Positions 1-64,000 of a stretch of DNA of 64,000 nt are shown one piece after another; the stretch's first letter is position 1, and the number at the start of each line of letters is the position of its first letter. The stretch covers positions 1 to 64,000 of the forward strand of contig JAIXSO010000020.1 in NCBI GenBank assembly GCA_027484685.1. Direction: 5' to 3'. Position numbers and translations under genes: made by a program. Origin of the DNA: Bacteroidota bacterium (GTDB lineage Bacteria > Bacteroidota > Bacteroidia > UKL13-3). A model generated the notes under the pieces. It searched no databases. It was given only the letters and a program-made list of their open reading frames with translations, and was not told the origin of the DNA.

Positions 1-355
1 ACAAAAATTTCAGTAATTTTATCCCGTAGCATTGTTATTGTTTTGTTTATTGTTTGCACTACAAATTTAACAATTTCAATGCTACTATTTAATTGATTTA
101 CAGATTTTTATAAAAAAAAATATCAACATATTCTTATCCCGAACTAAGGTTAAAAGTAAGTTTAATGTTTTTGGGAAAAAGGCATTAGGTAAAACTCATA
201 CAACTAATAATGTTGAAGGATTAAAGGCACATGTATTCACAGAATGCGTTACTAGAGATAATAGTAAAAGAAAAATAGTAATTTATGTCCCTGGTTTTGA
301 TCCTTTATATGATTTACCAAAGTTTGCTAGAAGTATAGATGATATTTATTCAGGT

Positions 356-2437
356 ATGATTCAACAGCCTCAAATTGCAAATTTAATGAACTTTGGATAT
401 GAGTTTCACGTTTTAATGATGGATAATCCAACAAAAGACATAAAACAAAATGCAAACCATTTGATAGGCTATATTAATTATCTAAAAGGTTTAATGCCAG
501 ATAATAAAAATCAATTTGTTGTTATTGGAGAAAGTATGGGTGGATTAATTGCACGATATGCGTTGTCATTTATGGAAACTCCTTTTTATACCACTGATTT
601 TAGTAATCCAGCGCCAGAAAGAATGCATAATACGAGACTTTACATTTCTATAGACGTACCAAATCAAGGGGCAAATGTTCCATTGGCTTTTCAACAGTTG
701 TATGATAAATTCGAATTTTATGGTTTACAATTTGGAAATATTTTCAGGTATTTTTCACGGAAAAATAAATGGTTTTTAGATGCTACTGCTGCCAAACAAA
801 TGCTTATTTATCATATTGACACTAAAAATAGTAGTAATGAATATTTTGAGCATCCTGAAAGAACTAATTTTAAAAATGATTTAGCCAACATAGGAAATTA
901 TCCAGTTCATCTTAAGAAGGTTGCACTAACAAATGGTTTGATGAGTGGGGCAGGTCAATCAAATTTTTATGATATGAATAGACGAATTGCTAATGATAAA
1001 CTAGTATTTTTAGATTTAAATATGTATGTTGATTTTCTTTGGTTTATTAAAGTGCCTTTAACCGATTTAACTTATGCTTTAAATTCAAATCCTAATGGAA
1101 GTGGGTCTGTTTATTTCTCAAATTACAATACTTGGGATATTGATATTCAATTTTATTGGTTCGGTGTTAGTTTAATTTTGGGTTACTTGCCACATACAAT
1201 TAGTGAAAATGCTACTAATGTAAAGTCTTATTGCACAAGTCCAGGTGGTTATTTTATAACTGGGACAAATGGAACAGATGTAATGGGAAATATTATTACC
1301 AATTCAACAATAAACCCAATAAAATGGCCAGAAGGAGACTATTGGTACTCTGGTTTTTTTAGTTTAAGTGGTGGTTCAAATGGTGCAGGATGTTGGCTAG
1401 GAAACACCAGAGTGGGTTTTGGAGGTTTTTGCAGTGCTAACATAGATGCTGACCTTTGTTCTGATGGTGCCAATTTTTGTTTTATACCAACTATAAGCGC
1501 TTTAGATTACACCGATAATACATTACCACAACCTTTAGACCCCAATTATAATATTGAGGCAAATAGCGTTAACCATATTTTGAATCATACTCCTTTTGAT
1601 GTTGTGGTTGGAATTCCAAATCAAAATGGAATAAACGATTTGAATGAAGATCATTTAAATGTAAGGATGGCATTACACGATTATGCTTGCAATGCTTCTA
1701 ATACAGGACAAACCTTACAAGGTAATTTTTTGAACCGTGAAATTGGAGATGATTATTTTTATTTAGACAACACCGACCTAAGTTATGAAGCCGAATACGA
1801 GGCACAAAATTATATTTATGTAAATGGGTTTAATGCTCCAAGTTTTATTAATTCAAACGACCCAAATCCAAATGCACGAACAATAAATATAGATTACAAT
1901 TACGATGGTATAGTTTCATTTGGACAGCCTTCAATGTATTCCAAATCAAATATTTTTGTAAACACCAGCACAGCTAACTTTTACGACAACAATAGTACCT
2001 TTATGTATCCTAAAGATGGTTATTATTGGAACAATCCTTTTGTGCCACTAACCGATCCGCAAAATAGCATAGGTTTATATAACCATTTTACCAATACCAT
2101 GGTAACTTGCTGCACAGATTATAGTTTAAGCAAAATGGCTAAACCAATTAAAGCCATAAACAAAGCCATAAAACAAAGTATGATTTTGTTTCCTAACCCT
2201 GCCAAACCTACCGATGAAATTATGCTAAATTATACTTTCTTGCAAAGCGGAAAAGGAGAACTTAAAATAATGGATATGAACGGAAAGGTGCTATACACCC
2301 AAAACCTAAATATAGTAGCCAATGCAAGCAGCCAAACCAGTATAAACACCGCTAAATTAAACCTAGCAAGTGGTTTATATGTGGTAGTATTAAGTACTGG
2401 AAATGAAAGTAATTTTGTTAAACTTTTGATAAATTAA
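356..2437 (+). CDS. T9SS-exported alpha/beta hydrolase (lipase/esterase-like), 5' end damaged
   Basis: Predicted secreted serine hydrolase. The nucleophile elbow GESMGG (Ser about residue 60) and a following helix mark an alpha/beta-hydrolase fold. The last 80 or so residues, starting at LFPNPAKP and ending in a lysine-rich strand, form a type A T9SS sorting domain, so the protein should be exported and anchored or released by T9SS. ATG 356 is the first start in frame, but the frame is open back to position 71. That upstream stretch encodes convincing hydrolase sequence (IYVPGFDPLYDLP, the strand that usually carries the oxyanion hole) with no start codon and no signal peptide. The gene is therefore probably 5'-truncated or frameshifted. 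The substrate cannot be read from sequence. A small exported-protein gene starts 4 bases after the stop. Confidence 0.75.
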   Translation: MIQQPQIANLMNFGYEFHVLMMDNPTKDIKQNANHLIGYINYLKGLMPDNKNQFVVIGESMGGLIARYALSFMETPFYTTDFSNPAPERMHNTRLYISIDVPNQGANVPLAFQQLYDKFEFYGLQFGNIFRYFSRKNKWFLDATAAKQMLIYHIDTKNSSNEYFEHPERTNFKNDLANIGNYPVHLKKVALTNGLMSGAGQSNFYDMNRRIANDKLVFLDLNMYVDFLWFIKVPLTDLTYALNSNPNGSGSVYFSNYNTWDIDIQFYWFGVSLILGYLPHTISENATNVKSYCTSPGGYFITGTNGTDVMGNIITNSTINPIKWPEGDYWYSGFFSLSGGSNGAGCWLGNTRVGFGGFCSANIDADLCSDGANFCFIPTISALDYTDNTLPQPLDPNYNIEANSVNHILNHTPFDVVVGIPNQNGINDLNEDHLNVRMALHDYACNASNTGQTLQGNFLNREIGDDYFYLDNTDLSYEAEYEAQNYIYVNGFNAPSFINSNDPNPNARTINIDYNYDGIVSFGQPSMYSKSNIFVNTSTANFYDNNSTFMYPKDGYYWNNPFVPLTDPQNSIGLYNHFTNTMVTCCTDYSLSKMAKPIKAINKAIKQSMILFPNPAKPTDEIMLNYTFLQSGKGELKIMDMNGKVLYTQNLNIVANASSQTSINTAKLNLASGLYVVVLSTGNESNFVKLLIN

Positions 2438-2441
2438 AATT

Positions 2442-3110
2442 ATGAAAAACATAAAATCATTTTGTGTAAGTTTTTTTATTTGCGTGTTATTTATAAATGC
2501 CGACTGTAATAAGGTGGATGAAACACCAGTGTTTAATGGCTATATTTTAGAAGGTAGGTTAGTTAATAGTTGTACAGATAATACTCCACTTAAAAATAGA
2601 ACATTTTTGTTGAGAGACGAAAATGATAAATTGAACGATTATAGTATTACTGCCAAAACAGATAGCAATGGATATTTTAAAATAAAATCTGAAATGAAAG
2701 GCAGGAGTTTAATAATAGAAGATGGATTTGGAACAGGTAAAACTATACTTTATAAAATACCTGGAGGACAGAGTATTAATTTTGGTGATATTGCTTATGA
2801 TTTTACTATGGGTATTAAGTTAATTTACAAAGATTTTAAAAACCTTACTTCTTCTGATTCTTTATTTATTAATGCTCAAGGTGTAAATCCTACTAATCCT
2901 TACAGAAGTTCTTATATAAAAGGCCCTTTATCAAGTGATAACTTGGGAGTAATTTATCTAAAAGAAACTCCAATGTATTTAAATAGAGATTCAACAAAAG
3001 GGTATTTGTATATTTACAAAAATTTATTAAATGCTTCAACTGTAATTAGTAAAAAAAACTATTTAATATCAACCAATTGTCTTTTTGTTCAAGAAGTAGT
3101 ATTCGAATAA
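2442..3110 (+). CDS. Small exported protein with carboxypeptidase-regulatory-like domain (copy 1)
   Basis: A 222-residue exported protein. The N-terminal hydrophobic stretch ends in LFINADCNK. The Cys suggests a lipoprotein, but Asp before it is not a good lipobox, so signal peptidase I cleavage after INA is also possible. Residues about 35-95 (EGRLVNSCTDNTPLKN, then TDSNGYFKI) match the prealbumin-like beta-sandwich common in Bacteroidota surface proteins (CarboxypepD_reg-like). Two paralogs follow at 3646 and 4401, sharing INADCNK, the GRLV-S-C core, TDSNGYFK and the closing QEVVF/QEVIF. The gene starts 4 bases after the hydrolase and is closed by a strong hairpin. Function is unknown. Its coupling to a T9SS cargo suggests an accessory surface role. 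Confidence 0.75.
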   Translation: MKNIKSFCVSFFICVLFINADCNKVDETPVFNGYILEGRLVNSCTDNTPLKNRTFLLRDENDKLNDYSITAKTDSNGYFKIKSEMKGRSLIIEDGFGTGKTILYKIPGGQSINFGDIAYDFTMGIKLIYKDFKNLTSSDSLFINAQGVNPTNPYRSSYIKGPLSSDNLGVIYLKETPMYLNRDSTKGYLYIYKNLLNASTVISKKNYLISTNCLFVQEVVFE

Positions 3111-3116
3111 GAACAA

Positions 3117-3147
3117 AACCCTGCTACCCAAAAAGGTAGCAGGGTTT
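3117..3147 (+). terminator. Rho-independent terminator
   Basis: A perfect 12-bp stem (AACCCTGCTACC pairing with GGTAGCAGGGTT) with a 6-base loop lies directly after the stop of the first small exported protein. It ends the hydrolase/exported-protein unit. Confidence 0.8.
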
Positions 3148-3160
3148 AAAACAAAAAACG

Positions 3161-3643
3161 ATGAGAAACACCAGCACAGCTAACTTTTACGACAACAATA
3201 GTACCTTTATGTATCCTAAAGATGGTTACTATTGGAACAATCCCTTTGTACCATTAACACCGATCCGCAAAATAGTATAGGTTTATATAATCATTTTAAT
3301 AATACAATGGTAACTTGTTGTGTTGATTATAGTTTAAGTAAAATGACAAAGCCAGTAAAAACAATAAATAAAACCATCAAACATAGTATGATTTTATCCT
3401 AACCCTGCCAAGCCTAGTGATGAAATTATGTTAAATTATACTTTTTTGCAAAATGGAAACGGTGTTCTTAAAATTATGGACATAAATAATAAAATAATTT
3501 ATACTCAAAATATTGAAGTTAAAGCTAATGCAAGTAGTCAAACCAGTATAAATACTGCTAAATTAAATTTAGCTAGTGGAATATATGTTGTATTGTTAAG
3601 TACTGAAAAAGAAAGTAACTTTGTAAAACTATTGATAGATTAA
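3161..3643 (+). pseudogene. Truncated, frameshifted copy of the 3' end of the first hydrolase gene
   Basis: From 3167 the sequence repeats the region starting at 1961: the first 62 bases are identical, then similarity declines to diverged but clearly homologous sequence through the T9SS sorting domain. An added AC near 3259 breaks the frame (stop at 3278-3280). A two-base loss near 3395, where the intact gene reads TTTTGTTTCC, restores it. The final 71-codon open stretch from 3428 encodes the sorting-domain tail (NASSQTSINTAKLNLASG). Only about 160 codons' worth of the 3' end is present and no hydrolase core remains. It precedes the second small exported gene exactly as the intact 3' end precedes the first, so it is a relic of a duplicated two-gene unit. 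Confidence 0.85.
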
Positions 3644-3645
3644 CC

Positions 3646-4281
3646 ATGAAAAATATAAAAATATTCATTTTGGCTTTAGTATTATCTATGCTTTTTATTA
3701 ATGCTGATTGTAACAAAGTAGAAGAAACACCTGCATTCTCAGGCTATATTTTAGAAGGGAGGTTAGTTAATAGTTGTACAGATAATTCTCCAAAAAAATA
3801 TTGGAATTTTATAATTTATGATGAGGCTGATTACAAAGGAAGGATATATGGAAAAACGGATAGCAATGGTTACTTTAAAATACTATCTAATTTAAAGGGT
3901 AGGAAATTAATTATGCAAGAGGAGCAAGGGAAAGGTATTTTGAACAATATACCTGGAGGTGAAAGTATTAACTTTGGAAACATTATTTATGATTTTGCTG
4001 TAAATTTAAATTTGAAATATCGAGGTTATTCATCCATAAAATTAGGAGATTCTCTAATATTTGATATGGGGCCGAATAATCGTCCATTTAGAATCATAAA
4101 AGGGCCACTAGTAAAAGAAAGTTTGGGTACCATTTCTATATCTACTATACCAACATTTTTATTTTTAGACTCATCAAAATTAAATGTTAAATTATATATA
4201 AATAGTTTTGTAAATCAGCCTATTATCAAATATGGGTTAATTGTTCCATGTGGTACAACTCAAGAAGTAATTTTTGACTAA
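3646..4281 (+). CDS. Small exported protein with carboxypeptidase-regulatory-like domain (copy 2)
   Basis: A 211-residue paralog of the protein at 2442. The signal region again ends in LFINADCNK. The EGRLVNSCTDNSPKKYW core, TDSNGYFKI and the PGGESINFGN strand are conserved, while the C-terminal third has diverged. It starts 2 bases after the relic sorting domain, keeping the arrangement of copy 1, and ends before its own hairpin. The domain family is inferred from the conserved Gly/Asn-Gly-Tyr-Phe pattern; function is unknown. Confidence 0.75.
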   Translation: MKNIKIFILALVLSMLFINADCNKVEETPAFSGYILEGRLVNSCTDNSPKKYWNFIIYDEADYKGRIYGKTDSNGYFKILSNLKGRKLIMQEEQGKGILNNIPGGESINFGNIIYDFAVNLNLKYRGYSSIKLGDSLIFDMGPNNRPFRIIKGPLVKESLGTISISTIPTFLFLDSSKLNVKLYINSFVNQPIIKYGLIVPCGTTQEVIFD

Positions 4282-4287
4282 AACCAG

Positions 4288-4320
4288 AAGCCCAAGCTAC
4301 TTTTTTGTAGCTTGGGCTTT
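4288..4320 (+). terminator. Rho-independent terminator
   Basis: A 13-bp perfect stem (AAGCCCAAGCTAC pairing with GTAGCTTGGGCTT) encloses a T6 loop directly after copy 2 of the small exported gene. Its stem sequence differs from that of the terminator at 3117, so the terminators were not simply copied with the genes. Confidence 0.8.
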
Positions 4321-4352
4321 AAAGTCCATTCGCTAAAAATAAATCAAAACCA

Positions 4353-4400
4353 ATACTGAAAAATAAAGTAATTTTATTAAACTTTTAATTGACTAAAACC
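4353..4400 (+). pseudogene. Vestige of a third sorting-domain 3' end
   Basis: These bases align with the last 45 or so bases before copy 2. TACTGAAAAATAAAGTAATT here corresponds to TACTGAAAAAGAAAGTAACT at about 3601, followed by the TTAAACTTTT stretch that encodes VKLL in the intact domain. Frame stops are present. It sits immediately before the ATG of copy 3, the same place the sorting domain has in copies 1 and 2. The region is short and AT-rich, so support rests on the matching position as well as the sequence. Confidence 0.55.
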
Positions 4401-5096
4401 ATGGGAATTATAAATCAAGCTAGAGGCTTGAACATAAAAACATTAATATTAGCTTCGGGGGTCTCTTTGCTTTTTATCAATGCTGATTGTAATAAGATGG
4501 AAGAAATGCCGTCTCCTGTTACTTGTCAAATAGAAGGTAGATTAGTTGAGAGCTGTAACAGTAGTTTGCCAATAAAAAATTATTCTTTTTCATTTCCTGT
4601 TGCAATTACTGAAAATAGTAATGGATACAATAAAACCATTACAACTGATAGCAATGGCTATTTTAAATTTTTCTATATTTATAATAGCAGCCAAGCTCAA
4701 TTTACTTTGTTTAAATTTATGGTGGATTCATTAAAAACAAAATATTTACTTAGAAATATTCCAACAGGTAAAAATTTAAATCTTGGCAATATACCCTTTA
4801 ATTTTACAGCACCTGTTAAAGTAAAATTCGCAAATTATAAAAGCATAAGTGTAAGTGACTCTGTGTATGTATATTTGTTTGGTGCTAGTTCTTTTTTTAA
4901 AAGTCAATACATTAAAGGTCCTTTAAATAGCGATATTTTAGGTACATTTGAATTGAAAGAAACTCCTTGTTTTGAAAATAGTGATTCCTCTTTTACATTT
5001 ACTTTAAGGCTTTATCAAAATAAAAATACTGTTCCAATAAAAGAAATAAAATATCCTATAACTCCTTGTGGAATTACTCAAGAAGTTGTTTTTTAA
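4401..5096 (+). CDS. Small exported protein with carboxypeptidase-regulatory-like domain (copy 3)
   Basis: Third paralog, about 231 residues, and the most diverged. It retains LLFINADCNK, IEGRLVESCNSSLPIKNY, TDSNGYFKF, the YIKGPL segment and the final QEVVF. A TTG at 4389 would extend the frame by four codons, but ATG 4401 aligns with the starts of the other two copies and is preferred. Unlike copies 1 and 2 it has no hairpin after it and leads, 16 bases later, into an outer-membrane barrel gene. Function is unknown. Confidence 0.72.
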   Translation: MGIINQARGLNIKTLILASGVSLLFINADCNKMEEMPSPVTCQIEGRLVESCNSSLPIKNYSFSFPVAITENSNGYNKTITTDSNGYFKFFYIYNSSQAQFTLFKFMVDSLKTKYLLRNIPTGKNLNLGNIPFNFTAPVKVKFANYKSISVSDSVYVYLFGASSFFKSQYIKGPLNSDILGTFELKETPCFENSDSSFTFTLRLYQNKNTVPIKEIKYPITPCGITQEVVF

Positions 5097-5112
5097 ATGT
5101 TAATTCAAAACC

Positions 5113-5733
5113 ATGAAAAATATAATTACTTTTTTTTCTATCATTATTTTTGCAGCAACAGTTGTTAAAGCGCAAAAAACTGATTCTACATTGGCAACAA
5201 AATGGTATAAAACGTTTGCAATAAAAGTAAACCCATTAAGTGCTACTTCAGGTTTCATAAACTTGCAAGCCGAAAAAATGATAGCTCCAAAGGCATCTTT
5301 GAATTTAATTTATTTGTTAGGATTTAAAACTGCCGATGGTGGTGGACAAGGCTTTAGTTTAGGTTTAGAATATAGGAAGTATTTTAGCGGTGCACCATTT
5401 GCTGGTGGTGCTTATATTGCGCCATTTTTTAGGTATAGAGATATTTCTTTCTTCCAAGTTCAGGAAAGTAGTAATGGTATTCAAACTATAAAAACACATC
5501 AGCCAATACCTTATACCAATTATGGTGGTGGCGTGGTTTTAGGTAAACAATGGGCATACTTTAATTCAAAAATGCTAATTGATTTTTATGGAGGTGTTGA
5601 CTATAATACTAAAAGTACAAAAACTAATCCGAACCTCTCAACTAATGCCATTTTTGATAGTAAAAAAATATATGATAGTGTAATGGAAGGATTCGGATTT
5701 AGGTGGGGTATTACCATTGGATATCATTTCTAA
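5113..5733 (+). CDS. Outer-membrane beta-barrel protein
   Basis: A 206-residue exported protein with a clear signal peptide (MKNIITFFSIIIFAATVVKA, cut before QK). The mature part alternates polar and aromatic residues, with Gly-rich turns (GGGQGFSLGLEYRKYF, GGGVVLGKQWAYF) and a C-terminal strand ending in WGITIGYHF, the aromatic end typical of a BAM-inserted barrel. The size fits an 8-stranded barrel of the DUF3575/porin-like kind. A perfect terminator follows. Nothing indicates a substrate. Confidence 0.7.
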   Translation: MKNIITFFSIIIFAATVVKAQKTDSTLATKWYKTFAIKVNPLSATSGFINLQAEKMIAPKASLNLIYLLGFKTADGGGQGFSLGLEYRKYFSGAPFAGGAYIAPFFRYRDISFFQVQESSNGIQTIKTHQPIPYTNYGGGVVLGKQWAYFNSKMLIDFYGGVDYNTKSTKTNPNLSTNAIFDSKKIYDSVMEGFGFRWGITIGYHF

Positions 5734-5736
5734 AAC

Positions 5737-5766
5737 AAAAAAAAGCGGCTTAAGCCGCTTTTTTTA
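5737..5766 (+). terminator. Rho-independent terminator
   Basis: AGCGGCTTAAGCCGCT palindrome flanked by an A-run and a T-run, directly downstream of the barrel gene. The symmetric flanks allow it to work in both directions. Confidence 0.8.
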
Positions 5767-5776
5767 TGTAACAATG

Positions 5777-5971
5777 TTATATCAATAATTTCAATTGGTT
5801 TATTGTGTAAGCTGCATCGTTAATATCAATTGATTGTGCTTCGTATTTATTGTAGCCGCATATTATTTTCATCCCAATACAATAATTCCTAATACCCATT
5901 TTATCATTAAACGAATTTAATTGAAAACCTGAGTTTTCTAAAATTTTTCCAAATATCTGCTCCCTAAATAC
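5777..5971 (-). pseudogene. C-terminal fragment of an unidentified protein
   Basis: The minus strand is open for 64 codons between in-frame stops at 5972-5974 and 5777-5779. The translation looks coding (for example GIRNYCIGMKIICGYNKYEA and SIDINDAAYTINQLKLLI) and unlike a random AT-rich frame. There is no start before the internal ATG and no upstream remainder, so it is best read as the 3' stump of a lost gene. It lies in the 454-base gap between the accessory patch and mraZ. The rest of that gap (5980-6110) shows nothing recognisable. Confidence 0.4.
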
Positions 5972-6120
5972 TTAAAAGCGACTTTTTGCCGCCACAATTC
6001 CCCACCAAATTTTAAATTCTCGAAACGGCTTTATTAACCGACTCCGCCTTACATAAATGCGACATTGTTAATTACTTTAAACCATTATGTGAATATAAAA
6101 AAGCCTCATTTATACACAAA

Positions 6121-6150
6121 AGTGGGGGAAAGTGGCGAAAAGTGGATTTT
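6121..6150 (+). promoter_or_regulatory. Probable MraZ operator: three GTGG boxes with 10-bp spacing
   Basis: AGTGGGGGAA, AGTGGCGAAA and AGTGGATTTT lie head to tail, exactly 10 bp apart, about 40 bases before mraZ. Known MraZ proteins bind upstream of their own gene to direct repeats of a TGG-type core with one-helical-turn spacing, so autoregulation of the dcw operon is the natural reading. The operator role is inferred from position, phasing and the adjacent gene. Confidence 0.75.
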
Positions 6151-6187
6151 TGTTTTTATTTTTACACCGTTATAACAAAAAAAATTA

Positions 6188-6646
6188 GTGCTAAACCTAC
6201 ACGGTGAATATGAATGTAAACTAGATGCCAAAGGCAGGCTGATAATTCCTGCGGCATTGAAAAAGCAACTTCCTGCGGAAGCCAAGGATGCATTCTTTAT
6301 AAACCGTGGTTTTGAAAAATGCTGCGTATTATATCCTTCTAATGAGTGGGATAGCATTGCAGGAGAGATAAATAAGTTAAGCGATTACATTAAAAAAGAG
6401 CGCGATTTTAAACGTTACTTTTTGCGTGGTGCAAGCAAATTAGACATGGATTCTGCAAGTCGTGTTTTATTGCCAAAATCATTGCAAGAGTATGCTGATT
6501 TAAAAGGTGATTTGGTTTTGCTAGCTTATGGAAACAAAGTAGAAATATGGAGCAAAGCGGAATACGAAAACATGCTTAATGCCGAACCAGAAGACTTTAG
6601 CGCTTTAGCCGAAGAGGTAATGAGTAAAAGGAAAAATGAAGAATAA
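6188..6646 (+). CDS. mraZ: Transcriptional regulator MraZ
   Basis: A 152-residue MraZ. It has two AbrB/SpoVT-like half-domains, each with the family signature: DAKGRLIIPAALKKQL near residue 13 and DSASRVLLPKSLQEYA near residue 89. MraZ forms a ring-shaped oligomer and represses the dcw promoter. The start is GTG at 6188, giving the normal MLNLHGEYECKLD opening; a later start would remove the first strand. It is the first gene of the division and cell-wall operon and sits just below three phased GTGG boxes. The 102-base gap to rsmH is filled by short repeat words. Confidence 0.95.
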   Translation: MLNLHGEYECKLDAKGRLIIPAALKKQLPAEAKDAFFINRGFEKCCVLYPSNEWDSIAGEINKLSDYIKKERDFKRYFLRGASKLDMDSASRVLLPKSLQEYADLKGDLVLLAYGNKVEIWSKAEYENMLNAEPEDFSALAEEVMSKRKNEE

Positions 6647-6700
6647 AATTTTGAATTTTAAATGTTGGATTTTGAATTAAATACAACATTTAAACCATTA

Positions 6701-6748
6701 ACTATCAACTGACAACTATCAACTGACAACTATCAACTAAGAACTAAG
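6701..6748. repeat. Short-word intergenic repeat (ACTATCAACTGACA type)
   Basis: The unit ACTATCAACTGACA occurs twice in full, then as ACTATCAACT followed by AAGAACTAAG, ending exactly at the rsmH start codon. The stretch just before it (6646-6680) is made of TTTTGAATT-like words. The same words recur elsewhere in the window, including inside murC (17081). Confidence 0.7.
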
Positions 6749-7654
6749 ATGTACCATAACCCAGTAATGTTAAACGAGTGCTTAGATGCATTAAATATAA
6801 ATCCTGATGGGGTTTATGTAGATATTACCTATGGAGGTGGTGGGCATAGTGGCGCTATATTAAATAAGTTAAGCAAAAAAGGAAGGCTGATTGCATTTGA
6901 CCAAGATGAAGATGCGAAACGAAATTTAATTAAAGATGAACGTTTGGTTTTTATTGATCAAAATTTTGAGTTTTTGAAAAATCATGTGCAATACCAAGGT
7001 TTTGATAAAGTAGATGGTTTGCTTGGCGATTTAGGTGTTTCGTCTCATCAGTTTGATGAGGGTGAACGCGGTTTTTCTATTCGTTTTGATGATGCTAAAT
7101 TAGACATGCGCATGAGTCAAACACAATCTTTGAGCGCTCATACAGTTATAAATGAATACAAAGCCGATGATTTGGCTAACGTATTATATAAGTATGGCGA
7201 ATTGCATCAATCGCGAAAAATGGCTGCCGATATTATTGCTGCTCGTAATGGTAAAAATATTGAAACAGTTGGAGAGTTAAAGCAAGCATTGATGCATCAC
7301 GCGCCTAAGTTCAAAGACTTTAAATTTTTTGCTCAAGTGTTTCAAGCCATTCGCATTGAAGTAAACCAAGAGTTAGCTGTGCTAGAAAAAATGCTTTTGC
7401 AATGTGGTAGTTTAATAAAGCCAGGAGGTAGGTTGGTAATTATGAGTTACCATTCGTTGGAAGATAGGTTGGTTAAAAACTACATGAATAGCGGCAATTT
7501 AATGGGCGATTTGGAAAAAGATTTTTTTGGAAATATCAATAGGCCATTTAATCCATTAAATAAAAAAGCAATAGTAGCAACCGATAAAGAGCAAGAAGAA
7601 AATAACCGATCGCGAAGCGCCAAATTAAGAATAGCAGAACGATTGAATAAATAA
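6749..7654 (+). CDS. rsmH: 16S rRNA (cytosine(1402)-N(4))-methyltransferase RsmH
   Basis: SAM-dependent methyltransferase (formerly MraW) that N4-methylates C1402 in the 16S rRNA decoding site. Its 301 residues match the family length. Motif I is DITYGGGGHSGAIL (about residue 25); GLLGDLGVSSHQFD, RGFSIRFDDAKLDMRM, the QAIRIEVNQELAVLE helix and SYHSLEDRLVKNYM are all present. The start codon directly abuts the intergenic repeat at 6701-6748, so the ribosome-binding region is itself repeat DNA. Second gene of the dcw operon. Confidence 0.96.
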   Translation: MYHNPVMLNECLDALNINPDGVYVDITYGGGGHSGAILNKLSKKGRLIAFDQDEDAKRNLIKDERLVFIDQNFEFLKNHVQYQGFDKVDGLLGDLGVSSHQFDEGERGFSIRFDDAKLDMRMSQTQSLSAHTVINEYKADDLANVLYKYGELHQSRKMAADIIAARNGKNIETVGELKQALMHHAPKFKDFKFFAQVFQAIRIEVNQELAVLEKMLLQCGSLIKPGGRLVIMSYHSLEDRLVKNYMNSGNLMGDLEKDFFGNINRPFNPLNKKAIVATDKEQEENNRSRSAKLRIAERLNK

Positions 7655-7663
7655 ACAAACCAA

Positions 7664-8077
7664 GTGAGCAATAAAGTAATTATAGGCGATGAGCCTGAAA
7701 TTAAAGAAGATAAAAAGCCAAGCACCCCAAAAATTGAAGGTGCTTTTAAGCGTTTATCTGATATTGATTTTAAGCTCAACCCCAATCAATTGATTGGTCA
7801 AATGCCATTTATACTTTTTTGTTTTGGTTTAATAATGGTGTTGATATGGAGTAGTCATAATAACGATAACTTAAATAAAAAGATAGATAAATTAACTAAG
7901 GAAAATAAAGAATTACGCAATCAGTATATTATAAACTTAAGCGAAATAATGAATGCCAGTAGGCAATCAAACATAGCAGAAAAGTTAAGAGAGTTTAACA
8001 GCCAAGGCAAACGAACCAAAGATACTGATTATGTAAAAGAGGCAGTAATACCGCCAACCAAAATAACAATAGAATAA
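7664..8077 (+). CDS. ftsL: FtsL-like cell division protein
   Basis: A 137-residue bitopic membrane protein: about 40 polar cytoplasmic residues, one transmembrane helix (IGQMPFILFCFGLIMVLIW, about residues 43-62), then a heptad-rich coiled coil (NDNLNKKIDKLTKENKELRN). This size and topology, between rsmH and the division transpeptidase, identify FtsL, which joins the FtsQBL complex activating FtsWI. It starts with GTG at 7664, 9 bases after rsmH. Sequence conservation in FtsL is weak, so the call leans on position and topology. Confidence 0.85.
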   Translation: MSNKVIIGDEPEIKEDKKPSTPKIEGAFKRLSDIDFKLNPNQLIGQMPFILFCFGLIMVLIWSSHNNDNLNKKIDKLTKENKELRNQYIINLSEIMNASRQSNIAEKLREFNSQGKRTKDTDYVKEAVIPPTKITIE

Positions 8078-8097
8078 AGAAAACAGTAAACAAAAAA

Positions 8098-10230
8098 ATG
8101 GCAATTAACGCACGCAAAACAATATTAATACGTACCCTGGTCGTTTTTGGCTTAATGGGCGTGTTTGCTGCTGCCATTGTGTTTTATGTTTATAAATTAC
8201 AGTTTGTTGAAGGTAATCATTGGAAAAAAGAATCGGCAAAATTTTCGGTAAAGTCAGAAAAAGTAAAGGCTATCAGAGGTAATATTTTTGATTGTAATGG
8301 TGCTTTGCTTTCTACTTCATTGCCCATTTACGATTTGGCCATTGATGCCACTGCACCAGCATTTTCGGTAAAAGATACTTTTGATAAATATGTTGATTCG
8401 CTTGCCATTATGTTCAATGCAGAGTTTCCACAAGCCACAGCTAGTCATTATAAATTTTTATTTAAAAATATCAGGTCTAAAGGGTTAGGTTATAACTTAA
8501 TCAAACTCAATGTGTCGCATCAACAATTGTTACGTATTCAAAAGTTTCCATTGTTCAGAATGGGTAAAATATCAGGTGGTTTGTACATTATTCCTAAAAC
8601 CAAACGTGTAAAACCATTTCAAAATTTAGCTTTAAGAACCATTGGTTTTGTTAATAATAATTCGGATGATTATGTAGGGTTAGAAGGCTTTTTTAACGAT
8701 TACCTAAAAGGCAAAGATGGATTGCAAATGATGCAACGCGTTACAGGTGGTGTTTATGTGCCTATTAATAATGAAGAAAAAAACGAAGCTGAAAATGGTT
8801 GTGATATCATTTCAACCATTGATATAAATTTACAAGATGTTGCACAACAATCGTTGTTAAAGGTTTTAAAAAGTAATATGGCCATGCGTGGCACTGCTAT
8901 ATTAATGGAAGTGGAAACTGGCGAAATTAAAGCCATTGCCAACTTAACACGAAAGGCTGATGGTACTTATGAAGAAAGATTGAATGATGCCATTAGAACT
9001 AAAATGCAGCCAGGTTCAACCTTTAAGTTGGTAACCATGATGAGTTTGCTGGATAATGGTTTTGTAACCCCAAAATCTGTGGTGAATGTAGAAGGTGGAA
9101 GAGCTATGGTGTATGGTCGACCTGTTGAAGATTCGCATAGTTATTCTGAATTAAACATGCAGCAAGCTTTTGAAGTGTCGTCAAACATTGCATTTGCTAA
9201 ACAAATAGCTAAGTATTATGATTCAAACCCAAGTAAACATTATGATTATTTAGATGGTTTAGGTTTAGATAAAAATCTGAAATTGCAATTACATGGAGCA
9301 CAAGCACCACAATATTTAAAACCAAGTAGTAAGTATTGGAGTAAAAGCGATTTATCTGCTATTAGCCGTGGTTATGGAATTTCATTAACGCCATTGCAAA
9401 TGTTAACTATTTACAATGCTATAGCTAATAATGGAAAAATGGTGAATCCATTTTTTGTTAAAAAAATAATGAATGCAGGCCAAGTGGTTAAGGAATTTAA
9501 AACACAAGTTTTAAAGGAGCAAATATGCAGTGAAGCCACTGTTGCTCAACTTAAAAACATGATGGAAGGTGTTGTTAAAAATGGTACTGCTTATAACAAA
9601 GAAAACGGCAACTTACCTTACACCTTTGCTGGTAAAACAGGAACTGCCATTATTCAACGAGGGGAAGATTATTACCAAGGCGGAGCAAAAGTTTACAGAG
9701 CCTCTTGGTGTGGTTATTTTCCTGCTGAAAAACCAAAATATAGTTGCTATGTAGTTATCATTCGTCCGCAAGGCAGTATGATTTATGGCGCGCAGTTGGC
9801 ATTGCCAGTATTTAAAGATTTGGCCAATAAAATTTATGCTACTGCTACCAACATTCATAAAGATGTAAGAGAAACTTACACTGGTTTTTCGAACGATTTG
9901 CCAGAAGTAACAAAAGCTTATAAAGATGATGTAAAAACCATACTTGATAATGTGGGCATTTCATCACATGTAAACGATTCGGTTGATGATATGGAAAGTG
10001 CATGGTTCAATGTTTCACAAAAGGACAATGCATTAAGTTTATTACCCATGGTAAGCAAACCCAAACAAATGCCTGATGTAAAAGGAATGTCGGCTAAAGA
10101 TGCTACTTATTTATTAGAAAGTAAAGGTTTACGAGTAAGCATTATGGGTTGTGGTAAAGTTAAACAGCAATCAATAAAGGCGGGAGCTAACTACAATAAA
10201 GGTTTAAAAGTAAATTTAATTTTAGGATAA
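8098..10230 (+). CDS. ftsI: Division peptidoglycan transpeptidase (FtsI/PBP3-type) with C-terminal PASTA domain
   Basis: Class B penicillin-binding protein, 710 residues, that cross-links septal peptidoglycan in the periplasm. There is one N-terminal membrane anchor (about 10-32), a dimerisation/pedestal region, then the transpeptidase with SxxK at PGSTFK (Ser about 307), SSN near 361 and KTGTA near 513. The C-terminus, from about residue 658 (MPDVKGMSAKDATYLLESKG), is one PASTA domain, which E. coli FtsI lacks but Bacteroidota and Firmicutes homologs often have. It starts with ATG 20 bases after ftsL; murE starts 4 bases after its stop. Confidence 0.94.
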   Translation: MAINARKTILIRTLVVFGLMGVFAAAIVFYVYKLQFVEGNHWKKESAKFSVKSEKVKAIRGNIFDCNGALLSTSLPIYDLAIDATAPAFSVKDTFDKYVDSLAIMFNAEFPQATASHYKFLFKNIRSKGLGYNLIKLNVSHQQLLRIQKFPLFRMGKISGGLYIIPKTKRVKPFQNLALRTIGFVNNNSDDYVGLEGFFNDYLKGKDGLQMMQRVTGGVYVPINNEEKNEAENGCDIISTIDINLQDVAQQSLLKVLKSNMAMRGTAILMEVETGEIKAIANLTRKADGTYEERLNDAIRTKMQPGSTFKLVTMMSLLDNGFVTPKSVVNVEGGRAMVYGRPVEDSHSYSELNMQQAFEVSSNIAFAKQIAKYYDSNPSKHYDYLDGLGLDKNLKLQLHGAQAPQYLKPSSKYWSKSDLSAISRGYGISLTPLQMLTIYNAIANNGKMVNPFFVKKIMNAGQVVKEFKTQVLKEQICSEATVAQLKNMMEGVVKNGTAYNKENGNLPYTFAGKTGTAIIQRGEDYYQGGAKVYRASWCGYFPAEKPKYSCYVVIIRPQGSMIYGAQLALPVFKDLANKIYATATNIHKDVRETYTGFSNDLPEVTKAYKDDVKTILDNVGISSHVNDSVDDMESAWFNVSQKDNALSLLPMVSKPKQMPDVKGMSAKDATYLLESKGLRVSIMGCGKVKQQSIKAGANYNKGLKVNLILG

Positions 10231-10234
10231 TTTT

Positions 10235-11698
10235 ATGACTAAAACATTAGAACAAATATTACATACAGTAAAAACTATTTCTGTTCAAGGTAACTTGAAT
10301 ATGGAGGTTACACTGCTTACTTACGACTCAAGAAACGTAACAAGTAGCAGTGTGTTTTTTGCTGTAAAAGGTACTCAAGTTGATGGTCATAAATTTATTG
10401 GAGATGTAATAACTAAAGGTGTTAAAGCCATTGTTTGCGAAGTATTGCCAACTGAATTAAATGCTGGAATTACCTATATTCAAGTAGCAAATACCAGTGA
10501 AGCCATGGCTTTAATGGCAGCTAATTTTTATAACCATCCTTCTAAACAATTAAAGCTTGTTGCGGTAACAGGTACCAATGGTAAAACTACTGTTGCTACC
10601 TTATTATTTAGTTTGTTTCGTAAGTTTGGTCATCATGTTGGGTTACTTTCTACTGTTCAAAATCAAATTAACGAAACAGTTATTCCGAGCACACATACTA
10701 CTCCTGATTCTATTAGGATTAATGAGCTTTTAGGACAAATGTTAGCTGCTGGATGTGAGTATTGTTTCATGGAAGCAAGTTCACATGCTATTGATCAAAA
10801 TAGAATCAGCGGATTACATTTTGCTGGGACTATTTTTACCAATATTACCCACGATCATTTGGATTATCATATCACATTTGATAATTACATAAAAGCCAAG
10901 AAAAAGCTGTTTGATGATGTAAATGATGATGCCTTTGCCTTGACTAATAAAGACGATAGAAATGGCATGGTGATGTTGCAAAATACCCATGCATCAAAAT
11001 ACTCTTACTCATTAAAATCAATGGCTGATTTTAAAGGTAAAATTATTGAAGCCGATTTTGATGGAATGCTTATTAATGTAAATGGCGATGAGGCTTGGTT
11101 CAGATTAGTTGGTGAGTTTAATGCTTATAATTTATTAGCAGTTTATGGAGCAGCTTTTTTACTAGGAAAAGATAAACAAGAAATCATTACACATTTATCA
11201 AGTTTACATTCAGTAAATGGTCGTTTCGATTTTATGAAATCAGAAAGTGGCATAGTAGCCATTGTTGATTATGCACATACTCCTGATGCTTTAAAAAATA
11301 TTCTTTCAACCATTAATGGAATAAGAACCAATAACGAACAGCTAATAACAGTAGTTGGTTGTGGTGGAAATAGAGATGCTGCTAAACGCCCTGTTATGGC
11401 CGATGTGGCAACTAAAATGAGTAATAAGGTAATTTTTACTTCTGATAATCCTCGTAACGAAGACCCAGAAGAAATATTAGATGAAATGCAAAAAGGTGTT
11501 GATCCATTGCATTACAAAAAAACGCTAAGAATTAGCAATAGAAAAGAGGCAATTAAAGCTGCTGTAAGTATGGCTCAAAAAGGCGATATCATTTTGGTAG
11601 CTGGTAAAGGCCACGAAACTTACCAAGAAATTCAAGGCGTAAAACATTATTTTGATGATAAAGAAGTGTTGAAAGAGATGTTTGAATTAATGAAATAA
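10235..11698 (+). CDS. murE: UDP-MurNAc-L-Ala-D-Glu:meso-diaminopimelate ligase
   Basis: Cytoplasmic ATP-dependent ligase adding the third stem-peptide residue. The 487 residues show the P-loop GTNGKTT (about 113), the TTPDS substrate motif, the HDHLDYH segment and DYAHTPDALKN. The DNPR motif (about 404-407, TSDNPRNEDPEEI) is the established signature for meso-diaminopimelate rather than lysine, so this organism's peptidoglycan should be of the meso-DAP type. It follows ftsI by 4 bases, indicating tight co-transcription. Confidence 0.96.
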   Translation: MTKTLEQILHTVKTISVQGNLNMEVTLLTYDSRNVTSSSVFFAVKGTQVDGHKFIGDVITKGVKAIVCEVLPTELNAGITYIQVANTSEAMALMAANFYNHPSKQLKLVAVTGTNGKTTVATLLFSLFRKFGHHVGLLSTVQNQINETVIPSTHTTPDSIRINELLGQMLAAGCEYCFMEASSHAIDQNRISGLHFAGTIFTNITHDHLDYHITFDNYIKAKKKLFDDVNDDAFALTNKDDRNGMVMLQNTHASKYSYSLKSMADFKGKIIEADFDGMLINVNGDEAWFRLVGEFNAYNLLAVYGAAFLLGKDKQEIITHLSSLHSVNGRFDFMKSESGIVAIVDYAHTPDALKNILSTINGIRTNNEQLITVVGCGGNRDAAKRPVMADVATKMSNKVIFTSDNPRNEDPEEILDEMQKGVDPLHYKKTLRISNRKEAIKAAVSMAQKGDIILVAGKGHETYQEIQGVKHYFDDKEVLKEMFELMK

Positions 11699-11731
11699 AT
11701 AAAAAATTAGAACTATAAAATAACTAACAAT

Positions 11732-13000
11732 ATGTTGTATTACTTATTTGACTATTTGAATGATACCTTTAATATTCCTGGTGCTGGGGTGTTTCAATAC
11801 ATTTCTTTCAGGGCAGCTATGGCTATTATATTATCGTTAACCATATCAATGATTTATGGTAAAAACTTGATTGCAAAATTAAGAAGATTACAAGTGGCTG
11901 ATGAAATTAGAGACCTTGGTTTAGCAGGTGAAAAAGCTAAAGTAGGCACACCCACAATGGGTGGATTAATCATTTTAGCAGCTATTTTATTGCCTACCTT
12001 ATTGTTTGCTCGCATCAATAATGTGTATATTATTTTAGCTGTAATTACTACCATTTGGCTTGGTTTAGTTGGCTTTTTAGATGATTACATAAAAGTATTT
12101 AAAAAGAATAAAGAAGGTTTAGCAGGTAGGTTTAAAATAGTTGGACAAGTGGGCATCAGCGTAATTGTGGCTACCACATTGTATTACAACCAACACGTAA
12201 AAACCAAAGATTTTTATAAGCCACAAGATGTAACTACTGAGTTTATTAAAGCCAATAATTTACAACAAACAGTTATTGATGGTCAAATTATGTATTCGAA
12301 AGATGAGAAGGCTACTACTACTACTATTCCATTTTTTAAATCAACTGAGTTTGATTATAAATACTTATTGACTTGGATTTGGGATGGATTTGAGCAATAC
12401 AATTATTTGATATTTTTAGTAGTTGTAACTTTTATTATAACTGCTGTTTCCAATGGTGCAAATATTACTGATGGTATTGATGGGCTTGCGGCAGGTATAT
12501 CGGCTATTATAGCTTTGGTGCTCAGTATTTTTGCTTATGTAAGTGGTAATTTGGTTTTCTCTGAATATTTAGGAGTAATGTACATTCCTAACCTTGGCGA
12601 AATGGTAATTTTTGGAGGTGCATTGGTTGGAGCATGTATTGGTTTTTTATGGTACAATGCTTTTCCTGCTCAAGTATTTATGGGCGATACCGGTTCATTG
12701 TCTTTAGGAGGAATCATAGCAGTATTTGCCATTATGGTTCGTAAAGAATTATTGATTCCAATTTTATGTGGGGTGTTCTTGGTTGAAAATTTATCGGTAA
12801 TACTTCAAGTGTATTATTTTAAATATCAAAAACGCAAGCATGGTATTGAATATGCTAGGGCAAACAGACTTTTTAAAATGTCTCCGTTGCATCACCATTA
12901 TCAAAAATTAGGTTTCCACGAATCAAAAATTGTTACCCGTTTTTGGATTATTGGAATCATGTTAGCAATCATCACCATCATTACTTTAAAAGTACGATAG
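11732..13000 (+). CDS. mraY: Phospho-N-acetylmuramoyl-pentapeptide-transferase
   Basis: Integral membrane enzyme forming lipid I from UDP-MurNAc-pentapeptide and undecaprenyl phosphate. Diagnostic motifs are [34 protein letters not shown] (about 241), [12 protein letters not shown] and the HHHYQKLG histidine cluster near the C-terminus. At 422 residues it is about 60 longer than E. coli MraY. The extra part (about 150-215, rich in charged and Thr residues) lies between transmembrane segments and is usual in Bacteroidota homologs. Confidence 0.96.
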
Positions 13001-13002
13001 GA

Positions 13003-13086
13003 ATTTTGATTTAGGATTTTTGAATTGTGATTTACACAAATACTAACCAAACTAAGAACTAAGTACTTAAAACTAAGAACTAAACA
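13003..13086. repeat. Short-word intergenic repeats before murD
   Basis: The whole mraY-murD gap is word repeats: TTTTGATTTAGGATTTTTGA, GAATTGTGATTT, then AACTAAGAACTAAG, TACTTAAAACTAAGAACTAA, ending 3 bases before ATG. The word TGATTTAGGATTTT recurs twice, in opposite orientations, around the four-helix-bundle gene at 51.2-51.6 kb. Confidence 0.65.
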
Positions 13087-14430
13087 ATGAAACGAATTGT
13101 AATACTTGGAAGCGGAGAAAGTGGAACAGGTGCAGCCATCTTAGCTAAAAAACAAGGCTTTGATGTATTTGTGTCAGATAAAGGAGCAATACCTCAAAAA
13201 TACAAAGAGGAATTGTTGCAGCATGCTATTGCTTTTGAAGAATTACAACATACTGAAGCATTGATTTTAAATGCTGATGAAATTATAAAAAGTCCAGGTA
13301 TTCCCGAAAAAAATGAGCTTATAAAAAAGCTTCGTTCTTTGAATATTTCTGTTATTAGTGAAATAGAGTTTGCAGCTCGTTACACCAATGCATACATTAT
13401 AGCTATAACTGGAACCAATGGCAAAACTACCGTAACTTCATTGGTATATCATTTATTACAAAAAGCAGGTTTAAATGTAGCCTGTGGAGGTAATATTGGT
13501 GTGAGTTTTGCGCGCTTAGTTGCCGAAAAACAATACGATTATTTTGTATTAGAAATAAGCAGTTTTCAATTAGATGATATGTATGAATTTCATGCAAACA
13601 TTGCTGTATTAACCAATATAACACCCGATCATTTAGACAGATATAATTACGAAATACAAAACTATATAAACTCAAAATTCAGAATCACACAAAATCAAAC
13701 TGCCGCAGATTACTTTTTGTATTGTGCTGATGATGAATTAACAACCGCAAACTTGCAATCAACAAATATAAACGCACAAATGGTTCCATTCTCGTTAAAC
13801 CCTAGTCTTGCAGCTGGGGCAACTGTAATGGATGGAACCATGTTTGTGCAATTATCAAACAATCAATTAAATCCATTCACAATGTTAACACAACAACTTG
13901 CACTTAGAGGTAGGCATAATGCCTATAACTCGCTTGCCGCTGCCTTAATTGGCAAGGCATTACAAATTAAAAATGAAGTTATTCGCGAAGCGCTAACCGA
14001 TTTTAAAAATGTAGAACACCGTTTAGAAAATGTAGCCTCGGTTGATGGCATACAATTTATTAACGACTCAAAAGCCACCAATGTAAATGCTGCTTGGTAT
14101 GCTTTAGAATGTATGGATAAACCAGTAGTTTGGATTGCTGGTGGAACCGATAAAGGCAATGATTATACCATGCTGAAAGATTTGGTAAAAGAAAAAGTGC
14201 GCATCATTGTTTGTATGGGTTTAGATAATACTAAAATCCATGAAGCATTTAGCAAAGATGTAGACATGATTGTAAATACTACCAGTGCTAACGAAGCTGT
14301 AAAAGTGGCAAAACAATTAGCTAAAGCTGGCGAATGTGTTTTGTTATCGCCTGCTTGCGCTTCGTTTGATTTATTTAAAAATTATGAAGAACGTGGCCGT
14401 ATGTTTAAAAATGCGGTTAGAAGTTTATAA
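13087..14430 (+). CDS. murD: UDP-N-acetylmuramoylalanine--D-glutamate ligase
   Basis: Cytoplasmic Mur ligase adding D-Glu to UDP-MurNAc-L-Ala. The 447 residues show an N-terminal Rossmann opening (IVILGSGESGTGAAILA), P-loop GTNGKTT (about 109), NITPDHLDR, FINDSKATNVNA and the C-terminal LLSPACASFDLFKNYEERG. Standard family length. It is separated from mraY by 86 bases of repeat words and from ftsW by about 100 bases, but orientation and context keep it within the dcw operon. Confidence 0.96.
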   Translation: MKRIVILGSGESGTGAAILAKKQGFDVFVSDKGAIPQKYKEELLQHAIAFEELQHTEALILNADEIIKSPGIPEKNELIKKLRSLNISVISEIEFAARYTNAYIIAITGTNGKTTVTSLVYHLLQKAGLNVACGGNIGVSFARLVAEKQYDYFVLEISSFQLDDMYEFHANIAVLTNITPDHLDRYNYEIQNYINSKFRITQNQTAADYFLYCADDELTTANLQSTNINAQMVPFSLNPSLAAGATVMDGTMFVQLSNNQLNPFTMLTQQLALRGRHNAYNSLAAALIGKALQIKNEVIREALTDFKNVEHRLENVASVDGIQFINDSKATNVNAAWYALECMDKPVVWIAGGTDKGNDYTMLKDLVKEKVRIIVCMGLDNTKIHEAFSKDVDMIVNTTSANEAVKVAKQLAKAGECVLLSPACASFDLFKNYEERGRMFKNAVRSL

Positions 14431-14530
14431 GTATAAATGATTGGTTAGGAAACCAACCATTGACAAATAGTAATTGATAAATATAAATTAATAGGTTTTA
14501 CCAAAACCAAATTGATTATAAAAAGTAAAA

Positions 14531-15757
14531 ATGAGTATTATACAGTATTTAAAACCAAAGGGAGACAGAGCCATGTTCTTCATCATATTGATTTTATCAT
14601 TATGGGGATTATTGGCTGTGTATAGTTCTGCCAGTTGGTTGTCGTACCGTTATAAACACAGTGCCATTTTTTACTTGTTCCAACATGGAATGTATATATT
14701 TATTGGATATACCATTATGCTGTATATTCATACCATACATTATAAAAATTTCATGGGGATATCACGGTTTTTGCTCTACATATCTTATGCATTATTAATT
14801 GCAACCATCCTTTTTGGAGTAACCATTAATGGGGCAAAACGGTGGCTTTCGTTTGGCTTTTTTACCTTTCAGTCGTCCGATTTTGCTAAGGTAGCAATTT
14901 TGCTTTATACCATTAGAACCTTAGCTAAATACAAAGATGAGTTGGATGACTTAAAGAAAGTAATTTATCCATTGTTGGGTCATATCACTTTAACTTGCGT
15001 TTTAATTGCAAAAGATAATTTAAGTACCGCTTTGGTGCTTTTTATGACCTGTATTTTAGTAATGTACTTAGGTAGAGTTAAGGTTATTTATTTAATCAAA
15101 ATTGGCGCTGTTGGTTTAGTTTGTGCTGTTTTGTTTGCTATGTTTTTATTGTTTGCTCCTCCTAAGTTAATTGAGGGTGTTGGGCGATTCGAAACATGGA
15201 AAGCAAGGATAACGGCATTTACTAATTTTGAAAATAAATCGGCCCAAACAGGAAGAAATAAAGTAAAGGAAAAAGATAGTTTTCAAGCCGACCATGCTAA
15301 AATAGCTATTGCTACTGGTGGCTTGTTTGGAAAAGGTCCTGGTCAAAGTGTAGAGCGTAACTTTTTGCCCGAAGCTTATGCCGATTTTATCTATGCCATT
15401 ATTATTGAAGAGTATGGATTATTTTTAGGCATATTTATGCTGTTTTTATATTTATGGTTTATGTATAGAACCATCAATATTATAAAAAAGGCGCCTAAAG
15501 CTTTTGGGGCATTAATAGCAGTTGGTTTGTCTTTCCAATTGGTGCTGCAAGCATTAATAAACATGGCGGTAGCAGTTGGTTTATTTCCTGTTACAGGTTT
15601 AACTTTACCTTTGGTAAGTAAAGGTGGAACCTCACTTATTTTTACATTTATAACATTGGGATTGATTATGAGTGTAAGCAGGTATATTCAAGCTGATAGC
15701 ATGGAGGAAGCCAATAGTAACGTGGATTCAAAAAACAATAATTTTATAACAACTTAG
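14531..15757 (+). CDS. ftsW: Septal peptidoglycan glycosyltransferase FtsW
   Basis: SEDS-family polytopic membrane protein, 408 residues, which polymerises lipid II at the septum with its FtsI partner (encoded upstream). Ten or so hydrophobic segments are visible. The SEDS signatures GAKRWLSFGFFTFQSSDFAK, the EEYGLFLG segment and the C-terminal GLTLPLVSKGGTSLIF are present. The extracytoplasmic loop (about 210-260) carries the EDYADFIYAI-like region, here PEAYADFIYAIIIEE. It lies between murD and murG, the normal order. Confidence 0.95.
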   Translation: MSIIQYLKPKGDRAMFFIILILSLWGLLAVYSSASWLSYRYKHSAIFYLFQHGMYIFIGYTIMLYIHTIHYKNFMGISRFLLYISYALLIATILFGVTINGAKRWLSFGFFTFQSSDFAKVAILLYTIRTLAKYKDELDDLKKVIYPLLGHITLTCVLIAKDNLSTALVLFMTCILVMYLGRVKVIYLIKIGAVGLVCAVLFAMFLLFAPPKLIEGVGRFETWKARITAFTNFENKSAQTGRNKVKEKDSFQADHAKIAIATGGLFGKGPGQSVERNFLPEAYADFIYAIIIEEYGLFLGIFMLFLYLWFMYRTINIIKKAPKAFGALIAVGLSFQLVLQALINMAVAVGLFPVTGLTLPLVSKGGTSLIFTFITLGLIMSVSRYIQADSMEEANSNVDSKNNNFITT

Positions 15758-15787
15758 GTCTATTTATAACAAACTATTTTATTAAAA

Positions 15788-16888
15788 ATGAATAGCAAAA
15801 AGAAAATAATAATTAGCGCAGGAGGAACAGGAGGCCATATATATCCGGCCATTGCGGTAGCACAAGCATTACAAAAAAGACTCAACAACGATGTGGAGTT
15901 TTTATTTGTGGGCGCTAGCGATAGAATGGAAATGGAAAAAGTTCCTAAAGCGGGTTATAAAATAGAAGGATTGTGGATTAGTGGATTGCAACGTAGAATT
16001 ACATATAAAAATTTATTGTTTCCTATTAAGGTTGTTTCAAGTATTTTAAAATCATTTGGAATAATTAACAGGTTTAAACCCAATGCAGTTATTGGTTTTG
16101 GTGGTTATGCAAGTAGTGCGGTGCTTTATGCAGCATCGTTAAAAAAACTGCCAACTTTAATACATGAGCAAAACTCGTATGCGGGTATCACCAATAAAAT
16201 ATTAAAAGATAAAGTAAATACCATTTGCGTGGCTTACGATAATATGGAGAAGTTTTTTCCAGCTAATAAGTTGGTAAAAACAGGTAATCCAATTCGTCAA
16301 GATTTGTTGGATGTGTCGAGCAAAAAACAACAAGCAATGGAGTTTTTTAAGTTAGATGCTAATAAAAAAACCATTTTAGTAATAGGAGGAAGCTTAGGTG
16401 CAAGAACTATCAACGAAAGCATTTATGAAGGATTAGATAAAATAAAAGAAGCCAACGTAAACCTTATTTGGCAAACAGGCAAAAACTTTGATAAATTAAC
16501 TCCGAACTCCGAACTTCGAACTTCGAACTTTGAAGTCAAAGACTTCATATATGAGATGGATTTAGCTTACGCAGCAGCCGATGTGGTAATTTCGAGAGCA
16601 GGCGCACTTTCTATAGCTGAGTTAGCACAAGTGGCTAAGCCTGTTATTTTAGTGCCTTCGCCTAATGTGGCCGAAGACCATCAAACAAAAAATGCAATGG
16701 CTTTGGTAAATAAAAATGCAGCTATTTTAGTAAAAGATGTAGATGCAAAAAATAACTTGGTTAGTGAAACGTTAAACTTAATAACCAATGAAAATAAACA
16801 AGCTGAATTGGTTAATCAAATAAAAACATTTGCTATGCCCAATGCAGCCGAGTTAATAGTAGATGAAGTAATCAAATTAATGAAGTAA
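15788..16888 (+). CDS. murG: Lipid II synthase (UDP-GlcNAc transferase) MurG
   Basis: Peripheral membrane GT-B enzyme adding GlcNAc to lipid I. The 366 residues contain GGTGGHIYPAIAVA (about 11-24), VIGFGGYASSAV, HEQNSYAG, VIGGSLGARTINE and the C-terminal ISRAGALSIAELAQVAKPVILVP/EDHQTKNA donor site. Residues about 239-250 (LTPNSELRTSNFEV) are encoded by degenerate GAACTTCGAACTTC repeats of the same kind found between genes, in a loop that is normally short. murC begins 4 bases after the stop. Confidence 0.96.
   Translation: MNSKKKIIISAGGTGGHIYPAIAVAQALQKRLNNDVEFLFVGASDRMEMEKVPKAGYKIEGLWISGLQRRITYKNLLFPIKVVSSILKSFGIINRFKPNAVIGFGGYASSAVLYAASLKKLPTLIHEQNSYAGITNKILKDKVNTICVAYDNMEKFFPANKLVKTGNPIRQDLLDVSSKKQQAMEFFKLDANKKTILVIGGSLGARTINESIYEGLDKIKEANVNLIWQTGKNFDKLTPNSELRTSNFEVKDFIYEMDLAYAAADVVISRAGALSIAELAQVAKPVILVPSPNVAEDHQTKNAMALVNKNAAILVKDVDAKNNLVSETLNLITNENKQAELVNQIKTFAMPNAAELIVDEVIKLMK
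16502..16537. repeat. Short-word repeat inside murG
   Basis: CCGAACTCCGAACTTCGAAC followed by TTCGAACTTTGAAGTC, lying in frame within murG. It is the same word family as the intergenic stretches near 29650, 29844 and 46590. Confidence 0.75.
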
Positions 16889-16892
16889 TTTC

Positions 16893-18341
16893 ATGGATTT
16901 AAAAAATATAAAAACAGCGTATTTTCTTGGTATTGGTGGTATTGGCATGAGTGCCATTGCAAGATATTTTAACCATTTGGGTATAAAAGTAATGGGGTAC
17001 GATAAAACACCCACTGCTTTAACCAATGAGTTGATTAAAGAAGGAATTGATATTCATTTTGATGATAGTGTTGAAAAGGCTATCAACTATCAACTGTCAA
17101 CTGAAAACTGTTTGGTTGTGTTAACTCCTGCTATTCCTGCTAACCATCAAGAGTGGGCTTGGTTTAAAAATAATGGATTTACTATTTTAAAACGTTCGCA
17201 AGTTTTAGGTTTAATAAGCCAAAACCACCAAACCATTGGAGTAGCCGGTACTCATGGAAAAACAACCACCTCTACTTTAATAGCTCACATTTTAAAACAA
17301 AGCTCAGTGGATTGCAATGCCTTCTTAGGCGGAATTTCTACGAATTATAATACCAATTTATTACTTACTAGTTCAAAGTTCGAAGTTCAAAGTTCGAAGT
17401 TGATTAATAATTCTTCTGAATCAATAACTAGTAATCAACCAATCAAAAATTCAACCAATCAACAATTTGTAGTTATCGAAGCTGATGAATTTGACCGTTC
17501 GTTTTTAACGTTACATCCAAGCATTGCCATTATTACATCAACCGATGCGGATCATTTGGATATTTATGGCGAACACAATGAATTGAAAAAATCGTTTTTA
17601 AATTATACCAATAAATTGGTGAGTGGGGGAACGCTTATTATAAAAAAAGAACTTGATTTGATTGATGATTTATCAGTAAATTATCTTACTTATTCCATTC
17701 AAACCGAAGCTGATATTTATGCGAAAAACATAAAAATTACCAAAGGCGATTATACTTTTGATTTGGTTTATAAAGGAACTCAAATAACTGGTTTGCAGTT
17801 AGGAATACCAGGCTTACATAATGTTGAAAATGCAGTAGCAGCAAGCGCAGCTTGTTTAATGAGTGGCGTAACCGAAAGTGAATTACGTGCTGCATTACTT
17901 GGTTTTAAAGGCGTTAAGCGCAGGTTCGAATATATTATCAAATCAGAAAATCAAATTTATATTGACGATTATGCCCATCATCCAGAAGAGTTAAGGGCAA
18001 TTATTTCATCAGTTAAAAATATGTATCCCGAAAATGAAATTGTGGTGGCTTTTCAACCTCATTTGTTTTCTCGTACCCGCGATTTTGTGGATGGATTTGC
18101 AGAAAGCTTATCAATAGCCAACGAGGTGTTTTTATTGGATATTTATCCTGCGCGTGAATTGCCAATTGAAGGGGTTACTTCAAAAATAATTTTTGATAAA
18201 ATTACCTCTAAAAAGCATTTGGTAAATAATGCCCAACTTTTGGAAGCATTAAAAACCAATCAGCCAAAAGTGTTTTTAACTTTAGGCGCAGGCGATATTG
18301 ATTTATTGATAAAACCAATTAAAGAAATTTTAGAGAAATAG
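16893..18341 (+). CDS. murC: UDP-N-acetylmuramate--L-alanine ligase
   Basis: First Mur ligase of the pathway, adding L-Ala to UDP-MurNAc. The 482 residues include GIGGIGMSAIARYFNHLG at the N-terminus, the P-loop GTHGKTTTSTL (about 119), EADEFDRSFL, STDADHLDIY and DDYAHHPEE. Two parts are built from repeat DNA: residues about 64-73 (INYQLSTENC) and an insertion at about 159-191 between the NLLL segment and VVIEADEFD, where related enzymes have only a few residues. Both keep the frame, so the enzyme is probably functional. It is 4 bases from murG. Confidence 0.95.
   Translation: MDLKNIKTAYFLGIGGIGMSAIARYFNHLGIKVMGYDKTPTALTNELIKEGIDIHFDDSVEKAINYQLSTENCLVVLTPAIPANHQEWAWFKNNGFTILKRSQVLGLISQNHQTIGVAGTHGKTTTSTLIAHILKQSSVDCNAFLGGISTNYNTNLLLTSSKFEVQSSKLINNSSESITSNQPIKNSTNQQFVVIEADEFDRSFLTLHPSIAIITSTDADHLDIYGEHNELKKSFLNYTNKLVSGGTLIIKKELDLIDDLSVNYLTYSIQTEADIYAKNIKITKGDYTFDLVYKGTQITGLQLGIPGLHNVENAVAASAACLMSGVTESELRAALLGFKGVKRRFEYIIKSENQIYIDDYAHHPEELRAIISSVKNMYPENEIVVAFQPHLFSRTRDFVDGFAESLSIANEVFLLDIYPARELPIEGVTSKIIFDKITSKKHLVNNAQLLEALKTNQPKVFLTLGAGDIDLLIKPIKEILEK
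17081..17110. repeat. Short-word repeat inside murC (first)
   Basis: TATCAACTATCAACTGTCAA followed by CTGAAAACTG, in frame. It closely matches the intergenic words before rsmH (6701-6748). Confidence 0.65.
17367..17465. repeat. Short-word repeat insertion inside murC (second)
   Basis: Begins with ACTAGT, followed by TTCAAAGTTCGAAGTTCAAAG and TTCGAAGTTGATTAATAATT, then a second ACTAGT at 17427 and AATCAACCAATCAAAAATTC words. It adds about 33 low-complexity Ser/Asn-rich residues to MurC without breaking the frame. Confidence 0.75.
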
Positions 18342-18349
18342 TATAATAA

Positions 18350-18404
18350 AAATAGTTCCGTATGAACGAAGGATTTTATAGCCACCAGTTTTAACTGGTG
18401 CTAA
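18350..18404. repeat. REP-like palindromic element between murC and ftsQ
   Basis: TAGTTCCGTATGAACGAAGG, then TTTTATAGC, then CACCAGTT/AACTGGTG arms separated by TT and closed by CTAAAATAAAA. This looks like the palindromic intergenic elements that REP-associated tyrosine transposases mobilise in Bacteroidota. No such transposase is in the window, so the assignment is by resemblance only. Confidence 0.5.
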
Positions 18405-18423
18405 AATAAAATAAGAATAAAAA

Positions 18424-19212
18424 ATGAAGTGGATAAGTGATAGAAAAATCAAAGTGTTTAAAAAGCTAGGCCTGGTATTTATTTGGCTTGTGCTTGGCTG
18501 CGGTTTGGTTTTTGCGGTTTCATTTACCAATAATCAGGAAAAAGAACTGGCTGTAAAAAAGGTTATTATTCAAATTTACCCCGAAAATATGGAGTTTTTT
18601 AACCGTAAAAAGGTGGTAAAAACCATTACTGAAAATGGCAATTTAAGCGATATAGCCAATGCCAAGGTGCAAGATTTGAATACCAGTTATTTAGAAAAAA
18701 AATTAACCGAAAACACTTTTTTACAAGAAGCAAAAGTGTATAACGATTTGAGCGGTAATGTATATGTTAAAATTCACCAACGAGAGCCAATATTAAGGCT
18801 TTATCGCTATAATGGAGTTAATTTTTATATGGATAAATTTGGGGTAAAATTTCAAACATCCGATAAATTTACAGCTCATGTGCCCATTGCTAATGGTAAT
18901 ATTTTTGAAAGGAGTAAGCCGGGCGATACAGTGTATAGTTTTGTAGCTAATGAACTATATAAAATAGCCTCTTATGTTGATAAACAAATATTTTGGAAAG
19001 CACAGATAGAACAGATATTTGTAACAAGGGATAATGAGTTTATTTTAATTCCAAAAATTGGTAACCATCAAATCATTTTTGGTGATGCTAATAACTTGGA
19101 AACCAAGTTCGAAAAGCTATTTGTTTTCTATAAAGAAGGCCTTAGCCGAGTAGGGTGGAATAAATATAAAACCATAGATGTTAGGTTTGATAAACAAATT
19201 GTTTGTAGGTAA
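18424..19212 (+). CDS. ftsQ: Cell division protein FtsQ
   Basis: A 262-residue bitopic protein: short cytoplasmic tail, one transmembrane helix (about residues 14-33, LGLVFIWLVLGCGLVFAVSF), then a periplasmic region. KAKVQDLNTSYLEKKL and VYVKIHQREPILRLY resemble the beta-domain strand pattern of Bacteroidota FtsQ/DivIB, and the end (VGWNKYKTIDVRFDKQIVCR) matches the strand that docks FtsB. No complete POTRA match can be claimed by eye. Position between murC and ftsA makes the call firm. Confidence 0.9.
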   Translation: MKWISDRKIKVFKKLGLVFIWLVLGCGLVFAVSFTNNQEKELAVKKVIIQIYPENMEFFNRKKVVKTITENGNLSDIANAKVQDLNTSYLEKKLTENTFLQEAKVYNDLSGNVYVKIHQREPILRLYRYNGVNFYMDKFGVKFQTSDKFTAHVPIANGNIFERSKPGDTVYSFVANELYKIASYVDKQIFWKAQIEQIFVTRDNEFILIPKIGNHQIIFGDANNLETKFEKLFVFYKEGLSRVGWNKYKTIDVRFDKQIVCR

Positions 19213-19248
19213 AAGTAAAAAAGGTTTTTTCAATAAGATATAAAAAAG

Positions 19249-20571
19249 ATGCAAGTTCAAGAATTAAAAATAGTAGTAGGCTTAGATATTGGTACTACCA
19301 AGGTATGTGCTATTGTAGGTACTAAAAACGAACATGGCAAAATTGACATTCTTGGCATGGGTAAAGCGGAAAGTTTAGGCGTTATCCGTGGCGAGGTTAG
19401 AAATATTGATAAAACCGTTAAAGCTATTAATGAAGCCATTGAAAAGGCTAAAGAAAGTGTAAGTAAAAATCCACAATCTAAAATTAGTAGAATTGAAATA
19501 TCATCGGTACACGTTGGTATTGCTGGTCAGCATATTAAAAGTTTGCAACACCGCAATAGCATTAGCCGTTTAAATACCGAAGATGAAATTAGCAAAGAAG
19601 ATGTAGAGCGTTTAATTAACGATACGCATAATTTAGCATTGCCCCCTGGCGACAAAATTATTCATGTTTTGCCGCAAGAGTTTACGGTAGATGATATAGT
19701 AGATGTAACTGAACCTATTGGTATGACAGGTGTTCGCTTATCGAGCAATTTTCATATCATTACGGGCCATGTTGAGGCTATAAAAAACATCAATAAATCG
19801 GTAGTACGTGCCAATTTATCAGTGGCGGGTTTAATTTTAGAACCACTTTCAAGTGCTGATGCGGTGCTTGCCGATGAAGAAATGGAAGCTGGTGTTTGTT
19901 TGGTTGATATTGGTGGTGGAACTACCGATGTGGCTATTTTTAAAAATGGCATCATCCGTCATACTGCAGTTATTCCTTTTGGTGGTAATATTATTACCGA
20001 TGATATAACCGAAGGTTGCCAAGTATTACGTAACCAAGCCGAATTGCTAAAAACAAAATTTGGTTCTGCCTTGGCTGAGCAAAATAAAGACAATGAAATA
20101 GTTACTATTCCTAGCTTTAGAGGTCGTTCGCCTAAAGAAGTTTCTATCAAAAACTTGGCTTTGGTAATTCAAGCAAGGGTTGAAGAAATTTTCGAATCGG
20201 TATTGTACGAAATAAAAGCTTCAGGCTTAGAAAAGAAATTGAATGCTGGTATCGTTATTACTGGTGGTGGTTCTCAATTAAAACATTTAACCATGTTGGT
20301 AGAACTAGTAACTGGTATGGATGCGCGTATTGGTTATGCCAATGAGCATTTAGGAAAATCGCATATTGAAGAAATTAAAAGCCCCATGTATGCCACAGCC
20401 GTTGGTTTGGTTATAAAAGGTTTTGAAGGTATAAATTTTGACGATAAAGATGTAAAAGACGAAGAACCCGTAAATAAAAAAGAACCTAAAATGGGGGGTA
20501 ATTTATTTAAAGGTTTGGTTCAAAAATATAATAATTGGATGTTTAACGATGAGGATATGAAAGACTTTTAG
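19249..20571 (+). CDS. ftsA: Cell division protein FtsA
   Basis: Actin-like ATPase tethering FtsZ to the inner membrane. The 440 residues contain VGLDIGTTKVCAIVG (phosphate 1, about 9-23), DIGGGTTDVAIFKNG (phosphate 2), GIVITGGGSQLKHL (adenosine motif) and the FtsA-specific 1C domain (about 85-170). The C-terminal end, KGLVQKYNNWMFNDEDMKDF, looks like the amphipathic membrane-targeting helix after a charged linker. Confidence 0.96.
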   Translation: MQVQELKIVVGLDIGTTKVCAIVGTKNEHGKIDILGMGKAESLGVIRGEVRNIDKTVKAINEAIEKAKESVSKNPQSKISRIEISSVHVGIAGQHIKSLQHRNSISRLNTEDEISKEDVERLINDTHNLALPPGDKIIHVLPQEFTVDDIVDVTEPIGMTGVRLSSNFHIITGHVEAIKNINKSVVRANLSVAGLILEPLSSADAVLADEEMEAGVCLVDIGGGTTDVAIFKNGIIRHTAVIPFGGNIITDDITEGCQVLRNQAELLKTKFGSALAEQNKDNEIVTIPSFRGRSPKEVSIKNLALVIQARVEEIFESVLYEIKASGLEKKLNAGIVITGGGSQLKHLTMLVELVTGMDARIGYANEHLGKSHIEEIKSPMYATAVGLVIKGFEGINFDDKDVKDEEPVNKKEPKMGGNLFKGLVQKYNNWMFNDEDMKDF

Positions 20572-20656
20572 TTTTTTATTCCTAAATCATTAAAAATATA
20601 AAAACAACGCTTTTAGGTTTATTGAAAAGTAACATAAAAGCAAAACAAGTAATACC

Positions 20657-22366
20657 ATGGAAACAAGATTGAAATTTAATTTACCTAAGGAAAAATCATC
20701 AATTATTAAGGTGATTGGCGTTGGTGGAGGCGGAGGAAATGCTGTGAACCACATGCACGACCAAGGAATAAAAGGGGTAGATTTTATTATTTGTAATACC
20801 GATTTGCAAGCTTTAGAAGCTAGCGCAATTACCAATAAAATACAGTTAGGTGCTAGCTTAACCCAAGGTTTGGGTGCGGGCGCTAATCCTGAAGTGGGTA
20901 AAAAAGCTGCTATGGAAGCCATTGAAGATATCATTGATATGCTTGGGGTTAATACCAAAATGCTTTTTATTACAGCTGGTATGGGTGGCGGAACTGGAAC
21001 AGGTGCTGCGCCAATTATTGCCAAAACAGCTAAAGAAATGGATATTTTAACAGTTGGTATTGTTACTACTCCATTTAATTTTGAAGGTAAACGCAGAAAA
21101 ACTTTTGCTGACGAAGGTTTAGAAAATTTAAAACGCTCAGTTGATTGTTTGCTTATTATTAGCAACGATAAAATTAAAGATATGTATGGCAATTTAGCAC
21201 TTCGCGAAGCGTTTGGACATGCCAATAATATTTTAACTACTGCGGCTAAAGGTATTGCCGAAATTATTACACATCCTGGTTATATAAACGTGGATTTTGA
21301 AGATGTAAAAACGGTAATGAAAACCAGTGGTGTGGCCTTAATGGGTAGCGCCATGGCCGAAGGCGAAGATAGAGCATTAGTGGCAGTTAAAGCTGCATTG
21401 GCTTCTCCTTTATTAAACGATAATCAAATTATTGGTGCTAAAAACATTTTGTTAAACATTTCATCGGGAACTGAAGAAGTGTTAATGGAAGAGTTTGAGC
21501 AAATTTCATCGTACATTCAAAACGAAAGTGGCTTAACTGCGGAGTTGATATTAGGAACAAGTTTCGATGAAACTTTAGGAAATAAAATTTCGGTGACTTT
21601 AATTGCTACTGGTTTTGATAGCAAACCACGCGAAAATAAAGTAATAGTTGGCTCAACCATTGCTGATGAAGTTCCTCAGAATATTACAGTAGTTAAACCA
21701 ACTGTAGTTGAAACCAAACCAGAAGTAGTACAGGTGGTTCAAACCAATGTAAATCCTACTCCTGTGGTTAATACACCTGTAAATACTAGTGCCGAAGTAA
21801 AACAAACTGAGCATAAAGTAGATGAACCTATTAGAATTAATTTAATAGAAGAGGAACCAAAAGTAGAGGAGGTGGCCGATGAGGAATTGCGCTTTGAGTT
21901 AAGAGTAGAAGAAACTTTGGAACAAGAGGAAGAAGAAACCTTTGCCAATAATTATATTGATTTAAAAATTGATGAATCGTTTTTGGTAAACGATGCGCTT
22001 GATTTTGTAGAAGATAAAAAGGCTTATGAAACTCCAATTGCTAAAGCTAACGATAATGCCATAGTGCCAAAAACGTATCAGTTAAACGATGAATACGATG
22101 CTGGTAATAACGAGCAGGATAAAAAGATTGAACGCCAAATTCAACGTATAAAAGAGTTGAAAAACTTAAATATCACCATCAATAATCCGCAAGGATTACG
22201 CGATTTGGAAAAAGAACCGGCTTATGTTAGGCGCAATAAAAAGTTAGATGATGTGCCACATAGCTCAGAGCAACAAATATCGCGTTTGAGTTTATTTGAA
22301 GACTTAACCACTGGTAAATCAGAAATAAAAACCAATAATTCTTTTTTACACGATAATGTAGATTAG
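20657..22366 (+). CDS. ftsZ: Cell division protein FtsZ
   Basis: Tubulin-like GTPase forming the Z-ring. GVGGGGGNAVNHM (about 20-32), the GMGGGTGTGAAP signature loop (about 109-120), TPFNFEGKRR and the T7-loop region are present. At 569 residues it is much longer than E. coli FtsZ (383). The GTPase core ends near 320 and a roughly 200-residue acidic linker follows, rich in Glu, Val and Thr, with a final conserved piece (PAYVRRNKKL and SRLSLFEDL) likely to bind FtsA. Long linkers are usual in Bacteroidota. Last gene of the operon. Confidence 0.97.
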   Translation: METRLKFNLPKEKSSIIKVIGVGGGGGNAVNHMHDQGIKGVDFIICNTDLQALEASAITNKIQLGASLTQGLGAGANPEVGKKAAMEAIEDIIDMLGVNTKMLFITAGMGGGTGTGAAPIIAKTAKEMDILTVGIVTTPFNFEGKRRKTFADEGLENLKRSVDCLLIISNDKIKDMYGNLALREAFGHANNILTTAAKGIAEIITHPGYINVDFEDVKTVMKTSGVALMGSAMAEGEDRALVAVKAALASPLLNDNQIIGAKNILLNISSGTEEVLMEEFEQISSYIQNESGLTAELILGTSFDETLGNKISVTLIATGFDSKPRENKVIVGSTIADEVPQNITVVKPTVVETKPEVVQVVQTNVNPTPVVNTPVNTSAEVKQTEHKVDEPIRINLIEEEPKVEEVADEELRFELRVEETLEQEEEETFANNYIDLKIDESFLVNDALDFVEDKKAYETPIAKANDNAIVPKTYQLNDEYDAGNNEQDKKIERQIQRIKELKNLNITINNPQGLRDLEKEPAYVRRNKKLDDVPHSSEQQISRLSLFEDLTTGKSEIKTNNSFLHDNVD

Positions 22367-22384
22367 TAGATTTTGTAATAATTG

Positions 22385-22422
22385 AAAAGCCTTGTAAAAC
22401 GTAAGTTTATAAGGCTTTTTTG
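22385..22422 (+). terminator. Terminator of the dcw operon
   Basis: AAAAGCCTTGTAAA pairs with TTTATAAGGCTTTT (one G-U pair) around a 7-base loop and is followed by T residues, 19 bases after the ftsZ stop. It closes the operon that starts at mraZ. Confidence 0.75.
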
Positions 22423-22429
22423 TTTTATG

Positions 22430-22681
22430 ACTAGATGGTTTTGCCCGTGGTTGGTGCCGCATCAATACACCTCATTGTTTTATGTATAGGTTGGTTTGAG
22501 GTATGAATTAGGTGAAGATGGATGCTTGTATCAAGCTAGTTTATTCGGTTGGTGCGTAACGATAGATTCTGTATTAATAGTAAAAAATCTCATAGCAATA
22601 TACTTACAGAAGTAAATTAATTAAACCGAAAACCACAGTCATGTAAGGGCGATCTGATTTCTTGCTGTTTAAAAGTAAATT
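22430..22681. other. Gene-free stretch after ftsZ
   Basis: Between the ftsZ terminator and the end of the minus-strand glycosyltransferase I see no convincing reading frame, RNA, repeat or promoter. Confidence 0.5.
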
Positions 22682-23425
22682 TTAGAGTTTACTCAATTTT
22701 TTATACTTAAAATAAACTTCTTTGGCGGTAAGTTTGGCTATTACAAAACCATATTTGCCATCTAAAAAACCAAGTTTAAAAATATAATCGCGTAAAAACC
22801 TAAATAGGGGACTGAACAAAATTTTAAATAGGGAAGATTTTTTTCCCTTAGCGTGATAAGCCTTTGCAGCTATGGACGAAAAATAATCTACTTTGCTTTC
22901 ATGCTGTGCTACCGAGGTATAACTCCAATGTAATATTTTACCTTCCAATAATGTTATTTGGGCATTGGTTTCCATTTCAAATTTATCGTGCGGATTCATG
23001 CCTCCCCATTTGCCTTTGCTGCTATCCCATAAGCGAAGTTTTAAATCGCTTTTCCAAGCACCATGATTTATCCATTGTCCGCAGTAGTTATTATGCCTGT
23101 TTATAATATATCCATCAGCAATTTTATTGCTGTTTTTTAAAGTAATAATTTCTTGTTTTAGTTTTTCGTCAATGGCTTCATCGGCATCAAGCGAAAGTAT
23201 AAAAGGATATTGCGCCTTGCTGATGGCAAAGTTTTTTTGTTCTATATGTCCTAAAAATTTTTGTAGAATAACCCTTGCACCTAATTCTTTTGCCAGTTCT
23301 GCTGTATTGTCAGTACTATATGAGTCTATTACCACAATATCATCTGCAATGGCTTTAACCGAGTTAATGCATCGCTCAATATTTTGTGATTCGTTATGAG
23401 TTATGATGGCTACACTTAAATTCAT
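22682..23425 (-). CDS. Family 2 glycosyltransferase (LPS/heptose glucosyltransferase-like)
   Basis: A 247-residue GT-A glycosyltransferase. It opens with LSVAIITHNESQNIERCINSV. The nucleotide-binding part includes DDIVVIDSYSTDNTAELAKELGA, and the metal-binding DxD-like motif is LSLDADEAID (about 79-88). This compact form, with RHNNYCGQWINHGAWKSDLKLRL, resembles enzymes that decorate the LPS core. It is 6 bases downstream of a second GT2 gene on the same strand, suggesting a two-gene cell-surface glycan unit. The exact sugar cannot be assigned. Confidence 0.85.
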   Translation of the reverse strand: MNLSVAIITHNESQNIERCINSVKAIADDIVVIDSYSTDNTAELAKELGARVILQKFLGHIEQKNFAISKAQYPFILSLDADEAIDEKLKQEIITLKNSNKIADGYIINRHNNYCGQWINHGAWKSDLKLRLWDSSKGKWGGMNPHDKFEMETNAQITLLEGKILHWSYTSVAQHESKVDYFSSIAAKAYHAKGKKSSLFKILFSPLFRFLRDYIFKLGFLDGKYGFVIAKLTAKEVYFKYKKLSKL

Positions 23426-23431
23426 AGTTAC

Positions 23432-24331
23432 TTATTTTGCTATCCACCAAGCTCTCCATTTGGCGCTTAAGTAAAAAATATTTTTGGTAAATTTAAGAGT
23501 TGTATTTTGGTTAAATACATTGCCTAACAGCAATACATTTTTGTAAAAATACGATGATGGTAATTTCCATTTGGTAGCGAACTGTTTACGGCCATTGTTT
23601 TTTTGAACACGGCCAGTGCTTTTACTTTGAAAATGATAAACCAAACTATTGCCTAATCCTTTAAAATTGCGCACGCCTGCTTGCCAAAGTTTCATAGAAA
23701 AATCGGGGTCGCTATACATACCAGGGCTAAACTCTTCGCTGTAACCATTTACTTGATTAAACAAACTGATATGCACCAAACTTGGCGGCCAGCTTGCGCC
23801 AAACCAATCATGGTGTTTAAGTTTTGATACAAAAGTAAGTAGTTCTTTTTCTTTAAAATTTTCGGGCGAATTACCAAAATCGAAAGGAGCTATGGCACAT
23901 TTATTACTACTGTCTTTTGGCTCTATCATAGTGCCACTAAAATACCATAGATGATTGTTTTGTAATTGCACTTCATTCCATAATACTTCATCCCATTTAG
24001 GGCATACATACATATCATCGTTTAAAAATAATATATAATCAGTTTTAGCTAAAGTAGCCATGGCATTCATGGCATAACAAACACCTGCATTTTGAGTTGA
24101 ATAAGTATAATCTAACTGTTGGGTTTTTATCCAATCTAAAGTACCATCAATTCCTTCATTTACATGAATAATTATTTGATGGTTATAAGTAGAATTTTTT
24201 TTAATGGCTGCTAGGCAAAATTGTAACATAGCCAAGTTATTCCAACTAGGAATTACAATGCTAAATTTTGCGTCACTAAGTATTTGCGAAGCAGGATTAA
24301 AAGTAATATTTGGCTTTGGAAAAGCGTGCAT
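23432..24331 (-). CDS. Family 2 glycosyltransferase
   Basis: A 299-residue GT-A enzyme. KFSIVIPSWNNLAMLQFCLAAI at about 22-43 is the opening strand-helix, and LFLNDDMYVCPKWDEVL holds the DD metal site. The later SPGMYSDPDFSMKLWQAGVRNFKGLG segment is the acceptor-side ED/DPDF motif common to rhamnosyl- and galactosyl-type transferases. Co-directional with the GT2 gene at 22682 (6-base gap). Substrate unknown; surface polysaccharide or LPS is likely. Confidence 0.85.
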   Translation of the reverse strand: MHAFPKPNITFNPASQILSDAKFSIVIPSWNNLAMLQFCLAAIKKNSTYNHQIIIHVNEGIDGTLDWIKTQQLDYTYSTQNAGVCYAMNAMATLAKTDYILFLNDDMYVCPKWDEVLWNEVQLQNNHLWYFSGTMIEPKDSSNKCAIAPFDFGNSPENFKEKELLTFVSKLKHHDWFGASWPPSLVHISLFNQVNGYSEEFSPGMYSDPDFSMKLWQAGVRNFKGLGNSLVYHFQSKSTGRVQKNNGRKQFATKWKLPSSYFYKNVLLLGNVFNQNTTLKFTKNIFYLSAKWRAWWIAK

Positions 24332-24354
24332 TTATTTGATAATATCTAAAACAA

Positions 24355-25305
24355 TTATTTTTTTAAGCCAATTTCGCGTAAGCGTTCATTTAAATATTCG
24401 CCAGCACTGATTGGTTCATAATGTAATTGATAGCTGCTAGTTACGCAACTTTCCAAACAATCCAAACGCATTTCGCTACGAGGGTGTAAAAAGAAAGGAA
24501 TACTAAAACGGCTAGTTCCCCATTTTTCTCTTGGTGGATTTACCACACGGTGTGTAGTTGATTTTAGTTTATTATTTGTCAAACGTTGTAACATATCACC
24601 TACGTTAACAACCAACTGCTCAGGTAATGCAGTAATTGCCACCCATTCGCCTTGTTTGTTTAATACTTCTAAACCTTCGGCACTAGCACCCATTAATAAA
24701 GTAATGAGGTTAATGTCTTCATGTTCTGCCGCTCTTACAGCACTTTTAGGTTCATTAGTTATAGGTGGATAATGAATAGGGCGTAAAATAGAATTGCCAT
24801 TTTTTATTTTTGCATCAAAATAAAATTCATCTAAACCCAAATATAATGCAATGGCACGCAACATGTGTTTGCCAGTTTCTTCCAATTGTTTATATGCTTT
24901 TATACCAAATTCGTTAAAAGCAGGCAACTCGGGTACAAATATGTTTTCAGGGTATTCACTTCTAATAGGATCATCGCCTTCAACCGTTTGACCAAAATGC
25001 CAAAATTCTTTTAAATCACCTTCGCTGCGGCCCTTGGCATGTTCTTTTCCAAAACCCACATAACCTCTTTGTCCAGCTATTTCTGGGTCTTCAAATGTTA
25101 CTTTTTTATCTAAAGGCAAGTTAAAAAAGTTTTGAACTTGTTGGTATAAAGTACTCGAAGTATCGTCAGTTAATAAATGTCCTTTAACTGCCACAAAGCC
25201 TATTTCTTCATAAGCTCTGCCAAGTTCTTGCACAAATTTTTCTTTGCGCTGTATATCGCCACTTAAAAAGTCGTTTAAATCAATTGAGGGAATTCCTGCT
25301 TCCAT
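24355..25305 (-). CDS. Isopenicillin-N-synthase-like 2-oxoglutarate/Fe(II) oxygenase
   Basis: A 316-residue double-stranded beta-helix dioxygenase. The N-terminal DIOX_N part (IPSIDLNDFLSGD, IGFVAVKGH) is followed by the oxygenase core with the iron triad HEDIN (His and Asp) and THRVVNPP (His). RFSIPFF supplies the RxS pair that binds 2-oxoglutarate. The start is set at 25305 (MEAGIPSIDL), the normal family beginning; an ATG at 25329 would add eight unlike residues. In bacteria such enzymes hydroxylate or desaturate small molecules, so the substrate is open. Confidence 0.85.
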   Translation of the reverse strand: MEAGIPSIDLNDFLSGDIQRKEKFVQELGRAYEEIGFVAVKGHLLTDDTSSTLYQQVQNFFNLPLDKKVTFEDPEIAGQRGYVGFGKEHAKGRSEGDLKEFWHFGQTVEGDDPIRSEYPENIFVPELPAFNEFGIKAYKQLEETGKHMLRAIALYLGLDEFYFDAKIKNGNSILRPIHYPPITNEPKSAVRAAEHEDINLITLLMGASAEGLEVLNKQGEWVAITALPEQLVVNVGDMLQRLTNNKLKSTTHRVVNPPREKWGTSRFSIPFFLHPRSEMRLDCLESCVTSSYQLHYEPISAGEYLNERLREIGLKK

Positions 25306-25385
25306 AGTTGTAAAAATTATAGAATGCAAGTATAGTAAATATGCAGCAATTTAAAGGCGGTTTGCCACCATAAAAGTTTTAAGGC

Positions 25386-27128
25386 TTATCGGCTTACCAT
25401 ATCAAAGGCTTCGTCTGGTATTTCGTTAATATTTAAAATTAAAAATCCATCTAACGCATTATTGAATTTAGGATCCACATTAAATGCAATAATTTTTCCT
25501 TTTAGCTTCAAGTATTTTTTTATCAAAACAGGTATTTTGGCATGATTGGTCTCTATGTCGCCAATTAAATTATCCAATAATTTAATGTCGTCCATGTGTT
25601 TTTCAAGTAATAGTTTTTTGTCTTCACCTTTGAATTTATATTTGAATTTTTTACGTGGTTTTACCATTTTTGATAAAGCCCTATCAAAATGATTATGCCT
25701 AATATACGCTACCAATAAATCTTTCGACAGATTAGAAAACTCTCCACTAATACTTACAGGGCCAATCATGTAGTTATAGCGGCCTTTGTTTTGTTTTAAA
25801 AATTCGTTGATACCTTTCCAAAGTAACATTAAACTCAAAGGTTTGCGTTGGTAATCCAATGCTACAAAAGAGCGCCCTAATTCTATGCTTTCTTTTAAAA
25901 TAGGGGCAAAAGGTTTTTTTAGTTTGAATAATTGATTCAAGTAAAATCCTTTTTTGCCAAATTGCTTAAACAGTTCATCGCCTAAACCTAATCGATATGC
26001 GCCTACAATTTTATTTTCGGCCGAATCCCAAATAAATAAATGTTTGTAATATAAATCAAACTCATCAGTGTCAAAACTGCGGTTGGTACCTTCGCCTACT
26101 GCTCTAAATGTAATCTCACGTAGCCTTGTTATTTCCTTTAAAACTGCTGGAATATTGTAGGCACTGCTTATATAAACTTCAAAATTTTCGTGTTTGTAAA
26201 CGCAATCTTCAGTAATGTTTTTTAGATTATTTATTATTTCATCTGTTGGCGTTTCTTCAATGATAGGTCTCGGTCTAATTAATCGATTGAGGTTTATATT
26301 GAAGAATTTTTTTACTTCAAAACCAGAGCCTAAGGCATAAGTTTTAGCCCTTACAAAGCGTAATAATTCATCGCTATTTTCAAATTCGGCTAATGATTTG
26401 GGTAAAATGGGTTTGCCAATTCTAACTTTAACTTTTTGTTTTTTATTAAATAACTCAGAAGGTAATTTAACAGTTCGTAAACTCGGACTAATTAACCCTA
26501 AAAGGTTAAAGGCTAAACTATTGTGGCCACTAAAATAAATAGGTAATACTTTAATATTGGCTCTTTGAATAATTTTGCCAATAGTTGGATCCCACTTTTT
26601 ATCAGCTATTTTTAGTGTATTTAAACTCAAAGCAGAAACTTCACCAGCTGGAAAAATTGCTATGGGATGCTCTTTTACATAACCCATAAGTGTTTTTAAA
26701 CCTTGTACATTTATGCTACTTTTTTTTGCATTATCAAAAGGATTAACTGCAATAATATTATCTTGTATTGGCGGAATTTGTTGTAATAAATAATTAGCTA
26801 ATACTTTTGTGTCAGGCCTTATTTTATTTAAAATTGAAATCATTATTAAGCCATCAATTCCGCCATAAGGATGGTTGGCTATAGCTATAAAAGGTTCTGT
26901 TTTTGGTATGTTTTTTAAATCTTCTGCGTCTATTTCGTAATCAATGCCTAACTCAGCAAGCATTTTATCGGTAAATTCAAAACTTTGTAATTCAGAATAG
27001 GGGCTGTAAGCTTCGTTAATTTTATCGAGCTTTAGCAGTTTCATTATTGCGGGAGCAATTAAACTAATATGCAGTTTTTCCAATTTTAATGCTTTGGCTA
27101 CATCTTGTTCGTTTATTAATTCGCTCAT
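25386..27128 (-). CDS. Two-domain acyltransferase for aminolipids (OlsF/GlsF-like fusion)
   Basis: 580 residues with two acyltransferase parts. The N-terminal half is PlsC-like: ANHPYGGIDGL (about 85) is the HPxGGxD variant of the catalytic HX4D, with IFPAGEVS as the acyl-acceptor motif. The C-terminal half (about 310-580), with VGAYRLGLGDE and ESIELGRSFVALDYQRKP, resembles the GNAT-like N-acyltransferase of ornithine and glycine lipid synthesis (OlsB/GlsB). Such fusions make both bonds of a diacylated amino-acid lipid in Bacteroidota and Serratia. Whether the head group is ornithine or glycine cannot be told. Confidence 0.75.
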   Translation of the reverse strand: MSELINEQDVAKALKLEKLHISLIAPAIMKLLKLDKINEAYSPYSELQSFEFTDKMLAELGIDYEIDAEDLKNIPKTEPFIAIANHPYGGIDGLIMISILNKIRPDTKVLANYLLQQIPPIQDNIIAVNPFDNAKKSSINVQGLKTLMGYVKEHPIAIFPAGEVSALSLNTLKIADKKWDPTIGKIIQRANIKVLPIYFSGHNSLAFNLLGLISPSLRTVKLPSELFNKKQKVKVRIGKPILPKSLAEFENSDELLRFVRAKTYALGSGFEVKKFFNINLNRLIRPRPIIEETPTDEIINNLKNITEDCVYKHENFEVYISSAYNIPAVLKEITRLREITFRAVGEGTNRSFDTDEFDLYYKHLFIWDSAENKIVGAYRLGLGDELFKQFGKKGFYLNQLFKLKKPFAPILKESIELGRSFVALDYQRKPLSLMLLWKGINEFLKQNKGRYNYMIGPVSISGEFSNLSKDLLVAYIRHNHFDRALSKMVKPRKKFKYKFKGEDKKLLLEKHMDDIKLLDNLIGDIETNHAKIPVLIKKYLKLKGKIIAFNVDPKFNNALDGFLILNINEIPDEAFDMVSR

Positions 27129-27232
27129 AGTTTGTTAGGTATTTTTATAAAAATCAAAATTAAGCAAATTAATTATTTAGTAATATAAACTTATTGTTAA
27201 GCGGTATTATTCACATTTAATTAGTTGAAAAA

Positions 27233-27913
27233 ATGTACATATCAATCATTTTAATAAGTCCATTTTCGCAGTTCTTGAATTTTTTAACTCCATATCGTTT
27301 TATAGCCATTGAAGGTAATATAGGTGCTGGTAAAAGTACTTTGGCTAATATGTTGGCTAACAGCTTAAATGCTAAAAAAATTATGGAAGAGTTTGAAGAT
27401 AATTCTTTTCTACCCAAATTTTACGAGAACAAAGCCAGGTATGCATTTCCGCTCGAAATGAGCTTTTTGGCTGCAAGGTTTAATCAACTAAAAAAGCATT
27501 TGGTAGAAGAAAACTTATTTGGAGAGCCTATTATAAGCGATTATATTTTTGCAAAATGTTTGTTGTTTTCGCAAAATACTTTGGACGATGACGAGTATAA
27601 ACTATACCGCCAAATGTTCGAAATTATCAACTTTCAAATTCCTCAGCCCGATTTATTGGTTTACTTGCATTCGCCTATTGAAAAACTGCAATGGAATATT
27701 TTAAACCGAGGCCGAGTGTATGAGCGAAAAATGGAAGATAGTTATTTACAAGGTTTGCAAGAAACGTATTTTAAATACTTACATAGCCAACAAAATGCGC
27801 GTGTTTTAGTAATTAATTGCGCAGCACTCGATTTTGTAAATAAACCAACCGATTATGAGTTTTTATTAAATTCAGTTTGTAAAGAATATCCTGTTGGAAT
27901 AACTTATTTATAA
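27233..27913 (+). CDS. Deoxynucleoside kinase
   Basis: 226-residue dNK/dGK-type kinase that phosphorylates deoxynucleosides for salvage. Visible are the P-loop IAIEGNIGAGKST (about 24-36), an EEFEDNSFLPKFYE substrate loop, the DYIFAKCLLFSQ region (DRS-like motif) and NRGRVYERKM (lid arginines). The first 20 or so residues are hydrophobic and unlike the family. ATG 27233 is the only ATG, but the functional start may be a later TTG (about 27276). It converges with the pseudouridine synthase gene, with 6 bases of overlap. Confidence 0.85.
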   Translation: MYISIILISPFSQFLNFLTPYRFIAIEGNIGAGKSTLANMLANSLNAKKIMEEFEDNSFLPKFYENKARYAFPLEMSFLAARFNQLKKHLVEENLFGEPIISDYIFAKCLLFSQNTLDDDEYKLYRQMFEIINFQIPQPDLLVYLHSPIEKLQWNILNRGRVYERKMEDSYLQGLQETYFKYLHSQQNARVLVINCAALDFVNKPTDYEFLLNSVCKEYPVGITYL

Positions 27914-28558
27914 AAAAGTAGGCATTTCAGTTTCAATTAAAATAGTTTCTTTTTTTACAGGATGTATAAAACTTAAACTGAAAGAGTGCAAACAAATGCT
28001 GCCGTTTCTGTTTGGCGTTTGAGCGCCATATTTAACATCTCCAGCTATGCTGCAACCAATATAAGCTAGCTGTGCTCTAATTTGGTGTTTTCTTCCGGTT
28101 AATAATTTTATTTTGAGCCAACTAAATTTACCTTCTTTTTTTAGTAAAGTGTATTCTAATTGTGCTTTGGTGGCTTTGGTTACTTCTTCGTCAAAGGCTT
28201 TGGTAAAGTTTTTATTTTCATCTCTGCGTAGCCAATGTGTTAGTAAGCCTTTAGCACTAGGAGGTGTGTTGTGAACTTTAGCTATATAATGTTTTTCAAC
28301 TTCACGTTTTTGAAAGATTTCGTTCATACGTACCAAGGCTTTGCTGCTTTTGGCAAATAAAACCAAGCCGCTCACGGGCATATCAATCCTATGAATTACA
28401 CCTAAATATACTTCGCCAGGTTTTTGTTCATTTACCTTTATGTATTGCTTCACCTCTTCCTCCAAACTTTTAGGTTTGTTAGGCTCAGGCTGAACTGTTT
28501 GTCCGCTTTGTTTTAAAGCAGCTATTAAGTGATTGTCTTCGTATAGGATTTGAACCAT
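27908..28558 (-). CDS. RluA-family RNA pseudouridine synthase
   Basis: A 216-residue pseudouridine synthase without the N-terminal S4 domain. GVIHRIDMPVSGLVLFAKSS contains the catalytic HRxD aspartate. The second strand KLLTGRKHQIRAQLAYIG and closing CLHSFSLSFIHP are family signatures. It modifies uridines in rRNA or tRNA; the exact site cannot be predicted from sequence. It converges with the kinase gene, and both reading frames overlap at their last codons. Confidence 0.9.
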   Translation of the reverse strand: MVQILYEDNHLIAALKQSGQTVQPEPNKPKSLEEEVKQYIKVNEQKPGEVYLGVIHRIDMPVSGLVLFAKSSKALVRMNEIFQKREVEKHYIAKVHNTPPSAKGLLTHWLRRDENKNFTKAFDEEVTKATKAQLEYTLLKKEGKFSWLKIKLLTGRKHQIRAQLAYIGCSIAGDVKYGAQTPNRNGSICLHSFSLSFIHPVKKETILIETEMPTFL

Positions 28559-28560
28559 TT

Positions 28561-28645
28561 TTTGATTTAACGATTTTTGATTTGGAGATTTAACGATTGA
28601 AAGATTTGAAAATTAAAAGATTACAAGGTTACAAGGTTAATTGAG
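28561..28645. repeat. Short-word intergenic repeats
   Basis: Words of the form GATTTAACGATTTTTGATTT, then GATTTAACGATTGAAAGATT and a tandem ATTACAAGG/TTACAAGG fill the gap between two minus-strand genes. Related to the words near 13010 and 51170. Confidence 0.6.
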
Positions 28646-29578
28646 TTATTTTAATTTTACCCATTTGAAGTTGTACATCATATTATAAATTTCTGAAAAA
28701 TTATAGTTTACAACACCTCCAACGTCTTCAAATTCTTTCTCATTGTCATTATCATAAATAATCTTCACTTTATATTGTTCACAATCATCCATATTATAAT
28801 GTTCGTTATCATTTAACTCAACAAAGTTGGAATTTTCTAATAAATATTTAAACTTCAATATTTCTGCATTTGTTAATTTATAAGTACTTCCATTTTTAGA
28901 TGGAAATTTTCCTTCACTTTGAAAGCAATCTGATTTTAAAGTAATAAAATTAATTTTCATCTCAACTACACCACTTACTTCGCTACTTGTTCTTGTTATT
29001 GAAATACTTTTAATTTTGGGTTTTTCAAGGTTTGGATAATAATTTAAAAACATTCCATTTTCATAATGAATAGTATCGCATTCAACAGGAGTATAATTTA
29101 AATTTTCTCCTAATTTTATTCGAGTACTTGTTCTTTGATTGTGGTAAATTAAAATTAATTTCTTACCGTCAATATTTTTAATAATTGGATAGGTAAGTGG
29201 ATATTTAAATCCAACACTCCATGTAGAATTTATTTTTTTGTACTTCCCATTTATTGAAAAAACAGCGACTATTTGCTGCAAATCATACAAATTAAATGCA
29301 ATCAAATCTGTTTCACCATTTTGGTCAAAGTCAATTTTTACCCAATTTTTTACTCCCAATGAATCAGCCGTTTTTTGCGTTTTTGAACCATAACTATAAT
29401 GAGCATTAAAACTTGTTCTACCTATTCTTTCGTCTTTAGGAGAAAGTTTTTTTATAAAAGCCAAAACTTGTTTATCCGTTTTCAAACCATCAATTTCATT
29501 GGCATTTGCAGCAATGCAAACAACTAACAAACTTAAGAGCAAGCAAAACTTCAATTGAACTAAATTCTTTAATTCCAT
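28646..29578 (-). CDS. Exported protein of unknown function
   Basis: A 310-residue protein with a signal peptide (LVQLKFCLLLSLLVVCIAANA, cut before NE). WVKIDFDQNGETDLIAF resembles an FG-GAP/VCBS calcium-type loop, followed by beta-rich sequence. The C-terminal part with YNMDDCEQYKVKIIYDND may be a DUF6438-like domain, but this is a weak likeness. I do not recognise the protein as a whole. Its upstream region, including the start codon, is partly duplicated at 29706. Confidence 0.65.
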   Translation of the reverse strand: MELKNLVQLKFCLLLSLLVVCIAANANEIDGLKTDKQVLAFIKKLSPKDERIGRTSFNAHYSYGSKTQKTADSLGVKNWVKIDFDQNGETDLIAFNLYDLQQIVAVFSINGKYKKINSTWSVGFKYPLTYPIIKNIDGKKLILIYHNQRTSTRIKLGENLNYTPVECDTIHYENGMFLNYYPNLEKPKIKSISITRTSSEVSGVVEMKINFITLKSDCFQSEGKFPSKNGSTYKLTNAEILKFKYLLENSNFVELNDNEHYNMDDCEQYKVKIIYDNDNEKEFEDVGGVVNYNFSEIYNMMYNFKWVKLK

Positions 29579-29874
29579 AATTTATTTTTACTGAGTAGTC
29601 AAACTTTTGCCAATTGCTTATTACCAATTGCTAATCCATTTAGCATTTCACTTCGCACTTTTGTCACTTCGAACTTCGCATTTAACAATCAAAATTCTTA
29701 AATTTCATAATTTATTTTTACTGAGTAGTCAAACTTTTGCCCATTGCAAGTTGCTTATTTTCCGTTGGCTTATCCCTAAAGCTTTCGGTAGAAAGGCAAT
29801 TCATCATTTGCTTATTCCCAATTGCCAATTCATTCTGCATTTTACTTCGCACTTTTGTCACTTCGAACTTCGCA
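29576..29874. repeat. Direct repeat of a gene 5' region plus repeat words
   Basis: A 36-base sequence starting CATAATTTATTTTTACTGAG occurs at 29576-29611 and again at 29706-29741. The first copy is the start codon and leader (minus strand) of the exported-protein gene; the second is the same leader with an 8-codon stub frame. A 31-base block (ACTTCGCACTTTTGTCACTT onward) is likewise present at 29650 and 29844. The remainder is TTGCCAATTGC/TTGCTTATT words. The 300-base gap contains no gene. Confidence 0.75.
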
Positions 29875-29878
29875 CTCT

Positions 29879-30694
29879 TTAATACTGCTCTTTCTCGTTT
29901 GGGAAATCTACTGATTTTACATCAGCTACATATTGCTCTACTGCACCTTTAATTTCATCAAATAAATTTAAATACCTGCGTAAAAATTTAGGAGAAAAAT
30001 CTTTGTTAATACCTAATAAATCGTGGCTTACCAATACTTGGCCATCCACATCAGAGCCTGCTCCAATACCAATAACAGGAATTTTTACCAATTCAGTTAC
30101 TTGCTTAGCTAATTTTGATGGAATTTTTTCCAATACCAAAGCAAAACAACCTGCTTCTTCTAATAATTTGGCATCGTGCAATAGTTTTTGAGCTTCAGCT
30201 TCTTCTTTAGCTCTAACTTCGTAAGTACCAAACTTATAAATACTTTGAGGAGTTAAACCCAAATGGCCCATAACAGGTATTCCGGCAGTTAATATACGTT
30301 TGATAGATTCAACCACTTCTTCGCCACCTTCTAGTTTAACTGCATGAGCTTCAGCTTCTTTCATGATTCTGATAGAAGAGTTTAAAGCTTCCTTAGAATT
30401 ACCTTGGTAACTACCAAAAGGTAAATCAACCACTACCAAGCAGCGGTTAATGGCTCTTATAACAGCTGCGGCATGGCTTATCATTTCATCTAATGTAATG
30501 GGCAAAGTAGTTTCGTGGCCATGCATTACATTGCTTGCACTATCGCCTACCAGCAAAACATCAATTTTGGCTTCGTCAAAAATTTTAGCCATGCTATAAT
30601 CGTAGGCTGTAAGCATACTAATTTTTTCGCCACGCATTTTCATTTCTTGCAAACTGTGGGTAGTTATTTTTTTATACTCTTTATGAACGCTCAT
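29879..30694 (-). CDS. panB: 3-methyl-2-oxobutanoate hydroxymethyltransferase
   Basis: First enzyme of pantothenate synthesis, making ketopantoate from 2-oxoisovalerate and methylene-THF. [17 protein letters not shown], the [24 protein letters not shown] metal-binding stretch, [46 protein letters not shown] and [17 protein letters not shown] all match the family. The start is MSVHKEYKK at 30694: an upstream ATG (30733) would lie before the predicted transcription start, because TACATTTG occupies 30713-30720. The length of 271 residues agrees with E. coli PanB (264). Confidence 0.95.
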
Positions 30695-30712
30695 TGTAAT
30701 TTTTTTATTTTT

Positions 30713-30742
30713 CAAATGTAAAGATAAAACCATTAATCAAAA
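30713..30742 (-). promoter_or_regulatory. Bacteroidota-type promoter of panB
   Basis: On the minus strand TTTTG, 17 bases, then TACATTTG matches the -33 TTTG / -7 TAnnTTTG pattern. It lies 19 bases before the chosen panB start. Confidence 0.65.
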
Positions 30743-30798
30743 TTATTTGTCTTATATAAAATCAATTTAAAAGCATAAAGCTATATTGCCACCCCAAA

Positions 30799-31806
30799 AT
30801 GAAAATGACCAATCAAGCCAAAAGCATGAAAAATATTTTAGTAGTACTAGCGTTTTTAGGGCTAGTTTCATGTAGTAACGACTTAGAAATCAATGCACCC
30901 TATAGAGATATTCCGGTGGTTTATGGTTTTGTAAACATCAACGATTCGTTCCAATATTTACGGATTCAAAAAGTTTTTCAAAACTCAATTGAGGTAAAAG
31001 CAAGTGAAGCTGCAAAAATTTCAGATTCGTTAGAATTGAAAAATATAAAAGTGCAACTAATTGTAGTACGCAGATTTACAAGCGATACCGTTAACTGTTT
31101 TATAACCAATGAGTTTAGTAAAGAAGCTGGTTTTTTTGCCAACGATAAAAACTATATTTACAAATCGCAATATTATAATTTAAAGGCGTTTGGCGATATT
31201 ATGAGTGTAAACTTATATATAAAAGATACTTTAACTGGTAAAGTATTTACCTCTCAATGCACTTTAATAGGCGATCAAGGTATTGAAGAAAGAAACATTA
31301 CTATTTCTGATGATTTAAGTAAGAGGTTTTCATTTGTTTTTGTGGGTAACAGATCAGCCTATATAATTGATGCAGCAGTTAGATTGACATATAATGAAGC
31401 TCCTTTAAGTAATCCTAATGCTTTTGAAACCAAATATTATGATTATTATATTTTATCTAGTGCAAATGTAGAAGTGTTAACTTCACAAAATCCTAAAGTA
31501 AGTCGTAATATTCAATCAAAAGCAATTTTAGATGATTGGAGGCGTTATTTTGCTGCGCAACCAACTAATGTTGTTCGTCAATATGTTGGCGTAGAGTATG
31601 TTATTTGGGGAGCTGGTCCGCAATTTCTCGATTTGCAGGAGGTAAGCAAGCCAAATATTTCATTTGTTCAAAAACGTACCGATTATTCAAATATTACAGG
31701 TGGTTTAGGCTTATTTGCGGCACGTACCATTAATAAGCAAAAAAATATTACCGTTGATCCTGCTGGAATTGCCTTGATTAAAACCCTGCCTCAGTTTCAG
31801 CAATAG
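30799..31806 (+). CDS. Lipoprotein of unknown function (DUF4249-like)
   Basis: A 335-residue lipoprotein. A signal peptide ends in the good lipobox FLGLVSCSND, so the mature protein starts at Cys (about residue 26). The beta-rich mature part starts with a strand pattern (IPVVYGFVNINDSFQYLRIQK) similar to DUF4249 proteins, which are often lipid-anchored partners of TonB receptors. No such receptor is next to it. Several in-frame Met codons exist; ATG 30799 or Met9 (MKNILVV) could both initiate. A clear terminator follows. Confidence 0.65.
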   Translation: MKMTNQAKSMKNILVVLAFLGLVSCSNDLEINAPYRDIPVVYGFVNINDSFQYLRIQKVFQNSIEVKASEAAKISDSLELKNIKVQLIVVRRFTSDTVNCFITNEFSKEAGFFANDKNYIYKSQYYNLKAFGDIMSVNLYIKDTLTGKVFTSQCTLIGDQGIEERNITISDDLSKRFSFVFVGNRSAYIIDAAVRLTYNEAPLSNPNAFETKYYDYYILSSANVEVLTSQNPKVSRNIQSKAILDDWRRYFAAQPTNVVRQYVGVEYVIWGAGPQFLDLQEVSKPNISFVQKRTDYSNITGGLGLFAARTINKQKNITVDPAGIALIKTLPQFQQ

Positions 31807-31834
31807 AATATTATTTAAAATAAAAAAATGTCAT

Positions 31835-31865
31835 AATAGCTGCCAAAAGGCAGCTATTTTTTTGT
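31835..31865 (+). terminator. Rho-independent terminator
   Basis: AATAGCTGCC/GGCAGCTATT stem (10 bp) with an AAAA loop and a T-run, after the lipoprotein gene and before dnaK. Confidence 0.85.
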
Positions 31866-31961
31866 TCATAAGCCAAAAAATAAGCCATTTTTTTAGTGAT
31901 AATGTAATTTTTTGCCTTGGCATTATGATTGACATGATGAGAGAAAATAACAAACAAAATT

Positions 31962-33869
31962 ATGAGTAAAATAATAGGTATAGATTTAGGAACAACCAAC
32001 TCGTGCGTTGCGGTAATGGAAGGCAACGAACCTGTGGTTATTGCCAACAGCGAAGGACGCAGAACAACTCCTTCAATTGTAGCATTTATTAAAGATGGTG
32101 AACGTAAAATTGGTGATCCTGCAAAACGTCAGGCAGTTACTAATCCTAAAAACACCATTTCTTCTATTAAACGTTTTATGGGAAATACATTCGACCAAGT
32201 TTCTACTGAAATTAGCCGTATGTCGTACACCGTAAAAAAAGGTGACAATAATACTCCTCGTGTTGACATTGACGGAAGATTATATACTCCACAAGAAATT
32301 TCGGCAATGGTGTTACAAAAAATGAAAAAAACCGCTGAAGATTATTTAGGTCACGAAGTAAAAGAAGCAGTTATTACTGTTCCTGCTTACTTTAACGATG
32401 CACAACGCCAAGCAACCAAAGAAGCTGGCGAAATTGCTGGTTTAACTGTTAAACGTATTATTAATGAGCCAACCGCAGCTGCATTGGCTTATGGATTAGA
32501 TAAAGCAAGCAAAAAAGACATTAAAGTAGTAGTTTTTGATTGTGGTGGTGGAACACATGACGTTTCTGTTTTAGAAATGTACGATGTAGACGGAACTGGA
32601 ACTTTTGAAGTAAAAAGTACAGATGGCGACACACACTTAGGTGGTGACGATTTTGACCAAGTAATCATTGATTGGTTGGCTGACGAGTTTAAAAACGATG
32701 AGGGTATTGATTTACGTAAAGACCCAATGGCTTTACAACGTTTGAAAGAAGCTGCTGAAAAAGCAAAAATCGAACTTTCGAGCTCAACTCAAACTGAAGT
32801 TAACTTACCTTATATCATTCCAGTTGATGGAATTCCAAAACATTTAGTTAAAACATTAACTCGTGCTAAATTTGAGCAATTAGCTGATAGCTTAATTAAA
32901 CGTACTATTGAGCCTTGCAAAACTGCATTGAAAAATGCTGGTTACAGCACTAGCGACATTGACGAAATTATTTTAGTAGGAGGTTCAACCCGTATTCCTG
33001 CTATTCAAGAAGCAGTAGAAAAATACTTTGGTAAAGCAGCATCAAAAGGTGTGAACCCTGACGAAGTAGTAGCTATTGGAGCTGCTATTCAAGGTGGTGT
33101 TTTAACAGGTGAAGTAAAAGACGTTTTATTATTAGACGTAACTCCTTTAAGTTTAGGTATTGAAACCATGGGTGGTGTGTTTACTAAATTAATTGAAGCA
33201 AACACTACTATTCCAACTAAAAAATCAGAAACATTTAGTACTGCTAGCGATAACCAACCAAGTGTAGAAATTCATGTTTTACAAGGTGAGCGCCCAATGG
33301 CTTCTCAAAACAGAAGTTTAGGTCGTTTCCACTTAGATGGCATTCCACCTGCACCTCGCGGTGTACCTCAAGTAGAAGTTATTTTTGACATTGATGCCAA
33401 CGGTATTTTACATGTAAGTGCAAAAGATAAAGGGACTGGAAAAGAGCAAAAAATTCGTATTGAAGCTTCATCAGGCTTAAGCGATGACGATATTAAACGC
33501 ATGAAAGCAGAAGCAGAAGCTAATGCCGATGCTGATAAAAAAGCCAAAGAAGAAGCAGAAAAAGTAAATATGGCTGATAGCTTAATATTCCAAACTGAAA
33601 AACAGTTAAAAGAATATGGTGATAAAATTCCGGTAGAGAAAAAAGAAGCCATTGAAAAAGGTTTAGAAGAATTAAAAGCTGCTCACTCAGCTAAAGATTT
33701 ACCAAGAATTGATGCAGCTTTAGAAGCATTGAACACCGCTTGGGCTGCAGCAAGTGAAGACATGTACAAAGCAACTCAAAATGAACAGCCAGCCGATGGG
33801 CAACCAACTGCTGATGCGGGTTCAGCTGATAGCAACACTCAAGATGCTACTTTTGAAGAAGTAAAATAA
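31962..33869 (+). CDS. dnaK: Molecular chaperone DnaK (Hsp70)
   Basis: ATP-driven chaperone, 635 residues, normal length. It begins [20 protein letters not shown]. Other Hsp70 signatures are [14 protein letters not shown] (usually DLGGGTFDVS; the Cys and His are unusual but the glycines and catalytic Asp are kept), [12 protein letters not shown] and the interdomain linker [15 protein letters not shown]. The substrate-binding domain and helical lid follow. Neither grpE nor dnaJ is adjacent. No CIRCE element was found upstream. A hairpin follows 10 bases after the stop. Confidence 0.97.
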
Positions 33870-33878
33870 ATTATATTT

Positions 33879-33902
33879 CTCGACAAAAAATATTTTGTCG
33901 AG
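33879..33902 (+). terminator. Hairpin after dnaK, overlapping the tRNA 5' end
   Basis: CTCGACAAAA pairs perfectly with TTTTGTCGAG around an AATA loop. There is no T-run after it. Its right arm supplies the first five bases of the tRNA-like sequence that follows. Confidence 0.6.
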
Positions 33903-33982
33903 GATGGCCGAGTGGTCGAAGGCGACAGACTGATAATCTGTAAACTGTAAAAGGTTCGGGGGTTCGAATCCCTTTCCTACCG
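33898..33982 (+). tRNA. Class II tRNA with anticodon GAT; serine-type body, probably a tRNA relic
   Basis: Folded by hand: T8 and G9, a 3-bp D stem (GCC/GGC), anticodon stem ACAGA/TCTGT with loop CTGATAA (GAT, Ile), a 16-base variable region with its own AACT/GGTT arm, T loop TTCGAAT and discriminator G73. The long variable arm, D arm and G73 are those of tRNA-Ser. A serine GCT loop would be CTGCTAA, one base different. The acceptor stem pairs only at positions 4-7 (AGGA/TCCT): the 3' side TCCTACC expects GGTAGGA, but the 5' side is TCGAGGA, borrowed from the dnaK hairpin. Two T-stem pairs are G-T. No CCA is encoded. It may be non-functional. Confidence 0.6.
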
Positions 33983-33992
33983 CATTCTAAAT

Positions 33993-34032
33993 GGGGGTAC
34001 ACATACGATATATAAATTGTATGTGTACCCCC
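33993..34032. terminator. Long hairpin between the tRNA and a minus-strand gene
   Basis: GGGGGTACACATAC pairs perfectly over 14 bp with GTATGTGTACCCCC around a 12-base AT loop. It probably ends transcription from both sides, though T-runs are short on each side. Confidence 0.6.
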
Positions 34033-34043
34033 TTTCGGTTTTA

Positions 34044-34652
34044 TTACCCCTTTTTTAGCCAGCCGGTTATACTCATTCTAGGTTGGTTGGTTATTAATAC
34101 TTCGTGTGGTAGTTCATTGCTTTTAAACAAAATGGTTTTACCCTGAGTTGGACTAATTATTTCAATGTTATTTTCTTGATAAACCATTAACTCTCCTCCA
34201 TCATCTTCCTGCCAATTTTGATTCAAATAACTAATCATAGAATAAGTTCTGCGTGAATCATTTTTAAATTGGTCAATGTGTTTTACGTAGAAACTGCCTT
34301 TGTTGTAAAGGGAATAATGGAATTCATAGTCAACTATTCCTGCAAAACAGGTCATGTTTAAATATTTAATAAATTGCTCTATTTGAGTAAAAAATAACTT
34401 TTCAGCCACGTTATTATTTTGCTTGTCTAGCCAAAAAATCAAATCACTTCTTACTTTTAAATTTAGGTTTAGCTTTTCAGCATTGCCAGTTTTAGCCATG
34501 ATAAGCAGTTCGTTTTGGTTTAAATCAACTAAATTTTGTTTTAGTTGATTTGCTAATTCAATACTTAAAAATTGGTTAGCAATTCCAATTTTATTCTCAA
34601 TAAAACTACTAATTAAGGTTTCAAACACATCATCCATAACATCACTAATCAT
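34044..34652 (-). CDS. 2-oxoglutarate/Fe(II) prolyl-hydroxylase-like protein (SM-20/PKHD type)
   Basis: A 202-residue dioxygenase. The iron ligands are HIDQFKN (His, Asp) and the later His in NELPHEVL. ArgMSITGWLKK at the end (QPRMSITGW) gives the 2-oxoglutarate Arg, and GGELMVY is a core strand. This fits the SM-20/EGLN-like bacterial family, some members of which hydroxylate ribosomal or elongation-factor prolines. The substrate is not predictable. Confidence 0.8.
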   Translation of the reverse strand: MISDVMDDVFETLISSFIENKIGIANQFLSIELANQLKQNLVDLNQNELLIMAKTGNAEKLNLNLKVRSDLIFWLDKQNNNVAEKLFFTQIEQFIKYLNMTCFAGIVDYEFHYSLYNKGSFYVKHIDQFKNDSRRTYSMISYLNQNWQEDDGGELMVYQENNIEIISPTQGKTILFKSNELPHEVLITNQPRMSITGWLKKG

Positions 34653-34758
34653 TATTTTTACAAGGTAACTTAATAAATGGAAGAAGAGTGGTTTAATAAT
34701 TTTTAGCTACTAAATCACAAGTAAAACTATCTTTGTTGTTTAACTGATTATTTAATTT

Positions 34759-35901
34759 ATGCCATTTGCTGCACTCGGTTTAAACCGCGATTTACAATAT
34801 GCTTTAGAAAAGCAATTTTATACCAATCCTTATCCAATTCAAGAAAAAGCCATTCCTCCAATTTTAAATGGAAAAGATGTATTGGGAATAGCACAAACAG
34901 GTTCGGGTAAAACTGCCAGTTATGTTTTGCCAACTTTACAGTTATTGCAAAGCAAACCAGTAGCAAAAAATAGGTATGTCAATACATTGGTTCTAGTCCC
35001 AACGCGTGAATTGGCTATTCAGGTTCAAAAGGTTTATAAAGCTTTTAGTGATAGGTTAGAACAGGGGATTAAATCATTGGCAGTTTTTGGAGGTGTGTCT
35101 ATCAATCCTCAAATGATGGATATGAATGGTGTTGAAATTTTGGTTGCTACGCCCGGCAGGTTATTGGAGTTAGTGGAGAAAAAAGCTGTTTTTTTAACCA
35201 ATGTGGATGTTTTGGTGCTTGATGAAGCTGATAAAATGCTAAACCTTGGTTTTAAAGAGGAAATGTCGAATATTTTTAAATTATTGCCTAAAAAACGACA
35301 AAACTTATTGTTTTCAGCTACTTTAAGTGCTGATTTAAGTGCAATTCAATCGTTGGTTTTACAAAATCCAGTTACCATTGAAATTGAAGCCGAAACACAG
35401 AATTTAGATTTGATTGCGCAATTGGCTTATGCGGTGCAAGATGATAGAAAAGGTCCATTGTTAAGGTATTTAATTTCTACTCTCGAAATGAAACAAGTGT
35501 TGGTTTTTACTTCATCAGTTCATAGAGCTGATACGGTAACTGATAAGTTGAATCAAAATGGATTTAAGGCTATTGCTATGCACAGTAAAAAAAGTCAAGG
35601 AGCAAGAGAAGATGCGTTACGTAAATTTAAAAATGGCGATGTGCAAGTTTTAGTGGCTACCGATTTAATGAGCCGTGGAATTGATATTCCATTTTTACCA
35701 TTTGTGGTTAATTACGAGTTACCTCGCTCACCAAAAGATTATATACATAGAATTGGTCGCACTGGCCGTGCTGAAAATGCTGGAACTGCAATTAGCTTGG
35801 TAAATGCAGATGAAAGCCATCATTTTGGTATAATTCAAAAAAAGATGAAACGAAGTGTAGCATTAATTGATAGTGAGGCTATCAATTTAAAAGGATTTTA
35901 A
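34759..35901 (+). CDS. DEAD-box RNA helicase
   Basis: A 380-residue RNA helicase near the minimal two-RecA-domain core. Q motif (NPYPIQEKAIP), motif I AQTGSGKT (about 46-53), PTRELA, GG, TPGR, DEAD (about 155-158), SAT, and domain-2 motifs ATDLMSRGIDIP and HRIGRTGRA are all present. It lacks the basic C-terminal tail of RhlE/CshA types and ends at the core. Possible role in ribosome assembly or mRNA turnover. Confidence 0.92.
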   Translation: MPFAALGLNRDLQYALEKQFYTNPYPIQEKAIPPILNGKDVLGIAQTGSGKTASYVLPTLQLLQSKPVAKNRYVNTLVLVPTRELAIQVQKVYKAFSDRLEQGIKSLAVFGGVSINPQMMDMNGVEILVATPGRLLELVEKKAVFLTNVDVLVLDEADKMLNLGFKEEMSNIFKLLPKKRQNLLFSATLSADLSAIQSLVLQNPVTIEIEAETQNLDLIAQLAYAVQDDRKGPLLRYLISTLEMKQVLVFTSSVHRADTVTDKLNQNGFKAIAMHSKKSQGAREDALRKFKNGDVQVLVATDLMSRGIDIPFLPFVVNYELPRSPKDYIHRIGRTGRAENAGTAISLVNADESHHFGIIQKKMKRSVALIDSEAINLKGF

Positions 35902-35908
35902 AAAACAA

Positions 35909-35945
35909 AAAACCTCCAACTCGGTAAGAATTGGAGGTTTTTTTA
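35909..35945 (+). terminator. Rho-independent terminator
   Basis: AAAACCTCCAA pairs with TTGGAGGTTTT around an 11-base loop, followed by a T-run, just after the helicase stop codon. Confidence 0.85.
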
Positions 35946-36025
35946 TAGGTTTATCAGTTAAACAACTAATCCATTAAACTCACTATTTATCGGGACAACA
36001 ATTAACCAATTAACCAATTGGTTAA

Positions 36026-37000
36026 CTACCACCCTAAAATCCAAGCAAACATTAACGGAGCTACAATAGTTGCATCGCTTTCTACTATAAATTTAGGTGT
36101 ATGAATATCTAATTTGCCCCAAGTAATTTTTTCGTTAGGAACCGCTCCTGAGTACGAACCATACGAGGTGGTTGAATCGCTTATTTGGCAGAAATAACTC
36201 CAAAACGGAATGTTTTCCATTTCCATATCTTGGTATAACATGGGTACTACGCAAATAGGGAAATCGCCAGCAATACCGCCACCAATTTGGAAGAAACCTA
36301 ATCCTTTGCCTTCGCTATTTTTTACATACCAATCGGCTAACCAAGCCATGTATTCAATACCACTTTTCATGGTGCTGGCCTTTATTTCGTTTTTAATTAC
36401 ATAGCTAGCAAAAATATTTCCCATGGTGCTATCTTCCCAACCTGGAACCACAATTGGTAAATTGCGTTCAGCAGCAGCAAGCATCCATGAGTTTTTAGGG
36501 TCAATTTCGTAATATTGTTCCAACTCGCCACTATTTAAAATTTTGTACATGAATTCATGCGGAAAAAAACGCTCTCCAGCGGTGTCGGCATCTTTCCAAA
36601 TTTTATAAATATGTTTCTGTAGTCTTCTAAAAGCTTCTTCTTCTGGAATACAAGTATCAGTTACGCGGTTGTAATGGTTTTCTAATAAATCCCATTCATC
36701 TTGTGGGCTTAAATCGCGGTAGTTAGGTACACGTTTGTAGTGGCTATGTGCTACCAAATTCATAATATCTTCTTCTAAATTGGCACCAGTACAGCTAATA
36801 ATATCAACTTTCCCTTGGCGAATCATTTCGGCTAACGATTTTCCTAACTCAGCAGTACTCATAGCTCCGGCAAGGGTTACCATCATTTTTCCACCTTCGG
36901 TTAAATGGGTTTCGTAACCTTTAGCAGCATCAACCAAAGCAGCTGCATTAAAATGTTTATAATGTGTTTCAATAAAATTTGAAATAGGTCCTTTAGTCAT
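36026..37000 (-). CDS. Deoxyhypusine-synthase-like protein
   Basis: A 324-residue enzyme of the deoxyhypusine synthase fold (NAD-dependent transfer of an aminobutyl group from spermidine). GKMMVTLAGAMSTAELG and ISCTGANLEEDIMNL are the NAD-binding segments, and ITWGKLDIH carries the lysine aligned with the catalytic Lys of eukaryotic enzymes. Bacteria lack eIF5A, so the acceptor is probably a small polyamine, as in homospermidine synthesis. Alone and divergent from the DUF1801 fusion gene. The stop codon lies inside a short inverted-word sequence (36001-36029). Confidence 0.85.
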   Translation of the reverse strand: MTKGPISNFIETHYKHFNAAALVDAAKGYETHLTEGGKMMVTLAGAMSTAELGKSLAEMIRQGKVDIISCTGANLEEDIMNLVAHSHYKRVPNYRDLSPQDEWDLLENHYNRVTDTCIPEEEAFRRLQKHIYKIWKDADTAGERFFPHEFMYKILNSGELEQYYEIDPKNSWMLAAAERNLPIVVPGWEDSTMGNIFASYVIKNEIKASTMKSGIEYMAWLADWYVKNSEGKGLGFFQIGGGIAGDFPICVVPMLYQDMEMENIPFWSYFCQISDSTTSYGSYSGAVPNEKITWGKLDIHTPKFIVESDATIVAPLMFAWILGW

Positions 37001-37034
37001 GTTGTTGTATTTTTATATAATTTTAAAAAGTGTG

Positions 37035-37042
37035 CAAATATA
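37035..37042 (-). promoter_or_regulatory. Possible -7 element for the deoxyhypusine-synthase-like gene
   Basis: TATATTTG on the minus strand, 35 bases before the start codon. No clear -33 TTTG was found at the proper distance. Confidence 0.4.
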
Positions 37043-37073
37043 AGCCAGAGTTTTACATTTAAAATTAAGTTTT

Positions 37074-37102
37074 TTTGAGCTGTAAAAATGTTATTATATT
37101 TG
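37074..37102 (+). promoter_or_regulatory. Bacteroidota-type promoter of the DUF1801 fusion gene
   Basis: TTTG, 17 bases, TATATTTG on the plus strand. The predicted leader to the ATG at 37155 is about 45 bases. Confidence 0.65.
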
Positions 37103-37154
37103 TTTGTAATAATTTAAAATAGCGCCTTTAATCCTTCATAATCAAACTTTAATT

Positions 37155-37802
37155 ATGGCCAAAACTACCCCAAATTTAGTTGATTTATATATTGCTGAAT
37201 TTCCAGTTAATGTGCAACAGCAATTACAAAAGTTGCGTAAAATTATACTTGAAACTGTTCCAAATGCCGAAGAAATTATAAGTTACAAAATGCCAGCCTA
37301 CAAGGTGTACGAGTGTTTGGTGTATTTTGCAGGTTATAAAAATCATGTGGGCTTTTATCCTACAGGTTCTGGAATTACGGCTTTTGAACACGAGTTAGGT
37401 AATTATAAATACTCGAAAGGGGCTATTCAATTTGAAATTGATAAAGAGTTACCTCGCGATTTGATTATGAGAATGGTGGAATACAGATTGGCATCGGCTA
37501 TTGCAAAGCACGAAAGTAAAAAAGTTTTGAAAACGTGTAAAAATGGACATCAATTTTATAAAAGTAGCGACTTTAAAAGTTGCCCTGTATGCGAAGCAGA
37601 AAATAAACCTAAAGATGGTTTTATGGCCAGTATTTCAGCACCAGCCCGCAGAACTTTAATAAGTAAGAATATAAACACACTAACCGATTTAGCTCAATAT
37701 ACCGAAAAAGAAATTTTAGATTTACATGGAATTGGCCCAACTGCTATTCCAAAATTAAAAGCAGCACTTAAGGATGCTGGATTGAGTTTAAGGAAAAAGT
37801 AA
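37155..37802 (+). CDS. DUF1801 protein with zinc-knuckle and helix-hairpin-helix tail
   Basis: A 215-residue protein of three parts. Residues 1-115 are a YdhG/DUF1801-like domain (PNAEEIISYKMPAYKVYECLVYFAGY, VGFYPTGSGI, KGAIQFEIDKELP). Residues about 125-147 hold CKNGHQFYKSSDFKSCPVC, a zinc-ribbon-like pair of Cys plus His/Cys. The final 55 residues (ARRTLISKNINTLTDLAQYT, LHGIGPTAIPKLK) are a helix-hairpin-helix like that of the RNA polymerase alpha C-terminal domain. The last two parts suggest nucleic-acid binding. Function unknown. Confidence 0.8.
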   Translation: MAKTTPNLVDLYIAEFPVNVQQQLQKLRKIILETVPNAEEIISYKMPAYKVYECLVYFAGYKNHVGFYPTGSGITAFEHELGNYKYSKGAIQFEIDKELPRDLIMRMVEYRLASAIAKHESKKVLKTCKNGHQFYKSSDFKSCPVCEAENKPKDGFMASISAPARRTLISKNINTLTDLAQYTEKEILDLHGIGPTAIPKLKAALKDAGLSLRKK

Positions 37803-37869
37803 TGCTAATAGGTTTGAATTTAAATGATAATTTTAGTTTTAAATACAGCATATTCGCCTCTCTAAACTA

Positions 37870-38652
37870 ATGTCTCAACATAAAGAATTTTTAAACAAAC
37901 AGGTCGCTATTTATAATCAAACAGGATTTATTGAGTTAGATCCTATTTGCATACCACATTTATTTACTAAAAAACAAGATATTGAAATTGCAGGATTGTT
38001 TGCTGCTGTTTTTGCTTGGGGACAACGCAATACAATCATTAATAAATGTACTGATTTATTGGCAAGAATGGATAATGCTCCGCATCAATTTGTTGTAAAT
38101 CATGCCGATAAAGATTTGAAGAAATTGCTTGGCTTTAAGCACCGCACTTTTAATGATACTGATTTACTTTATTTCGTTTCATTTTTAAAATATTGGTACA
38201 GCAATCACCAAAGTTTAGAAACAGCTTTTTCCATACATTTAAAACCAAAGGATAAAACCATTGAAAATGCTTTGAATGGTTTTAGATATTTATTTTTTTC
38301 GTTACCCGATGTGCCTCAACGAACCATGAAACATATTGCTTCGCCATTACAGAACTCGGCTTGTAAAAGACTGTGTATGTATTTAAGGTGGATGGTAAGA
38401 AACGATAATAATGGGGTAGATTTTGGCATTTGGCAACAAATAAAACCAAGTCAATTAATGATGCCATTAGACTTACATGTGCAACGAACTGCTCAAAAAT
38501 TAGGATTGCTCAGCCGCACGCAAAGCGATTGGAAAGCAGTTGAGGAATTAACCGAAAACCTCAGAAAATTCGATAAAAACGATCCTGTAAAATACGATTA
38601 TGCACTTTTTGGATTGAGCATTATGCCCGATTTTTTGGAAACAATTATTTAG
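37870..38652 (+). CDS. TIGR02757 (DUF2400) family protein
   Basis: A 260-residue alpha-helical protein of the conserved Bacteroidota/Proteobacteria family TIGR02757. Typical parts are DPICIPHLFTKKQDIEIAGL, AAVFAWGQRNTIINK, CKRLCMYLRWMVRNDNNGVDFGIW and LMMPLDLHVQRTAQKLGLL. The last two resemble the helix-hairpin-helix DNA glycosylase fold, so a nucleic-acid role is possible, but no activity is known to me. Confidence 0.85.
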   Translation: MSQHKEFLNKQVAIYNQTGFIELDPICIPHLFTKKQDIEIAGLFAAVFAWGQRNTIINKCTDLLARMDNAPHQFVVNHADKDLKKLLGFKHRTFNDTDLLYFVSFLKYWYSNHQSLETAFSIHLKPKDKTIENALNGFRYLFFSLPDVPQRTMKHIASPLQNSACKRLCMYLRWMVRNDNNGVDFGIWQQIKPSQLMMPLDLHVQRTAQKLGLLSRTQSDWKAVEELTENLRKFDKNDPVKYDYALFGLSIMPDFLETII

Positions 38653-38675
38653 CAATAAAATGTGAGTGATGTGCA

Positions 38676-38717
38676 ATAAATTAACTAAGTACTAAAAACT
38701 AGGTACTAGGAACTAAT
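38676..38717. repeat. Short-word intergenic repeat (AACTAAGTACTAAAAACTAG)
   Basis: AATTAACTAAGTACTAAAAA then CTAGGTACTAGGAACTAATT, directly before the end of porZ. Same word family as at 13050. Confidence 0.6.
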
Positions 38718-40992
38718 TAATAAAAGCAACTTTACCGACTACCGATTTAGAGCCATCTTTATTGGCAGCAAAAATTAAATAAACGCCAGTTGCAACTCTG
38801 GAGCCCGAAAAGTTTCTACCATTCCATGTAGCAAAACCTCCGTTTGAAGTAGTTTCAGCTACTAAATTTCCTGCTATGTCAGTAATTTTTACGTTTACAT
38901 TTTCTGCCAATCCTTTTATTGAAATATCGCCAGTAAAATTAGGACGTACAGGATTGGGGAATACTTCCACCGTTTGGAAATTGGGTCCAGCTTCGGTTGC
39001 GTCTCCCATAAAACTGTTTATTCCTTTCAGTGTTCCAAAAAATACCTCTCCAGTATTATTATCAATTCCTACGCTCAATACATTATTATCAAGTAACGGG
39101 CTGTTTTTGGTAGTAAAATTATGGATTACAGTATATCCATCGCTCGATACAAGCCAAACACCATTGTTGGTTCCAATCCATTTGCGGTTAGCTCCATCTA
39201 CAGTTATACAATTAATATTTTCACCACCTAAAAAGTTAGAGAAAACCAAACCAGTTTTTATCACAATTTGACGTGAATCGAAAGAAGCATCGCCAGCACC
39301 AAAAATAAGTTCGGGGCTGCTAAATATGCTTAAACCTTCGCTTGTTCCAATCCACATTTCGCCTCTTTTATCTTTGGTAATGCAATTAACCTGGTTACTA
39401 GCCAAAGCGCCATTTCCAATATCCTTAGTTAATACTTTTATAGCATCATTATTTGGATTGGCAATGTCGCCCCCATCGTTATAAACCAATAAACCACCAC
39501 TTCTTGTGTGTGCAATCCATTTTTGATTTTCATCGTCAATAGCTACTGCCGAAAGGTAATTGCTTCCACTAAATACATTTCCTACCGAAAAACATTGTAA
39601 AACGCCATCATTTCTTAATACACAAATAGGTTGCCCGCTTGAATGATTGGTAAACCAAAGGTTTTTATCGGTATCAAAAGCTAAACCAGCTACCCTGCAA
39701 CTACCTGTAAATGCCTCTTGCAAAATGCTATTGTTTTTATTGTAAACTGCTTCTACTCGGCCTGTCATATCCAATTTAACCAAACCCGAACCGTATGAAG
39801 CTGCAAATAATTTATCATTTACATCATCATAAATTATAGTTAAAATATCTCTAATAGAATCAGGAGTGATGGGGGGATTACCTTGGCCCGTATTACTCCA
39901 TAAATTATTCTTTAAAATATACAAACCATTATTCCTAAAACTTTCATTGAAAGAAGCCGCATAGCCACTTGCAGCATATAGTTTTCCATTTATAAATTTA
40001 AAATCAGTTGCAATTTTGTCGTAAGGTCCGTTAGGATAAATAAAATCAGAACCATTAAATTCTCCACCAGGAAATAATTGAATTCCTGCAAAATTGTCAA
40101 CACAAGCAAATCGGTTATTTGGCAGCTGCACTGCAGAGTTTTTAAGCGATTTTCCTGTTTTGGTTATTACATTATTTGAAGCAATTTCGCTAACATTTAA
40201 ATTTGTGGTAACTATTAACTTGTTATTGCTAATAATCAAATCAAGTGTATTATTTAAATCAGAATCGTTAATAGGCGTCCAAGTGTTGTTACTAAAAGTG
40301 TTTAAAACACTATCAATTTCGGCATACAACATTCCGTTATAAGCTTCCATTTTATTACTTTTGGTTGATGATTTAACTAAACTCCAAAAGTTAAAATCAC
40401 TCAAATTGCCGCTATTTAATTTGGCTCTGTAAATGCCATTATAGGTTGATGCATAAATAAAATTATCTAAAATGGCCACATCTAAAATTTCAATATTGCT
40501 GCCATTAACGCCAATATTTTGATACGAATCAACAATTTGTTTTTTGTTTACATCAATTACTACAATACCAAAACTACAAGCCAAATAGGCTTTTCCGTTA
40601 AAAAAGGTTACATCGTTAATTGATTTTTTGCCAATTACATTGCGTTGAAAAATTTGTGGCATATTTGTAATTGACTCATTTTGAAGTAAATCAATGTTGC
40701 CGTTTTCGTAAACTATAAAAAGTAAATTATTATTTGGGTTGCTGCGCAATAACTTTACTTCTACATCCGAAAGGCCGTTAACTTTTGAAATACGTTCTAA
40801 TTCTTTTTCAGCTTCATTGTACGAAAAAACCGAACTTGATGAACCAACATAAACTGTTCTGCCAATAGCAGCAATGGTTTTATTTTGCCAATAAGGCAAA
40901 TGAACACGCCAAGTTCCAAGTCCACCCGATGGTTGAGCTAAAATAAAAACAGGTAAAAGTAGGTATAAGGCGGTGCAAATTCTTTTAATCAT
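38713..40992 (-). CDS. porZ: Type IX secretion system component PorZ
   Basis: A 759-residue exported protein with a signal peptide ending in LLPVFILAQ and an N-terminal WRVHLPYWQNKTIAAIGRTV typical of PorZ. Many propeller blades follow (two seven-bladed domains in known structures), with repeated IYVGSSSSVF, AYLACSFGIVVID, KWIGTNNGVW and similar strands. The last 85 or so residues (VEVFPNPVRPN, GVYLIFAANKDGSKSVVGKV) form a T9SS sorting domain. PorZ acts in the attachment complex that swaps the sorting domain for A-LPS. It stands alone on the minus strand. Confidence 0.88.
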   Translation of the reverse strand: MIKRICTALYLLLPVFILAQPSGGLGTWRVHLPYWQNKTIAAIGRTVYVGSSSSVFSYNEAEKELERISKVNGLSDVEVKLLRSNPNNNLLFIVYENGNIDLLQNESITNMPQIFQRNVIGKKSINDVTFFNGKAYLACSFGIVVIDVNKKQIVDSYQNIGVNGSNIEILDVAILDNFIYASTYNGIYRAKLNSGNLSDFNFWSLVKSSTKSNKMEAYNGMLYAEIDSVLNTFSNNTWTPINDSDLNNTLDLIISNNKLIVTTNLNVSEIASNNVITKTGKSLKNSAVQLPNNRFACVDNFAGIQLFPGGEFNGSDFIYPNGPYDKIATDFKFINGKLYAASGYAASFNESFRNNGLYILKNNLWSNTGQGNPPITPDSIRDILTIIYDDVNDKLFAASYGSGLVKLDMTGRVEAVYNKNNSILQEAFTGSCRVAGLAFDTDKNLWFTNHSSGQPICVLRNDGVLQCFSVGNVFSGSNYLSAVAIDDENQKWIAHTRSGGLLVYNDGGDIANPNNDAIKVLTKDIGNGALASNQVNCITKDKRGEMWIGTSEGLSIFSSPELIFGAGDASFDSRQIVIKTGLVFSNFLGGENINCITVDGANRKWIGTNNGVWLVSSDGYTVIHNFTTKNSPLLDNNVLSVGIDNNTGEVFFGTLKGINSFMGDATEAGPNFQTVEVFPNPVRPNFTGDISIKGLAENVNVKITDIAGNLVAETTSNGGFATWNGRNFSGSRVATGVYLIFAANKDGSKSVVGKVAFIN

Positions 40993-41106
40993 TATAGAGC
41001 AAATTAATAAAAACTATTTCTCAAACGTTTAATTTGAATAATTATTTTACAATTATATGAAATCAAATGGTAAGCCTCAATTATTTGTTTATTTTGCACA
41101 AGTTTT

Positions 41107-43455
41107 ATGTGGAGCAAAATAGCTGATTTTATTTTAAAATATAGATGGCAAAGTCTTTTAGCCATTGCAATTACTACCGTATTTTTTGGATACTATGCTG
41201 GTAAAGTTCAACTTACTTACGATTTTGCTAAGATAATTCCGGCCGATGACCCCGATTATATTGATTACATAAAGTTTAAAAACACTTTTGGCGAAGATGG
41301 AAACGTTTTAGTGATTGGTGTGCAATCAGACAAAATTTTTGATTACAATTTTTTTAACGATTGGAGTAATTTAACCAAACAAATAGAAGGAATTGATGGC
41401 ATTGAAAAAGTAGTGTCGTTAAGTAATATTCAAACCATTTTACGAAATGATAGCTTACAAACGCTTAGTTTACAGCCATTACTAAAAAGTAAAATAGAAA
41501 ACCAAAGCCAACTTGATAGTTTTAAAAACCAAGTTGCAGATTTGAAATTTTATAATGGATTTTTATACAACCCCGAAAGCAATGTTACGCTTTTAGCTAT
41601 TACTTTAAAAAAGGAAAAGTTAGATAGTAAAGAACGTATTCCGCTGGTTAATAGCATAGAACAAGCTGCTGACGCATTTGGTAAAAAATATGGTTGCGAA
41701 ATGCATTATTCCGGTTTGCCTTACGTGCGCACTGTTATGAGTAGCAAGGTGGCCGATGAAATTAAGATTTTTATTTACCTATCTATTTTGGTAACTGCCA
41801 TTTTTATTTTTGTTTTCTTTAGGTTTATTAGTGCTGTTATTTTATCACTAGTAGTAGTAATAGTTGGGGTAATTTGTACAGTTGGTACCATCGCTTTATT
41901 TGGTTATAAAATTAGTTTACTTACAGGTATTATTCCGCCTTTAATGGTAATAGTTGGGGTGCAAAATTGTATTTATTTGCTCAATGTGTACCATCAAGAG
42001 TTTTTAAAACATAACGATAAAATAAAGGCCATTAAAGAGTTAATTGCTAAAAATGGTTTAGCGTTATTTTTAACCAATATTACCACAGCCATTGGTTTTT
42101 GCGTTTTTAGTTTTTCAGGAAGTGCCGTATTAGACCAATTTTCGGTTGTTTCTGGCATCAATATCATGCTAATTTATGTAATCAGTTTGGTGTTTATTCC
42201 AATAGTTTACAGTTATTTACCTCCTCCAAAAGTTAAACATACCAAACATTTAGAAGCAAAGCGTTTAAATAAAGTATTAGAGTTTTGTAATTACTTGGTT
42301 TATAACAAACGTAAAGCCATTTATATTTCAACTATTTTATTGGTGTTGGCCAGTGTTGGCGGTGCTTTAATGGTGGATGGAACTGGTTATGTGGTAGATG
42401 ATATGCCCGAAGAAAATAAGGTGTACAAAGATTTGAAGTTTTTTGAAAAGAACTTGAAAGGTATTTTGCCTTACGAAATAGCCATAGATACCAAACGACC
42501 AAATGGCATTAAGGATTATGCTACGCTTCAAAAAATTAATAGATTAGAAAAAGAATTGGCCAAAATTCCTGAGTTTAGCAAAGCTACTTCTGTAGTTGAT
42601 TTCTTGAAATTTGCCAACCAAGGAATGAATAATGGCGATGTGCGTTATTACCAATTGCCTGATGTTTTGGCCATTAGCGAAATTGTAAATTATTTACCCA
42701 AACAACAAGCAGGTAAACCTAATTTGTTAAAATCGATGGTGGATAGCACTTTCCAAACGGCTAGGGTTAGCATTCAAATGGCCGATGTTGGTTCAACCGA
42801 TATTAAACGCATACACCAAATGGTACAACAAAAGGTAGATTCTATTTTTGATAAAGATAAATACTCGGTAAAACTTACTGGAACCAGTGCTATATTTTTA
42901 AAAGGAAACGATTATTTAATCAATAACTTATTGAGTTCTGTGTTTTGGGCATTGTTACTTAATTCGTTTATGATGATATTTTTATTTGCTTCATGGCGCA
43001 TGATGCTGATTTCGTTATTGCCAAATATTATTCCTTTAATTGTTACTTTAGGAATTATGGGCTTTTTCCATATCAGGTTAAAACCATCAACCATTATTAT
43101 TTTTAGTATTGCATATGGAATTGTGGTTGATTTTACCATTCATTACTTGGCTAAATACAGGCATAGCCTTAAAAAACATAATTGGGATATGAGCATTGCC
43201 ATTCCTGAAAGTTTAACCGAAGCTGGACCAAGTATTATTTACACAGCTGTTGCACTTTTTGGTGGATTCATCATATTTGCGGCAAGCTCGTTTGGAGGAA
43301 CTATTGCCTTGGGTGTATTAACATCATTATCACTTATTTTTGGTATGTTGATGAACTTGTTACTATTACCTTCATTATTGCTTTCGTTAGAAAAATCAAT
43401 CAATAACAAAAAAGAGTTTGATACCACTTTTGTGGAGGTAGAACCAGAGGATTAG
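41107..43455 (+). CDS. RND/MMPL-family transporter
   Basis: A 782-residue polytopic membrane protein with two pseudo-symmetric halves. Each has an isolated transmembrane helix, a large periplasmic domain and then five helices containing sterol-sensing-like segments (VILSLVVVIVGVICTVGTIA; NIIPLIVTLGIMGFFHIRLKP). FAKIIPADDPDY and DDMPEENKVYKDLKFFE are the two periplasmic starts. It belongs to the MMPL/HpnN-like class that moves lipids rather than the drug-pumping AcrB class. It is not next to a membrane-fusion partner. Confidence 0.85.
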   Translation: MWSKIADFILKYRWQSLLAIAITTVFFGYYAGKVQLTYDFAKIIPADDPDYIDYIKFKNTFGEDGNVLVIGVQSDKIFDYNFFNDWSNLTKQIEGIDGIEKVVSLSNIQTILRNDSLQTLSLQPLLKSKIENQSQLDSFKNQVADLKFYNGFLYNPESNVTLLAITLKKEKLDSKERIPLVNSIEQAADAFGKKYGCEMHYSGLPYVRTVMSSKVADEIKIFIYLSILVTAIFIFVFFRFISAVILSLVVVIVGVICTVGTIALFGYKISLLTGIIPPLMVIVGVQNCIYLLNVYHQEFLKHNDKIKAIKELIAKNGLALFLTNITTAIGFCVFSFSGSAVLDQFSVVSGINIMLIYVISLVFIPIVYSYLPPPKVKHTKHLEAKRLNKVLEFCNYLVYNKRKAIYISTILLVLASVGGALMVDGTGYVVDDMPEENKVYKDLKFFEKNLKGILPYEIAIDTKRPNGIKDYATLQKINRLEKELAKIPEFSKATSVVDFLKFANQGMNNGDVRYYQLPDVLAISEIVNYLPKQQAGKPNLLKSMVDSTFQTARVSIQMADVGSTDIKRIHQMVQQKVDSIFDKDKYSVKLTGTSAIFLKGNDYLINNLLSSVFWALLLNSFMMIFLFASWRMMLISLLPNIIPLIVTLGIMGFFHIRLKPSTIIIFSIAYGIVVDFTIHYLAKYRHSLKKHNWDMSIAIPESLTEAGPSIIYTAVALFGGFIIFAASSFGGTIALGVLTSLSLIFGMLMNLLLLPSLLLSLEKSINNKKEFDTTFVEVEPED

Positions 43456-43470
43456 TTTTTTGAATTGAGA

Positions 43471-43959
43471 ATGTATAATGAAAAATTGAGAATTAAAAGT
43501 ATAAGTTTGTTAATATACCTTTGCTTTTTTTCCATTTCTTGTTTTGGGCAAAAATCAAAATTTTTAAATATTGGATATGATAGAATTGGACAAAGCAACT
43601 TCATTAAGGCTGGTTACAAAATTGCCTTAACCGATTTTGGGGAATTTGAAAGAAATTTCCACGCTTTTTCTACCGATTTAGCATACTCTTCTGTAGATAA
43701 TAAATCATGTTATACGCCAAGTTTAACATATAATTTTTATGGCTTATTCTATTATACAGGAATTAGTGCTAATTATTTTATAAGAAATAATGAACAAGAT
43801 TTCAGAATTGCTCCTCAAATAGGTTTCACTTATTTCAATGTTTTAAATCTTGGTTACAGTTTTTATTTACCAGTAAACACTGAAAATGAGATAAAAAATA
43901 TTGGACGACATAGCTTTAACATTTCAATTAGTATTCCAATTGGTTTATTGCATAATTAA
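43471..43959 (+). CDS. Exported protein of unknown function
   Basis: About 162 residues with a signal peptide (SLLIYLCFFSISCFGQ, cut before KS) and a beta-strand-rich mature part with aromatic ends, possibly a small outer-membrane barrel. The start region (AATTGAGAATGTATAATGAA) is itself a repeat-word sequence, so the leading residues MYNEKLRIK are partly repeat-derived. ATG 43471 is preferred to TTG 43465. I do not recognise the family. Confidence 0.6.
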   Translation: MYNEKLRIKSISLLIYLCFFSISCFGQKSKFLNIGYDRIGQSNFIKAGYKIALTDFGEFERNFHAFSTDLAYSSVDNKSCYTPSLTYNFYGLFYYTGISANYFIRNNEQDFRIAPQIGFTYFNVLNLGYSFYLPVNTENEIKNIGRHSFNISISIPIGLLHN

Positions 43960-43969
43960 CTTTTCAGGT

Positions 43970-44458
43970 TTAATTAGCTGCTAAAGGTCCTAAATAGTTT
44001 TCTATCTCCTCGTCATTTATCCTAATAACCGAAGGTTTTTTTGTTAATCTAGTTATCTTACAACTTAAATTAAAAAGGCAATCACAATCAGCATTCCTAT
44101 AAATTCGTAAAGTATCTTCGTCTATATTTTCTATAAATGCACCTCCTCGAGTTTCAATAAATAGTGTATCATTTTGTAAATTAGCATTAATTTCTGCAAC
44201 TCCTGCACAATTAAACCAATGAGAAAAGCTTAAATGTAGTGTGTCTTTAATAATTTCTAATTGAGATAATTTTCCCTTTTCTGTGCAATTCGTAATACAT
44301 TGACTAATTTTAAAGGAATTGATTTGAACATTTCCTTGATGCAAAGGCTCAATTCCTTCTTTATGTTTTGATACTTTATCAATAATTGCTTTGCATATAA
44401 TAATAGAGATTAAAATTATTGCTATACTATAAAAAAAGGTATTTTCATTCAATTTCAT
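43970..44458 (-). CDS. Membrane-anchored protein of unknown function
   Basis: A 162-residue protein with one N-terminal membrane helix (FFYSIAIILISIIICKAII) and a beta-rich outer part. Several cysteines in pairs (CITNCTEKG, CAGV, CDCLFNLSC) could form disulfides. It converges with the gene at 43471. Unrecognised family. Confidence 0.55.
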   Translation of the reverse strand: MKLNENTFFYSIAIILISIIICKAIIDKVSKHKEGIEPLHQGNVQINSFKISQCITNCTEKGKLSQLEIIKDTLHLSFSHWFNCAGVAEINANLQNDTLFIETRGGAFIENIDEDTLRIYRNADCDCLFNLSCKITRLTKKPSVIRINDEEIENYLGPLAAN

Positions 44459-44638
44459 AACATTGATTTTATTTATTTTCTAATGATTTCTAGATGTTTC
44501 GGATTATTAATTATTAATCAATTACAATAAAGTATTTGTAGTTGATTTTAAACTGCTAATATTTTAATTTAGTATATTTTTCATAAGTTGGATAATTGCA
44601 TCAACTTTAATGATATTATATCTGCATAGCCCAAAATG

Positions 44639-45208
44639 TTATTTTACTTCACCATAGCTTTTTCCTAATATCTCAAAAATTTCTGGGTCTTTTTTCGATA
44701 TGTTTAAAATTATTTCATCATCTAGTAAGTAATATCCTATTGGGTCATTTATTTGTTGAGTATAGGTTTGCTTATTGTACTCATATTCAAATACCGAAAG
44801 ATTCATTCTGGTTCCTTTCCATCTTCTTTCATCATGCCTTTTTATTTTTCCTAAAACTTGAACACCATGTTTTTTTAGTTGCCAAGCATCGTAATTCGGT
44901 TTTAAAATAAATAGGGTTAACCAAGTTAAAAACAAGAATAAAGTAAATCTTATTAAGTAGTCAACAACCGCAATTTTTCTATTAATAGTTTTAAATTTAG
45001 AAATATTTATACAGCCTATGAAAAGAGATAGGAAAATGAAAAATATAATGGAGCTTATTGTTCCAATTGGTCCATACCTATGAGCGTATTTTATAAAAAT
45101 ACAATTTGCTATTATTAATAAAAATGTTGTTGCTAGGTTATAAGCTAGTCGTTGGTTTTTTATATTGGTATTTCGTTTCAATTTATTAAAGCTATAAACG
45201 TAAAACAA
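44639..45208 (-). CDS. Membrane protein with DUF3592-like tail
   Basis: A 189-residue protein with four membrane helices (about 21-39, 45-63, 80-104 and nearby), then a soluble beta-rich C-terminus (GVQVLGKIKRHDERR, FEYEYNKQTYTQQ) like the DUF3592 family. Function unknown. Confidence 0.55.
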   Translation of the reverse strand: MFYVYSFNKLKRNTNIKNQRLAYNLATTFLLIIANCIFIKYAHRYGPIGTISSIIFFIFLSLFIGCINISKFKTINRKIAVVDYLIRFTLFLFLTWLTLFILKPNYDAWQLKKHGVQVLGKIKRHDERRWKGTRMNLSVFEYEYNKQTYTQQINDPIGYYLLDDEIILNISKKDPEIFEILGKSYGEVK

Positions 45209-45255
45209 ACTTAGCTATTTTTTTCGCTTACATGCTAATATTTGCTAGGTTTTAA

Positions 45256-45263
45256 TACATTTG
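45256..45263 (+). promoter_or_regulatory. Possible -7 element of the TPR-protein gene
   Basis: TACATTTG, 18 bases before ATG 45282. No well-spaced -33 element was seen. It argues against an upstream TTG start at 45261. Confidence 0.45.
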
Positions 45264-45281
45264 CATCGCAAAAAATATTAT

Positions 45282-45935
45282 ATGAAATTTTATAATTTAC
45301 TTATCAAATACCGTTTTTGGGCTGGAATAGCCTCGTTAATCATTGGTCTTTTACTTCAGTTTGCTGGCTTAGGCGATATTTGGGCCGCCATTATATTTTA
45401 CACCTTAGCTGTTATTGCTATTTTTACCCATTTTTTTATTGGTCCGCTGCGGTTAATCCAAGACCCTATGGAGAATGGTGATGTAGAAGCTGTTGAACGT
45501 ATTTTAAATTCTATTTGGTTTCCTAATTTATTATTCAAACCTATTCGTAGTTCGTATTACACTTTAAAAGGCAATTTGGCTATGGCAAATAAAGATTTTG
45601 ATTCTGCCGAAAAACTATTGAAAAAAAGTGCTTCTATTGGCAGCACATTAGCCGATAATAAAGGCTCAACCGATGTGCAATTAGGTATGATGGCTTTACA
45701 AAAAGGAAACTTTAAGGAAGGCGAAAAATACATGAGAGAAGCTTTAAAAGGTTCGTTAGACAACGAAAGTCAAGCTATGGCTTTATTGGGTATGGTTCAA
45801 ATTTACATGAACAAACGCGATATCAGAGCTTCGAAAGATTTTTTAAGAAGAGCTAAAAATTGCAAAGCTAAAAACGAACAAGTAGTTGCTCAAATTAAAG
45901 ATTTAGACAAACACCTTGCCCGCGTGCCTGGATAA
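45282..45935 (+). CDS. TPR-repeat membrane protein
   Basis: 217 residues. Two membrane helices (about 14-30 and 34-56) are followed by three or so TPR-like helix pairs (IRSSYYTLKGNLAMANKDFD, MMALQKGNFKEGEKYMREAL, LGMVQIYMNKRDIRASKDFL). The start is set at ATG 45282 rather than TTG 45261. Probably a scaffold in the inner membrane; no partner is evident. Confidence 0.7.
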   Translation: MKFYNLLIKYRFWAGIASLIIGLLLQFAGLGDIWAAIIFYTLAVIAIFTHFFIGPLRLIQDPMENGDVEAVERILNSIWFPNLLFKPIRSSYYTLKGNLAMANKDFDSAEKLLKKSASIGSTLADNKGSTDVQLGMMALQKGNFKEGEKYMREALKGSLDNESQAMALLGMVQIYMNKRDIRASKDFLRRAKNCKAKNEQVVAQIKDLDKHLARVPG

Positions 45936-45937
45936 TC

Positions 45938-45983
45938 ACGAATTTTGGATTATGAATGTTGAATTATAAATTACGAATTATGA
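45938..45983. repeat. Short-word repeat (GAATTATGAATTATAAATTACG type)
   Basis: CACGAATTTTGGATTATGAA followed by TGTTGAATTATAAATTACGA and ATTATGAAT. It ends at the start of the next gene and supplies the extra N-terminal residues of the longest frame there. Confidence 0.6.
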
Positions 45984-46462
45984 ATATTGACCATCTTCCA
46001 GCATTAATTAAAGACTTGACAATAAAGCACAATTTAGTAGATTTCAAATTCGACACAGAATGTATTTATAGTCTAGGAGACTTAACACAATTAATTAAAT
46101 ATATAATAGATAAAACAATTCCGGAAGTTGGCATAAAAATCGATGAAGAAATTTCGCCTGACGAAAATAGATTCGTTGCAACACTTTCAAGTCTTGAAAA
46201 TTCTGTTCAAATATTTGCAGACACTGATACAGATTGGCTCCCCGATGATTTCTTTCAAATTTTAGAAAAAATTCCAACTATATTTAATACTAACAAAAAG
46301 TTTTATAGCATTAATCCAGCTATTGGGCTTACAGGACAAGATGCTTGGTATTTTTGTGGGTCTGACGATTCTTTAAAGAAAGCTCGACAAGAAGGATTAC
46401 CATTAATTTTTCCTGGTGAGAATATTGTTGAAACTGAGGAATTCAAAAAATACGTTGGATAG
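45980..46462 (+). CDS. Protein of unknown function
   Basis: 160 residues, acidic, with no signal peptide. It begins MNIDHLPALIKDLTIKHNLV. The longest frame (ATG 45956) adds MLNYKLRI, which is encoded by repeat words and is unlikely to be native, so ATG 45980 is chosen. The size, acidity and Trp/Tyr-rich end (GQDAWYFCGSDDSL) would suit an immunity-type or adaptor protein, but no toxin is adjacent. Unrecognised. Confidence 0.55.
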   Translation: MNIDHLPALIKDLTIKHNLVDFKFDTECIYSLGDLTQLIKYIIDKTIPEVGIKIDEEISPDENRFVATLSSLENSVQIFADTDTDWLPDDFFQILEKIPTIFNTNKKFYSINPAIGLTGQDAWYFCGSDDSLKKARQEGLPLIFPGENIVETEEFKKYVG

Positions 46463-46579
46463 TAAAATTTCCGGTAACCATATTTTGGCAGAAGTGTAAG
46501 CTGTATTGCTTTTATTTGAGTTTTGTGCTCGAACTGGCCCCTTTCGCCAAGCTACTAAGCTAATTGCGAATTTTATTAA

Positions 46580-46622
46580 TCAAACTTCAAACTTAGTACT
46601 TCGAACTCTGAACTTCGCACTT
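46580..46622. repeat. Short-word repeat (ACTTCGAACTCTGAACTTCG type)
   Basis: CAAACTTCAAACTTAGTACT, TCGAACTCTGAACTTCGCAC: degenerate ACTTC/GAACTT words ending at the dnaG stop codon. Confidence 0.65.
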
Positions 46623-48585
46623 ACTTAACTATAACAGTACCAATTTTTTTGGTGAGTTCGCTGCGTTTTTTTATCAAATCCATGTGTATATGCTGATGGA
46701 TTTCAAAATCTTCTTCGGTTAATTCGGGCGTTAGAAGCTTTTGATTTTTTACAATCAATTTATTGATATACTTAATTTGTAAGTGTAAAATGGCGGAGTC
46801 TATATCAGCTTTTATATCTTTAAAAAACGAATCCATTTTTACTGCGGCTTTCTTTTCCCAATTAGGACTTAGTATGTACTCGCGCGCAAGCATATCGGCC
46901 GCTAAAGCTGTTATCAATGGGTTTTGATGGTTAGTAAAAAATTTACCATCTACCACTTCGCCACGTTCTACCACATGGTAAGTTTCTTCCAAAATTAATT
47001 GAACTATAGGGTGGTCAATTTCAATTTCTTTTTCGAGCAATTGCCTTAATAAATAGCCCGCAGCGGTTTCTGTTTCGTCAATGGTTCTATCTGCAAAATT
47101 GATGATTAAACGAATCAAATCACGCTCTTGTTCATCAAAAATAGACGAATCGTTTAAAGTATCTTGTAAATCGTCAGCATAACCTTGTTCTGGTATAGGC
47201 TCAAAACCTTCAAAAGGGTCGTGGCTTTCAGCATTTCTTTGTTGCTGCTGTTGTTCTCTATCTTTATCGGTTAAAAACTGCTTGCGCAATTTATTTAACT
47301 CTACCAAAAGCACTTGTTCATCAATGCTCATTAACCTAGCGCATTCATTTACAAATACCGAACGTTTAATGCTATCAGGAATTTTACTAATACTTTCTAC
47401 AATATCGCGGGTAACAGTTGCCTTTTTAATGGGATCATTTCCAGCATCGTTCAGCAATAAATTTACCTTAAATACTATAAAATCCTGGCGTTTGGTTTCT
47501 AAATATTCTTTAAAAGCATCGCTGCCTACTTTTTGGCTGTAACTATCAGGGTCGTCTCCATCAGGAAAAGTTAAAACACGAACATTTAAACCTTGTTCCA
47601 AAAGCATGTCAATGCCTCTAATACTGGCTTTTATACCCGCAGCATCACCATCAAAAAGTACGGTAACATTTTCGGTAAATCTTTTAATAAGCCTTATTTG
47701 TCCTTCGGTAAGCGATGTTCCGCTCGATGCAACCACATTTTCAACACCTGATTGGTGCATGCTTATTACATCAGTATAACCTTCTACTAAATAAACGGAA
47801 TCTTGCTTACGAATTTCGTTTTTAGCAAAATACAAGCCGTATAACTCGTTGCTTTTATGGTAAAGTATGGTTTCGGGCGAGTTTACATACTTTGGGCTAT
47901 TGGGTTCTTTTTTTAAATACCTACCTGCAAAGGCAATTACTTTTCCATTTAAATTATGAATTGGAAATATAACACGACCACGATAAGCATCAAATTTTTT
48001 ACCATCTTCCTTATGTTTAACTAAGCCCGAGCTAAATAAAAGTTCTTCGCTAAATTGATTGGCTACTGCTTTATCAAAAAAGGCCGACCAACTATCTAAA
48101 CTAAAACCAAGGTTAAATTTTTTGATGGTATCGTGTCTAAAACCACGGTTTTCAAAATAGCTTAACCCAACAGCTTGACCTGTTTCATTTTGCCATAAAA
48201 TATCCTGAAAATAGTCGTTAGCCCAATTATTTAATATTTGTAAACTTTCCTTTTCATCGCGTTGTTTGCGCTCTTCATCTAAATTTACAAACTCTTGCTG
48301 TGGCCATTCTACATTAAATTTTTCGGCTAAATGTTTTAAAGCAGGAATGTAGCCTAAGCTATCGTGTTCCATTACAAAATTTACCACATTGCCGGCTTTG
48401 CCGCAACCAAAACATTTAAAAATACCTTTAGCTGGACTTACTGAAAAAGAGGGAGATTTTTCGGAATGGAAAGGGCAAAGCCCAGTTAAGTTGGCGCCTC
48501 TGCGTTTTAAACGCACATAATCGCCAATTACTTGTTCAATATTGGCAGCTTGAATTATTTCGTCTATTTTGGCTTGAGGTATCAA
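46621..48585 (-). CDS. dnaG: DNA primase
   Basis: Makes RNA primers for replication. The 654 residues show the CHC2 zinc finger (CPFHSEKSPSFSVSPAKGIF, then CFGCGKAGNVVNF), the catalytic core, and the TOPRIM motif VEGYTDVISMHQSGVENVVA with FDGDAAGIKA. The helicase-interaction domain at the C-terminus diverges, as is usual in Bacteroidota. No rpsU or rpoD is next to it. The stop abuts repeat words. Confidence 0.95.
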   Translation of the reverse strand: MIPQAKIDEIIQAANIEQVIGDYVRLKRRGANLTGLCPFHSEKSPSFSVSPAKGIFKCFGCGKAGNVVNFVMEHDSLGYIPALKHLAEKFNVEWPQQEFVNLDEERKQRDEKESLQILNNWANDYFQDILWQNETGQAVGLSYFENRGFRHDTIKKFNLGFSLDSWSAFFDKAVANQFSEELLFSSGLVKHKEDGKKFDAYRGRVIFPIHNLNGKVIAFAGRYLKKEPNSPKYVNSPETILYHKSNELYGLYFAKNEIRKQDSVYLVEGYTDVISMHQSGVENVVASSGTSLTEGQIRLIKRFTENVTVLFDGDAAGIKASIRGIDMLLEQGLNVRVLTFPDGDDPDSYSQKVGSDAFKEYLETKRQDFIVFKVNLLLNDAGNDPIKKATVTRDIVESISKIPDSIKRSVFVNECARLMSIDEQVLLVELNKLRKQFLTDKDREQQQQQRNAESHDPFEGFEPIPEQGYADDLQDTLNDSSIFDEQERDLIRLIINFADRTIDETETAAGYLLRQLLEKEIEIDHPIVQLILEETYHVVERGEVVDGKFFTNHQNPLITALAADMLAREYILSPNWEKKAAVKMDSFFKDIKADIDSAILHLQIKYINKLIVKNQKLLTPELTEEDFEIHQHIHMDLIKKRSELTKKIGTVIVK

Positions 48586-48677
48586 CTTTTCAAAAATAGC
48601 TTATTTGTTGAATTGTTCAATTGCTAAATAGTTTTATTATAGTCTCACAATTCTTTCACAAAAACTTGGTGTAATAA

Positions 48678-48724
48678 AAATGCCATTGAAAAGTATTACT
48701 TAGCAATGGCATTTAAAAATTAGA
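48678..48724 (-). terminator. Probable terminator of nrdA
   Basis: AAATGCCATTG and CAATGGCATTT can pair (11 bp) around a 25-base spacer just beyond the nrdA stop. The loop is long and the T-run is weak. Confidence 0.5.
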
Positions 48725-48739
48725 AAAACATAAAGTTTA

Positions 48740-51154
48740 TTAACTACTGCAAGTTACGCAACCTTCTTCCATGGTACAAACTTGTCCTGTAAAGTCGGTT
48801 GTAATATCATCTATTTTGTTTCCTGTAGGTATGGTTGTGTTTACAATTGGCGTGTTTTCAATTACCGGAACCATTGGCTCCATATCGTTATTGCCTTGTT
48901 TTTCAATGGTGAACTGAACTGCTTGTGTAGCAGCTTGCGAGCGTAAGTAATACATACCAGTTTTTAAACCTTTTTTCCAAGCATAAAAATGCATTGAAGT
49001 TAGTTTTGAACTACTAGGGCTATCAACAAATAAATTTAACGATTGCGATTGGCAAATAAAGGCACCTCTATCAGCAGCCATATCAATTAAATTACGTTGT
49101 TTAATTTCCCAAACTGTTTTGTATAATTCTTTAACATTATCAGGAATTCCAACTATGTTTTGAACTGAACCATTAGCCGCAATGATTTTATTTTTCATGT
49201 CGTTGGTCCACAAACCTAATTGAACTAAATCTTTTAATAAATGTTTGTTAACTACCACAAACTCACCACTTAATACCCTGCGGGTGTAAATGTTAGAAGT
49301 GTAAGGCTCAAAGCACTCATTATTACCTAAAATTTGTGAAGTAGAAGCCGTTGGCATTGGCGCAACTAGTAATGAATTACGCACACCATGTGTTATAACT
49401 TCTTCTTTTAAAGCTGACCAATTCCAGTTTTCAGATGGACTAACGCCCCACATATCGAATTGGAAAATACCTTTTGATACAGGTGAACCTTTAAATGTTT
49501 CGTAAGCGCCTTCTTTTTTAGCTAAATCTTTACTCGCAGTTAAAGCCGCAAAGTATATAGTTTCAAAAATATCTTTGTTTAATTGCTTAGCTGAATCGCT
49601 TTCAAAAGGCATACGCAATAAAATAAATACATCAGCCAAACCTTGTACACCTAAGCCAATTGGGCGGTGACGCATATTTGAGTTTTTAGCCTCATCTACT
49701 GGGTAGTAGTTGTTATCTATAATTTTATTTAGGTTGATAGTAGCTTGGTAAGTTACTTCGTACAATTTTTTGTGATCAAATTTACTTTCAATAACAAAAC
49801 GTGGTAAAGCTAAAGAAGCTAGATTACAAACAGCTACTTCATCAGGGCTAGTATATTCCATAATTTCAGTACATAAGTTACTGCTTTTTATGGTACCTAA
49901 GTTTTGTTGATTGCTTTTGCGGTTGGCAGCATCTTTATAAAGCATGTATGGTGTACCTGTTTCAATTTGCGATTCCATAATAGCAAACCATAAATCTTGT
50001 GCTTTAATAGTTTGACGTGCTTTACCTTCGGCCTCATACTTGGTGTATAATGCCTCAAATTCATCGCCCCAGCATTCGCTTAATCCTGGTGCTTCGTTAG
50101 GGCAGAAAAGGCTCCATTCGCCATTTTCTTCTACACGTTTCATAAATAAATCGCAAATCCATAATGCGTAAAACAAATCTCTTGCACGCATTTCTTCTTT
50201 ACCATGGTTTTTACGTAAATCTAAAAATCCAAAAATATCAGCGTGCCAAGGCTCTAAATAAATAGCAAATGCACCTTTACGCTTTCCTCCTCCTTGATCA
50301 ACATAACGAGCTGTATCGTTAAATACACGTAACATTGGAATGATTCCGTTACTTGTACCATTAGTACCGCCAATATAACTTCCTGTGGCGCGCACATTAT
50401 GAATAGCTAAACCAATTCCACCAGCACTTTGCGAAATTTTAGCAGTTTGTTTTAACGTATCGTAAATACCATCAATGCTATCTTCTTTCATGGTTAAAAG
50501 AAAACAGCTACTCATTTGTGGTTTTGGAGTACCAGCATTAAATAGAGTAGGAGTAGCGTGTGTAAACCAACGCTCACTCATTAAATTGTAAGTTTCTATT
50601 ACACTGTTAATATCATCTTTGTGTATTCCCAAAGCCACGCGCATGTACATGTGTTGAGGGCGTTCAGCCACTTTTCCATCTATGCGGAATAAGTACGATT
50701 TTTCAATGGTTTTAAAACCAAAATAATCAAAAGCAAAATCTCTATCGTAAATAATAGTACTGTCGAGCAATTCGGCATTTTTTACAATTATTTCGTAAAC
50801 ATCTTCAGCTATTAATGGTGTTCTTTTTCCAGTACCTTTATCGGTATAGTTATAAAGCAATTCCATTGTTTCTGAAAATGATTTAATGGTATTTTTGTGT
50901 AAATTACTTACAGCAATTCTACTAGCCAATAAAGCATAATCAGGATGTTTGGTGGTTAATGAGGCAGCAGTTTCCGCAGCTAAATTATCTAACTCAGTAG
51001 TTGGAACTCCATCGTAAATTCCTTCCACTACTTTTTTAGCCACATCAATTGGATCAATTAATGGACTTAAACTATAACTAAGCTTTTCAATTCTAGCCGT
51101 TACTTTGTCAAATTTAACGCTCTCTCTTTTGCCGTTTCTTTTTATTACAAACAT
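48740..51154 (-). CDS. nrdA: Ribonucleoside-diphosphate reductase, large subunit (class I)
   Basis: Reduces ribonucleotides to deoxyribonucleotides. The 804 residues open with an ATP-cone ([20 protein letters not shown]), followed by the catalytic barrel with [20 protein letters not shown] (active-site Cys), the finger loop [22 protein letters not shown] (radical Cys) and [17 protein letters not shown]. The C-terminal tail [12 protein letters not shown] carries the redox cysteines that shuttle electrons from thioredoxin. nrdB lies upstream on the same strand, with one unrelated small gene between. Confidence 0.96.
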
Positions 51155-51160
51155 CTTATT

Positions 51161-51205
51161 AATTATGATTTAGGATTTTTGACTTTTGATTTTTAGTTAT
51201 GATTT
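51161..51205. repeat. Repeat word TGATTTAGGATTTT downstream of the four-helix-bundle gene
   Basis: TTATGATTTAGGATTTTGAC followed by TTTTGATTTTTAGTTATGAT. The exact 14-base word (51167-51180) occurs inverted at 51623-51636, on the other side of the gene, and once before murD. Confidence 0.65.
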
Positions 51206-51250
51206 GTACATTTTATATGAACATCAATACAGAAATCTCAGATCAAAAAA

Positions 51251-51616
51251 TCATTGTTTCTTTTGTTTTACTGTTTTAACTGAAGCTACAAAAATGCTTA
51301 CCAATTCATTTGCTTCTTTTATTAAAGGTTGAGTAATAGTTTTATCTAAAAGTTTTAACTCTTCTAAAATTTCTAACCAATACATAGATTCATCAGCTTC
51401 TTCAATTATAATTTCTAATTTATAAATGAAATCTGCTGTAGATTTTGCCCTTGAACTAGCCCTGTAGTTTGCACCTACCGACCCAGCTGCTCTTATTAAT
51501 TGTTTTGCCAACTCAAAGCCTGCAGCAGTTTTTGGCAAACTATCACATGCTTTAATTACAGCTATATTGAACAATTTAGTTCTTGATTGTAAGGCTAATT
51601 TATTACTAATTTCCAA
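51251..51616 (-). CDS. Four-helix-bundle protein (S23/intervening-sequence protein family)
   Basis: 121 residues. The family core ELAKQLIRAAGSVGANYRAS, KSTADFIYKLEIIIEEADES and MYWLEILEELKLL is clear. The fold pairs with the 23S rRNA intervening-sequence proteins and the Avd accessory protein of diversity-generating retroelements; free-standing members have no assigned function. The start is TTG at 51616, five codons after an in-frame stop. It sits between nrdB and nrdA, flanked by inverted repeat words, so it is likely an inserted cassette within the operon. Confidence 0.8.
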   Translation of the reverse strand: MEISNKLALQSRTKLFNIAVIKACDSLPKTAAGFELAKQLIRAAGSVGANYRASSRAKSTADFIYKLEIIIEEADESMYWLEILEELKLLDKTITQPLIKEANELVSIFVASVKTVKQKKQ

Positions 51617-51640
51617 ATCAAAAATCCTAAATCACAGTTC
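51613..51640. repeat. Inverted repeat word upstream of the four-helix-bundle gene
   Basis: TCAAAAATCCTAAATCACAG (51620-51639) is the inverse of the word at 51167, spanning the start-codon region of the small gene. Confidence 0.65.
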
Positions 51641-51648
51641 AACAATTT

Positions 51649-52620
51649 TTAAAAGTCCTCTTCTAGTGAAAAAGCGTGTCCTTCTTTTCCGCCCATTACA
51701 CCTGCCTTTTGGTAATCGCCAACGCGTTTTTCAAAAAAGTTGGTTTTTCCTTGTAACGATATCATTTCCATAAAATCAAATGGATTGGTAGCGTTATATA
51801 TTTTTGAGTATCCTAATTCAGCCAACCATCTATCTGCCACAAATTCAATGTATTGCTGCATTAGTTTGGCGTTCATTCCAATTAAATCAACTGGTAATGC
51901 TTCCGATACAAACTCTTTCTCAATACTTACAGCATCTCTAATAATGGTATGAACTTCATCTTGAGGTAATTTATTGCTTAACATGCTGTACATTAAGCAA
52001 GCAAATTCGCAATGCATTCCTTCATCGCGGCTAATTAACTCATTACTAAAAGTTAAACCAGGCATTAGTCCACGTTTTTTCATCCAAAAAATAGAACAAA
52101 AACTACCACTAAAGAATATACCTTCTACCGCTGCAAACGCTACTAAACGCTGTGCAAATGTTCCATTGCTAATCCAACGTAAAGCCCATTCTGCTTTCTT
52201 TTTAACAGCAGGAACAGTATCAATAGCATGAAATAATCTGTCTTTTTCTTTTGGGTCTTTAATGTAAGTATCAATTAAAAGCGCATAAGTTTCACTATGA
52301 ATATTTTCCATCATTATTTGGAAACCATAGTAACACCTTGCCTCAGGTAATTGAACTTCGCTCATAAAGTTAACTGCTAAGTTTTCGTTAACTATACCAT
52401 CGCTAGCAGCAAAAAATGCCAAAATATGAGAAATAAAATGACGCTCACCATCATTAAGTTTGTTCCAATCTTTTATGTCATCACTTAAATCAATCTCCTC
52501 TGCAGTCCAAAAGCTAGCTTCATGTTTTTTATACATTTCCCAAACTTTTGGATAATTAATGGGTAGAATAACAAATCGGTCTTTGTTTTCTCTCAATAAT
52601 AACTCGTCTTGATTTTGCAT
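51649..52620 (-). CDS. nrdB: Ribonucleoside-diphosphate reductase, small subunit (class I)
   Basis: A 323-residue ferritin-like subunit housing the metal centre and radical. [38 protein letters not shown] and [18 protein letters not shown] carry the metal ligands and the tyrosine matching the radical site of eukaryote-type small subunits. The end ([16 protein letters not shown]) is the tail that docks into the large subunit. First gene of the nrdB-(four-helix bundle)-nrdA operon. Confidence 0.95.
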
Positions 52621-52989
52621 TTTTTTGTTCTTTTTCCGCTAATAAAAATTATTTAATAATTCTAGCTAAAATTTTGAAATGGACGATTTACTATTCAAAA
52701 TAAATCCTGTCAACAGTTTTTCATTATTTAGCTTCCTACAATAATACATTGATGGCTTTAAGTATGTTTCAAAAAGTTAGTAACAGGATTGTTAATATCA
52801 CTTGTAAAGTCTGTATTTACAAGGCTTGCAAGTAATGATGTTTTTAGTTTTCAACAAGTAATCAAGGCGTTTATTTTATACTTGTTTTTGTGAAAAAAGT
52901 TGTACTCATCAATGAAATAGGCACATATAAAAAAAGGAACTTTTTCGTGTAAAAAAGTCCCTTTCTCTCAGTGAAAAAAATGTTGTAGT
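52621..52989. other. Gene-free region upstream of nrdB
   Basis: 369 bases without a gene. It contains a perfect palindrome CTTGTAAA/TTTACAAG with a 7-base spacer at 52801-52823, about 180 bases before nrdB, and the terminator of the porin gene near 52933. No NrdR-box pair could be recognised by eye. Confidence 0.5.
52933..52964 (-). terminator. Terminator of the porin gene
   Basis: AAAGGAACTTTTT pairs with AAAAAGTCCCTTT (one mismatch), just beyond the porin stop codon on the minus strand. Confidence 0.65.
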
Positions 52990-54216
52990 TTAAAAGTTTA
53001 TTTGAGCTTGAATTCGTAATAATTTTCCTGCTTGAAAATTATTTTGTTTTGCAAAATCTTCAAATCTTCTTTCAGAAATGGTGTACATGCATACCAACTC
53101 AAATTGTTTAGAAGGTTGCCATTCTATACCTAACTCATACTCATCAACTTCGTAGCTTCGCGCATCTTTTTCATGTTTTTTACCCCCTTGATAGTATTGG
53201 TAACGTGTAAAAGGAATGATTAAGTGCTTTTTAAAATTTAGCTGATAATTGAATAAAATATAACCACCCTTTAAATCTTTCAGTTCTATTGAATCGGTTA
53301 TCTTATTAAACTGCGGTCCTTGTCCTATATTGTATTCAGCTTGTATTCCAAAAGGTTTAGGATAAAGAATAAATGATGCTGCTAATCTTTCATCTAAGTA
53401 GTTTAAATCAGTAGCCGCCTTAACTCCTGTACTTAAATTTGCCTTCGTTAAAACAAATTTACCAGTATATCCTTGAATTCCAGCTTCAATTATTTGATTC
53501 TTGATTTTGAATGGATAAGAAAATCTTGTTACAAAATGTTGGTTGTTATTTAATTCAGGATTGTTTGCGGTTTGGCCATTAAAAGCTCCTAAAGCAAAGA
53601 CTCCATAATCTCCGCTTCCTTTTAGTCCACTTTTTACTAAATCAGCAAATAATTCTCTAACTTTTTGAGGTGCCCAATAAAAGAAAATACCTAAATCCCT
53701 TTCATTGGAAACTGCACTATTTAAAGCATCATTTCTATCTAAAGCTAATCTATTTTGGCTTGATTGCATATTCTCGAAACCAAATGGAACCTTACTTTGT
53801 CCTATTCTAAATCTGAACTCGTTTTTATCATCTAAACCTAGGTCAAAATAAGCATCTCTGATTTGACCAAAGTGCAGTCTATCAGAACTTGGACTACTTG
53901 CAAAGTCAGGTTGAATATAAAAATAAACTCTTTTATTTATTTGTCCAAAAAAAATAAAACGTAATCGTCTAATAAAAAAACCGCCATTGTCTCCCCATGA
54001 TCTGTCGCATTGCTCGCAATTTAATCTTGGGTTTGTTTCCAATATTCTATTATACCTTATTTGAGTATATCCTCTAATTGATATTGATTCATACCATTTT
54101 TTATCGTTTGCAGAATTAGGTTTTAAGTCAAGTGTTTTATCCTGCTTGGTATCTGTTTGAGCAACCAATAATAGTGGAAAAAAAAGGAAAATGAAAAAGG
54201 TTATTTTTATTGTCAT
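52990..54216 (-). CDS. Phosphate-selective porin (OprO/OprP family)
   Basis: 408-residue outer-membrane porin. The signal peptide MTIKITFFIFLFFPLLLVAQ sets the start at 54216; the frame continues 38 codons upstream without plausible signal sequence. The barrel begins SISIRGYTQIRYNR and contains RRLRFIFFGQINKRVYFYIQPDF, the strand pair usual in this family, and ends with RIQAQINF (terminal Phe). It is downstream of a Pit-type transporter, so phosphate entry is a fair inference. Confidence 0.8.
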   Translation of the reverse strand: MTIKITFFIFLFFPLLLVAQTDTKQDKTLDLKPNSANDKKWYESISIRGYTQIRYNRILETNPRLNCEQCDRSWGDNGGFFIRRLRFIFFGQINKRVYFYIQPDFASSPSSDRLHFGQIRDAYFDLGLDDKNEFRFRIGQSKVPFGFENMQSSQNRLALDRNDALNSAVSNERDLGIFFYWAPQKVRELFADLVKSGLKGSGDYGVFALGAFNGQTANNPELNNNQHFVTRFSYPFKIKNQIIEAGIQGYTGKFVLTKANLSTGVKAATDLNYLDERLAASFILYPKPFGIQAEYNIGQGPQFNKITDSIELKDLKGGYILFNYQLNFKKHLIIPFTRYQYYQGGKKHEKDARSYEVDEYELGIEWQPSKQFELVCMYTISERRFEDFAKQNNFQAGKLLRIQAQINF

Positions 54217-54333
54217 ATATAAAATTTTCGGCAAATAACGTAAATTAAATGTTATGAAATTAATAAATAAATACTTTTTAAGGAAGGTTAGAATGCATCT
54301 TTTTTGATACATTTTGATGAAAAATGGCATAAA

Positions 54334-54363
54334 AAAAGCCCAACCTGTAAATGTTGGGCTTTT
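54334..54363 (-). terminator. Terminator between the Pit gene and the porin gene
   Basis: AAAAGCCCAAC pairs with GTTGGGCTTTT around an 8-base loop. It lies between the two minus-strand genes, so the porin probably has its own promoter or depends on read-through. Confidence 0.8.
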
Positions 54364-54381
54364 ATAAAAGTAATGTATTTG

Positions 54382-55782
54382 TTATCCTGCCATTGCTCTA
54401 AATAATAGGAATAATATTCCTGATAATAATATAGTTACAGGTAAAGTTAATACCCAAGCAATAGCAATATTTTTAATAGTTCCACCTTGTAAGTTTTTTA
54501 CGCCTTTACTAGCAACCATGCTTCCTGCAATTCCTGATGATAATACCTGAGTAGTACTAACAGGTAATCCAAATGCTGTAGCTAAACCAATAGTGCTAGC
54601 AGCTACTAATTCACTTGCAGCACCTTGAGCATAATTCAAGTGTTGTTTACCTATTTTTTCACCAATTGTCTTTACAATTCGTTTCCAGCCTACCATGGTT
54701 CCTAAACCTAATGAAATCGAGATCATAAATATTACCCATTTTGGTGAATATTCAGTAATATCTTTAACTCCCGTAATTGATGTTTTTAAAGTATTTTTAT
54801 CGGCTTCGCTTAAAGCTATCGTTTTGCTTTTTCTTAGTTTTTCTACTTCTTTACCTAATTTAATAACACCTTGACGCACGTCAAATTTTTGTTTTACATC
54901 CAAACTATCAAAAGGTTTTGAATTAATTATTGTAGATACTTTGGTAGAAATGGTAATTAATTTTGCTAATTCTAGGCTATCATCTTTAGCTAAAGAAGTA
55001 TTAATTGTTTTATATAAAACTGAGTCAACAGCAGCTATTTCTGTTTTCACTTTAGTTAAATTCACATTTGCATTTAATGCAAAATATCCTGGAACCAAAG
55101 CAATTAAAATTAACATTACTAACCCTACACCTTTTTGTCCATCATTACTACCATGACTGTAACTCACCCCAGTACAAGTTAACAATAAAATCATTCTAAT
55201 CCAAAATGGGGGTGGATCATTAGTTTTTGGAGCCTTAAATATTGATTTATTTTTAACACTTACTCGTAGGATATACATTATCAATATTGACAAACTAAAA
55301 CCGACAAGTGGTGACACTAATAAACTTAAACCTATATCTCCCGCTTTACTCCAATTTACATAATTGCCGCTTTTTTCAGCAATAAATGAGTAAGCTAAAC
55401 CAACACCTAATATACTACCAACCAAAGTATGTGAACTTGAACACGGAATGCCAAAATACCAAGTACCTAAATTCCATACAATTGCAGTTAATAATAATGA
55501 CATAATTAATGCAACACTATGATAAACGTTTTGATCGGCTAAAACCTCTACAGGCAATAAATAACTAATACCCATTGCAACCGTAATACCCCCTGCAAAT
55601 ACACCAACACTATTCCAAATTCCACTCCAAATTACTGCAACCCAAGGTTTTAACGAATTGGTGTAAATAACTGTTGCCACGGCATTTGCTGTATCGTGAA
55701 ATCCATTTATAAATTCAAATGCACAAGCAGCTAATAAACATGCAATTAGCAGAAATGTTAAGGTGGGGTCTAATCCAAACAT
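54382..55782 (-). CDS. Inorganic phosphate transporter (PiT family)
   Basis: A 466-residue inner-membrane transporter. The two inverted PiT signatures are FEFINGFHDTANAVATVIYT (about 23-42) and ATAFGLPVSTTQVLSSGIAG; GIPCSSSHTLVGSILG and YSHGSNDGQKGVGLV are further family motifs. Between the halves, residues about 240-340 form an extra soluble segment with a Lys/Asp-rich coiled coil (KTEIAAVDSVLYKTIN, KLGKEVEKLRKSKTI). The frequent DUF47/PhoU-like partner is missing next to it. Confidence 0.9.
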   Translation of the reverse strand: MFGLDPTLTFLLIACLLAACAFEFINGFHDTANAVATVIYTNSLKPWVAVIWSGIWNSVGVFAGGITVAMGISYLLPVEVLADQNVYHSVALIMSLLLTAIVWNLGTWYFGIPCSSSHTLVGSILGVGLAYSFIAEKSGNYVNWSKAGDIGLSLLVSPLVGFSLSILIMYILRVSVKNKSIFKAPKTNDPPPFWIRMILLLTCTGVSYSHGSNDGQKGVGLVMLILIALVPGYFALNANVNLTKVKTEIAAVDSVLYKTINTSLAKDDSLELAKLITISTKVSTIINSKPFDSLDVKQKFDVRQGVIKLGKEVEKLRKSKTIALSEADKNTLKTSITGVKDITEYSPKWVIFMISISLGLGTMVGWKRIVKTIGEKIGKQHLNYAQGAASELVAASTIGLATAFGLPVSTTQVLSSGIAGSMVASKGVKNLQGGTIKNIAIAWVLTLPVTILLSGILFLLFRAMAG

Positions 55783-56023
55783 AATTTTTTGTTTTAATTT
55801 TAGTGCGAAAGTAATTTTTCGTTACAATATTGCAATGTTAAGTAATTGTAAATTGAAATATATGTTTTTCGCCATAAAAAGTTATTTTAGGCTTAATAAA
55901 TTTAAGTATTGTAACAATAATTTAGAATTTGTATCGTTGTAGTAGTTTAAATAAATTAAGTAAATATGTAAGATGCTTTTTTAGCTTAATAATTAAACTT
56001 CAAATTACTGAAACTAATAATCA

Positions 56024-57064
56024 ATGAAAAATATTTTTATTTTATGTCTGCTAATTTCTTTGTCGGCAAAGGCGCAACTTGGGGGAAACAAACCCTATGG
56101 ATTTTTAAATAATTATTCAAACGCTCGTATAGCTGCTTTGGGGGGAAGTGCCATTGCCACGCACGATAATGATGCAAGTTTAGTTATAAGTAATCCATCG
56201 CTTTTAACTGCCAATATGGATAAACAGCTCAGTTTAAATTATCAAAATTACTTAGCAAATATTGGAATGGGTTATTTTGGTTATGCTTTTAATACTAAAA
56301 AAGCAGGTCCTTTAATGGTTGGCGTTCAGTACATAAATTATGGTAGTTTTGATAGAAAGGATATAGATAATACTAATCTTGGAAGTTTTGCAGCTAACGA
56401 TTTTGCCATTCATTTATCAACTTCAAGAATTATGAATAAATGGAATATTGGAGCTACCGCTAAGTTTGTCTATTCTGTTATTGAATCATATACCAGCACA
56501 GGAATGGCTGCCGATGTGGCTGCAAGTTACAGAAGTAAAGATAGTTTAGCAGTTTTTACTGCGGTAATTAATAATTTAGGGTATGAAATTTCTACTTACA
56601 CAGGTTCCGAAAGAGAAATGTACCCTTTAAACTTTCAAATAGGTTACAGCAAAAAATTTGCTCATAATCCACTTCGCATTTCTATAATAGCTCATGATTT
56701 ACAAAAAATAGGAGGTTTATTATATCAAAACAGTGCTAAAAACAACAGAAATATTGATTTATCTACTGGGTTGCCAATTGAAGAAGATTTTACTTCCATT
56801 AATTATATTATGAGCCATTTGATAATTAATACCGAATTGGTATTTGGACAAGGTTTTCAATTAAGATTTGGATATAATGACCTTCGCAGACGAGAGTTAG
56901 CATTGCCCGATGCCCGATCGTGGGCTGGTTTTAGTTGGGGTTTTGGTTTAAAAGTTCGAAAGTTTAGATTTTCTTATGGCTCTTCATCAATTTATTCAGG
57001 AAACGCTACTAATCATTTCTCAATAATTACTAACTTGCAAGAGTTTTATAAAAAGAAAAATTAA
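56024..57064 (+). CDS. porQ: Type IX secretion system protein PorQ
   Basis: A 346-residue outer-membrane barrel of the PorV/PorQ type. Signal peptide ILCLLISLSAKAQ, then NARIAALGGSAIATHDNDAS and SNPSLLTANMDKQLSLNYQN, the standard PorQ opening. The barrel ends GNATNHFSIITNLQEFYKK. PorQ anchors the attachment complex with PorU/V/Z, so it should work with PorZ encoded at 38713. The stop overlaps the cmk start (TAATG), as in many Bacteroidota. Confidence 0.88.
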   Translation: MKNIFILCLLISLSAKAQLGGNKPYGFLNNYSNARIAALGGSAIATHDNDASLVISNPSLLTANMDKQLSLNYQNYLANIGMGYFGYAFNTKKAGPLMVGVQYINYGSFDRKDIDNTNLGSFAANDFAIHLSTSRIMNKWNIGATAKFVYSVIESYTSTGMAADVAASYRSKDSLAVFTAVINNLGYEISTYTGSEREMYPLNFQIGYSKKFAHNPLRISIIAHDLQKIGGLLYQNSAKNNRNIDLSTGLPIEEDFTSINYIMSHLIINTELVFGQGFQLRFGYNDLRRRELALPDARSWAGFSWGFGLKVRKFRFSYGSSSIYSGNATNHFSIITNLQEFYKKKN

Positions 57065-57753
57065 TGAAAGCTATAGTAATTGCTATTGATGGTTATTCTT
57101 CGTGCGGAAAAAGCACCATTGCCAAAGAATTATCAAAAATTTTAACTTATAAATATGTTGATACTGGTGCAATGTATAGGGCTGTAACGCTGTATTTTAT
57201 TCAAAACAAGGTTGATTTTAAAAATATAGACCAAGTTATGAAAGCGTTAGACAATATTCATATTACGTTTAAAATTAACATGCAAACCCAAGCTCAAGAA
57301 ACATTTTTAAATGATGAAAATATAGAAAATGAAATTAGAGTAAATCCACGTGTGGCAGGTTTTGTGAGCGATGTAAGTTCTATTAGCGAGGTGAGGCGTT
57401 TTTTAGTAAAACAACAACAAGTTTTAGGTAAAGAACGTGCAATTATTATGGATGGCAGAGATATTGGAACTGTTGTTTTTCCTGATGCTGAGCTTAAACT
57501 TTTTATTACTGCCGATCCAAACGTACGCGCTCAACGTAGGTTTGATGAACTAAAGGAAAAAGGTAAAGAAACCACTTTTGAAGAGGTATTGGCAAATCTT
57601 ACCAAACGCGATTATATTGATTCACATAGAGAAGATTCTCCATTAATGAAAGCAGATGATGCTATTGAAATTGATAATAGCAATATTAATCATCAAGAGC
57701 AACTAGATTTAATACTCAAACTTGTAAATGAAAAACTAGGCTTAAAAGCCTAG
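57064..57753 (+). CDS. cmk: (d)CMP kinase
   Basis: Phosphorylates CMP and dCMP. The 229 residues show P-loop AIDGYSSCGKSTIAKELSKIL (about 6-26), YVDTGAMYRAVTLYF, the lid with RDIGTVVFPDAELKLFITAD, and DYIDSHREDSPLMKADDAIE at the end. Its first base overlaps the porQ stop, so both are one transcript. Its stop lies inside the following terminator stem. Confidence 0.95.
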   Translation: MKAIVIAIDGYSSCGKSTIAKELSKILTYKYVDTGAMYRAVTLYFIQNKVDFKNIDQVMKALDNIHITFKINMQTQAQETFLNDENIENEIRVNPRVAGFVSDVSSISEVRRFLVKQQQVLGKERAIIMDGRDIGTVVFPDAELKLFITADPNVRAQRRFDELKEKGKETTFEEVLANLTKRDYIDSHREDSPLMKADDAIEIDNSNINHQEQLDLILKLVNEKLGLKA

Positions 57754-57760
57754 TTTTTTA
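57732..57760 (+). terminator. Terminator of porQ-cmk, overlapping the cmk stop
   Basis: AAAACTAGGCTT pairs with AAGCCTAGTTTT; the right arm contains the cmk TAG. A T-run follows. Confidence 0.8.
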
Positions 57761-57788
57761 TCAATAACATACAGCAGTAAAATAATAA

Positions 57789-58520
57789 TTAGTTACTTTT
57801 TGCTAATTTAATAATTCTAATTTTATCTAAAATAATAATTATTGGATAAACTGGGTCAATTTCCCACCATTTAGCGGCAAAGTTTGGTCTTGCTCCTGCG
57901 TGGTGATGGTTGTTTTGAAACAATTCGCCAAGCATCAAGAAATCAATAATGAGTGTATTTTTTGAATGATCATTTTCATTAAAATTTCGGTACCCATATT
58001 TATGGCCAGCCCAATTAACTATAGCTCCATGCACTGGACCCATCAAAAAATGAATCGGTAATAATAAATACATCCACCAGCTAGTAGCAAAATAAACATA
58101 AAACAAAACATAACCTGTTCCAAATAAAATTCTACTAATCCAAGTATTTGCTAACCAGTCAATTGATTTCCACTCAGGAAAATTACGATCAAACTTGGTG
58201 TCAAATTTAAATTTATTGGTGTGTATACCACTAAAAATTTTATAAGTATATTTCATCATACTTACTACTTCTTTAAAAAAATGAGGTGAATGAGGATCTT
58301 TTTCGGTATCGCTGAATGCATGATGCATTCTGTGCATAATAGCGTAAGGTCTAGGTGTTAGATAGGATGCTCCTTGAGTTATATAAGTAAATAAATAAAA
58401 GAATTTTTCCCAAAACTTATTCATTGTAAACATTTTATGGGCTGAATAGCGGTGTAAATAAAAAGTTTGTGAAAACAATGAAAGGTACCAGTGAGCTAAG
58501 AAGAATATTAATATTGGCAT
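57789..58520 (-). CDS. Acyl-CoA/fatty acid desaturase
   Basis: A 243-residue membrane di-iron desaturase. The three His boxes are HRYSAH (about 23), HRMHHAFSD (about 62-70) and NNHHHAGARPN (about 205). Four transmembrane helices are visible. The family puts a delta-9 double bond into acyl chains, adjusting membrane fluidity. A well-formed promoter precedes it. Confidence 0.9.
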   Translation of the reverse strand: MPILIFFLAHWYLSLFSQTFYLHRYSAHKMFTMNKFWEKFFYLFTYITQGASYLTPRPYAIMHRMHHAFSDTEKDPHSPHFFKEVVSMMKYTYKIFSGIHTNKFKFDTKFDRNFPEWKSIDWLANTWISRILFGTGYVLFYVYFATSWWMYLLLPIHFLMGPVHGAIVNWAGHKYGYRNFNENDHSKNTLIIDFLMLGELFQNNHHHAGARPNFAAKWWEIDPVYPIIIILDKIRIIKLAKSN

Positions 58521-58539
58521 TTAAAAATAATTATTGTTA

Positions 58540-58569
58540 CAAAAATAGTTTTGGTAAGCATTTATACAA
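58540..58569 (-). promoter_or_regulatory. Bacteroidota-type promoter of the desaturase gene
   Basis: On the minus strand TTG, 19 bases, TATTTTTG, 20 bases before the desaturase ATG. Confidence 0.55.
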
Positions 58570-58629
58570 CTACACCTTTTGTTTTGTTGGATGAGTTTAG
58601 TCAAGAATAAAAATGTTAAATGAAAGTTT

Positions 58630-59553
58630 TTAACCTAATCTCCAGAAAATCATACTAAATATACCAAAAATCATTATCAATTTAGACCAAAAACTAAGTT
58701 TAGTGAAGTGCTTTTTTGTGTCTGCATTCCAAAGTAAATACAAAGCATAAATAGATGGAATAATTACCAAAAATACTATATAGAATAAGAACTTAACAAA
58801 GGTTATTTTATTGCAATTACTCATGGATGGAAACAAAAATATAAAACCAAAACACGATAAAGTAAACAAGGATTGTAAGTAAAGTAAGATAGATTTTGTT
58901 TTTCTGATGCCTAATTTTATGGGTAATGTATTGGCATTAAACTTTGAATCGCCTCTTATATCTTCAGTATCTTTTATTATTTCTCTAATCAAATTGCTGA
59001 AAAACGCAAAAATGGCGTAAGAAAGGCAACCTAATACGTTTGTTCTTTCATCAAAAGGAATTAATATAAATATGGTTGATGCCGTCATTACTGCAACCAA
59101 TAAATTTCCTAATAAATAACTTTTTTTAAAATATTGTGAATACATCCATAACAGCAAGGAGCAAGTAAATACTAAAAAAGCTACTTTGTAGGAAATTAAC
59201 CAAGCTAAAGTAACAGCGAGTATATTAAATATTGAATGCAAAAAAATGGCCCAACGTCTGCTAATAATTTTTCCAATTATAACTGCATTGGGTTTATTAA
59301 CCATATCTAATTTTACATCCATATAGTCGTTAATTATATAGCCAGCTGCTGCCGATAAAAAAGTGGCACTTATTAATAGTACAAACCTGTCAGAAAATAG
59401 GTCTTCTAAGGAAATAGATTCAGATAAAAAGTAGTAGCTAAATAGCTGTGTAACAGTAATAATTAATATGTTTTTGTACCTAATAAGGTTGAAAAAACTA
59501 ATTAATTTATTCGATATTGTTATGTTAGTTTCCAATTTCAGTAACCCCACCAC
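58630..59553 (-). CDS. UbiA-family prenyltransferase
   Basis: A 307-residue polytopic membrane enzyme. The two Asp-rich motifs are NDYMDVKLDMVNKPNAV (about 76-92) and DTEDIRGDSKFNANTLPIKL (about 191-210), with eight or so transmembrane helices. Homologs attach a prenyl chain to an aromatic ring or glycerol phosphate; the acceptor is not predictable. The start is GTG 59553, overlapping the previous gene by 29 bases; a TTG at 59535 is an alternative. Confidence 0.85.
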   Translation of the reverse strand: MVGLLKLETNITISNKLISFFNLIRYKNILIITVTQLFSYYFLSESISLEDLFSDRFVLLISATFLSAAAGYIINDYMDVKLDMVNKPNAVIIGKIISRRWAIFLHSIFNILAVTLAWLISYKVAFLVFTCSLLLWMYSQYFKKSYLLGNLLVAVMTASTIFILIPFDERTNVLGCLSYAIFAFFSNLIREIIKDTEDIRGDSKFNANTLPIKLGIRKTKSILLYLQSLFTLSCFGFIFLFPSMSNCNKITFVKFLFYIVFLVIIPSIYALYLLWNADTKKHFTKLSFWSKLIMIFGIFSMIFWRLG

Positions 59554-60106
59554 TAACTATAAATTTCATAAAGTCTGTTGAGTTGCCTTCGTAAGGTTTA
59601 ATTTTATTTTTTTCTACAAAAAACAAATTACCACTAAAGGCGTAGGAATGAGGAAAATAAACGCAAACCAATCCTGGTAAATGAATCTCAAATAAATCGT
59701 CTTGTGTTATAAAGCCAGGTTTGTACACTCCTTCACTAAGTTCTACTATTACAGGCTTCGAAAATTTTTTCTTTTCACCTACAAATGCTTCCATTAAATC
59801 TTTAACCGAAGTGTAAATAATTTTTATGAAAGGTAGGCTCGATAAAAAATCATCTAATAGATTAAATAATGGTTTGGAAATAATGCTAGAACCAAACCAA
59901 CCAATAAAAGTAACACCGGCCAATACAATTATAAACCCAATTCCTGGAACATTAATCGGAATAAACGCATCAATTGAAATTACAATTTGGGAAACAACAT
60001 AATAAGTTAAAGTTACAGGTAGGCAAACCAATAATCCTTTCAGAAAGAAGTTAATCAATCTTTTTATTTTGTATTTTAAACTGCGTTTTAGGTTATCTTT
60101 TTTCAT
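59525..60106 (-). CDS. DUF502 family membrane protein
   Basis: A 193-residue protein with two membrane helices (FFLKGLLVCLPVTLTYYVVS; IGFIIVLAGVTFIGWFG) joined by a short loop, then the family core LSSLPFIKIIYTSVKDLMEAF, VYFPHSYAFSGNLFFVE and FMKFIVSGGV. DUF502 proteins are widespread and uncharacterised. The gene overlaps the UbiA gene, suggesting translational coupling. Confidence 0.85.
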   Translation of the reverse strand: MKKDNLKRSLKYKIKRLINFFLKGLLVCLPVTLTYYVVSQIVISIDAFIPINVPGIGFIIVLAGVTFIGWFGSSIISKPLFNLLDDFLSSLPFIKIIYTSVKDLMEAFVGEKKKFSKPVIVELSEGVYKPGFITQDDLFEIHLPGLVCVYFPHSYAFSGNLFFVEKNKIKPYEGNSTDFMKFIVSGGVTEIGN

Positions 60107-60169
60107 ATTTATTTGTTTTGCAATATTATATGCAATTAGTCAATATTTGATTAGTTAGAATATTTTTTA

Positions 60170-60712
60170 TTAAGCTTTGTGGTTAAGAATTTTACTAACA
60201 ATATCCCAAATAGTTATACCAGCTGCTACCGATACATTTAGCGAATGTTTGGTTCCAAATTGGGGTATTTCTATAGAATTATGCGATAAATCAATAATTT
60301 CTTGAGATACTCCATCTACCTCATTACCAAATACTAGTGCAATTTTAGAATTAAAGTCAGGAATGTAGTTATGTAATTTAATACTGTTTTGGGTTTGCTC
60401 TACACTATTTATAATGCAATTGTCATTTTTTAGTTGATTTATGCAATCTGTAGTTTTATCATAATATTCCCAATTTACAGAATCAGTTGATCCTAAGGCA
60501 GTTTTGAAAATTTCTTTGTTAGGTGGTGTAGATGTTATTCCGCAAAGAAAAATTTTTTCAACATTAAATGCATCACAAGTTCTAAATAATGACCCCACAT
60601 TTTGAGCACTTCTAATATTATCCAAAACAACGAAAATACTATTTCTACGGCTGTTTTTATAGTCTAAAACACTAGGCCTTTCTAGTTCACTGGTTTTTAA
60701 TTTGTAATTCAC
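60170..60712 (-). CDS. SpoU/TrmH-family RNA methyltransferase
   Basis: A 180-residue SPOUT methyltransferase. VVLDNIRSAQNVGSLFRTCD is motif 1 (N and R), ALVFGNEVDGVS is motif 2, and IPQFGTKHSLNVSVAAGITI is motif 3, together the knotted SAM site. It would 2'-O-methylate tRNA or rRNA; the exact site is unknown. It starts with GTG at 60712. There is no N-terminal RNA-binding domain, so it may be of the single-domain TrmL/TrmH class. Confidence 0.9.
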   Translation of the reverse strand: MNYKLKTSELERPSVLDYKNSRRNSIFVVLDNIRSAQNVGSLFRTCDAFNVEKIFLCGITSTPPNKEIFKTALGSTDSVNWEYYDKTTDCINQLKNDNCIINSVEQTQNSIKLHNYIPDFNSKIALVFGNEVDGVSQEIIDLSHNSIEIPQFGTKHSLNVSVAAGITIWDIVSKILNHKA

Positions 60713-60793
60713 TGATGTTGGTAATTGTTTGATTTGAATAGTAATAATAATTAATTAATCCATTAAAGTTATTAATCTTGCAAGAAAAGCACT

Positions 60794-60801
60794 TATATTT
60801 G
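60794..60801 (+). promoter_or_regulatory. Possible -7 element of the SPOR barrel gene
   Basis: TATATTTG, 47 bases before ATG 60848. The nearest TTG (60778) is only 13 bases upstream, so the match is incomplete. Confidence 0.4.
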
Positions 60802-60847
60802 CAAAGAAATTTAAACTGTTCTGGATAAAAGGATGTTTTGCAAAGTT

Positions 60848-62842
60848 ATGATTAAAAATTTAAAAATATTATTGGTTTGTTTTGGTTTATTGTTTATAAA
60901 TCACAGGATACTAGCACAAAATGCTACGAGATGGAGTACTGATTTATCAATGGGAGTACCAATTACTTTCTTTTCTGTTAATTCAAATCTTACAGGAATT
61001 TATCAATTAGGTTTACGATATTCTATCAATAAAAATTGGTCAGTTGCGGGTAGATTCGATTCAAAAGTGTTTTTTGGTAAAACCGAAAATGCATTAGGAA
61101 CAGTTTCGCCAGATGGTATCTACGCTAAAGATATTGTCACTTATAGAAATGGTTTTTACAGTATTAGTGGATATGCTCAATATAATTTAAGTGATGTACT
61201 TGGTTTGACTAAAACTACAAACCGTTTTATGCCATATGCAGTTTTTGGTGCTGGTTTACAGTTTTGGAAACTGAAAACTTCTTATATTGATGGTACTAGT
61301 TCAGCCATGTCCGAGTTTGGGGATAGACCAATGAGAAACTACCAATTCGGTTTAGGTTTAAGATATTATATTAACTCTTCGATGGATCTTTTATTGTCTA
61401 GTGAATATAATTTTGTTGAAAGTTATTGGTTAGATGGCGCTTATGCAGATAAAAAATTAGATACTTATTTGAATACATCAATAGGGTTATCATACAAAAT
61501 TGGCGCAAAGGATAATAAAAACCTAGCTGATTGGGCTTTTAAAAACATTGATTTGCAAGATATGCCTAAACGCGATTTTGCGCATTGGAGTGTTGATTTA
61601 AACGCTGGCTTACCTATTATGTTTTCGCCTATTGGCTATAAACCAACAGCTATGGGCGGTGTAGGAATAAGGTATTCTTTCTCTCCATTTTTCTCATTAC
61701 AAGCCGCTTACCATTTAGGTCAGTTTTCAGGCAGCCAAGATTTACCGTTTGCTGAATCTGGTAATAGGATTGGGGCAAATTTTATTAAAGATTACACTAA
61801 TACTTTGAACCAAGTTACCTTAAGGGGATTATTCAACTTAAGAAGGTTAACTAGTGAACCTACGCTTTTAAATAAGTGGAATTATTATGCTGTTGTTGGA
61901 GGAGGGTATTTGTTTTATAATTGCACAAACACTTACGCAAATAATACCTCAAATGATTTTTCTTATAATGAAGGTACTCAAAACTTAGTAGTTGGTTTTC
62001 AAGCCAGAAAGCATTTAAATTCAAGTTGGGACTTTTTATCAGGTGTTGACTTTAATTACAATCAATCAAAGTGGATGGATGGAGCGGCAGATAAAGATTA
62101 TTCGAATCATCATTTTTACATTAATGCTGGTATTTCTTATAAATTTGCGGCTAAAAAGAATAGAGAATTAATTGATTGGAGTTACAGTGGTTATAATTAT
62201 TCTAACCAACCAAAAGAAGTTCCAATAGATAGAATTCCAGTTATTGATAAGCCTAAAGTTGTGGTAGAAGAGCCAAAGGTTGAACCAAAAGTGGAACCTA
62301 AGGTAGAACCAAAAGTAGAACCTAAGGTTGAGCCAAAAGTAGAACCTAAGGTAGAACCAAAAGTAGAACCAAAAGTAGAACCTAAGGTAGAACCAAAAGT
62401 AGAACCTAAGGTAGAACCAAAAGTAGAACCTAAGGTAGAACCAAAAGTAGAACCTAAGGTTGAGCCAAAAGTAGAGCCAAAGGTAGAACCAAAAGTAGAA
62501 CCAAAGGTTGAGCCAAAAGTAGAACCTAAGGTAGAACCAAAAGTAGAACCTAAACCTACTAAAGATGCATTTGAAAATAAAGATGTTGTAACTGAACCTG
62601 ATAATACTTATAATGTTGTGGTGGGTTGCTATGGTTTAAGTCATCTAGATTTGGCTATGAAGTATAGAGATTCTATTCGTAAAAAAGGTTATAAAGCTAA
62701 TGTTTACAAATCGGTAGGTTCTAAATACTATAGGGTAATGACAACTAGTACAGATGATAAAAAATCTGCATTGAGAATATTAAGACGCTCAAGAGTAGAG
62801 ATAGATCCACAATCTTGGTTTTATTTGTACAATAAACAATAA
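60848..62842 (+). CDS. Two-barrel outer-membrane protein with PKVE spacer and SPOR domain
   Basis: 664 residues from ATG 60848, where a signal peptide begins (MIKNLKILLVCFGLLFIN, cut after ILAQ); ATG 60833 is a less likely start. Two homologous barrel domains follow: TRWSTDLSMGVPITFFSVNS (about 30) and HWSVDLNAGLPIMFSPIGYK (about 249). Then come 23 perfect PKVE repeats (62273-62548), and a C-terminal SPOR domain (NTYNVVVGCYGLSHLDLAMK to SWFYLYNKQ) that in other proteins binds denuded glycan strands. It should connect the outer membrane with peptidoglycan, especially where septal glycan is being processed. Confidence 0.8.
   Translation: MIKNLKILLVCFGLLFINHRILAQNATRWSTDLSMGVPITFFSVNSNLTGIYQLGLRYSINKNWSVAGRFDSKVFFGKTENALGTVSPDGIYAKDIVTYRNGFYSISGYAQYNLSDVLGLTKTTNRFMPYAVFGAGLQFWKLKTSYIDGTSSAMSEFGDRPMRNYQFGLGLRYYINSSMDLLLSSEYNFVESYWLDGAYADKKLDTYLNTSIGLSYKIGAKDNKNLADWAFKNIDLQDMPKRDFAHWSVDLNAGLPIMFSPIGYKPTAMGGVGIRYSFSPFFSLQAAYHLGQFSGSQDLPFAESGNRIGANFIKDYTNTLNQVTLRGLFNLRRLTSEPTLLNKWNYYAVVGGGYLFYNCTNTYANNTSNDFSYNEGTQNLVVGFQARKHLNSSWDFLSGVDFNYNQSKWMDGAADKDYSNHHFYINAGISYKFAAKKNRELIDWSYSGYNYSNQPKEVPIDRIPVIDKPKVVVEEPKVEPKVEPKVEPKVEPKVEPKVEPKVEPKVEPKVEPKVEPKVEPKVEPKVEPKVEPKVEPKVEPKVEPKVEPKVEPKVEPKVEPKVEPKVEPKPTKDAFENKDVVTEPDNTYNVVVGCYGLSHLDLAMKYRDSIRKKGYKANVYKSVGSKYYRVMTTSTDDKKSALRILRRSRVEIDPQSWFYLYNKQ
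62273..62548 (+). repeat. 23 tandem 12-bp units coding PKVE
   Basis: Twenty-three 12-base units encode PKVE without a single amino-acid change, while synonymous bases vary (CCA/CCT, AAA/AAG, GTA/GTT/GTG). A 24-base alternation CCTAAGGTAGAACCAAAAGT is common. The mixture shows expansion of a two-unit block plus selection to keep the protein. Confidence 0.9.
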
Positions 62843-62851
62843 TATGTAGAT

Positions 62852-62876
62852 AAAAGCCCCGAAAGGGGCTTTTTCA
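62852..62876 (+). terminator. Rho-independent terminator
   Basis: AAAAGCCCC/GGGGCTTTT with a GAAA tetraloop and a T-run, just after the SPOR-protein stop. Confidence 0.9.
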
Positions 62877-62925
62877 TTTATACCTTTATTGTAATTTAGC
62901 ATTTTGAAATTAAACACATTTTATA

Positions 62926-64000
62926 ATGAGAAATATTCTAATAATCTTGGTTTTATTTATTACTAAGTTTACTTCTGCTCAAGTGGTTAAGCCTAGTAAT
63001 AAATCAAATGAAAAGCCAGCTGCCAATGATGGTAACCTTACTTCAAACAAGTATAGTAGATGGTCCATTGCAGGTGGGATTGGTTCTACTTATACAGTTT
63101 TTGATATAGATCAAGATCAATTAAATCCAATTTATTGTTTAGGATTAAGATACTCAGTTGGACATATTGTTTCGTTAAGATTACAAGGTTTATATGGAAC
63201 TTACTCAGGTAAAAATAATCAAGGCTTGAAAAAAGATTATGGCTACGCAAACAATATTGGTCAAGTTGGTTTTCATATAATGGGTAATTTTGGCGGATTG
63301 AATTTCAGGAAAAAAAATCCTAATACAATATTTTATGCTTTTACAGGATTCACTTTAACATTTAGTGATGGAGTAAGAGATAAAAATATTTCTGATAAAG
63401 GCGCCAGAACCTATGCTGGAGTTGATTATACTATTCCTATTGGAATTGGAGCTAAATACAAACTAAATAATATGTTTGATATTGGCTTAGAAGGTGTGGT
63501 TAATTTAGCAAGAACAGACATGTATGATCTTTATGATCCGACCCCAAACCAAGGCTTTCCTGATATGTTTGGTTCGTTTAATATTTCGGTAGGATACAAT
63601 TTTACTGGAAACACTAGAACTCAACATCTAGATTGGGCCAATCCAATGGCTGTTATTTACGATGATTTAGTAAAAAAAGCTAATAAATCGGCCGAAGCTA
63701 TTAAAAATGATGGCGATAAAGATGGAATTCCAGATTATTTAGATTTGGAGCCAACTACCAAGCCGGGTTACAAAGTTGATGTTAAAGGTGTTACTTTAGA
63801 TAGTGATGTGGACGGAATTCCTGATACTGATGATCCTGATCCATACGGATTTAATCAAATGTTGAGCATTTATTATCCTGCAGAAAACTTTAAGGGAAAA
63901 TCTTCTGTTGACGTGATGCAGTTTTCTGATTCAATTCCTGAAGGAGATTTTATTACTTTATCATCTGAAGGTTACGGACTGCCAATAATTACTTTTGAAC
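62926..64000 (+). CDS. Partial outer-membrane barrel protein with calcium-type Asp-rich repeats (OmpA-like)
   Basis: An open frame from ATG 62926 to the window end (about 358 codons, no stop). The signal peptide is ILIILVLFITKFTSAQ. A barrel domain of about 200 residues follows (SRWSIAGGIGSTYTVFDIDQ, LGLRYSVGHIVSLRLQGLYG), similar in start to the barrels of the preceding gene. From about 260 come thrombospondin-type 3 repeats (DGDKDGIPDYLDLEP, SDVDGIPDTDDPDPYG). Such proteins usually end in an OmpA peptidoglycan-binding domain, which would lie beyond the window. Confidence 0.75.
   Translation, partial: MRNILIILVLFITKFTSAQVVKPSNKSNEKPAANDGNLTSNKYSRWSIAGGIGSTYTVFDIDQDQLNPIYCLGLRYSVGHIVSLRLQGLYGTYSGKNNQGLKKDYGYANNIGQVGFHIMGNFGGLNFRKKNPNTIFYAFTGFTLTFSDGVRDKNISDKGARTYAGVDYTIPIGIGAKYKLNNMFDIGLEGVVNLARTDMYDLYDPTPNQGFPDMFGSFNISVGYNFTGNTRTQHLDWANPMAVIYDDLVKKANKSAEAIKNDGDKDGIPDYLDLEPTTKPGYKVDVKGVTLDSDVDGIPDTDDPDPYGFNQMLSIYYPAENFKGKSSVDVMQFSDSIPEGDFITLSSEGYGLPIITFE

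Follow-up and report, generated by a model that had tools for sequence, protein, structure and literature searches.

The window, a stretch of 64,000 nucleotides of Bacteroidota DNA, carries just 3′ of dnaK a tRNA-like element that joins a serine-type class II body to an isoleucine anticodon and in which the tip of the acceptor stem is open. The same structural class, defined by its fold, its open tip and its intact core, recurs across phyla. We put the chances at about even that the RNA from the window is an uncharged, tRNA-Ser-derived non-coding RNA that acts as a decoy or regulator and belongs to a recurrent mobile set. From the state of its acceptor, we infer that it functions outside translation.

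Structure of the element and its flanks

The element (33898–33982) is the only tRNA call in the window by ARAGORN, which reports it as tRNA-Ile(gat) at 33897–33981. Rfam RF00005 matches it at 33901–33978 with 44.7 bits (cut-off 29, E 2.8e-6); this match begins at model position 4 and covers positions 4–67 only, because acceptor pairs 4–7 form and pairs 1–3 do not. At a loose Rfam threshold, tRNA was the only meaningful match, and the others lay far under their cut-offs. A hand fold of the element gives a class II cloverleaf whose D stem has 3 bp, together with a 16-nt variable arm, a TTCGAAT loop and G73 (Table 1). U8 and G9 directly follow the acceptor 5′ strand, the anticodon stem is ACAGA/TCTGT, and the T stem GGGGG/CCCTT includes two G–T pairs. 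Acceptor pairs 1–72, 2–71 and 3–70 fail (TCG/ACC), pairs 4–69 to 7–66 form, and no break is seen in the D, anticodon or T stem. CA is encoded after G73 instead of the complete CCA.

Table 1. Features of the tRNA-like locus and its neighbours
Feature	Position	Strand	Basis
dnaK, upstream neighbour, 635 aa	31962–33869	+	ORF
Perfect palindrome CTCGACAAAA-AATA-TTTTGTCGAG, 10-bp hairpin	33879–33902	+	Sequence, folding
Acceptor 5′ strand TCGAGGA	33898–33904	+	nt 4–7 pairable with 3′ strand, nt 1–3 not
D arm, 3-bp stem GCC/GGC	33907–33923	+	Rfam match, hand fold
Anticodon arm, loop CTGATAA; anticodon GAT at 33932–33934	33925–33941	+	ARAGORN, Rfam, hand fold
Long variable arm AAACTGTAAAAGGTTC, 16 nt (class II)	33942–33957	+	Hand fold
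T arm GGGGG-TTCGAAT-CCCTT	33958–33974	+	Rfam match, hand fold
Acceptor 3′ strand TCCTACC, G73 (33982), then CA	33975–33984	+	Sequence
Intrinsic terminator, 17-bp stem GGGGGTACACATAC...GTATGTGTACCCCC then TTTCGGTTTT	33993–34042	+	Folding, terminator search
2OG-Fe(II) oxygenase gene, 202 aa, convergent, downstream	34044–34652	−	PF13640, 1.2e-21

These observations agree with most of the initial annotation of the element. The class II serine-like body that it described from the long variable arm, the 3-bp D stem and G73 is confirmed by the Rfam match and the hand fold, and the loop CTGATAA with its GAT anticodon by ARAGORN and the hand fold. Our recount likewise finds the top three acceptor pairs lost and the next four still formed, and the GGTAGGA 5′ end that had been predicted from the 3′ side was right. 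The annotation missed both the palindrome that overlaps the 5′ strand and the terminator downstream, whose 17-bp hairpin spans 33993–34032. Compared with a functional tRNA-Ser, the long variable arm, the 3-bp D stem and G73 are present, and a 7-bp acceptor stem and a serine anticodon are absent, the anticodon being GAT. Compared with tRNA-Ile, the class I body, which the tRNA-Ile(gat) of the host has (locus L002), is absent, as the 16-nt variable arm shows. The class II body, the isoleucine anticodon, the unpaired tip including pair 2–71 and the intact pairs 4–7, which mark the open-tip set described below, are present in the element, as is a terminator directly downstream.

The would-be acceptor stem shares its first five nucleotides with the 3′ arm of the upstream palindrome, and none of 60 shuffles of the upstream sequence paired with the acceptor 5′ strand of the window equally well. 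In the reading that we favour, the 5′ acceptor strand of the RNA pairs with the upstream leader and not with its own 3′ strand, and transcription stops at the terminator just downstream. Folding of the whole unit of hairpin, element and terminator is far stronger than that of shuffles (z −7.0), mostly because of the two flanking hairpins. The gene upstream is presumably dnaK, judging from the sequence of its product and what we know of DnaK/Hsp70. The convergent oxygenase gene downstream has phage homologues at 31–41% identity and is followed by a DEAD-box helicase gene. Farther along, on the minus strand (36026–37000), lies a deoxyhypusine synthase family gene (PF01916, 1.1e-42), here in a bacterial host.

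Between dnaK and the element we found no terminator, and the first one detected on the plus strand lies beyond the element. Together with a start of the unit within 10–29 nt of the dnaK stop codon, and with the absence here of the plain terminator that follows dnaK in the same-genus loci inspected, this arrangement would suit a dnaK 3′ UTR element, in which the hairpin, the tRNA-like fold and the terminator form a module for mRNA processing or stability and release no free RNA. We consider this improbable, as similar RNAs elsewhere sit in quite different places with flanks of their own. ARAGORN found no tRNA after dnaK in any of nine same-genus genomes (0/9), in one of which (L062) the helicase directly follows dnaK; the tRNA-like gene therefore appears to be specific to the lineage of the window.

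Recurrence of the open acceptor tip

The main search pattern was TGGCNGAGNGGN6GCN6CTGATAA, which combines a serine-type D arm with the GAT loop. A collection of 84,980 species genomes gave 35 matching stretches, viral contigs gave 16, and 63 other genomes of the order gave none. Most of the true tRNA-like matches are class II with an open acceptor tip, and serine-type class II bodies with isoleucine anticodons (GAT, TAT) recur in many phyla. Pairs 1–3 are open in 23 of 33 clusters with GAT or TAT, the window included, and in 1 of 52 clusters with other anticodons (Fisher p 5.4e-12), where clusters were formed at 85% identity and are not fully independent, and where the control anticodons are those of real phage tRNAs and not of a matched set of serine-derived bodies. 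These controls are long-arm bodies with the same D-arm pattern from the same viral collection, and their acceptors are complete.

We compared 25 open members, leaving out L107, which looks decayed across its whole acceptor. Pair 2–71 fails in 20 of them. Pairing is nevertheless kept in 98 of 100 cells at pairs 4–7 and in 122 of 125 in the anticodon stem, and most of these positions show several pair types. The loss is thus confined to the tip, which is not what free decay would be expected to give. This bears on the claim that the locus is a dead relic, in which a tRNA-Ser, either foreign or duplicated, would have inserted behind dnaK, with recombination or mutation then removing its 5′ acceptor end and the anticodon change being incidental. 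The element is a single copy, absent at this locus in the nine same-genus genomes and, by pattern, in the 63 other genomes of the order; tip loss would by itself inactivate a tRNA, and at least one relative, L107, does appear decayed across its acceptor. However, all remaining helices of the element are intact, and the loss falls at the exact site lost in other bodies with isoleucine anticodons, whereas random decay would spread over the arms. The class-wide pattern therefore weakens this reading, which we regard as unlikely, though a real contender for the window copy, which may have decayed recently and has no close relative in the genomes searched.

The open tip takes two forms. In the first, shared by the window, the Pseudomonas L088 group, the Acidobacteria members L093 and L102, and L105, L118 and L307, the 5′ side is changed and the 3′ side is near-normal. 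In the second, the 3′ side is changed, for example to ACCCTATT, as in L091, L100, L108, L120 and others. Many members of the class have no usable 3′ end. Two extra searches that left the anticodon free brought up L323 and L324 as further GAT members that share the tip, and L322, which has the leader and tip of its relatives with a different anticodon loop. They also gave an unrelated tRNA in five copies and four loci from the earlier searches. A leader ACCCCTTGCTTGCAAGGTA, the open tip and a terminator-like hairpin at the end are common to L120, L322 and L323. The isoleucine anticodon is thus a strong tendency and not a rule, and members with other loops are under-sampled because both the D arm and the loop were set in the main search pattern.

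A downstream terminator is common in the open class but not universal; under strict rules, it was found in 7 of 23 open clusters and in 3 of 52 controls. Among leader hairpins that overlap the acceptor, those of the window, the Pseudomonas group, L100 and L101 are strong. As a class-wide feature this hairpin was rejected, since it is not significant overall (median shuffle fraction 0.375).

Origin of the body and mobile setting

The host genome (4.5 Mb, 99.9% complete) carries normal tRNA-Ile(GAT), tRNA-Ser(GCT) and tRNA-Ser(TGA). No tRNA-Ser(GGA) was found among the host tRNA loci examined or among 30 loci of a relative (G003); in the same class, one is present (L050). The cellular tRNA nearest to the body of the element is the tRNA-Ser(TGA) of Bacteroidota and not the tRNA-Ser(GCT) of the host. 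The best matches among 395 genomes of the phylum reach 79–83%, and those inspected are tRNA-Ser(TGA). With this tRNA the element shares 81% core identity, a similar variable-arm motif (ACTGTAA-AGGT) and G73. In contrast, tRNA-Ser(TGA) is a normal tRNA with a full 7-bp acceptor and a TGA anticodon. Moreover, the D stem of the element has C12–G23 for A12–U23, and two-sided changes are also seen at anticodon pair 31–39 and at acceptor pairs 4–69 and 5–68. Such paired changes argue against a decaying pseudogene, although they could predate decay.

It had been suggested that the loop is one base from the serine GCT loop and that a normal tRNA-Ser(GCT) be sought elsewhere in the genome. The latter was found, and the former is true of the loop; the body, in core comparison, does not have host tRNA-Ser(GCT) among its 22 nearest sequences. 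An origin from that tRNA by one base was consequently rejected, as the bodies are too different and the resemblance is limited to the loop.

Closest to the RNA of the window is a GAT member on a plasmid (83% over the core), and the genomes searched held no close homologue of the window copy. Except for this plasmid member, near relatives from phages and plasmids were ordinary tRNA-Ser or tRNA-Tyr or unannotated partial matches.

Prophages and viral contigs carry members of the class, and others lie beside phage-type genes or elsewhere in accessory DNA; one is on a plasmid of Arthrobacter. Genus-wide pattern searches around the Pseudomonas and Mesorhizobium members gave matches in 1 of 399 and 8 of 146 genomes, respectively. 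Collectively, these results show that the class is patchy in distribution and associated with mobile DNA. Its neighbourhoods, where genes were mostly assigned by eye from protein sequences and not by family search, share no partner gene beyond clade-level synteny and common phage genes. The plasmid GAT member (L315, 2069–3084) adjoins a gene annotated AbiJ-NTD4, which matches the PADLOC candidate defence family PDC-S32. As partners, this gene and the nuclease- or phage-like neighbours of other members are suggestive only.

Other unusual tRNA-like loci were seen in these surveys. A GAT class II body in Acidobacteria (L079, match 4390–4421, minus strand) has an acceptor readable as 8 bp (CCGTGGGT/ACCCACGG) over a 5-bp T stem. 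Viral contigs (L188–L255, for example L188, L196 and L216) hold tRNAs with serine-type D arms, long variable arms and Asn (GTT), Thr (TGT) or Lys (TTT) anticodons; their acceptors are complete, many with encoded CCA. In the host genome itself, contig C46 of G000 has at about 3796–4090 (L334) a tRNA interrupted in the anticodon region, which RF00005 matches with 56 bits over 119 nt and ARAGORN reports as tRNA-Ser(act) with an intron. It also contains a second piece that resembles a T arm and repeats of the motif GGTCAA-N7-TTACTTC, and its neighbours (genes to 7499) encode a WYL regulator, a 746-aa protein with a weak Prok-RING match and the RNA-repair protein RlaP. We take this RNA to be reminiscent of bacterial Y RNAs with tRNA-like modules.

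Possible function and relation to known tRNA-like RNAs

Processing by RNase P, CCA addition, charging by SerRS and binding by EF-Tu are all expected to be inefficient on an acceptor helix without pairs 1–3. The open tip would thus block RNase P cleavage, CCA addition, charging, EF-Tu binding and decoding, and if processing and charging are blocked in this way, the RNA would work outside translation. The L-shaped body and the isoleucine-type anticodon loop stay intact and could bind a tRNA-handling protein. The likeliest role would be that of a decoy or regulator of an enzyme that identifies tRNAs by their body or anticodon loop. A non-translational RNA had been among the options first raised, and it is now the best-supported reading because the same open tip is present in many other serine-type bodies with isoleucine anticodons.

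The alternative that SerRS charges the RNA, which then places serine at AUC and AUU codons as proposed for allo-tRNAs, draws on the long variable arm and G73, which suit recognition by an enzyme that ignores the anticodon, and on recorded allo-tRNAs with serine identity and many anticodons (PMC7609411). The element, however, falls short of a 12-bp helix, as it has only four acceptor and five T pairs; pairs 1–3 are mismatched, CCA is not encoded, and the normal tRNA-Ile(GAT) of the host would compete; many members of the recurrent class lack a usable 3′ end as well. Serine insertion at isoleucine codons, suggested in the initial annotation, is thus quite improbable. Repair of the 5′ end by Thg1-like 3′-5′ editing before use is less credible still, to the point of being nearly negligible. 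The mismatches do fall in the first three acceptor pairs, which is where editing occurs in some protist mitochondria, but the isoleucine anticodon would persist after editing. Furthermore, Thg1 (PF04446) had no match in the host genome or in 12 other genomes that host the class, while a control archaeon genome matched, and the proposal of editing is left unsupported.

Two known systems resemble the RNA of the window in part. Allo-tRNAs (Mukai 2017, reviewed in PMC7609411) combine a class II body and serine-identity features with anticodons other than those for serine, UAU (Ile) being among the commonest, and occur in Proteobacteria, Acidobacteria and Clostridia. They share with the element a serine-type class II body and a non-serine anticodon. 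However, their defining feature is a 12-bp acceptor branch (8/4 or 9/3), and they are usable in translation (PMC7609411), whereas the element lacks this branch and has a 5-bp T stem, a 4-bp acceptor and an open tip. The tRNAOther of Bacillus cereus is a pseudo-tRNA beside island DNA that is unsuited to translation and has been suggested to belong to a larger RNA with a regulatory role; it has a Trp anticodon, is poorly charged with lysine and lies in a long flanking transcript (PMC3399842). The two are alike, by description only, as tRNA-like elements apart from translation, and differ in anticodon, Trp against GAT. On the features tested, the RNA of the window belongs to neither group, and by analogy it would work, if at all, more like tRNAOther than like allo-tRNAs.

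A literature search on tRNA-mimic small RNAs of prophages found nothing matching. We tentatively propose, at somewhat less than even confidence, that the class is a hitherto undescribed family of mobile small RNAs that mimic tRNA, borne by phages, plasmids and islands, whose tip was opened by selection and which serve as decoys or regulators of tRNA-handling enzymes, such as anticodon nucleases or a synthetase. ARAGORN reports such loci as tRNA-Ile, yet isoleucine decoding by them is unlikely. If the proposal is true, a mimic tied to the anticodons of one amino acid and to mobile DNA would suggest an unrecognised interaction of phages or plasmids with the tRNA machinery of the host, and the sequences of the class offer a ready set for testing it.
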